IMG/VR virus record: IMGVR_UViG_3300033148_001509
Coordinates: 1-40,242 of that record
Length of the DNA: 40,242 bases
Source: a virus
Reading direction: 5' to 3' (one strand)
Part shown: positions 1 through 40,242 of the stretch, in pieces
Layout: each line of letters starts with the position of its first letter
How positions within the stretch are numbered: the first letter of the stretch is position 1
The notes under the pieces: model-generated
What the model was told of the DNA's origin: nothing
Seen by the model: the letters and a program-made list of their open reading frames with translations, nothing else
The model's database searches: none
Program-made: the position numbers and the translations under genes

Positions 1-42
1 AATTTTCTTTACGGCGCGAGCTGGATGTTCTACGGAGAATGA
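1..42 (+). CDS. C-terminal part of a 15-residue peptide gene that starts at the window's other end
   Basis: Reading from base 1 gives 13 codons ending in TGA at 40-42, and that stop overlaps the next ATG. The last bases of the window (ATGAGT from 40237) are in frame with base 1, so the joined ORF would encode MSNFLYGASWMFYGE. It has AAGGAGG upstream, and its start and stop both overlap neighbouring genes. This is the usual arrangement of this operon and suggests a circular or permuted genome. If the window is not circular, this is the tail of a longer unseen gene. No function is recognised. Confidence 0.55.
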   Translation, partial: NFLYGASWMFYGE

Positions 43-269
43 ATGACTCAAAGGGACGTGAACTAGCCAGATACCAGAAGTTATATACTGACCATGTTGA
101 GCAAGTTCAATCCCTCACCTCAGAGCGAGACCGGTTGCGCGAGGCTTTGAAGTTCCTATGCAGAGTTAAGGATCATAAAGACGAACATGGAAAGGACAGG
201 TGGTACACGCAGGCACAGCCAGCAGCATGGGAGCAAGCCCGTAAAGCCCTAGCCGATATAAAGGAGTGA
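39..269 (+). CDS. Small coiled-coil hypothetical protein (76 aa)
   Basis: The start ATG overlaps the preceding stop and has GGAG just upstream. The product is charged and probably mostly helical: residues about 8-40 carry a heptad-like pattern rich in Leu, Gln and Arg. The C-terminal part (PAAWEQARKALADI) looks like the short phage proteins found near early operons. No enzyme motif is visible. It lies in the rightward operon of small early proteins, and function is unknown. Confidence 0.7.
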   Translation: MNDSKGRELARYQKLYTDHVEQVQSLTSERDRLREALKFLCRVKDHKDEHGKDRWYTQAQPAAWEQARKALADIKE

Positions 270-273
270 GAGG

Positions 274-591
274 ATGAGTGCAGAAAAATTACCTGATGAG
301 TGGTGCAAGCAATATGGGTTTGAAATATATGATCCTGATGGCTGGAGGAGCGGTACTGATAAATATAAGCCATGCTCTATGGATTTGCCGATTACGAATG
401 AGGAGTTTCTTGCTCGCGCCGCAATATCAACAATAAGTGATTTAACTAAATTCCCATTATGCACTGAACCCCTCTATACCATGAAAGAATCCATGACAAA
501 GCTATTTGAGATTGATAAAAGTGTTGTAGTGGTGACAGGAAAACAGCGTGTTCTTACGTCTTCTGATGAAGTTCTGGAGCTACTTAAATGA
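274..591 (+). CDS. Conserved phage hypothetical protein (105 aa)
   Basis: The start ATG follows GAGAGG. The N-terminal part contains WCKQYGFEIYDPDGWR, then PITNEEFLARAAISTI, a layout I associate with small early proteins of many tailed phages without known function. It is soluble with no membrane segment. Its stop overlaps the start of the next mini-gene (ATGA), so the two are probably translationally coupled. Confidence 0.75.
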   Translation: MSAEKLPDEWCKQYGFEIYDPDGWRSGTDKYKPCSMDLPITNEEFLARAAISTISDLTKFPLCTEPLYTMKESMTKLFEIDKSVVVVTGKQRVLTSSDEVLELLK

Positions 592-677
592 TTGAGCTAA
601 CTATTAGTGAATTTTGGTTAGGTGTGGTATTCATATTTCTTTGTGGTTTTATGATTGGACTTAGGCTCCTTGATTAA
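588..677 (+). CDS. 29-residue single-pass membrane peptide
   Basis: The ORF starts at an ATG overlapping the previous stop and ends at TAA 675-677, directly before the next ATG. The product is almost entirely one hydrophobic segment (LGVVFIFLCGFMIGLRLL), so it should insert in the inner membrane. Tight coupling on both sides supports a real gene. Together with the next two ORFs it forms a run of tiny membrane or export products. Role unknown; superinfection exclusion or lysis control are possibilities only. Confidence 0.55.
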   Translation: MIELTISEFWLGVVFIFLCGFMIGLRLLD

Positions 678-869
678 ATGCACATACTAATATTTCTTGG
701 CCTCTGTGGATACGTTCCTGCTGACGTAGAGTTATCAAATAAGCTCTGCGTAGGTAGTATGGAAGCCCAGTACCGTGATATAGGACAAGGGGATGGGTTT
801 GATGATTTTGAGAGAGCTTATTTTGAATGGCAGATATCAAAATTAGTGTGGCCCCACCCACCGTTATAA
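678..869 (+). CDS. Hypothetical protein with hydrophobic N-terminus (63 aa)
   Basis: The ATG begins immediately after the stop of the upstream mini-gene. The first 13 residues (MHILIFLGLCGYV) are hydrophobic and could be a weak signal or anchor. The rest is soluble and acidic, ending in WPHPPL. There are cysteines in both parts. No family recognised. The context, between a membrane peptide and a mini-lipoprotein, hints at an envelope location, but this is inference. Confidence 0.5.
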   Translation: MHILIFLGLCGYVPADVELSNKLCVGSMEAQYRDIGQGDGFDDFERAYFEWQISKLVWPHPPL

Positions 870-883
870 ACATAGGAGAGAGG

Positions 884-949
884 ATGAAATACTTAATTAT
901 CGGAATAGTTTTGATGGTTGCCGGGTGCGCTCCAATACCGATTATCTAG
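884..949 (+). CDS. 21-residue lipoprotein precursor (mini-lipoprotein)
   Basis: The ATG at 884 has a strong AGGAGAGAGG upstream. The product starts MKYLI, has a hydrophobic core and then a lipobox VAGC, followed by only APIPII and a stop. Signal peptidase II would release a lipidated peptide of about seven residues. Small phage lipoproteins such as T5 Llp block receptors, but this one is far smaller, so that function cannot be assumed. Its 3' end overlaps the convergent o-spanin gene by eight bases. Confidence 0.6.
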   Translation: MKYLIIGIVLMVAGCAPIPII

Positions 950-1241
950 CGCATTGCTCCATATGTGATGCGGCTTGTGTGATATAGCGTTTAATATCAA
1001 TGAAGTTTAAAGATAGGTTCTGATAATTACTTCCGGTAAGGCATATATTGCTTTCAACTACCACCCATTTAACCGGAAGCATCGTCAGAGGTCTTGGTTT
1101 CGGCAGGGGAGGGAGGTCTAGTGAGCCTTTCAAGGTCGTTGAGCATCCCAGCAGTAGCAGAATTAATACGCCTAATAAGCATGTCTGGATGCCTCTCAAC
1201 CATCTTATCGAAGTCAGCCCTTGATACTTTCTTGATTTCAT
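942..1241 (-). CDS. Outer-membrane spanin subunit (Rz1-like lipoprotein)
   Basis: Nested in another frame of the i-spanin gene and extending past it. From the ATG at 1241 (GAGG upstream; an ATG five codons earlier lacks a ribosome site) the product has a basic n-region, a hydrophobic stretch and a lipobox LLLLGC. A proline-rich segment (LPPLPKPRPL) follows, typical of Rz1 proteins that span the periplasm. Signal peptidase II processing would anchor it in the outer membrane, where it pairs with the i-spanin for outer-membrane disruption. The C-terminal part, with three further cysteines, is longer than lambda Rz1. Family assignment rests on architecture, not alignment. Confidence 0.8.
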   Translation of the reverse strand: MKSRKYQGLTSIRWLRGIQTCLLGVLILLLLGCSTTLKGSLDLPPLPKPRPLTMLPVKWVVVESNICLTGSNYQNLSLNFIDIKRYITQAASHMEQCAR

Positions 1242-1428
1242 CCGATTGAACCTCATCTGCTATTTGATATTTATCGCTGACTATCCCTAAAGCTACTGTA
1301 TAACCTTCCACCTCAAGCACCTGACGAGCTATTACAGCGTCTTTCACTGCTACCTTGCCTATGAGGTAATAATTCCCGTAAAGGCTTCCTATGACCGATA
1401 AGGCAGCAAAGAGCTTGAAATAGATCAT
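1069..1428 (-). CDS. Inner-membrane spanin subunit (Rz-like)
   Basis: 119 residues: an N-terminal membrane segment (YFKLFAALSVIGSLYG) followed by a charged, helical periplasmic domain, the i-spanin plan. The start overlaps the stop of the upstream holin-like gene (ATGA). The o-spanin gene is embedded in its 3' half in a different frame, the classic Rz/Rz1 arrangement. It acts at the last lysis step, after peptidoglycan cutting by the M15 endolysin encoded upstream in the same transcription unit. Confidence 0.8.
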   Translation of the reverse strand: MIYFKLFAALSVIGSLYGNYYLIGKVAVKDAVIARQVLEVEGYTVALGIVSDKYQIADEVQSDEIKKVSRADFDKMVERHPDMLIRRINSATAGMLNDLERLTRPPSPAETKTSDDASG

Positions 1429-1601
1429 TTCTTAGCGAAATGCTCGCCAACATTGCCGCCAGCGAATCCGATCATCAACCCTATCATCAGGTTTGAATAG
1501 ACCACCGCATCAGCAGGGAGAAATCCTTTAGCCTGCATGATGGTAAAGACCATTCCCAGAATAGAGAAAAACCACAGCTTTCTTGATTTCAATTTATCCA
1601 T
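1425..1601 (-). CDS. Holin-like small membrane protein (58 aa)
   Basis: The ORF runs from an ATG at 1601 (overlapping the upstream stop as TGATG) to TGA overlapping the i-spanin start. The product begins with a basic MDKLKSRK, has two hydrophobic segments (WFFSILGMVFTIM and about residues 34-48, Gly/Met rich) and a basic tail. Size, two membrane segments and position between another membrane protein and the spanins suggest a holin or antiholin. Sequence family not recognised. Confidence 0.7.
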   Translation of the reverse strand: MDKLKSRKLWFFSILGMVFTIMQAKGFLPADAVVYSNLMIGLMIGFAGGNVGEHFAKK

Positions 1602-1885
1602 CAACTCTTCCTCCCGTGAACATGTGTATAAGTGTACTTCCTTAATTCATCTACTTCATTGCTCATATCTCGATACCAGATACGGTCTTCAGCTTGATTC
1701 GCTTTAATGTGGGTGATTTCTGTCTTCAAGACTAACGTAGTTGCCCATACCGATACCGCTCCACATATTACCGCTATGATGACGGCCTCTATGATTCTAG
1801 CCATAGAGAGGTGAGGCTTTGGCCCCGCGCTAAGAATAAACGGCAACCATTGTGCCCCCTCAAGCAAACCTTTTAACCGTTCCAT
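1601..1885 (-). CDS. Membrane protein with C-terminal helical domain, possible holin partner
   Basis: From the ATG at 1885 the protein is about 94 residues. A soluble N-terminal part is followed by a membrane segment (IIEAVIIAVICGAVSVWA) and a charged helical C-terminus (IKANQAEDRIWYRDMSNEV). It is directly coupled to the 58-residue holin-like gene and the spanins, so a role in lysis timing is likely. It lacks an obvious endolysin motif. An in-frame ATG 15 bases upstream exists but the one chosen sits after GAGGGCGG. Confidence 0.65.
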   Translation of the reverse strand: MERLKGLLEGAQWLPFILSAGPKPHLSMARIIEAVIIAVICGAVSVWATTLVLKTEITHIKANQAEDRIWYRDMSNEVDELRKYTYTHVHGRKS

Positions 1886-1972
1886 TTTTACCGCCCTCAA
1901 TAATTTGTTATAATTCGGAGCAAGGCTGCTCTAACAGCCCACCCCTAACCAATAACTTGAGGTAACAAGCTA

Positions 1973-2422
1973 ATGGCTCGATATGATTATATAACGACAA
2001 AACCAATATTCGAAGAACTCTTCGTAAAGAATATTTCTGGGTGTTGGGTGTGGACAAACTGCGTCGATAAAGACGGGTATGGTGTTTTTTGGTTTGGTAA
2101 CAAAAATATGAGGGCGCATAGATTCTCATGGGAGCTATATAAAGGGGAAATACCTGCAAATTTTGTCGTATGTCACACATGTGATAACCCTTCTTGCGTC
2201 AATCCAGCCCACCTATTTACGGGAAGCCAGAAAGATAATATTAAAGACATGCATAATAAAAAAAGGCATATTGGCAATAGAAAAATTGATAAATTTACCG
2301 CATCAAAAATAAGAACTGATATATCGTCCGGGCTTAAAACAAGAGCTATTTCTGAAAAATACAACATATCAATTCACATAATTAATAATATTAAATATAA
2401 TAATTCATGGGCTACGGGTTAA
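1973..2422 (+). CDS. HNH homing endonuclease, opposite to the late operon
   Basis: 149 residues. Residues about 67-81 carry CHTCDNPSCVNPAHL, the zinc-binding HNH motif of the HNH_3 type, followed by FTGSQKDN. Upstream HRFSWELYKGEIP is typical of the same family. The C-terminus (about 105-145) looks like a helix-turn-helix that would contact target DNA. The gene has GAGG upstream and lies on the plus strand between the lysis genes and the endolysin, converging on the endolysin with an 11-base overlap. It is probably a mobile insertion; the late transcript runs antisense through it. Confidence 0.9.
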   Translation: MARYDYITTKPIFEELFVKNISGCWVWTNCVDKDGYGVFWFGNKNMRAHRFSWELYKGEIPANFVVCHTCDNPSCVNPAHLFTGSQKDNIKDMHNKKRHIGNRKIDKFTASKIRTDISSGLKTRAISEKYNISIHIINNIKYNNSWATG

Positions 2423-2828
2423 ATATAATTATATCGCCGCTACGAAAACCACTTTCTACGTGAAGCCACGTCTTTGTTATTTCGGCATTCTCCATTCTCA
2501 CAATATGAGGATACAAGTCCTGATTCTCTATAATATGCTTCTGTACTTCTACAGGAGTTAGGTCTTTAAACTTACAATCAGCAGTATTCCCGTATCTGTG
2601 AGAGGAAAAAGTAGCCCCTTTCTTGTAAGTATAGGGTCTTGTTCCAGAGTATTTAAAGTTCCCGCCAAACTCATAATCATTTACTTTGATTGGCCCGGTA
2701 AAATCTCGCAGCTTCTCAAGCGTTACAGGAAGGAATGGAAGTATCACATTCCTAGCCCTCTCCCCTAAAGCCTCTACGGTTTCAGGGTCTACCAGCTCTT
2801 TTATGCTAAAGTTAGTTGATATGTTCAC
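2412..2828 (-). CDS. Peptidase M15-type endolysin
   Basis: 138 residues with the M15A zinc peptidase signature: SSHRYGNTADCKF (His77, Asp84) and WLHVES (His123). Such phage enzymes cut peptide bonds in peptidoglycan (L-Ala-D-Glu or D-Ala-D-Ala). There is no signal peptide, so export must depend on the holin. Start is GTG at 2828, which overlaps the tailspike TGA as GTGA and has GGGAG six bases upstream. Next to the spanin and holin genes it completes the lysis set. Confidence 0.9.
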   Translation of the reverse strand: MNISTNFSIKELVDPETVEALGERARNVILPFLPVTLEKLRDFTGPIKVNDYEFGGNFKYSGTRPYTYKKGATFSSHRYGNTADCKFKDLTPVEVQKHIIENQDLYPHIVRMENAEITKTWLHVESGFRSGDIIIFNP

Positions 2829-4687
2829 TGTAATCTCCCGCCTATTGTAATGCGTACCTTATCAACATCTACCGCCGTACCGCTTTGATTACGCATAATA
2901 AAGTCTATCCGGCTTGCTGTAGTGGTATTCTGTAAAAATCCTATGGCATTCCAACCATGAGCCTCGAACTTAATTTCGTTAAAGTCTACATACGCCTGTT
3001 TTACATGTAGTGAATATGAGCCTGTGGCCGTTTCGTCTACGGAAGAGACATTACCATGACTCAAGTCGAGAGCTATACCTACGCCTGATCCAGCGCCATC
3101 AAAGACTACATGACCATCACCGGCCAATCGTTTGAGCATCGGCGTAGCTGTAGCAGAAGTATACGAATCAGGGAGCTGCTGAAAGTCCATGCTCATCGGA
3201 ATATTAATGCATTCACTTTCTTCGGCAGGAGCGGCAAAATAACCACCGATAACAATCTCTGCCGTGGCTGCAAAATAAGCGGGAGACTTACCCGAACCCG
3301 TGGCCCAAGTGTAACTTCTTGACCACTTGCCGGGTGTGACAACCGGATTCCAAATATAACGATCTCTATCAGCACCGCGTAAGTGACGGCCTGCTACTGT
3401 GTCATCAAAGACCACACCGACTCGGAAATGGTCGTAAGGGCAAGCCTCAAAATAAGGGGTTCGTATCTCTAAATTTTCGATGGCCACACGATTCAAAGTG
3501 TCAAAAGCGCCCGGATCAATAGAAATGGGAACCCCGACATTTTCAAACCTTGGAGTATCAATAACGAGGTTAGAAATAATCTCGTCTGTAGCGGGCGCTA
3601 GAACAATTCCATAATGGCACTCTACACACTCAGGCATGCTCATAAGTGCGCGTGTAGTATTACCTTTAACTATCCCGCCTATATAGCACTCGCGGGCAAG
3701 CAATACGTCCGTTCTAAATGGCCACGTGTTAAAGGTTTCCCACCCCTGGTAATACCTTCTGAAGTGAATAGGCTCCAAAACGCAGTTAAGAGCATATTCT
3801 ATGGACAACCCTTTCGTAGTAGTGTCGGCAATCGTTCGCGTTGCTGTCGTAGAGGTTTGCGTACTCGCTGGGTTTGCAGACTCAGGCCCAGCAAAAATAG
3901 GTGAGCCATTAATGCGAATAAACGACTTTTCGTGAGCGTTTGCCTGAGATGTTGCGCCAAGCCTAAATCCAATAGTAGACCCGGTAATATTGCTTTGATC
4001 AAAAGCACAACCATTGAAGTTTGCAGTGTAAGAAGGTGGGGCTGATGCGGTTGAAAGTAGTGTGAATGGCGTATCATTGAGGTAAACCTTACTACCATCA
4101 AACTCCAACACAACCCCGTAATCCCTAACCAGATCAAACATATTCTGTATAGCAGTTGAGTCATCCGTGCCTGTGCCCGTACCCGTACCATTCTCGTTTA
4201 GCGCCCCATCACCAACACAATATCTATTTGAATCCCCTTCTGGATATTCATAAGCTATGGGGACTATAGAAAGGGCATCCTCGTTTGCAGTCAGCGGAAT
4301 CTTAACAAGATGAAAGCCTTTAGTGCCATCGTCTGTAACAATAGAAGCAAGGTCTGTTCTCAGTGTATCGGCATCAGAACCCGGATCAGCGTTAAGATTA
4401 TCAGCCACCTGTATGGCGTTTACAGTAATATTTCCATCAGCCTCGCCCTCGGTAGGGAATAGCCATAGATCATAATCGCCATTAATGAACGGAATGAATC
4501 TAGCACCTGAGCTTGATGTCTTTGGGAAGCCTTGAGCGTCAATCAGACATTTGACTAAGGTTGTCCCGCCCGCTGAATCCGTAGCCATTGATAGAGGCGT
4601 AGTCGTGCCTTGCACATAGGCTTTTAGCCAATAATTTGGGTAATCCTCATATTGAGGTATCGTTAGTGCTATGGGTGCGTATGCCAT
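2825..4687 (-). CDS. Tailspike / receptor-binding protein
   Basis: 620 residues. The N-terminal about 130 residues (IPQYEDYPNYWLKAYVQG and NGDYDLWLFP) form a particle-binding domain common in short-tailed phage spikes. Then comes a Gly-Thr repeat (about residues 166-174) and DDSTAIQNMFD, which normally opens a right-handed beta-helix of the pectate-lyase fold. The remainder is rich in short beta-type repeats. It probably binds and perhaps cleaves surface polysaccharide. It is the last structural gene before the endolysin. Catalytic residues cannot be named from sequence alone. Confidence 0.8.
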   Translation of the reverse strand: MAYAPIALTIPQYEDYPNYWLKAYVQGTTTPLSMATDSAGGTTLVKCLIDAQGFPKTSSSGARFIPFINGDYDLWLFPTEGEADGNITVNAIQVADNLNADPGSDADTLRTDLASIVTDDGTKGFHLVKIPLTANEDALSIVPIAYEYPEGDSNRYCVGDGALNENGTGTGTGTDDSTAIQNMFDLVRDYGVVLEFDGSKVYLNDTPFTLLSTASAPPSYTANFNGCAFDQSNITGSTIGFRLGATSQANAHEKSFIRINGSPIFAGPESANPASTQTSTTATRTIADTTTKGLSIEYALNCVLEPIHFRRYYQGWETFNTWPFRTDVLLARECYIGGIVKGNTTRALMSMPECVECHYGIVLAPATDEIISNLVIDTPRFENVGVPISIDPGAFDTLNRVAIENLEIRTPYFEACPYDHFRVGVVFDDTVAGRHLRGADRDRYIWNPVVTPGKWSRSYTWATGSGKSPAYFAATAEIVIGGYFAAPAEESECINIPMSMDFQQLPDSYTSATATPMLKRLAGDGHVVFDGAGSGVGIALDLSHGNVSSVDETATGSYSLHVKQAYVDFNEIKFEAHGWNAIGFLQNTTTASRIDFIMRNQSGTAVDVDKVRITIGGRLQ

Positions 4688-4688
4688 A

Positions 4689-6428
4689 TTATTGTTCCTG
4701 TTCTTCTCTAGTTACACTGGGAGACACAATTACCGCACCTGATGCGGCTTGTTGTGCTCTGCGTTTTATTTCTTCAGCAAAAAAAGCTGCATCGGCCACA
4801 AATTTATTAGCCGTTCCTTTTGATTTTGCGAGCGCAGCAATATCAGCAGGGTCTAAATTCTGGTCTAAAAGCAAATCTGTTAAATCAGAAATCCTTCTGT
4901 TTTTTATTGGGGTATGCTTTAAATATGCCCTTGTTACTCGTTTCGCATTCTTTCCGGCTCTTGCTAGATCGTCAGCAAACTTAGTATTATTTAGTGTAAT
5001 TTTTTGTGCTGTCTTTTTGGCAATCTGACCAATCGCAGGAACCGTCACGGCACCAATACCAGCACCTATGGGGCCGCCAAAGATTGAGCCTATCGCACCA
5101 CCACCACCAGCTCCAACAGATGCGCCTAACATGCTTGCTGCTTGTCCTTCTGATATGCCAAATTTTCCAAGGAATTTTGCTGTATTCGCTGCTGTTGTTC
5201 CTTGCTCAATTTTCTTTAATGTGGTTATCTCGTCAGAGGTAAAACCTTTAAGTCTCTTTTTGTTTTTAAGTAATTTCCTTGCTTCTATTCGCAAGCCATT
5301 CTCAAGACCGCTCGCAGTATGGCTTGCGTTCTCTATCATGTCGGTGATTGCTTGTGACTTAAATCCTCTCTGGGCCAAGCCCCTAGCTTCTTTAAACTTG
5401 CCTCCTATCTGGATAGACAGGCCATCTATAGCAGTATCCAGCTCGTCAATAATTATTCCGCCAATACGCGCATCTGTTTTATCCAGATCGTTTGCAGCAC
5501 CGCGAGCTATCTTCCTGAGCGTTTCTAGCTGGCTTGGTGATTTTGGAGCACCCTTATCATCTATAAATCGATCAATAACGGCCTGTGATTTAGGCGTTAG
5601 AGTTCTATCGATGCCCTCCTTAGTTACCTTTTTTTGTAGCTTATCAACAAACCTATCGAAAACTTCTGGTTTTATTTTGACTCCCGAATTATCTAAAGCC
5701 TTGTAAGCGTCAGATGATACTTGCCTAATGGTTTGCAGGTCTGGAGCAGCCTGGGTAATGGCTTCCGCCACATTGCCGGATAATCTCTGTGTCTTTAACT
5801 TTCCTTTGTTTAAACCTTTAACGCCAAAGGCTTCAAGTGCTGCCGTAGGCAATGAATGGGCAACAGCAGCTAGCTCTGGGCTTCCGGTAGCGTTAAGCGT
5901 GGCTTCTCCAAGTACAGGTGATATTCCTCGCGTCTGCACTTCCTCTACCGTCTCAGCAGCCTCACCAATATCGCCAGTCGTCGCTAAAGTAGTCAATCCA
6001 GCGATGCCAGAAACAGGTATTCTTGCTATATTCACACCTTTCTCAACCATTTCTCCAATCGACTTTAATCGCGCTTTACCGGCCACGCTTTGTGGATCGA
6101 AGGTTAATGCTTCTCTGACTAATTCAACGGTTTCAGCGCCAGATTTAGCGCCATCAAAGGCAGACATTACCAGCCCTGAAATGCCCGCAATCGGCTCCGC
6201 TAGTACGCTTGTGCCGACAGATAACAGAGCCTCACCTAACCCATCTTCTTCTGTTATTGCTTGTGCTTCGGGTAATTCTTGTGTCAGCTGTTCTTGAGCA
6301 TCATCTATCTGTGCTGTAGGCGTAACCGTTGGCTCGCCTGCTGGCGCATCTGTAAATAATACCCTGCCTTCATCTGCTTCACTCGGCGGCTGAATAACAC
6401 CCTCTGAGAATAGATTACGCCCCGCCAC
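4689..6428 (-). CDS. Putative DNA-ejection (pilot) virion protein, 579 aa
   Basis: Long, Ala/Gly/Lys-rich helical protein. An acidic N-terminus (to about 60) is followed by amphipathic segments with glycine-rich hydrophobic stretches, notably about residues 440-475 (GAGGGGAIGSIFGGPIGAG), which could cross or disturb membranes. Position between another ejection-like gene and the tailspike matches the P22 gp16/gp20 group. Start is GTG with GCGGAGG seven bases upstream; the gene overlaps the previous one by 14 bases. Assignment is from order and composition. Confidence 0.6.
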   Translation of the reverse strand: MAGRNLFSEGVIQPPSEADEGRVLFTDAPAGEPTVTPTAQIDDAQEQLTQELPEAQAITEEDGLGEALLSVGTSVLAEPIAGISGLVMSAFDGAKSGAETVELVREALTFDPQSVAGKARLKSIGEMVEKGVNIARIPVSGIAGLTTLATTGDIGEAAETVEEVQTRGISPVLGEATLNATGSPELAAVAHSLPTAALEAFGVKGLNKGKLKTQRLSGNVAEAITQAAPDLQTIRQVSSDAYKALDNSGVKIKPEVFDRFVDKLQKKVTKEGIDRTLTPKSQAVIDRFIDDKGAPKSPSQLETLRKIARGAANDLDKTDARIGGIIIDELDTAIDGLSIQIGGKFKEARGLAQRGFKSQAITDMIENASHTASGLENGLRIEARKLLKNKKRLKGFTSDEITTLKKIEQGTTAANTAKFLGKFGISEGQAASMLGASVGAGGGGAIGSIFGGPIGAGIGAVTVPAIGQIAKKTAQKITLNNTKFADDLARAGKNAKRVTRAYLKHTPIKNRRISDLTDLLLDQNLDPADIAALAKSKGTANKFVADAAFFAEEIKRRAQQAASGAVIVSPSVTREEQEQ

Positions 6429-7629
6429 TCGACTGCCTCCGCTTTAGTTCCTGTAAAACTTGAGGGCGCGTCATATTATTGGCTTTCATTGTTGCCCGAA
6501 TGTCTGATTCTGTAGCATCTCCCATCATTTCCTTTAATTCTGCTTTTTTCTTTTTCAGCCAATCAGCCTGAGTATTTCCCTGACCCAAAAATATAGCCTG
6601 TTCTTCGTAATAATTAGCAAGTTTTTCTTTTGCGGCTATCGTTTCATTTGTCCATTGGATTAATGCATCACCTTCAAGACCTATAGGCAAGGCAACAGAT
6701 TTAGCCAGGTCAAGCTCACCCTTTGACAACGCGCCAAAAGTAACCGCGCCAACCACATCAAGTCCGAGCCTGCGCTGTAATTGTTCCAGTTTTATGGTTT
6801 CCGCTTTAATACTTGGGAATAATGAGATTATCGGGCCAGTATTTGCCCCTTGACTGATTAATGGCGTCACTTCCCTTAAGTTGGTAATATTTTGCCGAAT
6901 CTTCTCAACCATGCCGAAGGCGTTATCAGCAGTTTTGGATGCTTTCTCAACATCCTTGACCCTTTTCGCTGTTTGAACGGTAACATCAGCACGTTCCTGT
7001 ATTTTTGCTTTGGCTTGGTCTCTTGCTTGCTGGAGTATATCGAGTCTTGCTTGGCCGGTGACTTCCGCGCCAGAAGGATCGGTAACAATCGTCTCGCCTG
7101 TTGGGTGAACTTGGATGGTTGCACCGGTATCTAGTATTTCAGTTTTAGCAGATGCAAGCCCCGTTTTTTGGAGTGTAATAATTCCTAGAGTCTTACCCAT
7201 CTGAATACTACTATCCAGCAACTGCTGAGCGCCGGTAAAATCACCAGATTCCATCTTGCTGATAAACAGGTCGGTATCTTCTGTGTTAACAGGCTGGCCG
7301 GTTTTCTGGCCCTCTGCTATTAATTGAGTGCGCCTACTCCGAGCAAAGTTCAGCCTATCTTCATTTGTCGGTAACGCATTAAGACTGACCGCAGCATTAG
7401 CAATAGATGTGGCTCTGCTCCTATCTCGCTGGTTTTGTATCTGTTGTGATGTTGGTACAGCAGCCTCAGCAGCGCCCGTCTGCGCCTCAAGCAATCTCTG
7501 CCTGATAGGGGATTCACGCCGATCTTGGCGTATCTTATCGAACCTTTCCGCGTTTAGCAGGATATTAGAGAACGTCTGACCAACATCAGGGACTTTAACG
7601 CCAAGGGAAATTCTAGGATCTATGGCCAC
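6415..7629 (-). CDS. Putative DNA-ejection virion protein, 404 aa
   Basis: Mostly helical, Gln/Ala-rich protein with long coiled-coil-like stretches (about residues 200-265), resembling internal ejection proteins of P22-like phages (gp20 position). Start is GTG at 7629, overlapping the TAG of the upstream HNH gene; its Shine-Dalgarno (GGAGGG) lies inside the last codons of that HNH gene. No catalytic motif visible. Function inferred from order: S74 protein, HNH, this, the 579-residue protein, tailspike. Confidence 0.6.
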   Translation of the reverse strand: MAIDPRISLGVKVPDVGQTFSNILLNAERFDKIRQDRRESPIRQRLLEAQTGAAEAAVPTSQQIQNQRDRSRATSIANAAVSLNALPTNEDRLNFARSRRTQLIAEGQKTGQPVNTEDTDLFISKMESGDFTGAQQLLDSSIQMGKTLGIITLQKTGLASAKTEILDTGATIQVHPTGETIVTDPSGAEVTGQARLDILQQARDQAKAKIQERADVTVQTAKRVKDVEKASKTADNAFGMVEKIRQNITNLREVTPLISQGANTGPIISLFPSIKAETIKLEQLQRRLGLDVVGAVTFGALSKGELDLAKSVALPIGLEGDALIQWTNETIAAKEKLANYYEEQAIFLGQGNTQADWLKKKKAELKEMMGDATESDIRATMKANNMTRPQVLQELKRRQSSGGA

Positions 7630-8192
7630 TATACTGCCCTCCGTTTGACTAATGGCTTCCCGTGATTCTTATGGTATCCATATTTTATTTCGGCAGATTT
7701 TCTACAGCAAACAGCTTCAAACCAGTCTGAAAATACGCCCAAATGCGTATGTCTACTAGCTTCTGTTGCTATTTTCGCCCTCCATCTTCCCGTTTCTTTT
7801 ATGAGGGATATGCCTAGGATCCCATGCGGCGTATCCTTTCTAATGGATATATTTTTTGAATTTTCTTTTCCTGATACTGATCTGATATTAGCCCATGAGT
7901 TATCATCTCTAATGCCATTTATATGGTCGATTTCATCGTTGGGCATCTCGCCAGTCATATACAGCCACGCAAGCCTGTGAAGAGGCATTCTTACGCCAAG
8001 CACATCCGTCACTAAATATCCGCTTTTGTCTTTTGATTTAAGAATCTTTCCGCTATATCTGGAATAAAATGCGGCGCATGAGCCGTCACATTTGAACCAT
8101 TTGCGATCCCTTCTTTTGACGGTGACTAACCCAGAAAACTTTTCATAATCAAAGAATTCTCTAGCGATTTTCTGAGTCATCTCAAGAGCCAT
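7629..8192 (-). CDS. HNH homing endonuclease with AP2-type DNA-binding domain
   Basis: 187 residues. The HNH core is at about 88-102 (IDHINGIRDDNSWANIR), and the C-terminal part (about 120-180: GILGISLIKETGRWRAKI, then FSDWFEAVCCRKSAEIKYG) matches the AP2/ERF-like domain often found with phage HNH enzymes. It is wedged between two ejection genes, overlapping the upstream stop by 11 bases, and its last codons form the ribosome site of the next gene. Related to the HNH gene at 18546-19055 over its whole length. Confidence 0.9.
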   Translation of the reverse strand: MALEMTQKIAREFFDYEKFSGLVTVKRRDRKWFKCDGSCAAFYSRYSGKILKSKDKSGYLVTDVLGVRMPLHRLAWLYMTGEMPNDEIDHINGIRDDNSWANIRSVSGKENSKNISIRKDTPHGILGISLIKETGRWRAKIATEASRHTHLGVFSDWFEAVCCRKSAEIKYGYHKNHGKPLVKRRAV

Positions 8193-9042
8193 GCCGAACT
8201 CCTATCATTCCATAATTAACCATCATATAACCGTCTTTCGTTGATACTGCTTCTGGGTTAGTTATTTTAACCTCGTCAGCAAGCACACCAAAGCTGCTAC
8301 CAACCAGTCCGAACATTGCAGCCAGATCATTCCAGTCCCATAAATAAATATTATGACCGTTTTCTATTCCTTCTGATTTGATGTTCTTTTTAAGCCGTGA
8401 ATCAGAAAAAGCCTTTATAGCTCCGATGGCCGTGCCAGCTAACGTAGCTATATTTTGACCGCCCTGCGCCCTTGCATTAGCCGCACCAACACCACCAGCC
8501 GCTTGAGCTGCCCCTATGTCTGTTAGTAAACCACCCACATTGGCCGACTCACCAATGGCTACGTTAGCCTGAGATGTGGTTATATCAGTTCCTAAGCCAA
8601 GTAAGCCGCTTACGTCTTGTCTTTGACGATCTATAAGAGGTTGAGCAGAAAGTAGAACATTCTGTGATAACTGTTGAAGCGTATCACCAGCACTTGAGCG
8701 ACCGCGAGAAGCAGCTTGCTGCTGAGTCTGTACGTTGGCGTTCTCAAGAGCGGCTTGAAAAAGTGGATTCTGCTGCAAGAAGTCAAACTGCGCCTGTGGA
8801 TCAGCTAGAAATCCAGCGCCCTTAAGACCTCGCTCTGCTACACCCGCAAATGGCTCAAAGAATCCCTGCGCCCGCGCTCTGGCTTGGCGCTCAAACTCGA
8901 TAGCCTCCCGGCCTGATTCGGCCTGTATCTCTGCCGCCGCTATGGAAGCCCTAGCTCCAGCGCCACCACCAATCCCAGCAGGGTCAGAAGGATCGACCTG
9001 TGGGATGCCTGTCTCGGCAGAAATATCACTTAAAAACCCCAT
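8182..9042 (-). CDS. Ejection/internal virion protein with C-terminal S74 autochaperone domain
   Basis: 286 residues. The first about 205 are Ala/Gln/Gly-rich and helical, like DNA-transfer proteins in the P22 gp7 position. From residue 213, SDSRLKKNIK opens an intramolecular chaperone domain of the peptidase S74 family. The Ser213-Lys218 pair matches the known self-cleavage dyad, and YLWDWN, GVLADEV and VNYGM complete the domain. S74 domains usually sit on trimeric fibres or spikes, so finding one here suggests this protein trimerises and is trimmed, or is really a tail component. Confidence 0.75.
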   Translation of the reverse strand: MGFLSDISAETGIPQVDPSDPAGIGGGAGARASIAAAEIQAESGREAIEFERQARARAQGFFEPFAGVAERGLKGAGFLADPQAQFDFLQQNPLFQAALENANVQTQQQAASRGRSSAGDTLQQLSQNVLLSAQPLIDRQRQDVSGLLGLGTDITTSQANVAIGESANVGGLLTDIGAAQAAGGVGAANARAQGGQNIATLAGTAIGAIKAFSDSRLKKNIKSEGIENGHNIYLWDWNDLAAMFGLVGSSFGVLADEVKITNPEAVSTKDGYMMVNYGMIGVRHGS

Positions 9043-9481
9043 TGTTTAGCCCCAATATGATCACATCATGATGTTTTCCACCTTTGATATAATCATTTTC
9101 AATTTTACCCGTCTCTGTAAATCCGAACTCCTTAGAAAACTTCAGGACATTTGGATAACACTCGGGTACTTCGGCATAAATAATGGCGTTTTTGGCTTTT
9201 CCGAAATTTAAAGCCATTCGCGCAAACTCTTTGGCGTACTCCTTTCTGTACTCCGGTAAAACTTGGATATGACACTTAACCTTATCTACTTTGTCATGGT
9301 AGATCATTAACCCGATTATAGCACCATCGACAAACCCTGCTACATACTGAATCTTAGGGCTTAAAGGCGGTCTAAACTCATCGGCAGGCACAGACCCATC
9401 ACTACTTATGCACCCATAAATCTCAGGATGGCATAGAACTTCGTTTATCAGGTGTACGTCATTAATCTCATGGACTATCAC
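9026..9481 (-). CDS. GNAT-like acetyltransferase fold protein (P22 gp14 position)
   Basis: 151 residues. The pattern AGFVDGAIIGLMIYH, CHIQVLPEYRKEYAKEFAR and a C-terminal FSKEFGFTETGKI fits the GNAT N-acetyltransferase fold. In P22-like phages a protein of this type (gp14, head assembly; DUF2824 as I recall) lies near the ejection genes, so it may be structural rather than metabolic. The acetyl-CoA loop is not a clear Q/RxxGxG/A. Start GTG overlaps the previous stop (GTGA). Confidence 0.65.
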   Translation of the reverse strand: MIVHEINDVHLINEVLCHPEIYGCISSDGSVPADEFRPPLSPKIQYVAGFVDGAIIGLMIYHDKVDKVKCHIQVLPEYRKEYAKEFARMALNFGKAKNAIIYAEVPECYPNVLKFSKEFGFTETGKIENDYIKGGKHHDVIILGLNNGVFK

Positions 9482-9816
9482 GTAACCGTCGATCCAGACA
9501 TATTGGTATTAACATCTGTGCCTGAGTCCTGACTAGCTTGTATGGTCATCCCGGCTTCAAGGACTTCTCCCTGTACCTCTGTACAGTTCCACGATTTCAG
9601 CGGGGGGATGGCCTTTTTCACCAGAGTATTCCCTGTATCGGCTGTGCCAGAGGCTTCCACCACGTATACAGTAACCGTCCTCGTTGAGGAGCTTGAGTTA
9701 TAAAAACTTAGCTTTCTAATTATGGCCTGAGAGGATGCCGCTACATCAGCATTAAGCGCCTCGGCAGTCGTAGAGATCTGGTTATTTAAGCTGAAATTGT
9801 CTGGTGTTCTTGCCAT
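9478..9816 (-). CDS. Small structural protein (112 aa)
   Basis: Ser/Thr/Val-rich with an alternating beta pattern (RKLSFYNSSSSTRTVTVYVV), typical of small head or tail accessory proteins. It sits in a run of three or four similar beta-rich genes between the gp10-like stabiliser and the ejection genes. No signal or catalytic motif. Probably a virion component; which part is unknown. Confidence 0.6.
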   Translation of the reverse strand: MARTPDNFSLNNQISTTAEALNADVAASSQAIIRKLSFYNSSSSTRTVTVYVVEASGTADTGNTLVKKAIPPLKSWNCTEVQGEVLEAGMTIQASQDSGTDVNTNMSGSTVT

Positions 9817-10236
9817 TTAAGCGCCTACATAGTATCCAAATATCGTTATATTAAAAACTGAATCATCGGCATGAGCGTTAATGTGCCGCCCATCCTGAGT
9901 GGCTACGTTATTTATCGGCAAATAAACCCGCTCACTCTTGACCATATCTAAATTCAGTATCTCGGTTTCGTGAGCATCGCTATCCATCGTTGTGGCTTCG
10001 TATATATGTACAGTTGCATCACCAACAATCGCTTTGCTGGAGGTAACTAACATTCCTGTCATAACAAAACGCTGCCCCACCTCCCCCTTGATAACATTAT
10101 AAACATCATTATCTACAGATAAACTTGCATAATATGCCGATGAGTATTCTTTAGTTCTTGTTATCGCTTCACCACCGCTACTCACGGATTGAGCGCACCC
10201 TGTTTGAGGATCGATAAGAGTAAAAGGGAACCCCAC
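9817..10236 (-). CDS. Beta-rich structural protein (139 aa), GTG start
   Basis: The open frame reaches 10335, but its first 33 codons overlap the upstream gene and look like out-of-frame sequence. A GTG at 10236, one base after the upstream TAA, gives a product beginning GFPFTLIDP that reads like a normal protein, so I chose it, although no strong Shine-Dalgarno is visible. The body (VIKGEVGQRFVMTGMLV, VHIYEATT) is beta-rich and suits a virion protein. Function unknown. Confidence 0.55.
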   Translation of the reverse strand: MGFPFTLIDPQTGCAQSVSSGGEAITRTKEYSSAYYASLSVDNDVYNVIKGEVGQRFVMTGMLVTSSKAIVGDATVHIYEATTMDSDAHETEILNLDMVKSERVYLPINNVATQDGRHINAHADDSVFNITIFGYYVGA

Positions 10237-10237
10237 T

Positions 10238-10801
10238 TTAGGTGGTCGACGTCCAAACCTGCAGAGTTGCACAAGCAATTCCAGCGGTAGTCCCGAATGG
10301 AGCAAACTCAATACCAAAAGCCTGATCCGGGCCAAGAATCATTGACCCTTCAAATGACTGAATTGAATGCCCTTCCCCCTGTATCCATTGAGGATAATCG
10401 GTAGATGTCCCGTCTGTAAACGTAGTCCCAGCGACTGAGAATGTTTGTACGATTGATGTCAGAGGCTTAGAATTTCCTCGCAACATATTAACGGGGGTAA
10501 TGGCCGTGGTCGCCAATGCTGTTGGGTTATCAATCCACTGCCAAAAACCAGCAACCTCGTTGCACGTTCTTAAATACCCTAAGTGCATATTTAGCGTGGT
10601 CGATGTATTTTTTACATACAGTATGTTTGTAGCGTCATCAGCAAGCGCTGCCGTTGTAGCAAATCCGCTGGATATAAGATACGTATCTCCCTCAGCAGCC
10701 ACATGGCGAGCCTCGGTCAAACTTTCCGATATAACACTTAACTGAAACTCACTATTTACGGCAGATCCGTCACCCGTTCTAGGGTCTCTAATTATGGTCA
10801 T
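10238..10801 (-). CDS. Structural protein (187 aa)
   Basis: Starts MTIIRDPRTGDGSAVNSEFQ. A polar N-terminus leads into beta-rich sequence with repeated Thr and Ala, resembling small tail or head-decoration proteins of marine podoviruses. Its ATG overlaps the TGA of the 49-residue gene upstream, and its stop is one base from the next GTG. No enzymatic motif. Likely virion-associated by context. Confidence 0.65.
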   Translation of the reverse strand: MTIIRDPRTGDGSAVNSEFQLSVISESLTEARHVAAEGDTYLISSGFATTAALADDATNILYVKNTSTTLNMHLGYLRTCNEVAGFWQWIDNPTALATTAITPVNMLRGNSKPLTSIVQTFSVAGTTFTDGTSTDYPQWIQGEGHSIQSFEGSMILGPDQAFGIEFAPFGTTAGIACATLQVWTSTT

Positions 10802-10947
10802 GGTGATTCCTCTATATCTTCTTCCGTTATCGTTTCATCAAACCCTTTCGCCCAATATAGATTTGATATTTTTAATTCAATCAAAATAGCATAAAGCAAC
10901 TCGTTAACCGTTGATTCGTTGTCAAGATCATCAAGCTGTAAGCTCAT
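10798..10947 (-). CDS. Small acidic protein (49 aa)
   Basis: ATG at 10947 overlaps the stop of the upstream gene (ATGA type) and the TGA at 10798-10800 overlaps the next ATG. The product is acidic (DDLDNESTVNELLYAILIEL, ending in a Glu-rich tail) and probably helical. Perfect coupling on both sides makes it credible despite its size. It could be a small tail-assembly factor; no family recognised. Confidence 0.65.
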   Translation of the reverse strand: MSLQLDDLDNESTVNELLYAILIELKISNLYWAKGFDETITEEDIEESP

Positions 10948-11444
10948 CTCATGTACCACGCGCTTAAATCTGCAAAATACTGGTAGTTAATCGTTGTATT
11001 CTTTCTTGTGCTAACAGTCTCAGTCTCGCCGTTTATCAAGTTACCGTTTCCGCTCACTGTAACTGACTTACCATTCACGTTTAAAACCGTCACAACATCA
11101 TCAGCATCAGGGTATTCTGGTAGGTCAATAGTAGCATTTTGCGTGACAGCAAGAAAATCAAAGGCATTCGCTGTCATGCTCTGGGTTACTGTTACCGATC
11201 TATACTGTCGTTCAGGATAGTAATTGAATTCATCTCCCGCTAATTCATCCTCGCCTATTGCGCCTAAACTGTGATCATAGACCTCGCTGGTCTGGATTTC
11301 GGCAATTGCATCATCAGGCCCGCCGGTACGGTTCCACAACTGAAATAGAATTCTATGCTGTTGTTCAAAGAATGACCTCAGCTCCTTGTCCTGAAAGAAT
11401 CTGTCTGGGATTCTCAACTGCGGTGGCGGATTAACGTGACTCAT
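10944..11444 (-). CDS. Conserved podovirus tail-associated protein (166 aa)
   Basis: The N-terminus (NPPPQLRIPDRFFQD) followed by FFEQQHRILFQLWNRTGG is a recognisable opening of proteins found next to gp10-type genes in short-tailed phages. The C-terminal half is beta-rich (TIDLPEYPDADDVVTVLNV) and ends in a small beta-sandwich-like stretch. It may be a tail plug or needle-linked protein, but that is a guess from gene order. Overlaps gp10 stop with its ATG. Confidence 0.6.
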   Translation of the reverse strand: MSHVNPPPQLRIPDRFFQDKELRSFFEQQHRILFQLWNRTGGPDDAIAEIQTSEVYDHSLGAIGEDELAGDEFNYYPERQYRSVTVTQSMTANAFDFLAVTQNATIDLPEYPDADDVVTVLNVNGKSVTVSGNGNLINGETETVSTRKNTTINYQYFADLSAWYMR

Positions 11445-12862
11445 CGGCCTGCCAACTTCAAATCAATCGCTGCTGAATAAATATTATAAGCAACGGGGTC
11501 GGAGGTGGTTAATCTTACAATCATATCGTAGAAACTTTTAACACTGAACCACTCGGCCCTGATGTTAAACTCCCCCTGTCGGCCTATTCGCATCCATGTA
11601 CCTGTATCCCACGTATTGCCACCATCATAAGAGGCTTCGACCATTATTTTAGGATCATCACCCTGACCAGTAACAAGACCAACACCTGTCTCCATGATAA
11701 ATTCCATGCGGCTCATCTGGACGCGCTTACCTTTCTGGCCTAGAATATCTCCATTTATCGACCCCATAACCCTGCGTCTGCGCCATGTTTCCCCGGCTTG
11801 GTCGTAAGTGTCAAAATCTAATTCGTATAATTGACCGTCACTTCTATCGCCTATCAGGACTTTGGAATATACCTCAAGCACTGATCCTGCATTGTATCGT
11901 CCGTCTGTAACCCCCTCAGACAGCTCAAACCAGCCATTTTGACCCAAAGACTCGTTCAAGCACCATGTTTTATCCTCTGTCGGAAAAGTAATCATGTAAA
12001 CGGTCATATCATCTATGGTAAACACCTCGCCAAAGGCGTCTGAGACAGTCGTATAGCCCTGTATAGCCCCTGAGATGGCCGATGTACTCATCACCTCCTC
12101 TTGACCCCCTCTAGCCCTGTAAACCTGTGAGTCAGAGCCTAGCCAATAGACAAAATCCCTCGTGTTGGCTACGGAATGTTTAGCAATAAGCCCTACATTT
12201 ATATTTTGCCCTTCAACACGCTCAATAGGAGGCGTTCCAACGCCTGAATTCCACCAAATAAAACAAGTTCGCTTGCCAAATCGGTATATTGTTTGGTCAA
12301 AGACGTAATCTCTTACTAAATCATCTCCATTAGCTTCCTCGTTGATTGCATTTAACCCCGAAGCTGTTGAGCCGTCTCCCACTGTGCTTAGTACGGATAA
12401 CTGAGGAAAGGTGTATAGGAATTGATTATTTATATAGGCAACTGATAAAGCCCCGACAATATCAGGGTCTGTCACAGTTGTTACTAAATTAGTCGAATTG
12501 CTGTATTGACTTACAAAGCCGTTAGCAACGATAAACATATTCACGCCATCATCAGCAAATATACATTTATCGGTTCCCGATATTGATCCTCTACTGGTGT
12601 GAGCACCAAGTATCGAGACCTCGTATAAGGTTGTACCTATTACCCTGTAGGCAACCTCAGCCATCTGGTGCTGACCTCGATCAGCGGCAGCAGTAACGGA
12701 GCCTAGTAACGATTGTCCGGGGAATGATTTAATTACATATTGATCCTTTCCGGATTCAACTAGTTGATGGTAGAAATTGCGGGTTTCCTGCTGTGAAAGC
12801 GGCCTTGACCTGTCCTGATAGCTAGGCCCAGCAATATTAACAGGGAAGGTCTGATAAGGCAT
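11441..12862 (-). CDS. Packaged-DNA stabilisation protein, P22 gp10-like
   Basis: 473 residues, the same size as P22 gp10 (472). The N-terminus (PVNIAGPSYQDRSRPLSQQ, ETRNFYHQ) and the beta-propeller-like body with repeated short strands, plus the C-terminal LTTSDPVAYNIYSAAIDL, fit the tail-hub family that closes the portal after packaging. It lies directly after the adaptor gene, overlapping by one base (TAATG), exactly where gp10 is expected. Confidence 0.8.
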   Translation of the reverse strand: MPYQTFPVNIAGPSYQDRSRPLSQQETRNFYHQLVESGKDQYVIKSFPGQSLLGSVTAAADRGQHQMAEVAYRVIGTTLYEVSILGAHTSRGSISGTDKCIFADDGVNMFIVANGFVSQYSNSTNLVTTVTDPDIVGALSVAYINNQFLYTFPQLSVLSTVGDGSTASGLNAINEEANGDDLVRDYVFDQTIYRFGKRTCFIWWNSGVGTPPIERVEGQNINVGLIAKHSVANTRDFVYWLGSDSQVYRARGGQEEVMSTSAISGAIQGYTTVSDAFGEVFTIDDMTVYMITFPTEDKTWCLNESLGQNGWFELSEGVTDGRYNAGSVLEVYSKVLIGDRSDGQLYELDFDTYDQAGETWRRRRVMGSINGDILGQKGKRVQMSRMEFIMETGVGLVTGQGDDPKIMVEASYDGGNTWDTGTWMRIGRQGEFNIRAEWFSVKSFYDMIVRLTTSDPVAYNIYSAAIDLKLAGR

Positions 12863-13491
12863 TAGGGAGTGCTTCCTTCGACCCTCATCACTGGAGCTGG
12901 GCCATACCTTCCTAGTTTATCTTTGTCATTCGCGCCTGTGATTGAATTAATGAACATTTGATAGTATGAATTAGACTGCTCATCGTTCTCAACATGTTTA
13001 AACAGTGCTGACAAAGCGCCGAATAGATAGATATTAGGGAAGTTTGTTAGCACTGCATTCGAGGCGTTTGAGCTTGAAAGCGCGGTGAACTCCTGAAAAT
13101 ACAGAAACTCTCCAGCATAGACCTGATCTGAGATTCTATTCATCTCAATTTGGGTTGATACTGTGAAAAACTGAGGCATACCCGTAGAGCTTAGGAGGTT
13201 TAGCTGTGACGGAGTGCGGTAATAGACCTCGTAAGACTCGCCATTAACAATCTGAATCTTTACCTCTCGCATAGACTGATAACCGGTAGGTAAGGCTACA
13301 AAGCGATCGGTCGTGTTTGTCGCAAAGGCTACCCGCGTCTCGCCATCACGAATCTGCAAGATATCTACAGAATTGGCATACATATCCGTTTCAGCTAATT
13401 GGATAAATGTGTCTATTTTAGTGTCAAGGTCATCACGATGAGACCAGTCGATGATCTCTTGTTTCAGTCCATCATAGTCAGACAAGCTCAT
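12862..13491 (-). CDS. Head-tail adaptor protein (P22 gp4 position)
   Basis: 209 residues. It starts MSLSDYDGLKQEIIDWSHR and continues with FIQLAETDMYANS and a middle PTGYQSMREVKI. This pattern is shared by phage adaptor proteins that ring the portal and recruit the tail hub. It is mostly helical with a beta insertion. Neighbours are the cement and capsid genes upstream and gp10 downstream. AAAGGTG precedes the ATG. Family call is from pattern memory. Confidence 0.7.
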   Translation of the reverse strand: MSLSDYDGLKQEIIDWSHRDDLDTKIDTFIQLAETDMYANSVDILQIRDGETRVAFATNTTDRFVALPTGYQSMREVKIQIVNGESYEVYYRTPSQLNLLSSTGMPQFFTVSTQIEMNRISDQVYAGEFLYFQEFTALSSSNASNAVLTNFPNIYLFGALSALFKHVENDEQSNSYYQMFINSITGANDKDKLGRYGPAPVMRVEGSTP

Positions 13492-13509
13492 GAATCACCT
13501 TTAAAATAA

Positions 13510-13713
13510 TTAATCTTTCTTTGCTTTTTTCTTTGGGCTTACTTCTTCCATCCAAACTTTACTAAACTGCTGCTCTACAGTAACTACAAGAGGCTCATCC
13601 TTATCATCCAGCTTGCGCGGATGCTTGAAAGACTTAAGTGTGAACTCGTCCCCAGATTTTCGCAGGCTTCCATAGATAAAACCTTTCTTGTCTTCTTTAA
13701 CTCTTACTTTCAT
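13510..13713 (-). CDS. Small basic protein (67 aa) after the cement gene
   Basis: I start it at ATG 13713, six bases after GGAG; the frame is open four codons further up but only from TTG. The product is Lys-rich (KVRVKEDKKGFIYGSLRKSG and a KKKAKK tail) with a likely SH3-like beta core. It is probably a minor head component or an assembly factor. A GC-rich hairpin lies just upstream. Confidence 0.65.
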   Translation of the reverse strand: MKVRVKEDKKGFIYGSLRKSGDEFTLKSFKHPRKLDDKDEPLVVTVEQQFSKVWMEEVSPKKKAKKD

Positions 13714-13729
13714 TTGATTCTCCAATTGC

Positions 13730-13748
13730 CTCCCCCATTACAGGGGAG
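13730..13748 (-). terminator. GC-rich hairpin after the capsid/cement genes
   Basis: CTCCCC and GGGGAG form a six-pair stem with a seven-base loop in the gap between the cement gene and the 67-residue gene. No T run follows on either strand, so it is not a clear intrinsic terminator. It may stabilise the 3' end of the abundant capsid message or reduce read-through. Low certainty about role; the palindrome itself is plain. Confidence 0.45.
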
Positions 13749-13765
13749 ACTTCTTTGGTTAGTTA

Positions 13766-14191
13766 TTAAGCGATTGTGAACCCATCAGCGTAATCAACAG
13801 TAGCGTCAATCATGCTCAACGGCATTACTTGAGCGTCTACCGTGATCGTAGGAGTAGTCCCAGCAAGCGTGTAACGCAAACCCAAGAACCCCTCCAGATC
13901 AGTATGATCAATAGGCATTACAACCTTGTCGCCAACCGTTAAGGCAGTTGTTAATACAGCCTTGGTTGACAGAATGGTTGCTGAACTCAGAGCCGCTACG
14001 CTGTCTGTTTCAATGGCGAATGAATACGTCTCGTCTCCAGTTGTGAAGTCAGCCGCAACGCCAACGGTAATAACTACCGCAAGAGGCTCTCCAATACCCA
14101 TTGAGTTATCGATAGGGATAACATTTTCACTGATTGCCGTTGCAGTCAACGCTTGAGCGTCAGACAGTTTTAATTGTAAATCTATGTACAT
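13766..14191 (-). CDS. Capsid cement/decoration protein, Bbp16-like
   Basis: 141 residues, beta-rich with Ala/Thr/Val, starting MYIDLQLKLSDAQALTAT and containing DNSMGIGEPLAVVI and a C-terminal LEGFLGLRYTLAGTTPTITV. This matches the cement proteins encoded just after the major capsid gene in BPP-1-type phages (Bbp16 family). They bind the outside of the capsid lattice and stabilise it. AAGGAG precedes the ATG. Confidence 0.75.
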   Translation of the reverse strand: MYIDLQLKLSDAQALTATAISENVIPIDNSMGIGEPLAVVITVGVAADFTTGDETYSFAIETDSVAALSSATILSTKAVLTTALTVGDKVVMPIDHTDLEGFLGLRYTLAGTTPTITVDAQVMPLSMIDATVDYADGFTIA

Positions 14192-14203
14192 GTCATATTC
14201 TCC

Positions 14204-15223
14204 TTAAGTGGTTACTTCAGCTTCAGCATTGGTGATTCGATCAACAAGCCGAACCGGAATACCCAAGAAGCGCATCTCTTGGATGGTTTTGCCGAACTGA
14301 TTCAAAGCTGGCTCAATAGTTACCGCTGAAGAACTAACATCCAGCGCCATTACGCGCAAATGAGAAGCTACAGTACGGTTACAATAGAACGCTGCATTTC
14401 CACCCGGCCCATGAGGCAGATGGTCGATTGAACGAGACATCAGCTTATGGATCGCGGTTGCAGCAGTAGTGGCCTGAGTGGTTGCCTTAGCGACCAGATC
14501 AGATACGTCGATATTCGCAATACGAACAACTTCGCGCCAGTCTTTAACAACTAGGCCATTCTTCCATTTCCATTCAGCCATATAAGCACGGAAGCGGTTA
14601 TCGCTTGAATCAAACGCATCACCTAAACCAAGGTCTTCATGCTCTAATCCAGCCTTTGAGCCTTTAGGGAAAACACCAAATACTTTGTTTACGCCCCAGT
14701 TAACCAGCCAGATTGAAGTGTTATCAGTGCTTGCGCCGCCAGCGTCAAGAATGTTCTGACCGTTTACGGCGTCTAGATCATTATAACGTGGTGCAAAGCC
14801 TACATATTCTTCAGGGTTAGCTGCTGAACCGTAGATCAAGGTTTCGGCTTGTGTTTGAGACATTGCCTCAACAAAAGCTACATCTTCATCCATACGGTAG
14901 GCGCTTACATTGCCATTCAGTTCTGCTTCATCCTTATCAATCTCGCTTCGAGCAGTAAGAATAGCGGCATTCTCTGTTACCTGAACCTTGGTAGATTTAG
15001 ACTTCGGAGTACCCTGATTGATTAAACGATAATACGCAGTAGGCAAGCCTGTACGAATACTGGTCTGCTCGCCTGTTGGTAGATTACCCTCTTTAAACAA
15101 CATGTCATCGAGGATTCGATTTGATTGAGACAATAACTCAACCGTGTCTGCAACTTTGCCATCGGGATCAATTGATTTTGCCCAATCTGCCATAGTTAAG
15201 ACAGTGCTTGCTAGTGTAGCCAT
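14204..15223 (-). CDS. Major capsid protein (HK97 fold, BPP-1-like)
   Basis: 339 residues. The N-terminal arm (LTMADWAKSIDPDG, VELLSQSNRILDDM), then RTGLPTAYYRLINQGTPKSK and a later WREVVRIANIDVS, belong to the large HK97-fold capsid group that includes BPP-1 Bbp17. It is preceded by the scaffold and followed by the cement gene, the standard order. GGAG lies upstream of the start. No separate protease gene is seen, consistent with a scaffold-driven assembly. Confidence 0.88.
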   Translation of the reverse strand: MATLASTVLTMADWAKSIDPDGKVADTVELLSQSNRILDDMLFKEGNLPTGEQTSIRTGLPTAYYRLINQGTPKSKSTKVQVTENAAILTARSEIDKDEAELNGNVSAYRMDEDVAFVEAMSQTQAETLIYGSAANPEEYVGFAPRYNDLDAVNGQNILDAGGASTDNTSIWLVNWGVNKVFGVFPKGSKAGLEHEDLGLGDAFDSSDNRFRAYMAEWKWKNGLVVKDWREVVRIANIDVSDLVAKATTQATTAATAIHKLMSRSIDHLPHGPGGNAAFYCNRTVASHLRVMALDVSSSAVTIEPALNQFGKTIQEMRFLGIPVRLVDRITNAEAEVTT

Positions 15224-15251
15224 TTTATAGCTCCTGTTACGTTACTTACAT

Positions 15252-16142
15252 TTAGCCAGTAGAAGCCCCATAGAACTTTTCTGCCATAGGTTTTCTCTCG
15301 CTACCCGGTTTAGCCGCTTTAGGTTTGGTCACCACAGGTACTTTCTCGCGCTTTCCCTTGATCTCTCTGCCTTTCTCTTGAAGCTGATCATATTTTGCAG
15401 CCTTCAAAACAGTCATCAGATGGTGGGATTGCACCATATCCTTGAACTCATCGTTATTAAACCCTGCTCTGGCAGCGTATGCGCTCATCAACTTACTGTC
15501 TTCGTAGAACGTATCCGTTTTATTACCAGCCTCATCCAACCATTTAGGGTTAGCTGCGAACAGCTTTCCGCATTCAGTTGCAATCATTGCAGGGTCATTA
15601 ACAGGCGCTGCCTCAGTCTTCACCTTTTCAAGTGCTTCCTTCCGCTTATCTGCCTTTTCTTTAAGCTCAATGTACCTTTCTGGGTCATCTTCCTTCAGCT
15701 CTACCCAATCAGTTTCTTCATCTTCAGTGACGAGAACTGCCAAAAGGTCTCTCATCTCGGAAACTTCCGATTGTGATTTAAGTAGATTTTCACGATCTTG
15801 ATCACGCTCTGTCTCAAAGGTCTTACGCTCATCCGACAGTGCGGTGGTCTTTTTCGTGTAGTCAGACTGCATTAGGTGTCCATCACGGAAACCTCTGATT
15901 TCTTCAAGGGTATGTTCTTTACCGTCTAACTCAAGGTATTGAACGTCCTCTTCGCCATCAGTTACATCTGACCCTTCGGCATCGCCTTCAGGCTTTTCCG
16001 GGGTATCAAGATTTTCGGGTTCATCCGGTAGCTCTTGATCGACTACAGTAACGGCTGCTTCTTCGGTTGGCTTTGTAGGCTCCGCTTCTGCTTCCGGGTA
16101 AAATATTTCAGCAGGTTCCAATACTGGATTGTCTGTTGTCAT
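15252..16142 (-). CDS. Scaffolding protein
   Basis: 296 residues, very rich in Glu, Lys and Asp, with a long predicted coiled coil (about residues 95-200) and a basic C-terminus (KGKREKVPVVTKPKAAKPGS), the plan of phage scaffolds whose basic tail binds the coat protein. An acidic, Pro-rich N-terminus (about 1-65) precedes YLELDGKEHTLEEIRGFRDG. Lies directly upstream of the major capsid gene with AGAGG before the ATG. Confidence 0.85.
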   Translation of the reverse strand: MTTDNPVLEPAEIFYPEAEAEPTKPTEEAAVTVVDQELPDEPENLDTPEKPEGDAEGSDVTDGEEDVQYLELDGKEHTLEEIRGFRDGHLMQSDYTKKTTALSDERKTFETERDQDRENLLKSQSEVSEMRDLLAVLVTEDEETDWVELKEDDPERYIELKEKADKRKEALEKVKTEAAPVNDPAMIATECGKLFAANPKWLDEAGNKTDTFYEDSKLMSAYAARAGFNNDEFKDMVQSHHLMTVLKAAKYDQLQEKGREIKGKREKVPVVTKPKAAKPGSERKPMAEKFYGASTG

Positions 16143-16161
16143 GCTTATTCCTCTTTTGTGC

Positions 16162-16190
16162 AGTATAGTCTAAATGATTTTTATTCGCAT
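16162..16190 (-). promoter_or_regulatory. Possible internal promoter before scaffold and capsid genes
   Basis: In the 92-base gap upstream of the scaffold gene the minus strand carries TATACT at 16162-16167, a good -10 box, but only a poor -35 at the right distance. A separate start here would raise scaffold and capsid synthesis over portal and terminase. Weak evidence. Confidence 0.3.
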
Positions 16191-16234
16191 CTGCAAATGG
16201 TAATCATTCACGTTTAGAATTTAGGTAAATTTTT

Positions 16235-16510
16235 TTAGTCCTTGTTGGCAGATTCCAATTGAATATCCGCCATCTTCCCAGTATCAAGCGCGATGCTAAA
16301 GCAGTCCTCAAATGCAATCATATTGACCATCATTCGATAGCACTCCTCTCTAACATCGGTCTGATCTGGAGATGTGCTGCAAAATGTCTCGAATATCTGA
16401 GCCTTTCTTATCGTCATGAAATGCTTATAGGCCTCATTATCAAGCACCTGCTTACCCATCTGAGCAAAGGCTGATTCTTGTTTTAGCTGTTCTTCTTGTT
16501 CTGGGGTCAT
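16235..16510 (-). CDS. Small helical protein between portal and scaffold (91 aa)
   Basis: Starts MTPEQEEQLKQESAFAQMG and contains KHFMTIRKAQIFETFCSTS. Charged and helical, with three cysteines. The ATG overlaps the portal stop. Proteins of this size between portal and scaffold genes are common in BPP-1-like and P22-like phages and are mostly uncharacterised head-assembly factors. Confidence 0.65.
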   Translation of the reverse strand: MTPEQEEQLKQESAFAQMGKQVLDNEAYKHFMTIRKAQIFETFCSTSPDQTDVREECYRMMVNMIAFEDCFSIALDTGKMADIQLESANKD

Positions 16511-18558
16511 TCAATCGCTCCCGGTACTTGTTGCTCAAATTTCAGACTCATTTCGGTAAGTTGCGCTGCCAACTCCTTCCTAAACTGATCATTCTCTTGA
16601 GCTGTCTCGATGTTGAATTGGCGCTGATCTTCGGCAAGCTGCTGCATTTTGATACTTGCGTCTGCCTGAGCCTTGACCAGAGTAGCTTGAGCCTTGATCT
16701 GCTCTGCCTCTGCCAATGGATTCTGAACCTGCTGTAATTGCTCTTGGAGCTGCTTGACAAGGTTGGTCAGTATTTCATTCTGAGCAAGGGTCAGGTCTTC
16801 AGGTTTCTCTGGGTCATTAAAGAACTCTGCTATTTCTGGAAGACCGGAGGCTGTAACCATGTTCTTCAGCACATTATACCGCTTGACCTCATCGGTCATT
16901 GGCGAACCGGCTGTTTGTAATTGAGCATGTAGAGACCACAAAGCCGTTAGCGTCTGGAGAATCTTCTCATCATCACCAGCGCCCAGACCAACCTTACTGA
17001 CTACATGGTGCCTGAACTGCCAGTCAGCAGGATTAACAGACAACTCGCTTCCAAGTATTTCAATCTCAATCTTGGAGTTCTGGAAGTTAGCATCTAGCCA
17101 AGCCACGCCTTCATATATCTGCCTGAAGCCTGTCTCGGCCATAACTCTAGCAACAAGCTCTACCTTAGCCCCAGATGCGTCCTCTATCCCTGTGAATCGT
17201 GTAGCCGTCTCTTCTCCCAGCTTGTCTGAATCAAGCCCCTGAGACGCCAAGAGGGAGCCTGTAGACTGCGCTCTGGCCTGATCCCAGTACTGAACCACCT
17301 GAAGTGCTTGTGTACCGATATAAGGAACAACAATTGGCATTAAATCATTAGCTATCGGGGTGTTCTTAGTTGATCTGACCACCCCATTAGGACGCATTAC
17401 TAGAAGATCGTCCATATTTACGTTGGTATTAGCCCCCATTCTGGGCTTATTAACTGCATAAATATTATCCTGAACGCCTCGAAGGATTGCGGTCTTAATC
17501 AAAGCCGTAGGCGCGGTTATCTCTGCTCTGCTCCGACCGATAGCCTTGTGCGGCATCATGATCGAACTCATCATGCCATAGGGTACGTGATTGAAGACAT
17601 CGTTAATCAATACGACTTCGCCGCCACGCATGATATGTCTGCGCTCTGGTATTCCGTCTCCGTCATAATCTACCCGTGGGTATAGGTCTTCGATTAAAAC
17701 TTCCTCACTTGCCCAGCTATCCGAGGCTGTATAGTCCTCTGACCCACCCTCATCAGCGTCTCGGATAGTCTTTAATCTGGTATTTTCCTGCTCTGAATTG
17801 GCCCCAGCAAGAGGTATTCTTGAAATATCCTCCTTCTTAAATCCCATAGCTAGAAGCTTGCCGCGAGTCATTAGGGTGACATCACCAACCAAATCTGCGT
17901 CATCTTTATCGGTGGCATTCTTGGTCATTCGGAATGATTCAAGCGGAACGTCAACGATCATGACGTTCTTGGTGGTGCGCTCAACCTTAAAGACTACGGT
18001 ATTCTCACCCTCATCCCCGGTATCGTCGGTCTCTTCACGGACTATATCAACGCTTTCAACGTTTGGTTCGCCCTCTAAATCTGATTGTAGAACTGCTAGC
18101 TCTTCATCACTTAGCCCTGTTTTCTTATGTTCTTCAACCTCTGTATTCTCATCAATAAAGTACTTAACAACGGATAATTTCTGAATCTCAGCATTCTTAA
18201 TGAATCCATGAAGAACTTGGAATGACCAAGGCTGCTCTCTGACCTGCCAGTTAACGTATTTTGTCTTGTCTTCGGCTTCCTGCTTATCCTCATCTTTGGA
18301 GGTGATTGGTTTGAATTTAAGTATCTCACCCGGCCCTAAGAAGATACGAGCAAGGGAGGGCATGTCTGCCTCTACAACATCCATCACATCTTGAGATATT
18401 ACGCTGGATTGCTCTGCTACCTCGTCTCCGTATGGATTTCCAAGATATCTGTCTAGTAAGCACTCATTCTCTTTGATGAATGTAGAATTATTCCCAGTCG
18501 CATCATGGGTCAATAAATCCAGCTCTGTAATCAGAGTAGATTCGCTCATTGTGGGCAT
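16507..18558 (-). CDS. Portal protein
   Basis: 683 residues, close to P22-type portals (725). The N-terminus contains LLDRYLGNPYGDE and VVEADMPSLARIFLGPGE; the middle has IPERRHIMRGGEVVLINDV and FNHVPYGMMSSIMMPHKAIG. The C-terminal 120 residues are Gln-rich coiled coil, like the P22 barrel. It forms the dodecameric ring for DNA entry. Start ATG 18558 has GGAGAA upstream, a site that lies in the last codons of the HNH gene. Confidence 0.88.
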   Translation of the reverse strand: MPTMSESTLITELDLLTHDATGNNSTFIKENECLLDRYLGNPYGDEVAEQSSVISQDVMDVVEADMPSLARIFLGPGEILKFKPITSKDEDKQEAEDKTKYVNWQVREQPWSFQVLHGFIKNAEIQKLSVVKYFIDENTEVEEHKKTGLSDEELAVLQSDLEGEPNVESVDIVREETDDTGDEGENTVVFKVERTTKNVMIVDVPLESFRMTKNATDKDDADLVGDVTLMTRGKLLAMGFKKEDISRIPLAGANSEQENTRLKTIRDADEGGSEDYTASDSWASEEVLIEDLYPRVDYDGDGIPERRHIMRGGEVVLINDVFNHVPYGMMSSIMMPHKAIGRSRAEITAPTALIKTAILRGVQDNIYAVNKPRMGANTNVNMDDLLVMRPNGVVRSTKNTPIANDLMPIVVPYIGTQALQVVQYWDQARAQSTGSLLASQGLDSDKLGEETATRFTGIEDASGAKVELVARVMAETGFRQIYEGVAWLDANFQNSKIEIEILGSELSVNPADWQFRHHVVSKVGLGAGDDEKILQTLTALWSLHAQLQTAGSPMTDEVKRYNVLKNMVTASGLPEIAEFFNDPEKPEDLTLAQNEILTNLVKQLQEQLQQVQNPLAEAEQIKAQATLVKAQADASIKMQQLAEDQRQFNIETAQENDQFRKELAAQLTEMSLKFEQQVPGAIE

Positions 18559-19055
18559 AAAAATTCTCCATGAGTCTGGTGAAATCCGTACTTATTGTCG
18601 GCAGACTTTCTGCAACAGACCGCGTCAAAGAAATCATTGAAAAGCCCTAAATGAACCACCTTATAATTTACCTTAACCTGAGCAGCCCATTTTTTTGATG
18701 CCTTATGCCAAACCACTCCCACAACACCAGACTTGTTGTTTTTCGGCGCACTTTGATTTTTGCAATTATCTATATGGGTAATATGCCGCAAATTCTCCCA
18801 CCGATTATCTGAAGTAATATGGTTTATGTGATCCACATGCTTGGGTGGGAAAACGCCTTCCATGTACAAAAAAGCAAGACGATGAGACCTGTGTGACATG
18901 TAATTTATCCCAATCCTATGATACCCGCTAGCGTTAATACACCCTGCTTCCTTTCCTATCAAATTAGATTTTCTGTTAGTCAGCCAAGTAAATATCCCCG
19001 TGCTTGGGTCGTAATGCAAAATCTTTTTTAATTCTTCTTGGGTTAAGTCGGTCAT
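18546..19055 (-). CDS. HNH homing endonuclease with AP2-type domain
   Basis: 169 residues. After an N-terminal LHYDPSTGIFTWLTNR module, the HNH core is at about 73-90 (KHVDHINHITSDNRWENLR). The C-terminal part (SGVVGVVWHKASKKWAAQV, then VHLGLFNDFFDAVCCRKSAD) is an AP2-like DNA-binding domain. It is inserted between large terminase and portal and overlaps both by 4-13 bases. Paralogous to the gene at 7629-8192. Confidence 0.92.
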   Translation of the reverse strand: MTDLTQEELKKILHYDPSTGIFTWLTNRKSNLIGKEAGCINASGYHRIGINYMSHRSHRLAFLYMEGVFPPKHVDHINHITSDNRWENLRHITHIDNCKNQSAPKNNKSGVVGVVWHKASKKWAAQVKVNYKVVHLGLFNDFFDAVCCRKSADNKYGFHQTHGEFLCPQ

Positions 19056-20560
19056 ACAATATTCACCTGTGGATAATTAAGCGGCTCCATAATCACTTCT
19101 GTCGGAGGCATGAATAAGCTCATCATGACTGAATCTGATTCATTGGGTGAGTCGATGTCAAGGGCTTTCATGTCCTTCTTGTTCATTATCTGGATTAACC
19201 CGTTTGGATTGTCCTTTTTGGGTATTCTGCATATCTCTGACCTTAGTCCTGAAAGATTATCAATCCCGTCTGAATCGAAGCTGATCATCTCATCAGGGTC
19301 TACATAGTCACCTTTTACCACGCATCGATAAGTATTGTAGCACCTTGTTGCTAGGTTAGTGTAATGCTGCGCCCTGTTGTTCTTAAACGTCTCTGCGTAG
19401 GTCTTTGGCTTAGTGTTCTCATCACCGTATTGAGGCATGTAAATCTTCTCAGCATTATCCTGACCGACCCCAGACAATGACCCTCTAAACATATGGTACT
19501 TGATATTCGTGCCTGAGAATGCGATAGAGACCTGACGCTTTAATCCTGTACCCATTCCGTCACCATCCCAAACAAACCAGTCTACATCGTGCGTATGAGC
19601 TAGCCCGGTTGCCCAGTCACAAGTCTCGTCAATCTCCCCGGCATTCTTTGACTTCACAAACCGTACTATTGAGCCATGCCTCATCGCATAACCTCCAGCA
19701 TCGTTCCCATCGTCAAAGGGGTCATGGGCCGCTATCTTTGCCCCCATAGGCTTAAATACTTTCTTTAGCCGGTCAATCTTATGCGCGTCTACACAGGCGT
19801 CAAACCATTCTGGCTGAATTATCGCGTTATCTACTGTATCAAGATACTTGCCATGCCATTTGTGGTCGTATTGCGCTCTGGATAATTTCTCAAGATCGTC
19901 TAGCCTTTCTTCCTCAAGACCAGACAGCTTAAACCAATCCTCTGGCATGTCGGTATAATTCATCTCAACAACCATAATCAGATCGTCTTCATAATAGCCA
20001 CAACGCTCAAGCTCTTTCTCTGCTCTAGCCAGCCATTTTGTAGCAACAGCGCCATTCTTAGCGCCTCGATTCATGGTTATGATGATTTCAGGCATCTTTA
20101 TATCTTCGCCTGCCATCTTCCTTTGAGTATCAGTAGCATTTAATCGAACCGATGCAATCAATACCCTTAACGTGTTATCTGATAAGTCCTCACCTTCCTC
20201 AATCCATAAGCCATCTATGCCTGATAACGTACTCTTTAACGATGTTATGTTTCTTGATAAGCCTCTGTAAAACGCTCGACCTCCAGAGATATGATCAATA
20301 CTTGTCTTTGTGTCTGTGAACCCTTGTATCTCTAAGCGGGCTATTTCATCAAGGATAGTTCTGTGGACTGATTCTTCAATTGAATTTTGATGCTCACGAG
20401 CGCAACACCACAACTTACCGTAGGTTAGGTTTGCGGCAACGTAATCAGCCACACCTGTAGATTTTGTTGAACATCGCCCACCTACAATAATCTTGATTCT
20501 TTTGGGAACTGAAAATACTGGCGTCAGGTTCTCGACGTACTCAATATTAACTTGATTCAT
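19052..20560 (-). CDS. Terminase large subunit
   Basis: 502 residues. The ATPase has a Walker A-like VGGRCSTKST (about 26-35) and Walker B LWIEEGED (about 118-125). The nuclease domain has AHDPFDDGNDAGGY (Asp280) and VWDGDGMGTG (Asp332/334), consistent with the RNase H-like metal site. It cuts concatemers and drives packaging at the portal. Overlaps the small subunit by four bases. Confidence 0.95.
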   Translation of the reverse strand: MNQVNIEYVENLTPVFSVPKRIKIIVGGRCSTKSTGVADYVAANLTYGKLWCCAREHQNSIEESVHRTILDEIARLEIQGFTDTKTSIDHISGGRAFYRGLSRNITSLKSTLSGIDGLWIEEGEDLSDNTLRVLIASVRLNATDTQRKMAGEDIKMPEIIITMNRGAKNGAVATKWLARAEKELERCGYYEDDLIMVVEMNYTDMPEDWFKLSGLEEERLDDLEKLSRAQYDHKWHGKYLDTVDNAIIQPEWFDACVDAHKIDRLKKVFKPMGAKIAAHDPFDDGNDAGGYAMRHGSIVRFVKSKNAGEIDETCDWATGLAHTHDVDWFVWDGDGMGTGLKRQVSIAFSGTNIKYHMFRGSLSGVGQDNAEKIYMPQYGDENTKPKTYAETFKNNRAQHYTNLATRCYNTYRCVVKGDYVDPDEMISFDSDGIDNLSGLRSEICRIPKKDNPNGLIQIMNKKDMKALDIDSPNESDSVMMSLFMPPTEVIMEPLNYPQVNIV

Positions 20561-21000
20561 TTATGCTTGCTGTTTACTGGCATAAAGTTAAAGGATGTCT
20601 CTATCGGCCCACCTTTCGGGCCTGACAACTCTTGCTCTGTCTTATCCTTCCATCCGAAGTTATTCTTCAGGCTGAAGATTGAGCCAGTTACTGCGTTTCC
20701 AGCTAGCCTTTGCTCTAATGACATCTCTACTCTTTGTTTGGCTCTTTTTACAGTCGCAAGAAAGTCATCCTTCTGTTCGTAGTTCCTAAAGGCTTCTGTG
20801 GACATTCCTAGTGTATAAGCAAGTCCTGATATAGTTGGAACGATGTCTTCAATGTCATTGACTACTAACAAGTCCTCATCATTTAGGTCGTCTAATAGTT
20901 CGAGACGATCTTCCTTGTGTACTCTACACGCTAAATAATACAGAGTGATGATTCTCTGCATCTCTTCTGGAGTTTCGTACTTTGGTGGTCTCCCCATCAT
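20557..21000 (-). CDS. Terminase small subunit (gp3-type)
   Basis: 147 residues. Starts MGRPPKYETPEEMQRII, typical of the packaging-recognition family. A helix-turn-helix follows (ISGLAYTLGMSTEAFRNYE), and then the hallmark GSIFSLKNNFGWKDK before a Gly/Pro tail. It recognises the packaging site and forms a ring. Directly coupled to the large subunit. A headful mechanism is suggested by family and by the apparently permuted window. Confidence 0.9.
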   Translation of the reverse strand: MMGRPPKYETPEEMQRIITLYYLACRVHKEDRLELLDDLNDEDLLVVNDIEDIVPTISGLAYTLGMSTEAFRNYEQKDDFLATVKRAKQRVEMSLEQRLAGNAVTGSIFSLKNNFGWKDKTEQELSGPKGGPIETSFNFMPVNSKHK

Positions 21001-21001
21001 A

Positions 21002-21199
21002 TCAATGAACCATTTCTAGAGGTGGTTGGGATGAGAATATGTATAGATCACACTTCTTCCATTCTTCGTCTGGCGCGTACTCGTGGTCACACTCATAGAT
21101 ATTATTGCCTGAGCATGTCCTAGTGTATAGCTTGGTTATTATGAAATAACGGCCAGAGTATTCAGCTACTTGTGGCTTAGATGCAGACATATTGTCCAT
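21002..21199 (-). CDS. Small hypothetical protein upstream of terminase (65 aa)
   Basis: Three cysteines and aromatic residues (YSGRYFIITKLYTRTCSG, then NNIYECDHEYAPDEEW) suggest a compact beta domain, possibly disulphide- or metal-linked. It overlaps the upstream gene by 23 bases and ends one base before the small terminase start. A second ATG three codons in (MSASK) is an alternative start. No family known to me. Confidence 0.5.
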   Translation of the reverse strand: MDNMSASKPQVAEYSGRYFIITKLYTRTCSGNNIYECDHEYAPDEEWKKCDLYIFSSQPPLEMVH

Positions 21200-21434
21200 T
21201 CTTGTGGCCTAATTCTCCGTCTCGCATCAATAAATGCGCGGCGTGCACATGAAAAGCATGACTTTTATCTGTGTTTGCGCAAATGAACCACAAAGGAGGG
21301 AAAGCAAGATATTTACTTCTTTTCCCTCTAGCATTCTCAAAGATAGAATCAAACTGCTTATCTGTCAGGATTCCGTTAGCGGCTTTTACCTCTGATAAAA
21401 CAGATTGCTTTGCTGTTTCTATCTCATTGCCCAT
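21177..21434 (-). CDS. Hypothetical protein (85 aa)
   Basis: Starts after GGAGG. The N-terminal half is helical (EIETAKQSVLSEVKAANGIL), followed by KYLAFPPLWFICANTDKSH and several histidines. It could be a small nuclease-like or metal-binding protein, but no motif is conclusive. First gene of the terminase-portal run; about 150 bases of non-coding sequence lie upstream. Confidence 0.55.
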   Translation of the reverse strand: MGNEIETAKQSVLSEVKAANGILTDKQFDSIFENARGKRSKYLAFPPLWFICANTDKSHAFHVHAAHLLMRDGELGHKNGQYVCI

Positions 21435-21585
21435 TGTGCGATTCCTCCAAGGGTTATTCGCTCTATCTGTATATGCTAATGTTCAAATATTAGACTACAA
21501 TCTGTCTATGATCTACGAAATTCCATATTTCTACAAAGGTGTACTCTATTTTGTGCCTTCTAACTCAGGAGGCTGGAATAGATGC
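21435..21585. promoter_or_regulatory. Intergenic gap before the terminase block with an operator-like palindrome
   Basis: No convincing gene here. Positions 21476-21493 hold CTAATGTTCAAATATTAG, an 18-base near-perfect inverted repeat with a single G-T mismatch, placed where a late-gene operator or activator site could lie. Promoter boxes for the minus strand are not convincing. A plus-strand 32-codon frame from 21508 lacks a ribosome site and was not accepted. Confidence 0.35.
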
Positions 21586-21933
21586 CTAGGTACATGTTGC
21601 GCTTAATACCGTAAAGGCTACGCATGTGCCTATGAATATATCGTCAGGTGTTGATGCTGTGTTTGTGTATGTTAGTTTAACTTCCCATCCTCCAGATTGA
21701 GTAAGGAATCCAGCTTCTATAGGGTAATCAACATATTCATTCGCGGCCAATACGCCTAAATCTGGATCAGTCACTCCAGCGCCTAGAACTACACCGTCTG
21801 CTGTGAGTTTCTGTGCAGTCGTATCGTCTGGCAATACAAAGTCTAACGTTAGCTCTGTGTTTGATGTCATATCAAAACCAGAAGCCACCCTGAGTATCTT
21901 GTTCGCGCCTGATTCACCTACTTTTAACGCCAT
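21586..21933 (-). CDS. Beta-rich structural protein (115 aa)
   Basis: Thr/Val/Asp-rich with short strands (SNTELTLDFVLPDD, GGWEVKLTYTNTAST), like small fibre-attachment or beta-sandwich proteins. Last of the six-gene structural group upstream of the terminases. Ends in a Cys-containing SATCT. No conserved catalytic feature. Probably virion or fibre-associated by context. Confidence 0.6.
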   Translation of the reverse strand: MALKVGESGANKILRVASGFDMTSNTELTLDFVLPDDTTAQKLTADGVVLGAGVTDPDLGVLAANEYVDYPIEAGFLTQSGGWEVKLTYTNTASTPDDIFIGTCVAFTVLSATCT

Positions 21934-21943
21934 AGTGTTTGTC

Positions 21944-22252
21944 CTAGCAAAATGTTGATTCTACCCCTACACCATCACTGGTTACAGGGCTTGATACACC
22001 TTGCCCCCTTGATTGAATTATGCTTAATAGCCCTTCTGTAGCCTGTATTGATGATAGCACACCTACGCCATCGCTTGTAATTGTACTTAAAACACCCTGT
22101 CCTCGGCTTTGGATTATGGATATTACAGCCTCAGAACATTCTGGCAGATCAATAGCTTCAGTGGTTACGGTGTAACTGTATTGGAATACGCCCTTAATTA
22201 ACCGCTTGGCAGCGCCTACAAATCCCGCTTTTCCGTCTCTCCAATTTATCAT
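21944..22252 (-). CDS. Short protein with two tandem internal repeats (102 aa)
   Basis: After a basic N-terminal part (MINWRDGKAGFVGAAKRLI) the sequence holds two copies of a unit SIIQSRGQGV followed by TSDGVGV, separated by about 20 residues. The two copies are also visible in DNA. Such repeats can build a short beta-solenoid or fibre segment. Overlaps the neighbour upstream by four bases. Function unknown. Confidence 0.6.
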   Translation of the reverse strand: MINWRDGKAGFVGAAKRLIKGVFQYSYTVTTEAIDLPECSEAVISIIQSRGQGVLSTITSDGVGVLSSIQATEGLLSIIQSRGQGVSSPVTSDGVGVESTFC

Positions 22253-23556
22253 GTGACAGTCTTAAATGTTACGAATGTATCGTCTGCCGTACCTGAGCTA
22301 AATCGCCACGTTATCACATCGCCATTCGTATCTGCTGCTAGAGCGTCAAATTGATAGATTCCATTGCTTACTTCAGCAATTGCCCCACTAACGCTGGCAA
22401 ATGCAGCGCCATCAATACTTCTTTGGCCTGTTACCGTAAGCCCTGTAGCCGGGGTTACGTGGTCAGAAGTTAATACCATCAGAAATTCAAAGTTGCTAAA
22501 TGTAGCATTTTTCTTTACGCCTAAGTCATCCACTACAGCCCTCGTTGCGGCGTGTTGCGTGTCTTGAGCTGTATCTAATGCGTCCAATGTAGTGATTGTA
22601 CCCGCCGTGGTGTTTATTCCGCCAAGTACCGAACCCGCGCTTCCTATTACGTTTCCGGCTACATTGCCAGTCACGCTGCTTACTGAGCCCATGTTATCCC
22701 CAGCTTTAGCGGGAGCGTATAGGGCTTGAGCGGTAGCTAATGTAGCGCCATCCAAGCCTGTGATTGTATCTAAATCAGCCTGAGCCGTTGCTAGAGCTGC
22801 TGCTGTTGCCGCTGAGTCTGTACCTCTCATGTCTGTATTTGCTGTGGTGGTGTCTACAAGGTCAACATTCACTACCGCACCCGCCAAGGTTGTAATAGCC
22901 CCCGCGCTAACAATATCTGTGGCCGCGACATCATTTAGTGCCGTAATCAAGGCAGGAATATCTGTCGTTGTGTCGGCAGCGATAATATCAAGAATTAAAT
23001 CTAACCTTCCGCCATTAATCCAGTCATCAATTGCTTGCGCTCTTGCAGCCGTCAATCTTACTGCTGCCGTATTTAACGCATCCATATCAAGCCCGCCAGC
23101 ATCACTGATCGGCAACCCACCAGCAGCATCAGCCGCAGCATTAGGCAAAGCGGTTAGCCCGCCTCGAACTGAGTCACGAATATCAAAATCAGATATATCC
23201 ACTAAAATCGGGGCTATAGCAGCATTATTCGCCGATGCTGCAACCAGATGGCAGATAGTTTGATCCACCCCTGTAGCCCATGCTGCGTCTGGATAATCAC
23301 AACGGTAGACTCCCGGCATATTGGTATCATCAACCAGTATAAATCCACCGTCTGCATGTGCTGCACTGGCACTCGCTAAAGTTATTAGCTTTAAATCTAC
23401 CCTTGCCGCCCCTTGTCGGTTGTATGAGGCACTACCACCTGTCTCAATATCGGAGAATAAAAGTCCCGTTATAGGATCGCCGGGGGAAGCATGAGAGGCA
23501 TCACCAACAATATAGAAATAAACGCTCTTATTCGTCGCACCAGCGGTAACTATCAT
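22249..23556 (-). CDS. Fibre-like structural protein (435 aa)
   Basis: The N-terminal domain (TAGATNKSVYFYIVGDASH, PGDPITGLLFSD) is a known opening of structural proteins in marine phages and prophages. A central Ala/Thr/Asp-rich repeat region follows (about residues 130-330, with SSVTGNVAGNVIGSAGSV), then a C-terminal beta domain with TGQRSIDGAAFASVSGAI and GDVITWRFSSGTADD. Likely a fibre or collar component. Confidence 0.65.
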   Translation of the reverse strand: MIVTAGATNKSVYFYIVGDASHASPGDPITGLLFSDIETGGSASYNRQGAARVDLKLITLASASAAHADGGFILVDDTNMPGVYRCDYPDAAWATGVDQTICHLVAASANNAAIAPILVDISDFDIRDSVRGGLTALPNAAADAAGGLPISDAGGLDMDALNTAAVRLTAARAQAIDDWINGGRLDLILDIIAADTTTDIPALITALNDVAATDIVSAGAITTLAGAVVNVDLVDTTTANTDMRGTDSAATAAALATAQADLDTITGLDGATLATAQALYAPAKAGDNMGSVSSVTGNVAGNVIGSAGSVLGGINTTAGTITTLDALDTAQDTQHAATRAVVDDLGVKKNATFSNFEFLMVLTSDHVTPATGLTVTGQRSIDGAAFASVSGAIAEVSNGIYQFDALAADTNGDVITWRFSSGTADDTFVTFKTVT

Positions 23557-24308
23557 CTCATTGCCCCATTCATTCTGTTCATGCCTTGATAATTGGTTGT
23601 TTGATGTAGTGTAGTAGCACCACCCACTACTACTGTGGGGAACGGGAGTATTTGTGCTGGGGGATATATAATCCTAGGGTGGGGAGCGACAGTGGGAGTT
23701 GCTCCCGGTGTAAAGGTTAACCCGCCAATCAAATCCTCGTCGTTATCCCTAACCAAAGGAACGTAGGTCACTAAATTCTGTGACCTTACTAGCAAAGGAC
23801 TTACTCCAGCGGCCAATAAGGCTATCTCGCCGTCTGTGAGAGCAACATTCCATATCCCTGCCTCTGCAATCAGACCGTCCATATTTTGATCTAGTGCTGA
23901 TCGTGGAATACAGCCTATCGTTGTTCTATCTAATAGTGTGGGTGTCTCAGTAGAGGTATTTGTGCCTTTACCTCCCCCATTTAAAAATGCTGCTCTGTCA
24001 CTCGCGGAAGTGAATACTGCTGCGGCGTGTTGCCATGTACCTGCTGAAAACCCTGTAGTGGTATCAGCAATTGCATTACCACCGGTCTGCCGCGTAAATG
24101 CAGAAATAGGCTCACCAGCAACCGAACCACGGGCTGCTAGCAAAAACCACGTATCAGTAGCACTAGCATCACCTATTCCAATCAATCCGTAATCATCAGT
24201 AATAGCATCAGGATTAAAGAAACACGCCATGGTGAGCGGCGTACTGGTAAGAACTGCTGATTCGTTTATTAAGTATTCAGAATCTGCGCGAATAAAATCT
24301 CTAGCCAT
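23553..24308 (-). CDS. LamG / concanavalin-like lectin-domain protein (251 aa)
   Basis: The first about 185 residues fit a laminin-G/concanavalin A-like sandwich: a start with FIRADSEYLINESAVL, then LTMACFFNPDA, GTWQHAAAVFTSASDRAAFL and AEAGIWNVALTDGEIALLA, the classic strand order of LamG_3 modules. It probably binds carbohydrate on the virion surface. The C-terminal tail is Pro- and Met-rich. Ends with ATG/TGA overlap to the next gene. Confidence 0.75.
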   Translation of the reverse strand: MARDFIRADSEYLINESAVLTSTPLTMACFFNPDAITDDYGLIGIGDASATDTWFLLAARGSVAGEPISAFTRQTGGNAIADTTTGFSAGTWQHAAAVFTSASDRAAFLNGGGKGTNTSTETPTLLDRTTIGCIPRSALDQNMDGLIAEAGIWNVALTDGEIALLAAGVSPLLVRSQNLVTYVPLVRDNDEDLIGGLTFTPGATPTVAPHPRIIYPPAQILPFPTVVVGGATTLHQTTNYQGMNRMNGAMR

Positions 24309-24832
24309 TAGGTCTCAGTCACATATACGGCCATCAACTGTAAATCGTCAGTATTAGCAGCAGCAGCTACATCCCTCTCACAGCGAATGATTATTGTATT
24401 CCCCGCTATAGCAGAACCAAAGTCTGCTTTAGCTAAGGCTCCTGTTGGAGAAACAGCTATTTTATCCGCTGTTACTGTGGCTACTGGAGTGTCTTGAATC
24501 GAAACGGGGGTTGCAGTATCAAGCCCCTGATCAGCAGTTGCTATTTCTGTATCTGCAAGAAGAGCAACACTAAACTCTAAATCAACTAAGTCAACGTCCG
24601 CCCCGTCCATTGCATAGGTATACTGAAATGTAAAACCAGTACCATCTGAGTATTGAGAGGGTATAACTACGTGCCAATCTGCAAACTCCGCTGTTGCTCC
24701 ATCAAAATCTAGTACAGGAATGTTGGCATTAGGGGTTGACCCCTCTGTAATAAAATCCAGAGTTGCATAATTTGCCGATGGGACTATCGCCCCTAGAGGA
24801 GTTAAGATAAATAGCGTATCACCAGAAGCCAT
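24308..24832 (-). CDS. Structural protein (174 aa), beta-sandwich type
   Basis: Starts MASGDTLFILTPLGAIVPSA and continues with PNANIPVLDFDGATAEFADW and VVIPSQYSDGTGFTFQYTY, a pattern seen in small phage virion proteins next to lectin-domain proteins. No export signal. It sits between the LamG protein and the secreted FN3-like protein, coupled to both by overlaps. Probable decoration or fibre-accessory protein. Confidence 0.6.
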   Translation of the reverse strand: MASGDTLFILTPLGAIVPSANYATLDFITEGSTPNANIPVLDFDGATAEFADWHVVIPSQYSDGTGFTFQYTYAMDGADVDLVDLEFSVALLADTEIATADQGLDTATPVSIQDTPVATVTADKIAVSPTGALAKADFGSAIAGNTIIIRCERDVAAAANTDDLQLMAVYVTET

Positions 24833-25173
24833 TACCTAACCCCTAACCCTGTTGCTGCACCCGGGACGAGCCTTGTCATTGTGTGTATCCCGAGTGACGT
24901 AGTAAAATTTACAGCGTTACTCGGTGGTGCGTTCCAGCCCTCGGGGGATTTGGCTATAACGACACAGTCATGGTCGCCATCAGATAATGCAGGGATAGTT
25001 AATGTTCTGTCGTTTAGGCTGGGTGATCCGACAATGCTTCCGTCGCAGACCATATCAAAGCTTCCGAGGTCTACGCCGTCATGTTCCCAAAAGAACTCTG
25101 TAACCTGAACTTGTACAGGGGCCGCTGTTATTGTGAGCGGAATGAGAATCAGCAGTAAGAGTAGTTTCTTCAT
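24832..25173 (-). CDS. Exported FN3-like small protein (113 aa)
   Basis: A clear signal peptide (MKKLLLLLILIPLTITAAP) is followed by a fibronectin type III-like or Ig-like domain (VTEFFWEHDGVDLGSFD, SDGDHDCVVIAKSPEGW, SNAVNFTT). A phage protein with a Sec signal would act in the periplasm or cell surface of the infected cell, which is odd within a structural block. It may be an envelope-modifying or exclusion protein. First gene of the late-type block. Confidence 0.65.
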   Translation of the reverse strand: MKKLLLLLILIPLTITAAPVQVQVTEFFWEHDGVDLGSFDMVCDGSIVGSPSLNDRTLTIPALSDGDHDCVVIAKSPEGWNAPPSNAVNFTTSLGIHTMTRLVPGAATGLGVR

Positions 25174-25200
25174 TGTCCGAGTATAGCGCCCTATGGCCTA

Positions 25201-25725
25201 CTATTCCACCGCCTTTTCTAGCTCTCTGGCCCACGCATTGAACCCGGTTTTGATCTCTTTTATCTCGTCAATTGTATACTTTTTGATCTTGTGCGGCCCT
25301 TCCAGCCATTCCACATTATCTACTCCGATTTTTCTGACAAGGTTAATACGGTATTCAATGGCATTGCTTGAGAGGTGAGTGTTGCAGTATTCGCATTGTA
25401 GGTGAACATTGTAAAAGCAGAACCGTAACTCAGCGCACGCTCCCACGCTTCGGTAATGTCCGGCATTTCGCTTCTTAGGGGGCTTTTGACAGGAGATACA
25501 TACTCCATATGGGTCGGAAGCTCGAATATATCTGTTGTAGGCAGTCTGAGCCTCTCCCAGCCAGTCTGACTTCGTTTTGAGTTCTTCCTTGGCTTTACGG
25601 TGTGCTTTGCGCTCATCCTTCTCTCTCGTTGTCTTAGCCTTGCTTGCTAAACATACATAGCATTTGTTTTGAAGTGTTGAGTATTGGATATATTCATTTC
25701 CACATCGGCACTTCTTCATGGGCAT
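25201..25725 (-). CDS. ninG: NinG/Rap-like recombination protein
   Basis: 174 residues. The N-terminal zinc ribbon (CRCG and CYVC) and Lys-rich linker are followed by the conserved core: YGVCISCQ, AGHYRSVGACAELRFC, and NVHLQCEYCNTHLSSN. This is the lambda NinG (Rap) family, which promotes Red- and RecBCD-linked recombination, probably by resolving branched DNA. Last gene of the leftward early operon. Confidence 0.92.
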   Translation of the reverse strand: MPMKKCRCGNEYIQYSTLQNKCYVCLASKAKTTREKDERKAHRKAKEELKTKSDWLGEAQTAYNRYIRASDPYGVCISCQKPPKKRNAGHYRSVGACAELRFCFYNVHLQCEYCNTHLSSNAIEYRINLVRKIGVDNVEWLEGPHKIKKYTIDEIKEIKTGFNAWARELEKAVE

Positions 25726-25741
25726 TACTTATATTACCATG

Positions 25742-25945
25742 CTACGCTTCAATTTCTTGCAGCTCTTTAAGCGAGGCTATCATTGCAACCAAGTCTCCGC
25801 CCATCACGGCAGAATCAGCCCTTTGCAAACTCTGTTCAATCATAGCAGCACCAAACATGCCATTTGGCCCTATCTCCTTATAGAAACCAAGCACCTCACG
25901 AACTCGCGCCTGCTCTTTTGGTAACTCTTCTGCTAATGAACTCAT
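25742..25945 (-). CDS. Small conserved phage protein (67 aa)
   Basis: Strong AAGGAGAGAGAT before the ATG. Helical and acidic: VREVLGFYKEIGPNGMFG and MGGDLVAMIASLKELQE. This type is widespread in early operons of lambdoid-like phages without known function. Not membrane-bound. Confidence 0.7.
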   Translation of the reverse strand: MSSLAEELPKEQARVREVLGFYKEIGPNGMFGAAMIEQSLQRADSAVMGGDLVAMIASLKELQEIEA

Positions 25946-25973
25946 ATCTCTCTCCTTACAGGGTGGGGTGGTG

Positions 25974-26150
25974 TTATGTCTTCCTTAGCTTAACTATATT
26001 TTCATCCCTCTCGGGGTATCTACCAATCGCATCCCAGAAAACATGCCTTAAGTCCCCAAAGTCATTAATCCCGTGGGCAATATCGCTCTCATGGCTTTTT
26101 AGCCAGTAAATCAGGTCGCTCATATTGTCATCTAAAATAACTGTGCTCAT
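25974..26150 (-). CDS. Small acidic protein (58 aa)
   Basis: Complete small ORF from ATG 26150 with GGAGGAATAGAG upstream to TAA 25974. Residues include SDLIYWLKSHESDIAHGIND and WDAIGRYPERDENIVKLRKT. Helical, no motif recognised. Strong ribosome site and fit to the gap support it. Confidence 0.65.
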   Translation of the reverse strand: MSTVILDDNMSDLIYWLKSHESDIAHGINDFGDLRHVFWDAIGRYPERDENIVKLRKT

Positions 26151-26172
26151 CTCTATTCCTCCATAACAGGTG

Positions 26173-26367
26173 TTAGGCTTTATTAACGCGATCTTCTATA
26201 GCTTTCCACGTTGGTTCATATTCCGGCCAATCAGGCTCAACTACTACGCCAGCAACAGGCACATACCCATTAATCTCTAGCAATCTAGGTAAAATCTCTT
26301 TCTGAGTTTCATCCATGTGGCTTATTTTTAATATCACATATCGTTCTTCACGTTCAAAAGACATCAT
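26173..26367 (-). CDS. Small hypothetical protein (64 aa)
   Basis: GGAGGAGAG precedes ATGATG. A beta strand opening (RYVILKISHM) and an acidic-aromatic tail (PDWPEYEPTWKAIEDRV) are seen. No family known to me. In the leftward early operon of small orphans. Confidence 0.6.
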   Translation of the reverse strand: MMSFEREERYVILKISHMDETQKEILPRLLEINGYVPVAGVVVEPDWPEYEPTWKAIEDRVNKA

Positions 26368-26395
26368 CTCTCCTCCTACTGGTATACTTGTGGGG

Positions 26396-26659
26396 CTAGG
26401 CTGGCTCGTAAGTCAGTTCAAAAATATCTAGCTTGCAGGGATAATATTCACCGGCCACGCCTCGAATAATAAAATCTCCCGGCATACCTTCATGGTCGCC
26501 TTCAAGGGTATGGATGATTATGCTTCCATCTTTCGCGCTCTCCCATTCACGATCCATCTCGTTTAGGAATGCAATTAAATCGTAGGAAGCTTCCTCATCA
26601 ATTGCTGGCAACTGCATAGCTTCAATTACTACTGGTTTCTTTCTGTATTTCATCATCAT
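26396..26659 (-). CDS. Conserved phage protein of the KYRKKPVVIEA type (87 aa)
   Basis: Opens with MKYRKKPVVIEAMQLP (three ATGs in a row; AGGAG favours the third). It ends in HTLEGDHEGMPGDFIIRGV then EYYPCKLDIFELTYEP. This is a very common small phage protein of unknown role, found in many siphoviruses and podoviruses of bacteria. Single-domain, probably beta-rich. Confidence 0.8.
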   Translation of the reverse strand: MMMKYRKKPVVIEAMQLPAIDEEASYDLIAFLNEMDREWESAKDGSIIIHTLEGDHEGMPGDFIIRGVAGEYYPCKLDIFELTYEPA

Positions 26660-26673
26660 CTCCTGTTATGTAT

Positions 26674-26955
26674 CTAAACTGAATGCCCTACGCTGATGAC
26701 AAACACTTCTACTGGATCAGCTCCAAACTCCTCATGAAGAACAACCTCTTTTGCAATCATTGTCCACTTACGGAGCAACACGCGGCTATCATCTCCTTTT
26801 TTTGGATAACCTAAACAGAGGTGGATTTCGTCATAACATTTACCAACTAGCCGCTTTCTCCAGTAATCCGTAGCGAGGCGAAGCTCTACAGTCTTTTCAC
26901 CGTCACGAATCTGCTCCCACCATTTTCTCTTTAAGTTTAATCTTAATATTTTCAC
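26674..26955 (-). CDS. ASCH-domain-like protein (93 aa)
   Basis: LRLNLKRKWWEQIRDGEKTVELR followed by YWRKRLVGKCYDEIHLCLGY fits phage ASCH proteins; that fold is related to PUA and binds RNA or nucleotides in known cases. Start is GTG with AAGGAG seven bases upstream. A role in RNA or modified-nucleotide handling is possible; it is interesting beside a region rich in structured RNAs, but no link is shown. Confidence 0.7.
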   Translation of the reverse strand: MKILRLNLKRKWWEQIRDGEKTVELRLATDYWRKRLVGKCYDEIHLCLGYPKKGDDSRVLLRKWTMIAKEVVLHEEFGADPVEVFVISVGHSV

Positions 26956-26991
26956 GATACACTCCTTAAGTATCTATATGGACTGAGGGGG

Positions 26992-27279
26992 CTAATCTTT
27001 ACCCTTGCGACCCACTCGTTGCTCACAATCAAAGCAATACCACTCTACAGGCTCTCTAGGCTCAGCCACATTCTTTACATTTTTATGGCCAGTGATTGGG
27101 CACTTGATCCACCTATTCCAGAAATGCCCGATTGAGTCGTGAAAAATATACTCCCTGTATTCCCACCATCTGCGGCTAAAAACATCCCGGCCACGCCATC
27201 GCCTACCGTTGCCCCCATAGTTGGGGCAAAACGTAAATAGATACCACCAAATATTCTTGTTTTCTCTGCAAGCTCCCAT
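26992..27279 (-). CDS. Trp-rich hypothetical protein with zinc-like motif (95 aa)
   Basis: I take the second ATG (27279; AGGGGG seven bases upstream). The protein is unusually rich in Trp, Arg and Tyr (RRWWEYREYIFHDSIGHFW) and has CPITGHKN and WYCFDCEQRVG near the C-terminus, which could bind zinc. Role unknown. Confidence 0.65.
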   Translation of the reverse strand: MGACRENKNIWWYLFTFCPNYGGNGRRWRGRDVFSRRWWEYREYIFHDSIGHFWNRWIKCPITGHKNVKNVAEPREPVEWYCFDCEQRVGRKGKD

Positions 27280-27327
27280 CGTCATTCCCCCTTAAGCTGT
27301 TGTTTATTCTGCCATAATTCCTTATAA

Positions 27328-27648
27328 TTAGCTCGTTGCTTTCCGCTCATTTGCACTCATAGTACGGTATACTTCAAGCTTACTTTGAGCGCCTGTTAGC
27401 TGCCATTTCAGCTTGTGTTCTGTCTCTTCACTTGCACAAATAGCATCCACAGCCTCTTTGTAAGCAGGGTGAGTTTCAGCCTTGGACATACGCTCATCCT
27501 TGGTTCCCGTTGAGCCTAAGAATATCTCAGCACGTTTAATCTTGCGGTATTCGTTAAGCTGAGTAGTCTGAGCCTTGGCTACAGCATATTCACCCGCTTT
27601 ATCGCGGATAAATGAAAGACATCTTTCTGCATCTGCATCAGTAATCAT
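27328..27648 (-). CDS. Conserved helical phage protein (106 aa)
   Basis: Helical throughout: DADAERCLSFIRDKAGEYA, KAQTTQLNEYRKIKRAEIFL, then KAETHPAYKEAVDA and a C-terminal coiled-coil segment. This family is common in early regions of gammaproteobacterial phages and often lies near recombination genes. Its biochemical role is unknown to me. Confidence 0.7.
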   Translation of the reverse strand: MITDADAERCLSFIRDKAGEYAVAKAQTTQLNEYRKIKRAEIFLGSTGTKDERMSKAETHPAYKEAVDAICASEETEHKLKWQLTGAQSKLEVYRTMSANERKATS

Positions 27649-27681
27649 GTTCTATCCATTGGGGGCTAGAGGGTTCATGGG

Positions 27682-27852
27682 TTAGGCTCGAACAAAAGGA
27701 ATCCCTTTTTTAACTTTTCGCCAATCAGCCGGAAGTATCGGGTCTTTCTGGAAATTACCATAAACCGGCAAATCTCCAACATATAAACGATCACCAACTT
27801 TCTGCTTCTTTCCGTGCTTTAGTGAATATTGAACTGCTGCATTTCTCATCAT
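27682..27852 (-). CDS. Small basic protein (56 aa)
   Basis: From ATGATG at 27852 with AGGAGAGG upstream to TAA at 27682. Contains LKHGKKQKVGDRLYVGDLPV and ends GIPFVRA. A beta-rich, Lys-rich small protein; fills an otherwise open gap in the operon. Confidence 0.65.
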   Translation of the reverse strand: MMRNAAVQYSLKHGKKQKVGDRLYVGDLPVYGNFQKDPILPADWRKVKKGIPFVRA

Positions 27853-27867
27853 CCTCTCCTTTGTGGG

Positions 27868-28053
27868 CTATGTGGGGTGTCGCTCAGAAAAAGTATCCAT
27901 CCAATAAACTAATATTTCCCTAGCGTCCTCTATTTGTACGCCAAACTCTCTTTGAACATAAGCTCCAGCGCCATACATATTTGTATCCCCAGATTCCCTC
28001 AAGTCATCCAAATACTCAAGATGTTCCTCTGTTACGCTTTCTGGCTTATCCAT
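27868..28053 (-). CDS. Small conserved protein (61 aa)
   Basis: Start ATG at 28053, with GGGAG six bases upstream; an in-frame GTG precedes it. Sequence EEHLEYLDDLRESGDTNMYG then FGVQIEDAREILVYWM is typical of a small family in phage early operons. Helical. Unknown role. Confidence 0.7.
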   Translation of the reverse strand: MDKPESVTEEHLEYLDDLRESGDTNMYGAGAYVQREFGVQIEDAREILVYWMDTFSERHPT

Positions 28054-28086
28054 CACATTCTCCCTTCTGTTGGTGGGTTATGGGGG

Positions 28087-28383
28087 TTAAACTAGATTTC
28101 CATCAATACTGGCTTTAGTCAGCGCGTCATTAAACATAAACACTGTTCTTCTTGATGGCATCCCTTTGGAAGATGTCGCGTAATCAGTGAAACTTGCATA
28201 GGGATAATTAGCAACCCATATCTGCTTGCCATTAAGCTCAACGGTATATCTGTCGTAATTAGTAAACTTCGGGTTTTTCAACTCATGCCTGATAGCTCTA
28301 TCCCAAATACGATTAGTCCCACTGGTTCTAATCCAACACATCGGAGTAACAAACACCTTTAGCAAATACATTAACTCATTCAT
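28087..28383 (-). CDS. Hypothetical protein (98 aa)
   Basis: GGAGG lies six bases before the ATG. Beta-rich with many aromatics (YDRYTVELNGKQIWVANYPY) and a C-terminal RRTVFMFNDALTKASI. No motif recognised. Located beside the methyltransferase gene. Confidence 0.6.
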   Translation of the reverse strand: MNELMYLLKVFVTPMCWIRTSGTNRIWDRAIRHELKNPKFTNYDRYTVELNGKQIWVANYPYASFTDYATSSKGMPSRRTVFMFNDALTKASIDGNLV

Positions 28384-28417
28384 ATCTATCCTCCCTCGTT
28401 ATATCCTATAGAAGTGG

Positions 28418-29056
28418 TTAAAACATATCCTTTTGTGCTGTCTCTGCCTCAAATCTTGCCTGAGCAGCCTTAAAGTAATCCTCGTCTATCTCCATACCCA
28501 CAAAGTCACAGCCGAAGTAATGCGCTGCAATGGCGCTTGAGCCGCTGCCTAAGTGGGTGTCTAGTATTCTTTGGTCAGGTTCTGCGTAATTAGATAAAAG
28601 CCAGTCATAGAGCTTTACGGGCTTTTGTGTGGGGTGGATTTTATGACCGCCAATATGGTCTGAATTATGCTGATGGATGCTGTATGTGAATATCTTTGCT
28701 GGTTTTTTTAACCCCATGCTCACCCACGCATATTCAGCGGTAGCAAAATTATCAACAGTTTGTTGTTTATTCCATATTAAGAAATATTCTGATTCTGGCA
28801 TTGAGAAATTATTTGCCCCCCAGACTATCTGATTGGTGCTTATTCTGAATAACTCCACCCAATATTCTTTAGATGGTTTACCCATATTCCAATCATTCAT
28901 TTTGCCGGTAGGGTCAATTCGTGAGCCAACACCACGCTTTTGCTGCGATGCAATCCCATAAGGCGGGTCTACAATAGCAAGATCAAAGGAATTATCAGGC
29001 TGTGAGTCCATGTATTCCATGCAGTCTGTATTTAATAATTCGATATTTGGCATCAT
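28418..29056 (-). CDS. DNA adenine/cytosine-N4 methyltransferase (DPPY type)
   Basis: 212 residues. DPPYG (30-34) near the N-terminus, HPTQKPVKLY (141-150) and DTHLGSGSS (166-174) near the C-terminus place it in the N6-adenine/N4-cytosine class with the beta order of motifs. It would use S-adenosylmethionine to methylate phage DNA, probably against host restriction. No partner restriction enzyme is in the window. AGGGGG precedes the start. Confidence 0.93.
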   Translation of the reverse strand: MMPNIELLNTDCMEYMDSQPDNSFDLAIVDPPYGIASQQKRGVGSRIDPTGKMNDWNMGKPSKEYWVELFRISTNQIVWGANNFSMPESEYFLIWNKQQTVDNFATAEYAWVSMGLKKPAKIFTYSIHQHNSDHIGGHKIHPTQKPVKLYDWLLSNYAEPDQRILDTHLGSGSSAIAAHYFGCDFVGMEIDEDYFKAAQARFEAETAQKDMF

Positions 29057-29062
29057 ATCCCC

Positions 29063-29467
29063 CTAACCAGTAGCCCTGTTGATAATAGATTGAACTCTAC
29101 TTTTAAACTTTCCCCAATCCTCGCCCACGCCCGGAAATATCTTGTGTTTCTGCCCTAACGCCATCCAATCCTCATTCTTTGTCGGCCATTGCATTACTTT
29201 AGGCTGTGTATCTATCTCATCCTCCCACAGGTCGCCTCTAAGGTACGTTGTGGGGTTTGGTATATATCCGGCCTGCCATCGGGGATCGTCGCTTATACGC
29301 GCTCTCACGTTGGCTATGATGAGGTCTGCAAGTGAATCCAGCTTCCGGCTTTTCCATATCTTCTCAGATTCCTTGCGCTTTACCTTTGTAGGCCAAACTA
29401 GCCAGAACTCATCAAACTGCTTTGAGGTAGGTTCTCGTATCTCTTGACCGCAGCAGTTACAAATCAT
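29063..29467 (-). CDS. Replication protein / helicase-loader-like (134 aa)
   Basis: An N-terminal CNCCGQEIRE zinc-like start is followed by FDEFWLVWPTKVKRKESE and a conserved DPRWQAGYIPNPTTYLRGDL, LWEDEI, which is the C-terminal module of phage replication proteins (O/DnaT-like). The usual DNA-binding winged-helix N-terminus is missing, so this is a short version. It is the only clear replication-initiation candidate in the leftward operon. Confidence 0.7.
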   Translation of the reverse strand: MICNCCGQEIREPTSKQFDEFWLVWPTKVKRKESEKIWKSRKLDSLADLIIANVRARISDDPRWQAGYIPNPTTYLRGDLWEDEIDTQPKVMQWPTKNEDWMALGQKHKIFPGVGEDWGKFKSRVQSIINRATG

Positions 29468-29772
29468 CTTGATAGTATCCCACCAGCAATACCGCGCTTC
29501 AAAGTCTCCACTTCAGCATCCAGAAGCGGCCTTTCCTGCTCTGGTAGCCCCTCGTAGGGAGCCATAAACACCTTTAGAACCTTCATCAGGTGGTATCGGT
29601 TCATCCTGCTCTGGCTGGGCTTTAAGGGTTTGTCAGTCATCACCGATAAGCGACGAACTGAGGTTACCCAATATTCCAGAGAGTATCTGCTGGCTTTAAC
29701 CAAGGCTCTGGCCGTTGGCTTGGCCTTGCTTGTGCCTAGCTGTATATCTACGCGGTTTTTAGGCATCATCAT
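29464..29772 (-). CDS. Basic hypothetical protein (102 aa)
   Basis: Starts at one of three tandem ATGs; its AAGGAG site lies inside the last codons of the upstream HNH gene. Basic, helical: ALVKASRYSLEYWVTSVRRL and QSRMNRYHLMKVLKVFMAPY. It is coupled to the loader-like gene (ATGA), which suggests a shared replication task. No known family. Confidence 0.6.
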   Translation of the reverse strand: MMMPKNRVDIQLGTSKAKPTARALVKASRYSLEYWVTSVRRLSVMTDKPLKPSQSRMNRYHLMKVLKVFMAPYEGLPEQERPLLDAEVETLKRGIAGGILSR

Positions 29773-30526
29773 TACGCTCCTTAAAGTTTCTGTTTACGCC
29801 GCTCGCTCTTTTGCATGTTTTACAATACCTATGCCCTCGATGATCGATGGCTAGATTGTCGCCGCTAAATGGATGTCCGCGCTTACAGTGTGTTTTCTTC
29901 TTGTTATTGTGACCATTTTCAAGTCTAGGAGTATTTAATGCTTGCTCTATACTCCATCCAGAACAGTCTAACCGGCCTCGCAGTGTGCTATAAGCCAACC
30001 CAATCTTGGCCGCCCACTGGGACATAGTCATTCTTTCACCGTTATATTCGATAATCCGTGAATTCCCTTTATTGTTCGATTGCTGTTCTATCGTTGCCCA
30101 TCGGCAGTTTTCCGGCTCATAATTACCATCGTTATTAATACGATCTACTGAAAGGCCGTCTGGGGCCACCCCCATATCTTCAAGAAAATTCTCAAAACTA
30201 TTTTTCCACCTATCGCAAACTGTAATTCCTCTACCCCCGTATCTGGGGTGACTTTTATCCGCACATCTCGATTTAATTCCTTTCCATATTGTGTACTCAT
30301 AGGTTTTTGACATCCCATGAGTCGTTTTAATGGCAATCCTTATTTCATCATGCAGACATCCGCAAGACCTGACCTCTCCAAGCTTAACCAAAGAACCTGC
30401 TATATCTTTGATATTCCCGCAGTCGCACTGGAATGACCAAACCCTGCTACTATTGTAATTTACTCCAACGTCCTTAATTCCAACAAGCCGCCCATATCTT
30501 TTTCCCGTAAGGTCTATCCTCTTCAT
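29759..30526 (-). CDS. HNH-type homing endonuclease with zinc modules (255 aa)
   Basis: N-terminal DLTGKRYGRLVGIKDVG and CDCGN with CGC form a zinc module common in phage HNH-associated proteins. The core RYGGRGITVCDRW, then SVDRINNDGNYEPENCRWAT, is the nuclease part (often annotated HNH or AP2-like). A repeat DNA-binding helix follows (MSQWAAKIGLAYSTLRGRL). The C-terminus has CKRGHPFSG and CKTCKR. It overlaps both neighbours, and its last codons give the next gene its ribosome site. Confidence 0.85.
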   Translation of the reverse strand: MKRIDLTGKRYGRLVGIKDVGVNYNSSRVWSFQCDCGNIKDIAGSLVKLGEVRSCGCLHDEIRIAIKTTHGMSKTYEYTIWKGIKSRCADKSHPRYGGRGITVCDRWKNSFENFLEDMGVAPDGLSVDRINNDGNYEPENCRWATIEQQSNNKGNSRIIEYNGERMTMSQWAAKIGLAYSTLRGRLDCSGWSIEQALNTPRLENGHNNKKKTHCKRGHPFSGDNLAIDHRGHRYCKTCKRASGVNRNFKERNDDA

Positions 30527-30711
30527 TACATGTCCCCACGCTTAATAAGCTCTTCAACGCTCCTGCTGCTTTTATACCAATCATCCCCGCCGTGGTACTG
30601 AGCAACCTCTTTGCCGTGCTTAATCATTAGCCGATACCATAAGGGGCTGATAAATATCTGGGCACCTTCTGGAGTCTCTGGGCGGGTGTTAGGGTCTATT
30701 CCTTTGGGCAT
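30526..30711 (-). CDS. Small hypothetical protein (61 aa)
   Basis: MPKGIDPNTRPETPEGAQIF then SPLWYRLMIKHGKEVAQYHG. TAATG overlap with the HNH gene downstream. No strong ribosome site, so it may depend on coupling to the upstream gene two bases away. Unknown role. Confidence 0.6.
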   Translation of the reverse strand: MPKGIDPNTRPETPEGAQIFISPLWYRLMIKHGKEVAQYHGGDDWYKSSRSVEELIKRGDM

Positions 30712-30713
30712 GG

Positions 30714-31148
30714 TTAAATCTCATACACTTGATAACAGTATATTTCTTCAATCTCCTGCTCATCGTGCAAGTATTCGGTAGTAACCTCTTTGGTTCCAAT
30801 ATAGTCGCCCCATTTATGCCACCTCCATCCTCCATCCAATGGCTGATCACCTCTTGAAACCTTTGTAAAAGACACGCAGTAATTAGTCTCAGAACCCTTT
30901 ATCATAGGACACCGCTCAAAGACTTGATCTGGCGTATCACAAACACCAAATAAACCAAAATACTCGCCGTCTTTGTCTTTAAGATCAGGCCATTCGTCCT
31001 TTGTCGTTATTGTGTTTCCAAAATTATGATGACCAAGATGATAGATTCCCTCATCTACTTCTTTATCGGCACCGCCGCCCATCATTGCATTTAGCATTGC
31101 CATTGTTGGATCGTAATTTTTCGTTGCAGATTTCAGCATTTCCTTCAT
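30714..31148 (-). CDS. Conserved hypothetical protein (144 aa)
   Basis: HLGHHNFGNTITTKDEWPDL and FGLFGVCDTPDQVFERCPMI with three cysteines, then GWRWHKWGDYIGTKEVTTEY. Acidic and beta-rich, possibly a globular enzyme-like domain, but no catalytic motif is evident. The start could be the first or fourth codon (both Met). Confidence 0.65.
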   Translation of the reverse strand: MKEMLKSATKNYDPTMAMLNAMMGGGADKEVDEGIYHLGHHNFGNTITTKDEWPDLKDKDGEYFGLFGVCDTPDQVFERCPMIKGSETNYCVSFTKVSRGDQPLDGGWRWHKWGDYIGTKEVTTEYLHDEQEIEEIYCYQVYEI

Positions 31149-31166
31149 CCTCTTGTTATGTGGGGG

Positions 31167-31349
31167 CTACTTGCCTAAATCCAGCCAACCAGTAATCATG
31201 CCTACGGGTGGTATAATCCCAATTCCATGAACAATCTCAGCTTTGTATGGAGCTTCAAAATCACAATCAGATAGCTTGATAAGATTCTTAACCCAGCCAG
31301 TTCCGACCACTAAAATTATTACAACGTATACGCCTAATACTGTTTTCAT
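31167..31349 (-). CDS. Small membrane protein (60 aa)
   Basis: AAGGAG before the ATG. A first membrane segment (VLGVYVVIILVVGTGWV), a short loop with CDFEAPYKAE, then a second apolar stretch (IGIIPPVGMITGWLDLGK). This exact plan is widespread among phages and prophages of gammaproteobacteria. Function unknown; inner-membrane location predicted. Confidence 0.75.
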   Translation of the reverse strand: MKTVLGVYVVIILVVGTGWVKNLIKLSDCDFEAPYKAEIVHGIGIIPPVGMITGWLDLGK

Positions 31350-31422
31350 CTCAATCTCCTTCCGTTAATTTCAACTCTAATCCTATACCCATTATCAGCC
31401 ATGTATATTCAATGTTTTTTAA

Positions 31423-31611
31423 CTAGGTATCAGTCGATTCTATAACTGTGGGTACATCCTTCCACTCGCCATACATAAGATCAGGCCCATCCTCATATGG
31501 GTTAAGCGAGACGGGGCGATACTGCAAAACAGGCTCATCCTCCATTTCCTCAACATATCCCGTTATGGTTGGAATATCTTTCCATTTTCTTACTAGCCAC
31601 CTTAATTCCAT
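31423..31611 (-). CDS. Small protein with repeated WKD(I/V)PT motif (62 aa)
   Basis: The motif KWKDIPTI near the N-terminus recurs as EWKDVPTV near the C-terminus, suggesting a two-fold internal duplication, each followed by an acidic segment. GGAG upstream. No family recognised. Confidence 0.6.
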   Translation of the reverse strand: MELRWLVRKWKDIPTITGYVEEMEDEPVLQYRPVSLNPYEDGPDLMYGEWKDVPTVIESTDT

Positions 31612-31633
31612 ACATTTCTCCTGTTATACATAA

Positions 31634-32269
31634 CTAGGGGTTAATCTGTACCATCGTTAAATTCCCCGTATGAAATGCTCCGGTGTCGATAAAATTCATG
31701 TTCGCAATTGTTAGCGGTTCGTCAAGTATCGTGTGGCCGTGATAAGTCTTGCTCACGCCCTCTATAGCCTCGCTGTTAGGTTGATAAACCGTCTCCCTAG
31801 CCCATAGCATTACTTGAACGTCTCGCTCTGTAGGAGCCTCTGTGTCGGCCCAATCATGGCTTGGCGCTTGAGAGTGGCAGATACCGACATCACCATTTCT
31901 AGTCTCAACTGTGATAGAATATGGAAGTTCTCGGACTTTCTCACAAAGGTATTTCAATTCATCATTATCTTCACGAAGGAACCACCCGCCGCCATTCTGA
32001 ACCCAATGAGAACAAGCGCTGCCATCAAGGATAACTTTTAGCATCATATCCTCATGGTTGCCTTGTACTGGGTAAAACCAATCACTATTAATCAAATACA
32101 GGCAATCCATACTATCTGGCCCTCTATCTATCAAGTCTCCAACAGAGAAAAGACGGTCTGCCAGAAAATCAAACTCAACCTCTCTCAGCTTGCCTTGCAA
32201 TAACTCCATACATCCATGCAGGTCTCCAACTACAAAGTCCCTGCCATTTTCATTTATTCCATATTTCAT
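31634..32269 (-). CDS. Serine/threonine protein phosphatase-like metallophosphoesterase (NinI-type)
   Basis: The frame opens at 32308, but AAGGAG seven bases before ATG 32269 favours the shorter form (211 residues). The five metal-binding blocks are visible in order: GDLHG, GDLIDRGPDS, GNHE, the ICHSQAPSH region and YHGHT. These define PP2A-like phosphatases such as lambda NinI/PP. It would remove phosphates from proteins, with Mn or Fe at the site. With NinG it links this operon to the lambda nin region. Confidence 0.9.
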   Translation of the reverse strand: MKYGINENGRDFVVGDLHGCMELLQGKLREVEFDFLADRLFSVGDLIDRGPDSMDCLYLINSDWFYPVQGNHEDMMLKVILDGSACSHWVQNGGGWFLREDNDELKYLCEKVRELPYSITVETRNGDVGICHSQAPSHDWADTEAPTERDVQVMLWARETVYQPNSEAIEGVSKTYHGHTILDEPLTIANMNFIDTGAFHTGNLTMVQINP

Positions 32270-32307
32270 CTTCATTCTCCTTATACCCTTTGACTTTAGA
32301 TTGAACA

Positions 32308-32493
32308 CTAATCTTGCTCAAATCCCTTCTTAACGTAGCCACCTAAACTTTTAGTGCAGCCATAGAAATCTTGCATCATATTATCTACTTCTTCTGCGTA
32401 AGCAGGAGGCAATAAATCCTGAGTTATGGTTGTATAGGCAACAAATGCCAGCTCTAGGTTATGTATTCTTTTTTCAAGTTTTTCGATATCCAT
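32308..32493 (-). CDS. Small coiled-coil protein (61 aa)
   Basis: The frame is open from an ATG at 32523, but the ATG at 32493 has AAAGGA eight bases upstream. DIEKLEKRIHNLELAFVAYT is a short coiled coil, followed by an acidic, aromatic C-terminus with CTKSLGGYVKKG. Ends one base into the phosphatase frame. Unknown role. Confidence 0.6.
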   Translation of the reverse strand: MDIEKLEKRIHNLELAFVAYTTITQDLLPPAYAEEVDNMMQDFYGCTKSLGGYVKKGFEQD

Positions 32494-32591
32494 TTTTATA
32501 TCCTTTTTGGTTGCTTTAGACATAGTCCTACAAGGGTGGATAGCCTTTGACCTTTAGGCTTCCTGTTACCCATACCATATTACTTATAATC

Positions 32592-32749
32592 AAAAAAAGC
32601 ATTTAGAAGACAAGCCGTAGCAATTATTAATCGGATTTGAACCGATAACCTCTCGTTACGAGTTTGCTCTGCCATTGAGCTATAACAATCAAGATACGTC
32701 TATCTTACGTAGCGAACTACGCTCTACAACTTGTCATCTAAATACTCTT
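32592..32749 (-). ncRNA. Compact structured RNA: 22-bp closing helix, two hairpins and a tRNA-like domain, ending in T7
   Basis: Minus-strand RNA from about 32749. The arm 32724-32745 pairs with 32599-32620: 18 Watson-Crick pairs, three G-U pairs and one U-U mismatch; as a plus-strand RNA there would be four mismatches, so the minus strand is the folded one. Inside, almost without unpaired bases, lie a CGTAG-TTCG-CTACG hairpin (32708-32721), an AAGATA-GACG-TATCTT hairpin (32691-32706) and a cloverleaf (32622-32689). Seven T follow the helix directly (32592-32598), an intrinsic terminator. A TTAACA-N17-TATTAC promoter ends just before it. Lies in a 290-base gap between leftward genes. Function unknown. 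Confidence 0.75.
32622..32689 (-). tRNA. tRNA-like domain with truncated anticodon arm (probably not a translating tRNA)
   Basis: Minus strand. Acceptor ATTGTTA pairs with TAATAAT (seven pairs, one G-U); U8-A9; D arm GCTC-AATGGCA-GAGC; T arm ATCGG-TTCAAAT-CCGAT. The part between D and T arms is about 18 bases, three to four shorter than needed for a normal anticodon arm plus variable loop; the best local fold is CTCG-TAA-CGAG with a three-base loop, leaving AGGTT as variable region. No encoded CCA. It is best read as a tRNA mimic inside the larger RNA, or a decayed tRNA. Confidence 0.55.
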
Positions 32750-32755
32750 TCTGCC

Positions 32756-32784
32756 GTAATACTAATATCCCCGAAGGGTGTTAA
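32756..32784 (-). promoter_or_regulatory. Promoter of the structured RNA
   Basis: Minus strand TTAACA (32779-32784, five of six consensus bases) and TATTAC (32756-32761, four of six), 17 bases apart. The expected start, about 32749, is only a few bases before the closing helix. A small CCC-TTCG-GGG hairpin lies in the spacer. Confidence 0.5.
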
Positions 32785-32785
32785 C

Positions 32786-33037
32786 TTATTCAGCTCCGGC
32801 TGTAGTCTGCTTGGTTAATTTACGAATTTCTTCTAAATCTTTTTCCGATAGGTCGAGACTGTTATCTGGCTTAAAAGATTTGAAGCCACAGCTAGGACAT
32901 ACCTTGTCACCCCATTCTATGGGCCGATGCTCATAAAAATTCGACATTTGAGATTTAGTTTGGGTATGCCCACAGTTGGCACATTTATACTTTTGATCAT
33001 GCCATTCAGCGCAAAACCCGCATTTTATATCATTCAT
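32786..33037 (-). CDS. Small zinc-ribbon protein (83 aa)
   Basis: I start it at ATG 33037, with GAGG upstream, rather than the distal GTG. Four CxxC-type pairs: CGFC, CANCGH and CPSCGF, spaced as in a double zinc ribbon. The C-terminus is acidic and helical (LSEKDLEEIRKLTKQT). It may bind nucleic acid or a protein partner. Directly downstream of the RNA-rich gap. Confidence 0.7.
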   Translation of the reverse strand: MNDIKCGFCAEWHDQKYKCANCGHTQTKSQMSNFYEHRPIEWGDKVCPSCGFKSFKPDNSLDLSEKDLEEIRKLTKQTTAGAE

Positions 33038-33104
33038 AATTAACCTCGCATTCCACCCATTAACCTTCACCTACGTACACTCAGTAACACTCTGGTGCGT
33101 CAAC

Positions 33105-33200
33105 TTATCCTTAAGGGTGTGCCGGATAAGCAGGTTTTCTAGTGCGCTACATGGATTTCGCCCCATCATTGGTATACCCGATGGCGGAAGGGGTTTTATT
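33105..33200 (+). terminator. Plus-strand hairpins and intrinsic terminator (RNA unit A, 3' end)
   Basis: CTTATCC (33105-33111) pairs with GGATAAG (33124-33130). Further on, CGCC-CATC near 33159 pairs with GATGGCG near 33180, followed by GGGGTTTTATTT, a usable plus-strand terminator with an outer CCCC-GGGG. No gene in the 290-base gap 33038-33329 explains it. No promoter for unit A was found, so the 5' end is unknown. Confidence 0.4.
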
Positions 33201-33229
33201 TGGAAGTTGTCTTAGGCTATAATATGCGA

Positions 33230-33335
33230 AAGAGGGTCGTTCCTGATAAACACCTTCAAAGTCTAGGAGACGCTAATCTGCCTAGATGTACTAATAATAG
33301 CCCCTTCATAGTTTCTATGAAAGGGGTTTTTATTT
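33230..33335 (+). ncRNA. Candidate small RNA B with intrinsic terminator
   Basis: A perfect TATAAT (33218-33223) lies after the unit A terminator; its -35 is poor (TTTATT, 17 bases upstream). The following about 105 bases hold GAGGGT pairing with ACCTTC (one G-U), a hairpin TCTAGG-AGA pairing with TCT-CCTAGA, and a strong terminator at 33301-33335. No ribosome site leads into a sensible ORF. It converges on the winged-helix gene. Confidence 0.5.
33301..33335 (+). terminator. Intrinsic terminator of RNA B
   Basis: CCCCTTCATAG pairs with CTATGAAAGGGG (eleven pairs, one bulged A, TTT loop), followed by TTTTTATTT. The T tract overlaps the stop of the leftward winged-helix gene. Clear plus-strand orientation. 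Confidence 0.8.
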
Positions 33336-33608
33336 CCACTTTACTGCTGTATAAATATATTCAAAGCCACCCGAAGGCGCGTCTACTTGCTCTCTGATTA
33401 GATATCCTTTCCAAAACAATTTATTGAGTCTTGAGGATGCGTTCTGCGCGCTAATCCCCCACTTTTCTGCTAAACTGTTTGTCTGTATTCCTTTGCTTGC
33501 AAGCTTAATTATTTTCGCCTGAGAAGCAGATATCATTAAATCTTTAATTCTTGTGCGGTGCTTTAATATCGACGATCTTAATTCAGCATCTCTTTCAACA
33601 TCTCTCAT
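33330..33608 (-). CDS. Winged-helix DNA-binding protein (MarR-like, 92 aa)
   Basis: After a charged helix, residues about 30-85 form a winged helix: SQAKIIKLASKGIQTNSLA, EKWGISAQNASSRLNKLFWK, GYLIREQVD and an aromatic wing (GGFEYIYTAVKWK). Such short proteins act as phage regulators. AAGGAG lies upstream, within one of the two repeated hairpin pairs. A candidate regulator for promoters in this region; binding site unknown. Confidence 0.75.
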   Translation of the reverse strand: MRDVERDAELRSSILKHRTRIKDLMISASQAKIIKLASKGIQTNSLAEKWGISAQNASSRLNKLFWKGYLIREQVDAPSGGFEYIYTAVKWK

Positions 33609-33622
33609 CTCATCTCTCCTTC

Positions 33623-33662
33623 AGGTATGTTTAAGGGCTTACCTAGCCCTGTAATTAGGGCT
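33623..33662 (-). repeat. Tandem hairpin repeat, copy 1 (before the winged-helix gene)
   Basis: On the minus strand AGCCCT-loop-AGGGCT is followed by AGGTA-loop-TACCT and then AAGGAGAGATGAGATG. The stems match copy 2 (34472-34501) exactly at AGCCC/GGGCT and AGGTA/TACCT, while loop lengths differ (the second loop 12 bases here, three there). The first stem includes the stop codon of the upstream gene. Confidence 0.6.
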
Positions 33663-33966
33663 TGGCTTTTTTAATCATGTATTCGTCAAGCTTGCCCCAC
33701 AACTCTTGTGGTACAATATTATTTATGGCGCTTCTGAAAACAAGCTCACACATACGAGAGGATTCTTCTGCTTTCTCTTTATTTCGGATTGCTGTATTTA
33801 CAGCATCCAATAGCTCGATTCTTCCAGATTCAGCCTTTGTAAATAATTCAAGTAATGTTTGATTTTGATCTAAAGCCTCATCAAATAAATTCTCTTGTTC
33901 TCCGGGCGAGCATCTCCACCATTTATTAGGATCATCGTCAGCTAGGTAATCTTTTAGCGTCATCAC
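33655..33966 (-). CDS. Acidic helical hypothetical protein (103 aa)
   Basis: LKDYLADDDPNKWWRCSPGE then a helical middle (NLFDEALDQNQTLLELFTKA) and FRSAINNIVPQELWGKLDEY. Soluble. GGAG lies before ATGATG. Its transcription would have to pass, or start after, a strong minus-strand terminator at 33982-34048. Confidence 0.65.
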   Translation of the reverse strand: MMTLKDYLADDDPNKWWRCSPGEQENLFDEALDQNQTLLELFTKAESGRIELLDAVNTAIRNKEKAEESSRMCELVFRSAINNIVPQELWGKLDEYMIKKAKP

Positions 33967-33981
33967 TTTTCTCCGCTCAAT

Positions 33982-34048
33982 AAAAAACCCACTTAAGTGG
34001 TGGTGTTCACGCGAGGTACTGAATGAACCTCCACCACCCTTAAATGGG
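33982..34048 (-). terminator. Large minus-strand intrinsic terminator / attenuator
   Basis: Arm 34024-34048 pairs with 33988-34009 over about 20 pairs with a few bulges, one U-G pair only on the minus strand, and is followed by T6 (33982-33987). A competing inner hairpin GAGGT-ACCTC sits in the loop. It ends a short minus transcript starting near 34097 and lies just before the 103-residue gene, so it may work as an attenuator. It would also stop upstream operon transcription unless read-through occurs. Confidence 0.7.
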
Positions 34049-34103
34049 CTAGTACTCAGTTTATGTAATCGGACTGGCGTGACACAGTTATTCCGATACT
34101 GTA

Positions 34104-34141
34104 ATTATATATTACCTAACGAGTTATGCAAGTGCTATAAT
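34104..34141. promoter_or_regulatory. Face-to-face divergent promoters
   Basis: Minus strand: TTGCAT (34126-34131), 16 bases, perfect TATAAT (34104-34109), start near 34097. Plus strand: extended -10 TGC-TATAAT (34133-34141), start near 34148, weak -35 inside the minus promoter. The boxes interleave, so one polymerase should exclude the other: a simple switch between the minus attenuator RNA and the plus RNA C. Confidence 0.6.
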
Positions 34142-34147
34142 GTGTCT

Positions 34148-34292
34148 GCGTTCACGCGTACGGCTGCTAAGGGTAAAACCTCAGTAACCTCAGCAAGTGG
34201 TCTGTTACGGGCCAACATCAAAGGCGGTTCTTTGCGGGAGCGCCTTATCTCCTACCCCGTCTGTGGCCTGTCTGCAAACGGGGTTTTATTTA
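34148..34292 (+). ncRNA. Candidate small RNA C
   Basis: From the extended -10 promoter to the terminator at 34255-34292, about 140 bases. Hairpins visible: GCG-TTCA-CGC (34148-34157), GTAAC with GTTAC, and AAGGCG with CGCCTT (34221-34226/34241-34246). AACCTCAG occurs twice in tandem near 34177-34193. The open frame across it lacks a ribosome site and reads like random sequence. Function unknown. Confidence 0.5.
34255..34292 (+). terminator. Intrinsic terminator of RNA C
   Basis: CCCCGT (34255-34260) pairs with ACGGGG (34278-34283), followed by TTTTATTT. The T tract overlaps the stop of the leftward 55-residue gene, as in the other plus-strand units. Confidence 0.7.
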
Positions 34293-34457
34293 ATTTGCTG
34301 CTACAATAATGCCCTTCAATGATCTCTGGCAATCCTCTAACCAGATTTCATACATTTGAGAATATACTTCAACGGGCGAACCTGATTCTTTGATAATTTC
34401 AGGATGATCTACGAGAACCCGAGACACCCAATCATCTAGCAAATTATATCTATCCAT
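34290..34457 (-). CDS. Small hypothetical protein (55 aa)
   Basis: ATG 34457 with AAAGGAG upstream, TAA at 34290-34292. MDRYNLLDDWVSRVLVDHPE then VYSQMYEIWLEDCQRSLKGI. Acidic, helical. Missing from ordinary length cut-offs but supported by a strong ribosome site. Confidence 0.65.
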   Translation of the reverse strand: MDRYNLLDDWVSRVLVDHPEIIKESGSPVEVYSQMYEIWLEDCQRSLKGIIVAAN

Positions 34458-34471
34458 ATCTCATCTCCTTT

Positions 34472-34501
34472 AGGTACGTTACCTAGCCCGTAGTTAGGGC
34501 T
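34472..34501 (-). repeat. Tandem hairpin repeat, copy 2
   Basis: Minus strand AGCCC-TAACTAC-GGGCT then AGGTA-ACG-TACCT then AAAGGAG and the start of the 55-residue gene. Same order, stems and placement (stop codon, two hairpins, ribosome site) as copy 1 at 33623-33662, 850 bases away. Probably an RNA-level element such as a stabiliser or processing site. Confidence 0.6.
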
Positions 34502-34682
34502 GGAACATAGTACACACTATAGCTTTATTTTCCGATAGTATCGTCTGAATAAATGACTTTGGCTCTACGGTAGCTATATGCTCCCATATTTTCGGATCGC
34601 TATATGTCTTAGAATCGAGCAAATCAGCTACCGCTATATCCTCATTGATATAGCGCCTGTAAATAAATAATGTGTTTTCCAT
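34494..34682 (-). CDS. Hypothetical protein (62 aa)
   Basis: AAGGAG lies six bases before the ATG. NTLFIYRRYINEDIAVADLL and KSFIQTILSENKAIVCTMF. Mixed alpha-beta. No family recognised. Its stop codon is part of repeat copy 2. Confidence 0.65.
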   Translation of the reverse strand: MENTLFIYRRYINEDIAVADLLDSKTYSDPKIWEHIATVEPKSFIQTILSENKAIVCTMFQP

Positions 34683-34685
34683 ACC

Positions 34686-34799
34686 TTACTCCTTATGGGG
34701 GTTAGGGTTATCGCGTAGTTTCTTTGCATACGCCCGTACTGCCTCTGCATCAGCCTTTTTAGCCCATAGGTATACTCGGACATACCCAGCTTCTTTCAT
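34686..34799 (-). CDS. Short basic protein (37 aa from ATG), N-terminus probably longer
   Basis: From ATG 34799: KEAGYVRVYLWAKKADAEAV and AYAKKLRDNP. No ribosome site precedes this ATG. The frame stays open upstream and reads QRVAKYTKK before the Met, sequence that looks like the natural N-terminal part of small phage proteins of this sort. That part overlaps the end of the upstream gene at a run of six C (34831-34836), so the complete protein may arise by a +1 shift or the genome may carry a single-base error. Confidence 0.5.
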   Translation of the reverse strand: MKEAGYVRVYLWAKKADAEAVRAYAKKLRDNPNPHKE

Positions 34800-34812
34800 C
34801 TTCTTAGTGTAC

Positions 34813-35118
34813 TTAGCTACCCTCTGGGGGGCTGTTTTCGTACTTCAAGCCGTTGTGCTGGAATCTAAAGTCTCCGCCGTGGGTGTGATTCACTGGAGCG
34901 TGAACATAAGCCCCGGCTGTAACCATAATGGTGCGTAGCTTCTTTAGCATCTTTCTATCGCTGTTGTTTTCTGCAAAGGTGTAAGCGTCATCAAGAGCAT
35001 CCACCAAATCATATTCATATTCGCGGTCTACTTCACAATAATAATTAAGCTCTCGCTTCACCTCTTTATCATCAAAGGCCAGAATAACCGCCATCACCCT
35101 TTCTCTATTCGTTGCCAT
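34813..35118 (-). CDS. Acidic hypothetical protein (101 aa)
   Basis: Second ATG chosen (AAGGAA eight bases upstream). EVKRELNYYCEVDREYEYDL and DDAYTFAENNSDRKMLKKLR, helical; C-terminus has HTHGG and ends KYENSPPEGS. Driven by the promoter at 35149-35177. May be fused to the next reading frame by frameshifting at its last codons. Confidence 0.65.
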   Translation of the reverse strand: MATNRERVMAVILAFDDKEVKRELNYYCEVDREYEYDLVDALDDAYTFAENNSDRKMLKKLRTIMVTAGAYVHAPVNHTHGGDFRFQHNGLKYENSPPEGS

Positions 35119-35148
35119 TCCCATTTCCTTTTCTTAACTTTCAAATAC

Positions 35149-35177
35149 AGTATAGCAGTAAGCGGCTTACATGTCGA
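35149..35177 (-). promoter_or_regulatory. Strong minus-strand promoter with palindromic operator in the spacer
   Basis: TCGACA (35172-35177, five of six), 17 bases, extended -10 TGC-TATACT (35149-35154). The spacer contains GTAAGCCGCTTAC (35158-35170), a perfect six-base inverted repeat around one central base. A repressor bound there would block the promoter. Drives the gene at 34813-35118 and probably those downstream. Confidence 0.65.
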
Positions 35178-35204
35178 GTGGTATATGTGCCATAGGTCAG
35201 TTAA

Positions 35205-35213
35205 TGGTATACT
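35205..35213 (+). promoter_or_regulatory. Extended -10 promoter for RNA D
   Basis: TGG-TATACT is an extended -10 box. No good -35 is seen, as is common for extended -10 promoters. It points away from the minus promoter 30 bases to the left, giving another divergent pair. Confidence 0.45.
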
Positions 35214-35219
35214 TGTGTG

Positions 35220-35413
35220 GCTGGTAATCACGCGATGTGATTGTAAAGAGTGAGGCGTTAGGGTTACGGCTTCTAACTTAATAGTGAATCAACCTCTTAA
35301 ATGCAATGTGTGGTCGGCCTGCCAGCAAGTCCTAGACCTTCTCTGATGTAATCTCTAGGCCGTAGTCGAGTACTGCGTAGTTATCCCCGGCTAGTCTAGC
35401 GGGGTTATTTAAT
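35220..35413 (+). ncRNA. Candidate small RNA D (about 190 nt)
   Basis: Hairpins in order: AATCAC-GCGAT-GTGATT (35226-35242); GTTAG with CTAAC; CCTAGA with TCTAGG (35331-35359); CGTAGT with ACTGCG (one U-G); then the terminator. GCTGG near 35220 can pair with CCAGC near 35322. No ORF with a ribosome site. Fills the 286-base gap between the genes at 34813 and 35405. Confidence 0.5.
35385..35413 (+). terminator. Intrinsic terminator of RNA D
   Basis: CCCCG pairs with CGGGG around a CTAG-CTAG inner stem, followed by TTATTTAAT. The tail overlaps the stop of the leftward 57-residue gene. Confidence 0.6.
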
Positions 35414-35578
35414 ATCATCGTGGTCAGGCGAGTTTGTTTGCTTATACGACCAATTAATTAGCTCTAAGATGGTGCTTTCAATACCGCCATGTCCATGCTG
35501 AATAAAATCAGCAAACAGCTCATCCAGATATTGATGTAACTCTTGGTGACGTTTTTTATGCTTTTCTATTTCCATCAT
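35405..35578 (-). CDS. Small His-rich helical protein (57 aa)
   Basis: ATGATG at 35578 with GGAG upstream. EIEKHKKRHQELHQYLDELF and FIQHGHGG with six or more histidines, then STILELINWSYKQT. This resembles a small phage early protein family of unknown role. Soluble, helical. Confidence 0.65.
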   Translation of the reverse strand: MMEIEKHKKRHQELHQYLDELFADFIQHGHGGIESTILELINWSYKQTNSPDHDDIK

Positions 35579-35590
35579 CTATCTCCTCTA

Positions 35591-35800
35591 TTATGTATTG
35601 GGTGGGGGTGGTAAGGGCATCCAGTGGGTTAAATCCCAACAGTTAGCAATCTCAAATCCGTCACTTTCCCAGTCGTGGTCATCTTCACATACCATCTCTG
35701 CTGTACGCACTATCTGTCTGCCGCTATCACACCCACGCAAACTAATAAGCACCTCTCGGCCTCTTTTCGGCAGCTCATCTCTTACGTCTATCCACTCCAT
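35591..35800 (-). CDS. DUF551 protein (69 aa)
   Basis: The canonical pattern is complete: MEWIDVRDELPKRGREVLIS at the start and WDLTHWMPLPPPP at the end. DUF551 proteins are widespread in phages; their role is not established. AAAGGAGG precedes the ATG. Confidence 0.9.
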   Translation of the reverse strand: MEWIDVRDELPKRGREVLISLRGCDSGRQIVRTAEMVCEDDHDWESDGFEIANCWDLTHWMPLPPPPNT

Positions 35801-35842
35801 AACATCCTCCTTTATTAATATGGTGGGCTAGTTGTTATACTT

Positions 35843-36157
35843 CTACCATGCGTTGCAAGTATGTCTAAGTAACCACCCAAGCCATGCTGGACACCGCTCT
35901 ACCACAAGGGCTGTATTTTTTGCTATTTTTAAATTTCTCATGTCAATATTAAAACCTTTTTTATCGTCTCTTTCTGTTGCAGAAAACAAAAATTGTTCAT
36001 TTTGTGGTAAGTTTCGCCATACGCAGCTAATAGCGTGTAGCTCTGTTTCCCTAGAGCTTTCATCTAAAGTGAGGTCATCAGTCCCATTACAGACATAGCT
36101 ATCTTCACCAGCAAAACTAAATATATGCCTTTCACTTTTTCTTTTCTCATAATCCAT
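35843..36157 (-). CDS. First gene of the leftward operon, hypothetical (104 aa)
   Basis: AAAGGAG before the ATG. RKSERHIFSFAGEDSYVCNG then SSRETELHAISCVWRNLPQN and a C-terminus with CPAWLGWLLRHTC. Four cysteines. As the first leftward product it may act early against the host or on regulation, but no motif supports this. Confidence 0.6.
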   Translation of the reverse strand: MDYEKRKSERHIFSFAGEDSYVCNGTDDLTLDESSRETELHAISCVWRNLPQNEQFLFSATERDDKKGFNIDMRNLKIAKNTALVVERCPAWLGWLLRHTCNAW

Positions 36158-36303
36158 ATCTATCTCCTTTTAATCTCCCCTACATTATTGCCCACTATCC
36201 CCTGTAGGGCGAATAGAAAAATTCTATAAGATTATAGCGCATTTCAATGCAAATTTCATTTGTGGTATAATTATTCTTATTTAAGCGTAATAAGGCATCC
36301 CAT
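36158..36303. promoter_or_regulatory. Divergent promoter region between leftward and rightward operons
   Basis: Minus strand TATAAT at 36231-36236; plus strand extended -10 TGG-TATAAT at 36263-36271 with a partial -35 (TTTCAA) 18 bases upstream. Between them ATTTCAATGCAAATTTCATT has imperfect inverted symmetry that could bind a regulator. A CCCT-AGGG hairpin near 36201 lies in the leader of the leftward transcript. No gene in the gap. Confidence 0.6.
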
Positions 36304-36951
36304 ATGAAAACATGTACAAAGTGCGATCAAGAGAAAGAAGAAACTGAATTCTGTTTCAATAAAAGGGCGGCAGACGGCAAAGATTGGATGTGCAAATCTT
36401 GTCAATACGCTTATGGAAAAGAATACAGGAAACAGAATAAAGTCCATGAGGTTGGCGGAAACCGCACCCCATGGAGTAAAGAAGAACTAAAAAAATTGAA
36501 GTTATTAGTCGGCAAGGGTGTGAGCGCCAAAAAAATCTCTCAATCCATAGGGAGAACGGTGGGTTCTGTTTATCTTAAAATATATCAATCTGGGTTGCGA
36601 ATAAAGAGAAAGGATGCCCCGTATAAATGGAAATGCGTAGCGCTTGGTCAGGCTAGAGCTAGAGCTAAGAAATACAAGCTCGCATTTAATCTGTGTTCTG
36701 ACGATCTTCCAGAACCAACCCATTGCGCGGTTTCAGGACTAGAGCTTGACTACAAGAAAAGACCGGGTTTAGGCCAAAAGGGGAGACACGAAGCTTCCGC
36801 AGAATTGGATCGAATAATCCCAGCGTTAGGATATGTAAAAGGCAATGTTAATGTCCTCTCTTCATCGGCAAATCGAATCAAATCAAACCTATCTATAGAA
36901 TTTATAGAATCCCTATTGATTTACATGAAAAGCCATAAAAAAATTAGATAA
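36304..36951 (+). CDS. Zinc-ribbon / Myb-like / HNH-type endonuclease (215 aa)
   Basis: Three parts: N-terminal CTKCDQEKEETEFCFNKR and CKSCQ zinc ribbon (1-35); a SANT/Myb-like helix set (about 57-100: WSKEELKKLKLLVGKGVSAK and SIGRTVGSVYLKIYQSG); and a C-terminal nuclease part with ELDRIIPALGYVKGNVNVL, then SANRIKSNL, as in phage HNH/endonuclease VII-like proteins. First gene after the rightward promoter. May be a homing enzyme or, given its place, a host-directed nuclease. Confidence 0.8.
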   Translation: MKTCTKCDQEKEETEFCFNKRAADGKDWMCKSCQYAYGKEYRKQNKVHEVGGNRTPWSKEELKKLKLLVGKGVSAKKISQSIGRTVGSVYLKIYQSGLRIKRKDAPYKWKCVALGQARARAKKYKLAFNLCSDDLPEPTHCAVSGLELDYKKRPGLGQKGRHEASAELDRIIPALGYVKGNVNVLSSSANRIKSNLSIEFIESLLIYMKSHKKIR

Positions 36952-37029
36952 GTCATAGAATCTTTTGATTTCACACGGGTAATTTCCTTTGCTAATGTCT
37001 GTCTATCAACAACGGAAAGGAGATGGGCT

Positions 37030-37254
37030 TTGTTTAATATTGATAAGGATGTTCCAATTCCAGATAGTATTCTCAATCGCAGAGGGAAGAAAGATACCTA
37101 TCCGTTTAGGGAAATGGAAATTGGCGATTCTTTCTTTTTCAGCAAAAAGGTTAGCTCGGTTAAATCATGTTCAAGGTATCACGCCAGAAAACACAACAAG
37201 AAATTCTCCACCAAAAAAGAAGGTGACGGATACCGTTGCTGGAGAGTCAAGTAA
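37030..37254 (+). CDS. Small conserved phage protein (74 aa), TTG start
   Basis: AAAGGAG lies seven bases before TTG 37030; the only ATG nearby stops after four codons, so TTG is the likely start. DVPIPDSILNRRGKKDTYPF and MEIGDSFFF, then KFSTKKEGDGYRCWRV match a widespread small phage family (PFREMEVGDSFF type). Role unknown, possibly nucleic-acid binding. Confidence 0.8.
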   Translation: MFNIDKDVPIPDSILNRRGKKDTYPFREMEIGDSFFFSKKVSSVKSCSRYHARKHNKKFSTKKEGDGYRCWRVK

Positions 37255-37258
37255 AGCC

Positions 37259-37513
37259 ATGAACAAACTTGACTGTGGAAAATGTAAACATTTCAGACTA
37301 TATCAAGGAGCTAAATATGATGGGTTCTGTACAGTTAAGGCAGGAAATGGAGTTGATCTACTTTCCTACACTATCATTAGAGGATGTAAAGAAGCTAAGA
37401 AAGCTCCATACGTTGTGGCTACCAAATCAATGCCTGAGAGATGCAAAGAAAGCCCTGATCGAGAAATACAACAATCAGGAATCATTCTCAAAATACGAAA
37501 CTTGTTTAATTAG
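37259..37513 (+). CDS. Cysteine-rich small protein (84 aa)
   Basis: DCGKCKHFRLYQGAKYDGFC, then RGCKEAKKAPYVVATKSM and RCKE: six cysteines spaced as in small zinc proteins of phages. Frame chosen over an overlapping TTG-start frame because of this pattern. Starts five bases after the upstream stop. Confidence 0.65.
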   Translation: MNKLDCGKCKHFRLYQGAKYDGFCTVKAGNGVDLLSYTIIRGCKEAKKAPYVVATKSMPERCKESPDREIQQSGIILKIRNLFN

Positions 37514-37534
37514 CTGGCTTATTGGAGTGGGAAA

Positions 37535-37852
37535 ATGAACCACGTAACACTTGAAGAGGCATTTGGCCTCACTAAACCACTATTCTTGGAGAAATACATG
37601 GCTGTTATACATACATACGAGACTACCCAGACATTCTTAGGGATAGATTACCCCCTAATGGTCTCGTACACGTTCGCTAAGGGCTATTCAGCAACAAAGG
37701 TAGATGAGGGTATGCGTGATGCTGTTCAAATACAGTCAGTGGCCGCTAAGGGGTTCTTGCCAGATTGGGTTAAAGACCCTTGGGCTACAGTAAAGATTGA
37801 TGATAAGTGGGATGAGACGCTAACTGACGAAATCTTAAATAGCTTATTATGA
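37535..37852 (+). CDS. Hypothetical protein (105 aa)
   Basis: GGAG before the ATG. HVTLEEAFGLTKPLFLEKYM and PLMVSYTFAKGYSATKVDEG, ending KWDETLTDEILNSLL. Mixed fold, acidic. Unknown role in the rightward operon. Confidence 0.65.
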   Translation: MNHVTLEEAFGLTKPLFLEKYMAVIHTYETTQTFLGIDYPLMVSYTFAKGYSATKVDEGMRDAVQIQSVAAKGFLPDWVKDPWATVKIDDKWDETLTDEILNSLL

Positions 37853-37905
37853 GCTGGATACCGGCAGCGGAAGGATTTGGTACACAATACACGAGGAGAA
37901 ATGAA

Positions 37906-38220
37906 ATGAGCACACCATGTCAGGATAAGGGATATGAAGTAGGGCAGGTTTTTGAGCTTGATAGATCGGATGGTTGTTTTGATGAAGGTGATATAGTGGT
38001 TTTAATTTTGGATTCTGGAACTCACAGCCCAAGGTTTGAAATGATTAAAGGCCACAGAAAGGGAGAGGAAAGACATTTAATTTTAAATGTAGATGTCAAG
38101 CGCATTTACCCACCTGAAGAAGAATCTAAAGATGTAACCGTAACCTGTGAGGGTAAGGAAACTATTATTAGCCGCAAGTCTGCCAGAAAGTTGAACCTGA
38201 TATGGCCTGCGAATACCTAA
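37906..38220 (+). CDS. Hypothetical protein (104 aa)
   Basis: The frame opens at 37849, but GAGGAG seven bases before ATG 37906 makes the shorter form likely. EVGQVFELDRSDGCFDEGDI and a beta-rich centre (VVLILDSGTH, RHLILNVDVKRIYPPEE) suggest an SH3-like barrel. Stop overlaps the next start. Confidence 0.65.
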   Translation: MSTPCQDKGYEVGQVFELDRSDGCFDEGDIVVLILDSGTHSPRFEMIKGHRKGEERHLILNVDVKRIYPPEEESKDVTVTCEGKETIISRKSARKLNLIWPANT

Positions 38221-38333
38221 TGATGATTATAGCTTATATATCGTTGGGAATTATCGTCTCAGTGGTGCTTTATAAGCTGGCTAAGTCTAGTCCTGTAGAC
38301 CGTGATGAGCATGATTCAGACAGGGGGATATGA
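38220..38333 (+). CDS. 37-residue membrane peptide
   Basis: ATG overlaps the upstream TAA; the TGA overlaps the next ATG. MMIIAYISLGIIVSVVLYKL is one membrane segment, followed by an acidic tail (SSPVDRDEHDSDRGI). Coupled on both sides. Confidence 0.6.
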   Translation: MMIIAYISLGIIVSVVLYKLAKSSPVDRDEHDSDRGI

Positions 38334-38500
38334 TGTCAAAAATAATGAATCAGATGTTTTTAGGCAGTAAGCTAGATACCGACTTTACTGAGATATTTGG
38401 AGAGCCTGTTGTCGAAGAATTGCCCGAAAAAGAGTATAATGAACAGTTAGAAGAATTTGGCGATGATGCCAATAAAGCCGGGGACAAACCCCCATTTTAA
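38330..38500 (+). CDS. Small acidic protein (56 aa) ending in KPPF
   Basis: GGGGG precedes ATGATG at 38330. FTEIFGEPVVEELPEKEYNE, and a C-terminal AGDKPPF. The end resembles the tail of the next gene's product (DDDIPF), which in SSB proteins recruits partners, so this may mimic or compete with that tail. Inference only. Confidence 0.6.
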   Translation: MMSKIMNQMFLGSKLDTDFTEIFGEPVVEELPEKEYNEQLEEFGDDANKAGDKPPF

Positions 38501-38534
38501 TAGCTCGTTATGGGCGCAACAAGAGGAAGCAAAG

Positions 38535-38891
38535 ATGGCTGATTGTAGCAAAATGTACGAGAGCGAGAGCAAGTTCCTAAAGGCTGATGACCTCAAGGGT
38601 CAGGCAATCAAGGTTAAGATCAAGGACTCAAAAGTTGAAGCTATGACTCAAGACCCGAATGGCGATCAAAAACTTGTTATTTACTTTGAAGGAAAGGATA
38701 AGGGCGTTGCCCTGAACCAAACTAACTGGAAGATTCTTGCTGGCACTTTCGGCAATGACTCGGACGAGTGGAATGGTAAAGAAATCGAGTTGTTTTCCAT
38801 GATGGTTGATTATCAAGGGAAGATGGTTCCAGCTTTACGTCTGCGGGTTATCTCTGCCGAAGCAGATTTCGACGACGATATCCCCTTTTGA
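38535..38891 (+). CDS. Single-strand DNA-binding-like protein with SSB-type tail (118 aa)
   Basis: AGAGGAAG before ATG 38535 sets the start (the frame is open from 38457). A beta-rich core (KAIKVKIKDSKV-like opening, KLVIYFEGKDKGVALNQTNW, EIELFSMMVDYQGKMVPALR) fits an OB-like fold, and the end is DDDIPF, the conserved acidic tip by which bacterial SSB binds partner proteins. Probably coats phage ssDNA and recruits host repair or replication proteins. Neighbour of the exonuclease. Confidence 0.75.
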   Translation: MADCSKMYESESKFLKADDLKGQAIKVKIKDSKVEAMTQDPNGDQKLVIYFEGKDKGVALNQTNWKILAGTFGNDSDEWNGKEIELFSMMVDYQGKMVPALRLRVISAEADFDDDIPF

Positions 38892-38903
38892 CAATAGCCG
38901 AGG

Positions 38904-38923
38904 CGCTCCCCGAAAGGGGAGTG
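38904..38923 (+). promoter_or_regulatory. Hairpin sequestering the ribosome site of the exonuclease gene
   Basis: CTCCCC-GAAA-GGGGAG (38906-38921), closed further by G-U and C-G pairs, with a GNRA tetraloop. The GGGGAG half is the Shine-Dalgarno of the gene at 38931, nine bases away. Folding would hide the site and lower translation. Confidence 0.6.
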
Positions 38924-38930
38924 ATTTACT

Positions 38931-39602
38931 ATGAAATTATTTATTGATATTGAAACAATCCCAACTCAGAGAGAAGACCTCAGACAGTTGATAGAGGTTA
39001 AAGCTCCGGGCAATTACAAGAAACAGGAATCTATTGATAAATGGATTGAAGATAACCACGAGACAGAATTTGATAAACTTTGGCGCAAGACAGGACTAGA
39101 CGGCTCTCAGGGTGAGATCATATGTATTTCATGGGCTACTGAGGATAATAAGCCAAAAGTCGTTAAACGCGATCTAGGGGAGTCTGAGGAGGTGCTTTTA
39201 GCTGAATTCTTCTTTGAGTTAGCCAAAGACCTTGTTGACCAAAATTCTGATTATTTAATCCAGCCAAGATGGATTGGCCATAATATTTGTGACTTTGATC
39301 TCAGGTTTATCTGGCATCGTTGCGTTGTAAATAATGTAAAGCCTAGGATTCATATTCCTTACGATGCAAAGCCTTGGTCAAATAAGGTTTTCGATACGCT
39401 TTATGAGTGGAAAGGAAATAATAAGGCTGGAGGTTCTTTGAATAAAGTCTGCAAAATCCTTGGCATATTAGAGAAGGGCGATATTGATGGCTCAAAGGTC
39501 TGGGATTATGTCAAAGAGGGCAAAGTTGATGAGGTCGCTGAATATTGTAAAGACGATGTTAGGCGTGTTCAGGACTTATACAAAAGGATGAAATTCTTAT
39601 GA
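38931..39602 (+). CDS. DnaQ-like 3'-5' exonuclease (223 aa)
   Basis: Exo I motif FIDIET (4-9; Asp6, Glu8), Exo II GHNICDFDLRF (116-126) and Exo III YCKDDVRRVQDLY (205-217, YxxxD) are all present, giving the DEDDy-type metal site. Size and arrangement match predicted PolB-like stand-alone exonucleases of phages. It may trim DNA ends in recombination or repair with the SSB-like protein upstream. No polymerase is encoded nearby. Confidence 0.9.
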   Translation: MKLFIDIETIPTQREDLRQLIEVKAPGNYKKQESIDKWIEDNHETEFDKLWRKTGLDGSQGEIICISWATEDNKPKVVKRDLGESEEVLLAEFFFELAKDLVDQNSDYLIQPRWIGHNICDFDLRFIWHRCVVNNVKPRIHIPYDAKPWSNKVFDTLYEWKGNNKAGGSLNKVCKILGILEKGDIDGSKVWDYVKEGKVDEVAEYCKDDVRRVQDLYKRMKFL

Positions 39603-39715
39603 TTAAAAATCTAATTAATTTCCTCAAATCTACTCCCTCATGGGGGCCAGCAGAGCTAATGAGTACAGAGTTAAAGCCTATGCGTAAGACAATGGCAACA
39701 AGGGGGTTTAAATGA
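39599..39715 (+). CDS. Small basic protein (38 aa)
   Basis: ATG overlaps the exonuclease stop, and TGA overlaps the next ATG. MIKNLINFLKSTPSWGPAEL then LKPMRKTMATRGFK. Perfect coupling at both ends supports translation. Unknown role. Confidence 0.6.
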   Translation: MIKNLINFLKSTPSWGPAELMSTELKPMRKTMATRGFK

Positions 39716-40002
39716 AGATTGAACGATATTTAGTAGTTGGCAAGCAGCGTAACCATAAACCGTCTGCAAGATTAACCGTGACAACTCCGGGGCTTGAGTG
39801 GCATGAAATTGCTATTAAATTGGCTCTTGATATACCGGATGATTTATTTACTAAGCCGCAACTGGAAGCAAGCATTATTGTACCAAATGATGCGCTATCC
39901 GCGCCAGTTATTGAGGCAGAAACAACGGATAATATTCAGCGGATTATATCCAAAGAACTTGGCGTTGATCTGCAAATATCGGTTGTAGAGGAAGTTAAAT
40001 AG
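39712..40002 (+). CDS. Hypothetical protein (96 aa)
   Basis: MKIERYLVVGKQRNHKPSAR, then TVTTPGLEWHEIAIKLALDI and LFTKPQLEASIIVPNDA. A beta-alpha small domain found in several phages beside replication genes. Function unknown. Confidence 0.7.
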   Translation: MKIERYLVVGKQRNHKPSARLTVTTPGLEWHEIAIKLALDIPDDLFTKPQLEASIIVPNDALSAPVIEAETTDNIQRIISKELGVDLQISVVEEVK

Positions 40003-40033
40003 CTAGCCTATCCCCGCCTATTGGAGAGAGTAA

Positions 40034-40240
40034 ATGAGTGATTATGAAATGTGCAACCAACCCTGCCCAGTACGTTCTGAATGTACAAGGCATACCGCAG
40101 GCGGGGCTGTACCGGATGAGACGCAGGCATACTTCCCTTACAAACCGCCACCTAAAGCGAGAGAGTGTAAGGGATACAGGCAAACGCCAAGTAAAGTAAA
40201 AAATGCGTCAAAGCCTCTAGTGGCTAAGGAGGCAAGATGA
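40034..40240 (+). CDS. Cysteine-containing basic protein (68 aa)
   Basis: GGAGAG upstream of the ATG. MCNQPCPVRSECTRHTAGG has a tight Cys-x3-Cys-x5-Cys group resembling iron-sulphur or zinc knots; a Pro/Lys-rich tail follows (YFPYKPPPKARECKGYRQ). The stop overlaps the next ATG at 40237. Confidence 0.65.
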   Translation: MSDYEMCNQPCPVRSECTRHTAGGAVPDETQAYFPYKPPPKARECKGYRQTPSKVKNASKPLVAKEAR

Positions 40241-40242
40241 GT
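40237..40242 (+). CDS. Start of a gene that continues at base 1 if the window is circular
   Basis: ATGAGT overlapping the upstream TGA, with AAGGAGG seven bases before. Joined to 1-42 it gives a 15-codon ORF. See the entry at 1-42. Confidence 0.55.

What the first reader, a model, noticed from the sequence alone, without database searches (positions are those of the whole stretch)
32592..32749. Compact structured RNA containing a tRNA-like domain, with its own promoter and terminator
Seen: a 22-base inverted repeat (32599-32620 / 32724-32745) with 18 identical pairs; three of the four differences are G-U pairs in the minus-strand RNA only. The 103 bases inside are almost fully used by two tetraloop-type hairpins and a cloverleaf, and seven T follow the helix. 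A TTAACA-N17-TATTAC promoter starts the RNA a few bases before the helix. Known: strand-specific G-U pairs and a T tract indicate a transcribed RNA. Inference: a phage-coded functional RNA, for example a tRNA mimic, a polymerase-modifying (put-like) element or a stability element. I know of no family with this layout.
Basis: partly seen in the sequence, partly recalled or inferred. Interest (0 to 1): 0.85.

Follow-up and report, generated by a model that had tools for sequence, protein, structure and literature searches.

The report
Phage tRNA-mimic RNA without decoding arm
A phage genome carries a compact RNA whose ends zip into a 29-base-pair helix around two hairpins and a tRNA-shaped domain that has lost its decoding arm; it looks like a non-translating tRNA impostor, and comparably built RNAs, one group of them a new covarying family, turn up in other phages.

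Summary
On the minus strand (32753-32591) a 29-bp helix with one mismatch encloses two 6-bp hairpins and a tRNA-like domain (Rfam tRNA, 45.9 bits, E 8e-7). No shuffle folds as well (z -5.9 to -6.5). No other inverted repeat in the window comes close, and it is the strongest large-interior one in about 1.4 Mb of related phage DNA. The tRNA domain keeps acceptor, D arm, T arm, variable loop and the elbow-contact bases. Its 'anticodon arm' is an 11-nt mini-hairpin and no CCA is encoded, so it should not decode; ARAGORN rejects it. It is not YrlA: no match at E<=1, no Ro gene, different (unpermuted) topology. A relative (G043) has another helix-closed tRNA-like RNA of unrelated sequence near the same phosphatase gene. 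A second family in Providencia/Pseudomonas phages (not in Rfam; 29 of 51 pairs compensated) has the order helix-H1-H2-tRNA-like-H3. Promoter and terminator are weak and unproven. Best guess: a stable non-coding RNA that presents a tRNA elbow/acceptor to a host tRNA-handling protein, as decoy or tether. The mechanism is untested and no sequence homologue of this exact RNA was found.

The parts
32724..32753 (-). 5' arm of closing helix P1 (29 pairs with one U-U mismatch)
   Evidence: pair probabilities 0.95-1.0; unique inverted repeat in the window
32591..32620 (-). 3' arm of closing helix P1, ending in the U7 tract 32592-32598
32707..32722 (-). hairpin H1, 6 bp, loop UUCG (closed by G-C)
   Evidence: pair probabilities 0.76-0.88
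32691..32706 (-). hairpin H2, 6 bp, loop GACG
   Evidence: pair probabilities 0.81-0.99
32622..32690 (-). tRNA-like domain: acceptor 32690-32683 / 32629-32622 (8 bp, outermost pair G-U), no CCA
   Evidence: Rfam RF00005 45.9 bits; acceptor pairs 0.36-0.42 in the secondary-structure ensemble; ARAGORN gives no call
32666..32680 (-). D arm GCUC-AAUGGCA-GAGC with GG of the elbow
32652..32662 (-). mini-hairpin CUCG-UAA-CGAG in place of the 17-nt anticodon arm
   Evidence: CM alignment; pair probabilities about 0.5
32647..32651 (-). variable loop AGGUU (5 nt)
   Evidence: read from sequence and CM alignment
32630..32646 (-). T arm AUCGG-UUCAAAU-CCGAU
   Evidence: pair probabilities 0.66-0.99
32756..32784 (-). 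promoter-like TTAACA-N17-TATTAC; weak, unproven
   Evidence: coordinates; not accepted by the consensus scan

Best explanation
SHOWN (computationally): a minus-strand RNA in a 262-nt gap of a densely coded phage region folds as a four-way junction of a long closing helix, H1, H2 and a tRNA-like domain. That domain keeps acceptor, D arm, T arm and the elbow contacts but cannot decode. INFERRED: it is a stable non-coding RNA of the phage. The closing helix seals both ends against exonucleases and holds the domain. The tRNA elbow plus acceptor is the working surface and is bound by a host protein that reads tRNAs outside the anticodon (for example RNase P, T-arm or D-loop modifying enzymes, or an exonuclease complex), which the RNA titrates or tethers during infection. 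In principle this is how YrlA works, but the architecture differs.
For: Fold z -5.9 to -6.5 on the minus strand only. Rfam tRNA 45.9 bits although the anticodon arm is missing; all elbow-contact bases are present, which a drifting pseudogene would lose. Intergenic, with no co-directional ORF inside. A relative phage has a helix-closed tRNA-like RNA (z -6.9) near the same phosphatase gene and on the same strand, with unrelated arm sequences. The covarying family F1 shows the same order P1-H1-H2-tRNA-like, 29 of 51 pairs compensated, and its model matches the window end to end. L149 has a 25-bp helix around a tRNA-like core with no anticodon arm.
Against: No sequence homologue, hence no covariation for this exact RNA. 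No expression data. Acceptor pairing is only 0.36-0.42 in the energy model. Most of 50 related records have no tRNA-like element, though many are fragments. No partner protein identified. The F1 match is partly explained by the tRNA part, since ordinary tRNAs reach 30 bits.
Confidence: 0.45

Rival explanations
1. Processing and stability cassette: the tRNA-like domain and the long helix are cutting signals (RNase P/RNase Z on the tRNA part, RNase III on P1) that separate and stabilise segments of the early-operon mRNA.
For: Lies between co-directional small genes. Acceptor and T arm, which RNase P recognises (general knowledge), are kept. In relatives G004 and G021 odd tRNA-like elements also stand directly before a gene start.
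Against: The tRNA 5' and 3' ends abut H2 and P1, so little single-stranded flank is left. Cleavage would dismantle the very structure that is so strongly maintained.
Confidence: 0.2
2. Cis-acting leader (antitermination, attenuation or put-like element) for the downstream genes.
For: F1 RNAs sit directly upstream of genes, and several have a boxA-like GCTCTTTAA about 100 nt before the motif.
Against: In the window no boxA-like site is near the RNA and the number of matches is at chance. P1 pairs with probability near 1 and no competing fold was seen. A U tract follows here, unlike F1.
Confidence: 0.17
3. A tRNA gene in decay, captured together with flanking hairpins.
For: BLAST finds only tRNA genes, several of them tRNA-Thr, over the D and T arms. 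Phages carry many odd tRNAs.
Against: Drift has hit only the anticodon arm, while the elbow bases and the 8-bp acceptor are intact. Decay does not create a 29-bp closing helix; ordinary tRNA loci rarely show one.
Confidence: 0.13
4. A bacterial Y RNA (YrlA) that binds a host Ro protein.
For: Same idea: stem of the two ends plus a tRNA mimic with D, T and acceptor arms, 90-150 nt (PMC8394870).
Against: No YrlA match at E<=1 in the window; no Ro/TROVE gene; YrlA is permuted, with the stem in the anticodon place, whereas this RNA has normal tRNA order.
Confidence: 0.03

Closest known systems
Bacterial Y RNA YrlA (Rfam RF02553)
   Same: ends form a long stem; tRNA-like D, T and acceptor arms; no anticodon loop; occurs in phages
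   Different: YrlA is a permuted tRNA with the stem in the anticodon place and is defined by binding Ro; here the order is normal, the stem lies outside the acceptor, two hairpins are added, and there is no model match and no Ro gene
tmRNA, tRNA-like domain
   Same: tRNA elbow and acceptor without a decoding arm
   Different: no CCA, no tag reading frame, not called by ARAGORN
Family F1 found here (Providencia, Pseudomonas and cyanophage-type phages; not in Rfam)
   Same: order P1, H1, H2, tRNA-like with altered anticodon arm, P1'
   Different: conserved H2 motif and an H3 after the tRNA part, no U tract, about 190 nt; common descent with the window RNA not shown
T4 stable RNA C (species 1)
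   Same: phage small stable RNA ending in a T-arm-like hairpin
   Different: different fold; no cloverleaf found by the descriptor; lies in a tRNA cluster
GOLLD and ROOL RNAs
   Same: phage RNAs linked with tRNAs; GOLLD can carry tRNAs in its linker (PMC12286853)
   Different: GOLLD often exceeds 800 nt; no Rfam match here

Membership tests
tRNA (functional, decoding) | acceptor, D arm, T arm and elbow bases | tested here: met
   RF00005 45.9 bits
tRNA (functional, decoding) | 17-nt anticodon arm with 7-nt loop | tested here: not met
   11-nt mini-hairpin; only 19 nt between D and T arms; ARAGORN negative
tRNA (functional, decoding) | CCA end | tested here: inconclusive
   not encoded; could only be added after 3' cleavage
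YrlA / bacterial Y RNA | match to the RF02553 model | tested here: not met
   no match at E<=1 in the window
YrlA / bacterial Y RNA | permuted tRNA order, stem in the anticodon place | tested here: not met
   RF02553 consensus is stem, T arm, acceptor, D arm, stem; here the order is unpermuted
YrlA / bacterial Y RNA | Ro (Rsr) gene nearby | tested here: not met
   no TROVE match in the record; the host is unknown
YrlA / bacterial Y RNA | binds Ro protein | not testable with these tools
   -
tmRNA | tRNA-like domain plus tag reading frame | tested here: not met
   ARAGORN finds no tmRNA; no Rfam tmRNA match
Family F1 (this work) | H2 motif GTGAYCGGGTTCCTAGGCCGRGTG | tested here: not met
   absent from the RNA
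Family F1 (this work) | covariance model match beyond the tRNA part | tested here: inconclusive
   43.6 bits end to end versus up to 30 for ordinary tRNAs
Intrinsic terminator | GC-rich stem base followed by an unpaired U tract | tested here: inconclusive
   U7 present but pairs with a purine tract, stem base AU-rich; scan negative but limited to loops of 3-8
put/nut-type antitermination site | boxA-like element nearby | tested here: not met
   no boxA-like match near the RNA; matches in the window at chance level

The most novel reading that the evidence does not exclude
Phages repeatedly build 'caged tRNA mimics': unpermuted tRNA-like domains without a normal decoding arm, locked inside a long closing helix with accessory hairpins. 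Helix sequence, hairpins and even the interior are exchanged while the tRNA elbow is kept. The window RNA, G043, L149 and the covarying family F1 would be separate examples of one class of non-coding RNAs aimed at the host's tRNA-handling machinery.
Probability: 0.4. Interest if true: 0.8.

Novelty: new variant of a known kind. Interest (0 to 1): 0.62.

Why it matters
Few tRNA-mimicking non-coding RNAs of bacteria are known (tmRNA and YrlA are the usual examples). A phage RNA with a full tRNA elbow and acceptor but no decoding arm points to a host protein that reads tRNA shape, and so to a possible unrecognised target of phage takeover. Standard annotation misses such genes because tRNA finders reject them. 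The F1 family found on the way has cultured hosts (Providencia, Pseudomonas) and strong covariation, so the idea can be tested at the bench even though the window phage is known only as a virus record.

Tried and rejected
DNA similarity of the locus to phages and plasmids: only tRNA genes or short stretches match. Loose pattern scans for shortened tRNAs: 13 and 119 stretches, most of them ordinary or odd tRNAs without a strong closing helix; the fixed-spacing scan gave 16, of which only L142 and L170 have a strong one, and these look like tRNA-cluster or YrlA-like loci. Neighbour gene 32786-33070: no relatives in viral contigs. F1 in E. coli genomes: none. T4 RNA C and D as relatives: only a T-arm resemblance in RNA C. 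YrlA: rejected. tRNA-derived attachment site: no integrase among the window proteins scanned, though not every ORF was scanned. Switch or attenuator: P1 pairs with probability near 1 and no competitor fold was seen. Literature searches found no description of this layout in the papers held. The primary YrlA papers were not held.

Full report
WHAT IS THERE. The window is a virus record of 40,242 bases, a podovirus-type phage: portal, terminase, head and head-closure families, terminase relatives among P22-type phages, NinG and NinI homologues. The element lies on the minus strand in a 262-nt gap (32524-32785) between a 94-aa ORF with cysteine pairs (32786-33070) and a 71-aa ORF (32308-32523), which is followed by a NinI-like phosphatase gene (31634-32308). 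Folded alone, 32592-32749(-) gives -56.4 kcal/mol, z -5.9, and 32585-32760(-) gives z -6.5, with no shuffle as good; the plus strand is weaker.

ANATOMY. P1 has 29 pairs (32753-32724 with 32620-32591), one U-U mismatch and five G-U pairs. Then come one unpaired A, hairpin H1 (32722-32707), hairpin H2 (32706-32691) and a tRNA-like domain (32690-32622), whose acceptor is separated from P1' by one G. Rfam's tRNA model matches 32689-32622 with 45.9 bits. The domain has UA at positions 8-9, a D arm GCUC-AAUGGCA-GAGC, a variable loop AGGUU and a T arm AUCGG-UUCAAAU-CCGAU. The bases for U8-A14, A15-U48, G18-U55, G19-C56 and U54-A58 are therefore all present (read from the alignment with standard tRNA numbering). 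Between D arm and T arm there are 19 nt, where most tRNA cores in the same scan have 22-23. The model alignment leaves an 11-nt hairpin CUCG-UAA-CGAG; reading it with a 7-nt loop would leave a 1-nt variable loop and a mismatched stem. ARAGORN does not call it. No CCA follows. It should not decode. In the energy model the acceptor pairs only at 0.36-0.42, against 0.95-1.0 for P1 and 0.76-0.99 for H1 and H2; tertiary contacts are not modelled.

CHANCE. In the window no other inverted repeat of this geometry reaches a score of 38; this one scores 57, and shuffled windows reach 35. In about 1.4 Mb of related phage DNA five entries with an interior of 60 nt or more score at least 48, this one highest; shuffles give none. 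It is the only repeat scoring 42 or more with a T arm inside (ungapped arms, so the bulged helix of G043 below was not scored).

RELATIVES BY GENOME. The RNA has no DNA match in annotated phages beyond tRNA genes and short stretches, none in the ten first relatives and none but chance-level ones in 50 terminase relatives. But G043 (terminase 67% identical) has at 34996-35137(-) an RNA closed by a helix of more than 20 bp that runs straight into a 7-bp tRNA acceptor. It has a D arm and two T-arm-like hairpins, z -6.9. Rfam's tRNA model accepts it with a 46-nt piece in the anticodon region (34.2 bits). It lies about 1 kb upstream of that phage's NinI homologue (33338-34003, 37.5% identical to the window's), on the same strand, and about 12 kb upstream of the terminase, as in the window. 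Its arms share no sequence with the window's. Other relatives carry other odd tRNA-like elements: G004 has two with rebuilt anticodon regions and CCA, and G021 has two overlapping weak ones. Most records have none, although many are fragments.

RELATIVES BY ARCHITECTURE. A pattern scan for tRNA cores with shortened middles, followed by a test for an enclosing helix, gave a few loci that shuffles do not reproduce. L149 has a 25-bp P1 and no anticodon arm. L130 and L104 led to a family, F1, with the motif GTGAYCGGGTTCCTAGGCCGRGTG, in Providencia and Pseudomonas genomes, and with relatives in Pseudomonas phage Marin and Cyanophage Cy-LDV1. F1 folds as P1[H1, H2, tRNA-like with altered anticodon arm, H3]. 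In ten sequences 29 of 51 pairs have at least one sequence changed on both sides with the pair kept, in P1, acceptor, H1 and H3 alike. It is not in Rfam: only tRNA, and an unrelated Proteo-phage-1 hit elsewhere, are found in L130 and L104. A covariance model of F1 matches the window RNA end to end at 43.6 bits, aligning P1 with P1, H1 with H1 and the tRNA part with the tRNA part. Ordinary tRNAs reach up to 30 bits against the same model, so common descent is not established. In PseuP_224 the F1 closing helix (CGCATCGGGGTGTGATCTG) encloses a different interior without a tRNA core, so helix and interior look like exchangeable modules.

NOT A Y RNA. YrlA is the closest idea: a stem formed by the ends plus a tRNA-like module (PMC8394870). 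The RF02553 model runs stem, T arm, acceptor capped by a loop, D arm, stem: a permuted tRNA with the stem in the anticodon place. The window RNA keeps normal tRNA order, with the stem outside the acceptor. It gives no match to the model at E<=1 and there is no Ro gene in the record.

PROMOTER AND TERMINATOR. TTAACA-N17-TATTAC is at 32784-32756 but fails the consensus rule, and chance expects about three accepted sites in such a stretch. The U7 tract pairs with the 5' purine tract and the stem base is A+U-rich; no standard terminator is called, though the scan allows short loops only. An independent transcript is plausible but unproven; the RNA could equally be part of an early-operon transcript.

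MECHANISM. Shown computationally: strand, fold, intact tRNA elbow bases and acceptor, missing decoding arm, recurrence of the layout. Inferred: stability from the closed ends; binding of a host factor that reads tRNA shape without the anticodon; decoy or tether action. I give this 0.45, a processing cassette 0.20, a cis-acting leader 0.17, a decaying tRNA gene 0.13 and a Y RNA 0.03.

VERDICT. A real structured RNA, most likely a non-decoding tRNA mimic. It is a new variant of a known kind (tRNA-mimicking non-coding RNAs), with a fair chance that it belongs to a wider, undescribed phage class.

Noticed in passing
L104, L130, L173-L185 (motif GTGAYCGGGTTCCTAGGCCGRGTG): A covarying phage RNA family (here F1) not in Rfam: P1[H1, H2, tRNA-like, H3] in Providencia, Pseudomonas and cyanophage-type phages, in several cases directly upstream of a gene.
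   Followed up: partly
L187 (Pseudomonas phage PseuP_224), L186, L189: The F1 closing helix or H3 occurs around other interiors without a recognisable tRNA core, as if the helix were a shell with exchangeable content.
   Followed up: partly
L173, L174, L176, L178, L182, L183, about 100 nt before the F1 motif: boxA-like GCTCTTTAA precedes several enteric F1 RNAs, which suggests a link with transcription antitermination.
   Followed up: no
L076 13650-13860 (same place as L164): Two overlapping YrlA-like permuted tRNA modules, sharing an unpermuted tRNA core between them, inside one 22-bp helix.
   Followed up: no
L070, L105, L063, L075, L091, L099, L117, L122 and others: Many viral contigs carry tRNA-like genes with acceptor, D and T arms but little or no anticodon arm.
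   Followed up: partly
G004:C1 508-588(-) and 6790-6907(+); G021:C1 12853-12987(+): Relatives of the window phage carry odd tRNA-like elements with rebuilt or overlapping bodies, some with CCA and directly before a gene start.
   Followed up: partly
L224 2721-2981, L256 2801-2956: Terminase relatives have other RNAs closed by 23-26-bp helices with 110-209-nt interiors that are not tRNA-like by Rfam (L224) or by eye (L256).
   Followed up: partly
window 7629-8192, 18546-19055, 29759-30526 (-): 29759-30526 is an HNH-type endonuclease; 7629-8192 and 18546-19055 look like the same kind by their sequence, so the phage is rich in homing-type genes.
   Followed up: no
G009:C1 ends: The major head gene is cut by the ends of the 41,901-base record (only part aligns, at 3-683), so that record is probably circular or permuted.
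   Followed up: no
L020, minus strand 1-135 (plus strand 11765-11899): Near-perfect 42-bp inverted repeat at the very end of a contig, probably an assembly fold-back.
   Followed up: no

What the first reader, a model, noticed from the sequence alone, without database searches (positions are those of the whole stretch)
33061..35413. Cluster of plus-strand small-RNA units set against a leftward operon
Three, perhaps four, units (A, B, C, D) fill the long gaps between leftward genes. Each of B, C and D has a -10 box (two extended) at its start and a CCCC-GGGG terminator with a T tract that abuts or overlaps the stop codon of a leftward gene. None has a credible ORF. Such a regular design within a dense phage genome suggests a family of regulatory RNAs, or decoys, produced early.
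Basis: partly seen in the sequence, partly recalled or inferred. Interest (0 to 1): 0.7.

Follow-up and report, generated by a model that had tools for sequence, protein, structure and literature searches.

The report
Small-RNA genes opposing a phage operon
Gaps in the early genes of an uncultured bacterial virus appear to hold small RNA genes that point against the surrounding genes; other, partly unrelated, viruses show the same layout, so this looks like a recurring but untested way for phages to carry regulatory RNAs.

Summary
Gaps of 326 and 286 nt hold plus-strand units C and D; a 292-nt gap holds A and B. B, C and D each have a -10 box (C and D extended) and a CCCC-GGGG terminator whose T tract contains the TAA stop of the leftward gene. 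Four such terminators occur in the record, all plus-strand, all here (shuffle mean 0.23, maximum 4). In 95 gaps of ten phage records, antisense-facing terminators number 16 against 2.57 expected. B belongs to a covarying family: in three phages its hairpin pairs in 24 of 24 cells, 6 of 8 pairs changed on both sides. In other phages such slots hold other RNA families; C and D have no homologue in the records examined. Unit A is probably not a plus-strand RNA: it belongs to a module, A-ORF-R2-(tRNA)-R1, in five records, whose R2/R1 rod pairs in 72 of 72 cells on the minus strand and 59 of 72 on the plus. I favour independent small RNAs acting in trans. Targets are unknown; an anti-Shine-Dalgarno role and pairing with own start sites found no support. 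No transcript data exist.

The parts
33218..33335 (+). Unit B: -10 TATAAT 33218-33223, predicted RNA about 33229-33335; hairpin with bulged C 33232-33257; terminator 33301-33326 with T tract over the stop codon of the gene at 33330-33608(-)
   Evidence: homologues L052 1028-1103, L042 6426-6505, L051 2336-2415 (for places)
34133..34291 (+). Unit C: extended -10 TGCTATAAT 34133-34141, predicted RNA about 34148-34291, terminator 34255-34283 with T tract over the stop codon of the gene at 34290-34457(-)
   Evidence: no homologue found
35205..35413 (+). Unit D: extended -10 TGGTATACT 35205-35213, predicted RNA about 35220-35413, terminator 35385-35404 with T tract over the stop codon of the gene at 35405-35578(-)
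   Evidence: no homologue found
33159..33201 (+).
33044..33147 (-). Block A: two covarying hairpins with complementary loops, directly upstream of the start codon of the leftward ORF; probably minus strand
32786..33037 (-). ORF inside the leftward module (83 aa, weak zinc-ribbon matches); replaced by unrelated ORFs in the other four records
32524..32786 (-). R2-tRNA-R1 rod: long helix with further hairpins and a tRNA at its tip, followed by the R1 hairpin
32622..32689 (-). tRNA within the rod (45.9 bits to RF00005; not found by ARAGORN)

Best explanation
B, C and D are separate small non-coding RNA genes on the plus strand, of about 105, 145 and 195 nt. Each is made from its own sigma-70-like promoter and ends at an intrinsic terminator placed where the opposing leftward gene stops, so the RNA is finished without running antisense through a coding sequence. 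Several phages use such slots and fill them with different RNAs. B is a selected RNA structure: a hairpin with a bulged C and a 7-nt loop, followed by the terminator. Most likely these RNAs act in trans, through exposed loops that pair with host or phage RNA or bind a protein. Shown by computation: anatomy, placement, covariation of B, recurrence. Inferred: transcription, trans action, timing. My odds: B a real RNA gene about 0.8, C and D about 0.6 each, trans action about 0.5 given that. Unit A is something else: the 5' part of a leftward structured module that also holds an ORF and a tRNA-bearing rod.
For: Four CCCC-GGGG-T terminators, all here and all plus; promoter scores above shuffles; stop codons in the T tracts; B fold z -4.66 and 6 of 8 hairpin pairs with compensatory change in three phages, 24 of 24 cells paired, 0 of 500 shuffles reaching the covariation score; 16 antisense-facing terminators against 2.57 expected in 95 gaps of ten records; L066, a phage without a detected portal relative, has a unit with TTGACA and TGCTATACT, z -3.8 and the same stop-codon overlap; 9 of 14 units taken from these phages fold with z of -3.8 or lower, 5 of 14 do not (winC, winD, L055B, L043 and none other below -2.4 excepted; values).
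Against: No transcript data. C and D have no homologue and D folds no better than shuffles. The -35 boxes are weak and the score threshold is met by 5.5% of random pieces. B covariation rests on three hand-trimmed sequences. No sign of pairing with Shine-Dalgarno sites beyond chance: 8 of 14 units against 7.0 expected; no sign of pairing with this phage's start sites. Several antisense terminators in other phages lack a good promoter, for instance three in L055.
Confidence: 0.5

Rival explanations
1. By-products of two-way promoters: internal leftward promoters in the gaps also fire rightward, and the terminators exist only to stop the resulting antisense RNA before it enters the opposing gene. 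The RNAs have no function of their own.
For: D lies back to back with the third-listed minus promoter of the scan, 35177-35149, 10 of 12 matches and extended; a minus TATAAT at 34109 lies 27 bp from the C box. C and D are not conserved and D has no fold signal.
Against: B covaries as an RNA and no minus promoter was found beside it. Many phages fill the slots with strongly folding RNAs. A by-product needs no conserved hairpin.
Confidence: 0.25
2. Cis-acting antisense RNAs of the OOP kind: the plus RNAs pair with the intercistronic parts of the leftward messenger and change its cleavage, translation or termination.
For: Every unit is by position perfectly complementary to the leftward transcript if that reads through the gap (geometry). 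OOP is a precedent for a short RNA opposing an early operon (PMC12197685, passages).
Against: The overlap with coding sequence is only the last few bases, and the stems of B change while the fold is kept, which cis pairing would not require.
Confidence: 0.15
3. Chance: AT-rich gaps with accidental boxes and hairpins.
For: TATAAT alone occurs 28 times in the record on both strands; 5.5% of random pieces reach the B or D promoter score.
Against: Terminator and promoter controls, covariation of B, recurrence in L066 and in portal relatives.
Confidence: 0.07

Closest known systems
Lambda OOP RNA (77 nt, cis antisense to cII; passages of PMC12197685 read)
   Same: Short RNA with its own promoter and terminator on the strand opposite an early operon, ending at a convergent gene (promoter and terminator details recalled).
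   Different: OOP pairs with the cII coding end; here the overlap is only the stop codon, there are three units in a row, and B is kept by structure.
PAK_P3 sRNA1 and sRNA2 (PMC4933390, passages read)
   Same: About 100-nt intergenic RNAs of a virulent phage, one between tRNA genes, proposed to act in trans; function unknown.
   Different: Seen by RNA sequencing and late; no antisense-facing layout is described in the passages read.
PreS of lambda and VpdS of VP882 (PMC12197685, part 1 read)
   Same: Phage small RNAs acting in trans on host and phage messengers.
   Different: Hfq-dependent and tested; no homology or Hfq site was tested here.
GOLLD and ROOL RNAs (PMC12286853, passages read)
   Same: For the leftward module only: structured phage RNA near tRNAs; tRNAs sometimes sit in the GOLLD linker.
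   Different: No Rfam match; the module contains an ORF and its folded parts are smaller.

Membership tests
Phage-encoded intergenic small RNA | Own promoter | tested here: inconclusive
   -10 boxes present, -35 weak, combined p 0.0013 for B, C, D; no TSS data
Phage-encoded intergenic small RNA | Intrinsic terminator | tested here: met
   (sequence criterion only)
Phage-encoded intergenic small RNA | No coding frame | tested here: met
Phage-encoded intergenic small RNA | Conserved structure | tested here: met
   Met for B only; C and D have no homologues, so untestable
Phage-encoded intergenic small RNA | A discrete transcript | not testable with these tools
   No expression data
OOP-type cis antisense RNA | Overlap with the coding end of the opposing gene | tested here: not met
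   Predicted overlap is the stop codon and a few bases in B, C and D
OOP-type cis antisense RNA | Opposite strand to an operon, own terminator | tested here: met
Rfam family of any kind (units A-D) | Match at the gathering score | tested here: not met
   Only the tRNA at 32622-32689 matches; nothing else with E below 0.6 in 32500-35600
GOLLD or ROOL (leftward module) | Match to the Rfam covariance model | tested here: not met

The most novel reading that the evidence does not exclude
The locus is a pair of linked, so far undescribed phage RNA systems: (1) slots at operon stop codons into which different phages plug small-RNA genes facing the operon; and (2) divergently beside the first slot, a mobile leftward RNA module in which two hairpins with complementary loops, an exchangeable ORF and a rod carrying a tRNA or another structured insert at its tip form one large RNA shared by phages with different structural genes.
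Probability: 0.35. Interest if true: 0.8.

Novelty: new variant of a known kind. Interest (0 to 1): 0.57.

Why it matters
Few phage small RNAs are known outside prophages, and a 2016 paper names only T4 band C and D RNAs for virulent phages before its own two (PMC4933390, passages). A layout recognisable from sequence alone (promoter, RNA, terminator ending on the stop codon of an opposing gene) would let such genes be found in many uncultured phages. The linked module with a tRNA on a conserved rod is a candidate for a new large phage RNA.

Tried and rejected
Plus-strand origin of unit A: not my first choice, because its partner R2/R1 pairs far better on the minus strand and three of five copies lack the plus terminator. 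For block A alone the strand test is nearly neutral (64/65 minus, 63/65 plus), and fold energies favour minus in 5 of 5, by 0.2 to 6.9 kcal/mol.

Anti-Shine-Dalgarno role: not enriched, 8 of 14 units against 7.0 expected. Pairing with this phage's start sites: no better than shuffles for B, C or D. B, C and D as copies of one RNA: no mutual similarity. Known RNA family: only the tRNA. Named phages: no DNA match. The gene at 34813-35124 and the exonuclease at 38931-39602 as baits found no relatives.

Rows dropped: of 18 contigs hit by the R1 pattern, four carry the module (L052, L054, L055, L066); 14 were set aside after reading them, nine of these looking like another repeated sequence family. 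The genome-contig hit L056 shows none of the module around the match and was dropped. Of 18 portal relatives, long stretches were fetched for five. The ten-record census left out L002-L004, which came in through another gene, and L051 and L053, near copies of L042. G008 and G009 share sequence, so their counts are not independent. The units of L052 and L054 fail the strict terminator rule and are not in the count of 16. The 14 units were picked by eye.

Full report
What the window is. The record is a 40,242-base virus contig with an SU10-type portal and a terminase of up to 42% identity to named phages. The stretches tried have no DNA match among 50,697 named phage records. The early genes run leftward from about 36.2 to 25.2 kb; an endonuclease VII-like gene and others run rightward from 36.3 kb.

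The units. In B, C and D the TTA of the T tract is the reversed TAA stop of the leftward gene; the same holds for the L066 unit and one unit of L047. B folds far better than shuffles (z -4.66), C a little (-1.39, -1.97), D not at all (0.25). Promoter scores are above shuffles, combined p 0.0013.

Recurrence. I fetched the early regions of five portal relatives and found further records by pattern scans. In 95 co-directional gaps of at least 60 nt from ten records, strict terminators facing against the genes number 16, with 2.57 expected from shuffles; facing with the genes 3, with 0.65 expected. Besides the window (3), six of the nine other records contribute: G004 3, G005 2, G007 1, G008 4, G017 2, G015 1; G009, G018 and G016 contribute none under this rule. 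Of the 18 antisense terminators, 7 have a promoter score with p of 0.04 or 0.045 or lower against shuffles (B, C, D, one in L042, one in L043, one in L047, one in L066), and the three in L055 have none.

Families. B has homologues in L052 and in L042/L051/L053, each with TATAAT just upstream and the 13-mer TTGGTATACCCGA before it. Its hairpin has a bulged C, two pairs that never vary and six that vary with compensation; 0 of 500 shuffles reached the covariation score. These are three sequences, trimmed by hand. One G-U pair favours the plus strand (24/24 against 23/24). A second family, folding as a multi-arm RNA, occurs twice in G008 and once in G009; a third, a hairpin with a C-rich loop followed by a terminator, occurs twice in G008 and once each in G009 and G007. 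C, D and the L066, L054, L055 and L043 units are singletons here.

Unit A. Pattern scans brought four records in which block A, an ORF, block R2, a tRNA or other insert, and block R1 follow in the same order on the operon strand. A search with the window's portal found nothing in these records, without a positive control in that call. The ORFs differ: weakly zinc-ribbon-like in the window, weakly ASCH-like in L055, nothing convincing in L054 and L066 (the L052 ORF was not scanned). R2 and R1 form a rod of 18 tested pairs, paired in 72 of 72 cells on the minus strand and 59 of 72 on the plus, since the minus strand has 13 G-U pairs. Its covariation test is weak: 2 pairs changed on both sides, a number that 105 of 500 shuffles reach, as most pairs do not vary. 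The window stretch 32524-32786 folds to -87.2 kcal/mol, z -5.47, on the minus strand with the tRNA at the tip, against -61.0, z -3.10, on the plus. Block A has two hairpins with 9 of 13 pairs changed on both sides; their loops hold ACAC and GUGU, so they may kiss (inference). A covariance model of A hits 5 of 20 records, exactly these five, with E from 8.9e-20 to 6.2e-15, plus a weak second copy in G017; the model was built from those five.

How it may work. I read B, C and D as independent small RNAs acting in trans. The terminators end them at the last place before antisense transcription of a gene. The conserved palindrome GGTATACC about 40 nt upstream of the B box could be a regulator site (inference; one copy in the window, 0.38 expected). 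Neither an anti-Shine-Dalgarno role nor pairing with own start sites is supported. Two-way promoters are the main rival for C and D.

Literature. I read passages of PMC12286853 and PMC4933390, and part 1 and passages of PMC12197685; the other papers were seen only in listings. Six searches listed no paper whose title or abstract start describes this layout or the leftward module; the library lacks most subscription journals, so this is weak evidence of novelty.

Noticed in passing
33988-34109 (minus strand): A minus TATAAT (34109-34104) followed by a strong minus terminator (34048-33988), just upstream of the leftward gene ending at 33655: a leader or attenuator. L050 5219-5350 has a similar stretch (64.5% over 141 nt, E 0.05).
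   Followed up: partly
L047 8047-8185 and 9158-9283; L050 3718-3812: Multi-arm RNAs with an outer closing stem, tRNA-like in outline, facing the operon.
   Followed up: partly
L052 479-574; L066 about 330-465: tRNA-like inserts in the rod; ARAGORN reads the one in L052 with a four-base anticodon, the one in L066 was seen by eye only.
   Followed up: no
L055 4900-5960: Long arrays of GACCCA/GACCAA and CGACCC-type repeats, next to a partial second copy of the block A hairpin.
   Followed up: no
window 7629-8192 and 18546-19055: Two genes with relatives scattered over L046, L047 and L054 at varied positions, likely mobile.
   Followed up: no
window 33640-33662 and 34479-34501: A short repeat TTACCTAGCCC..GTAnTTAGGGCT lies just before two leftward ribosome sites.
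   Followed up: no
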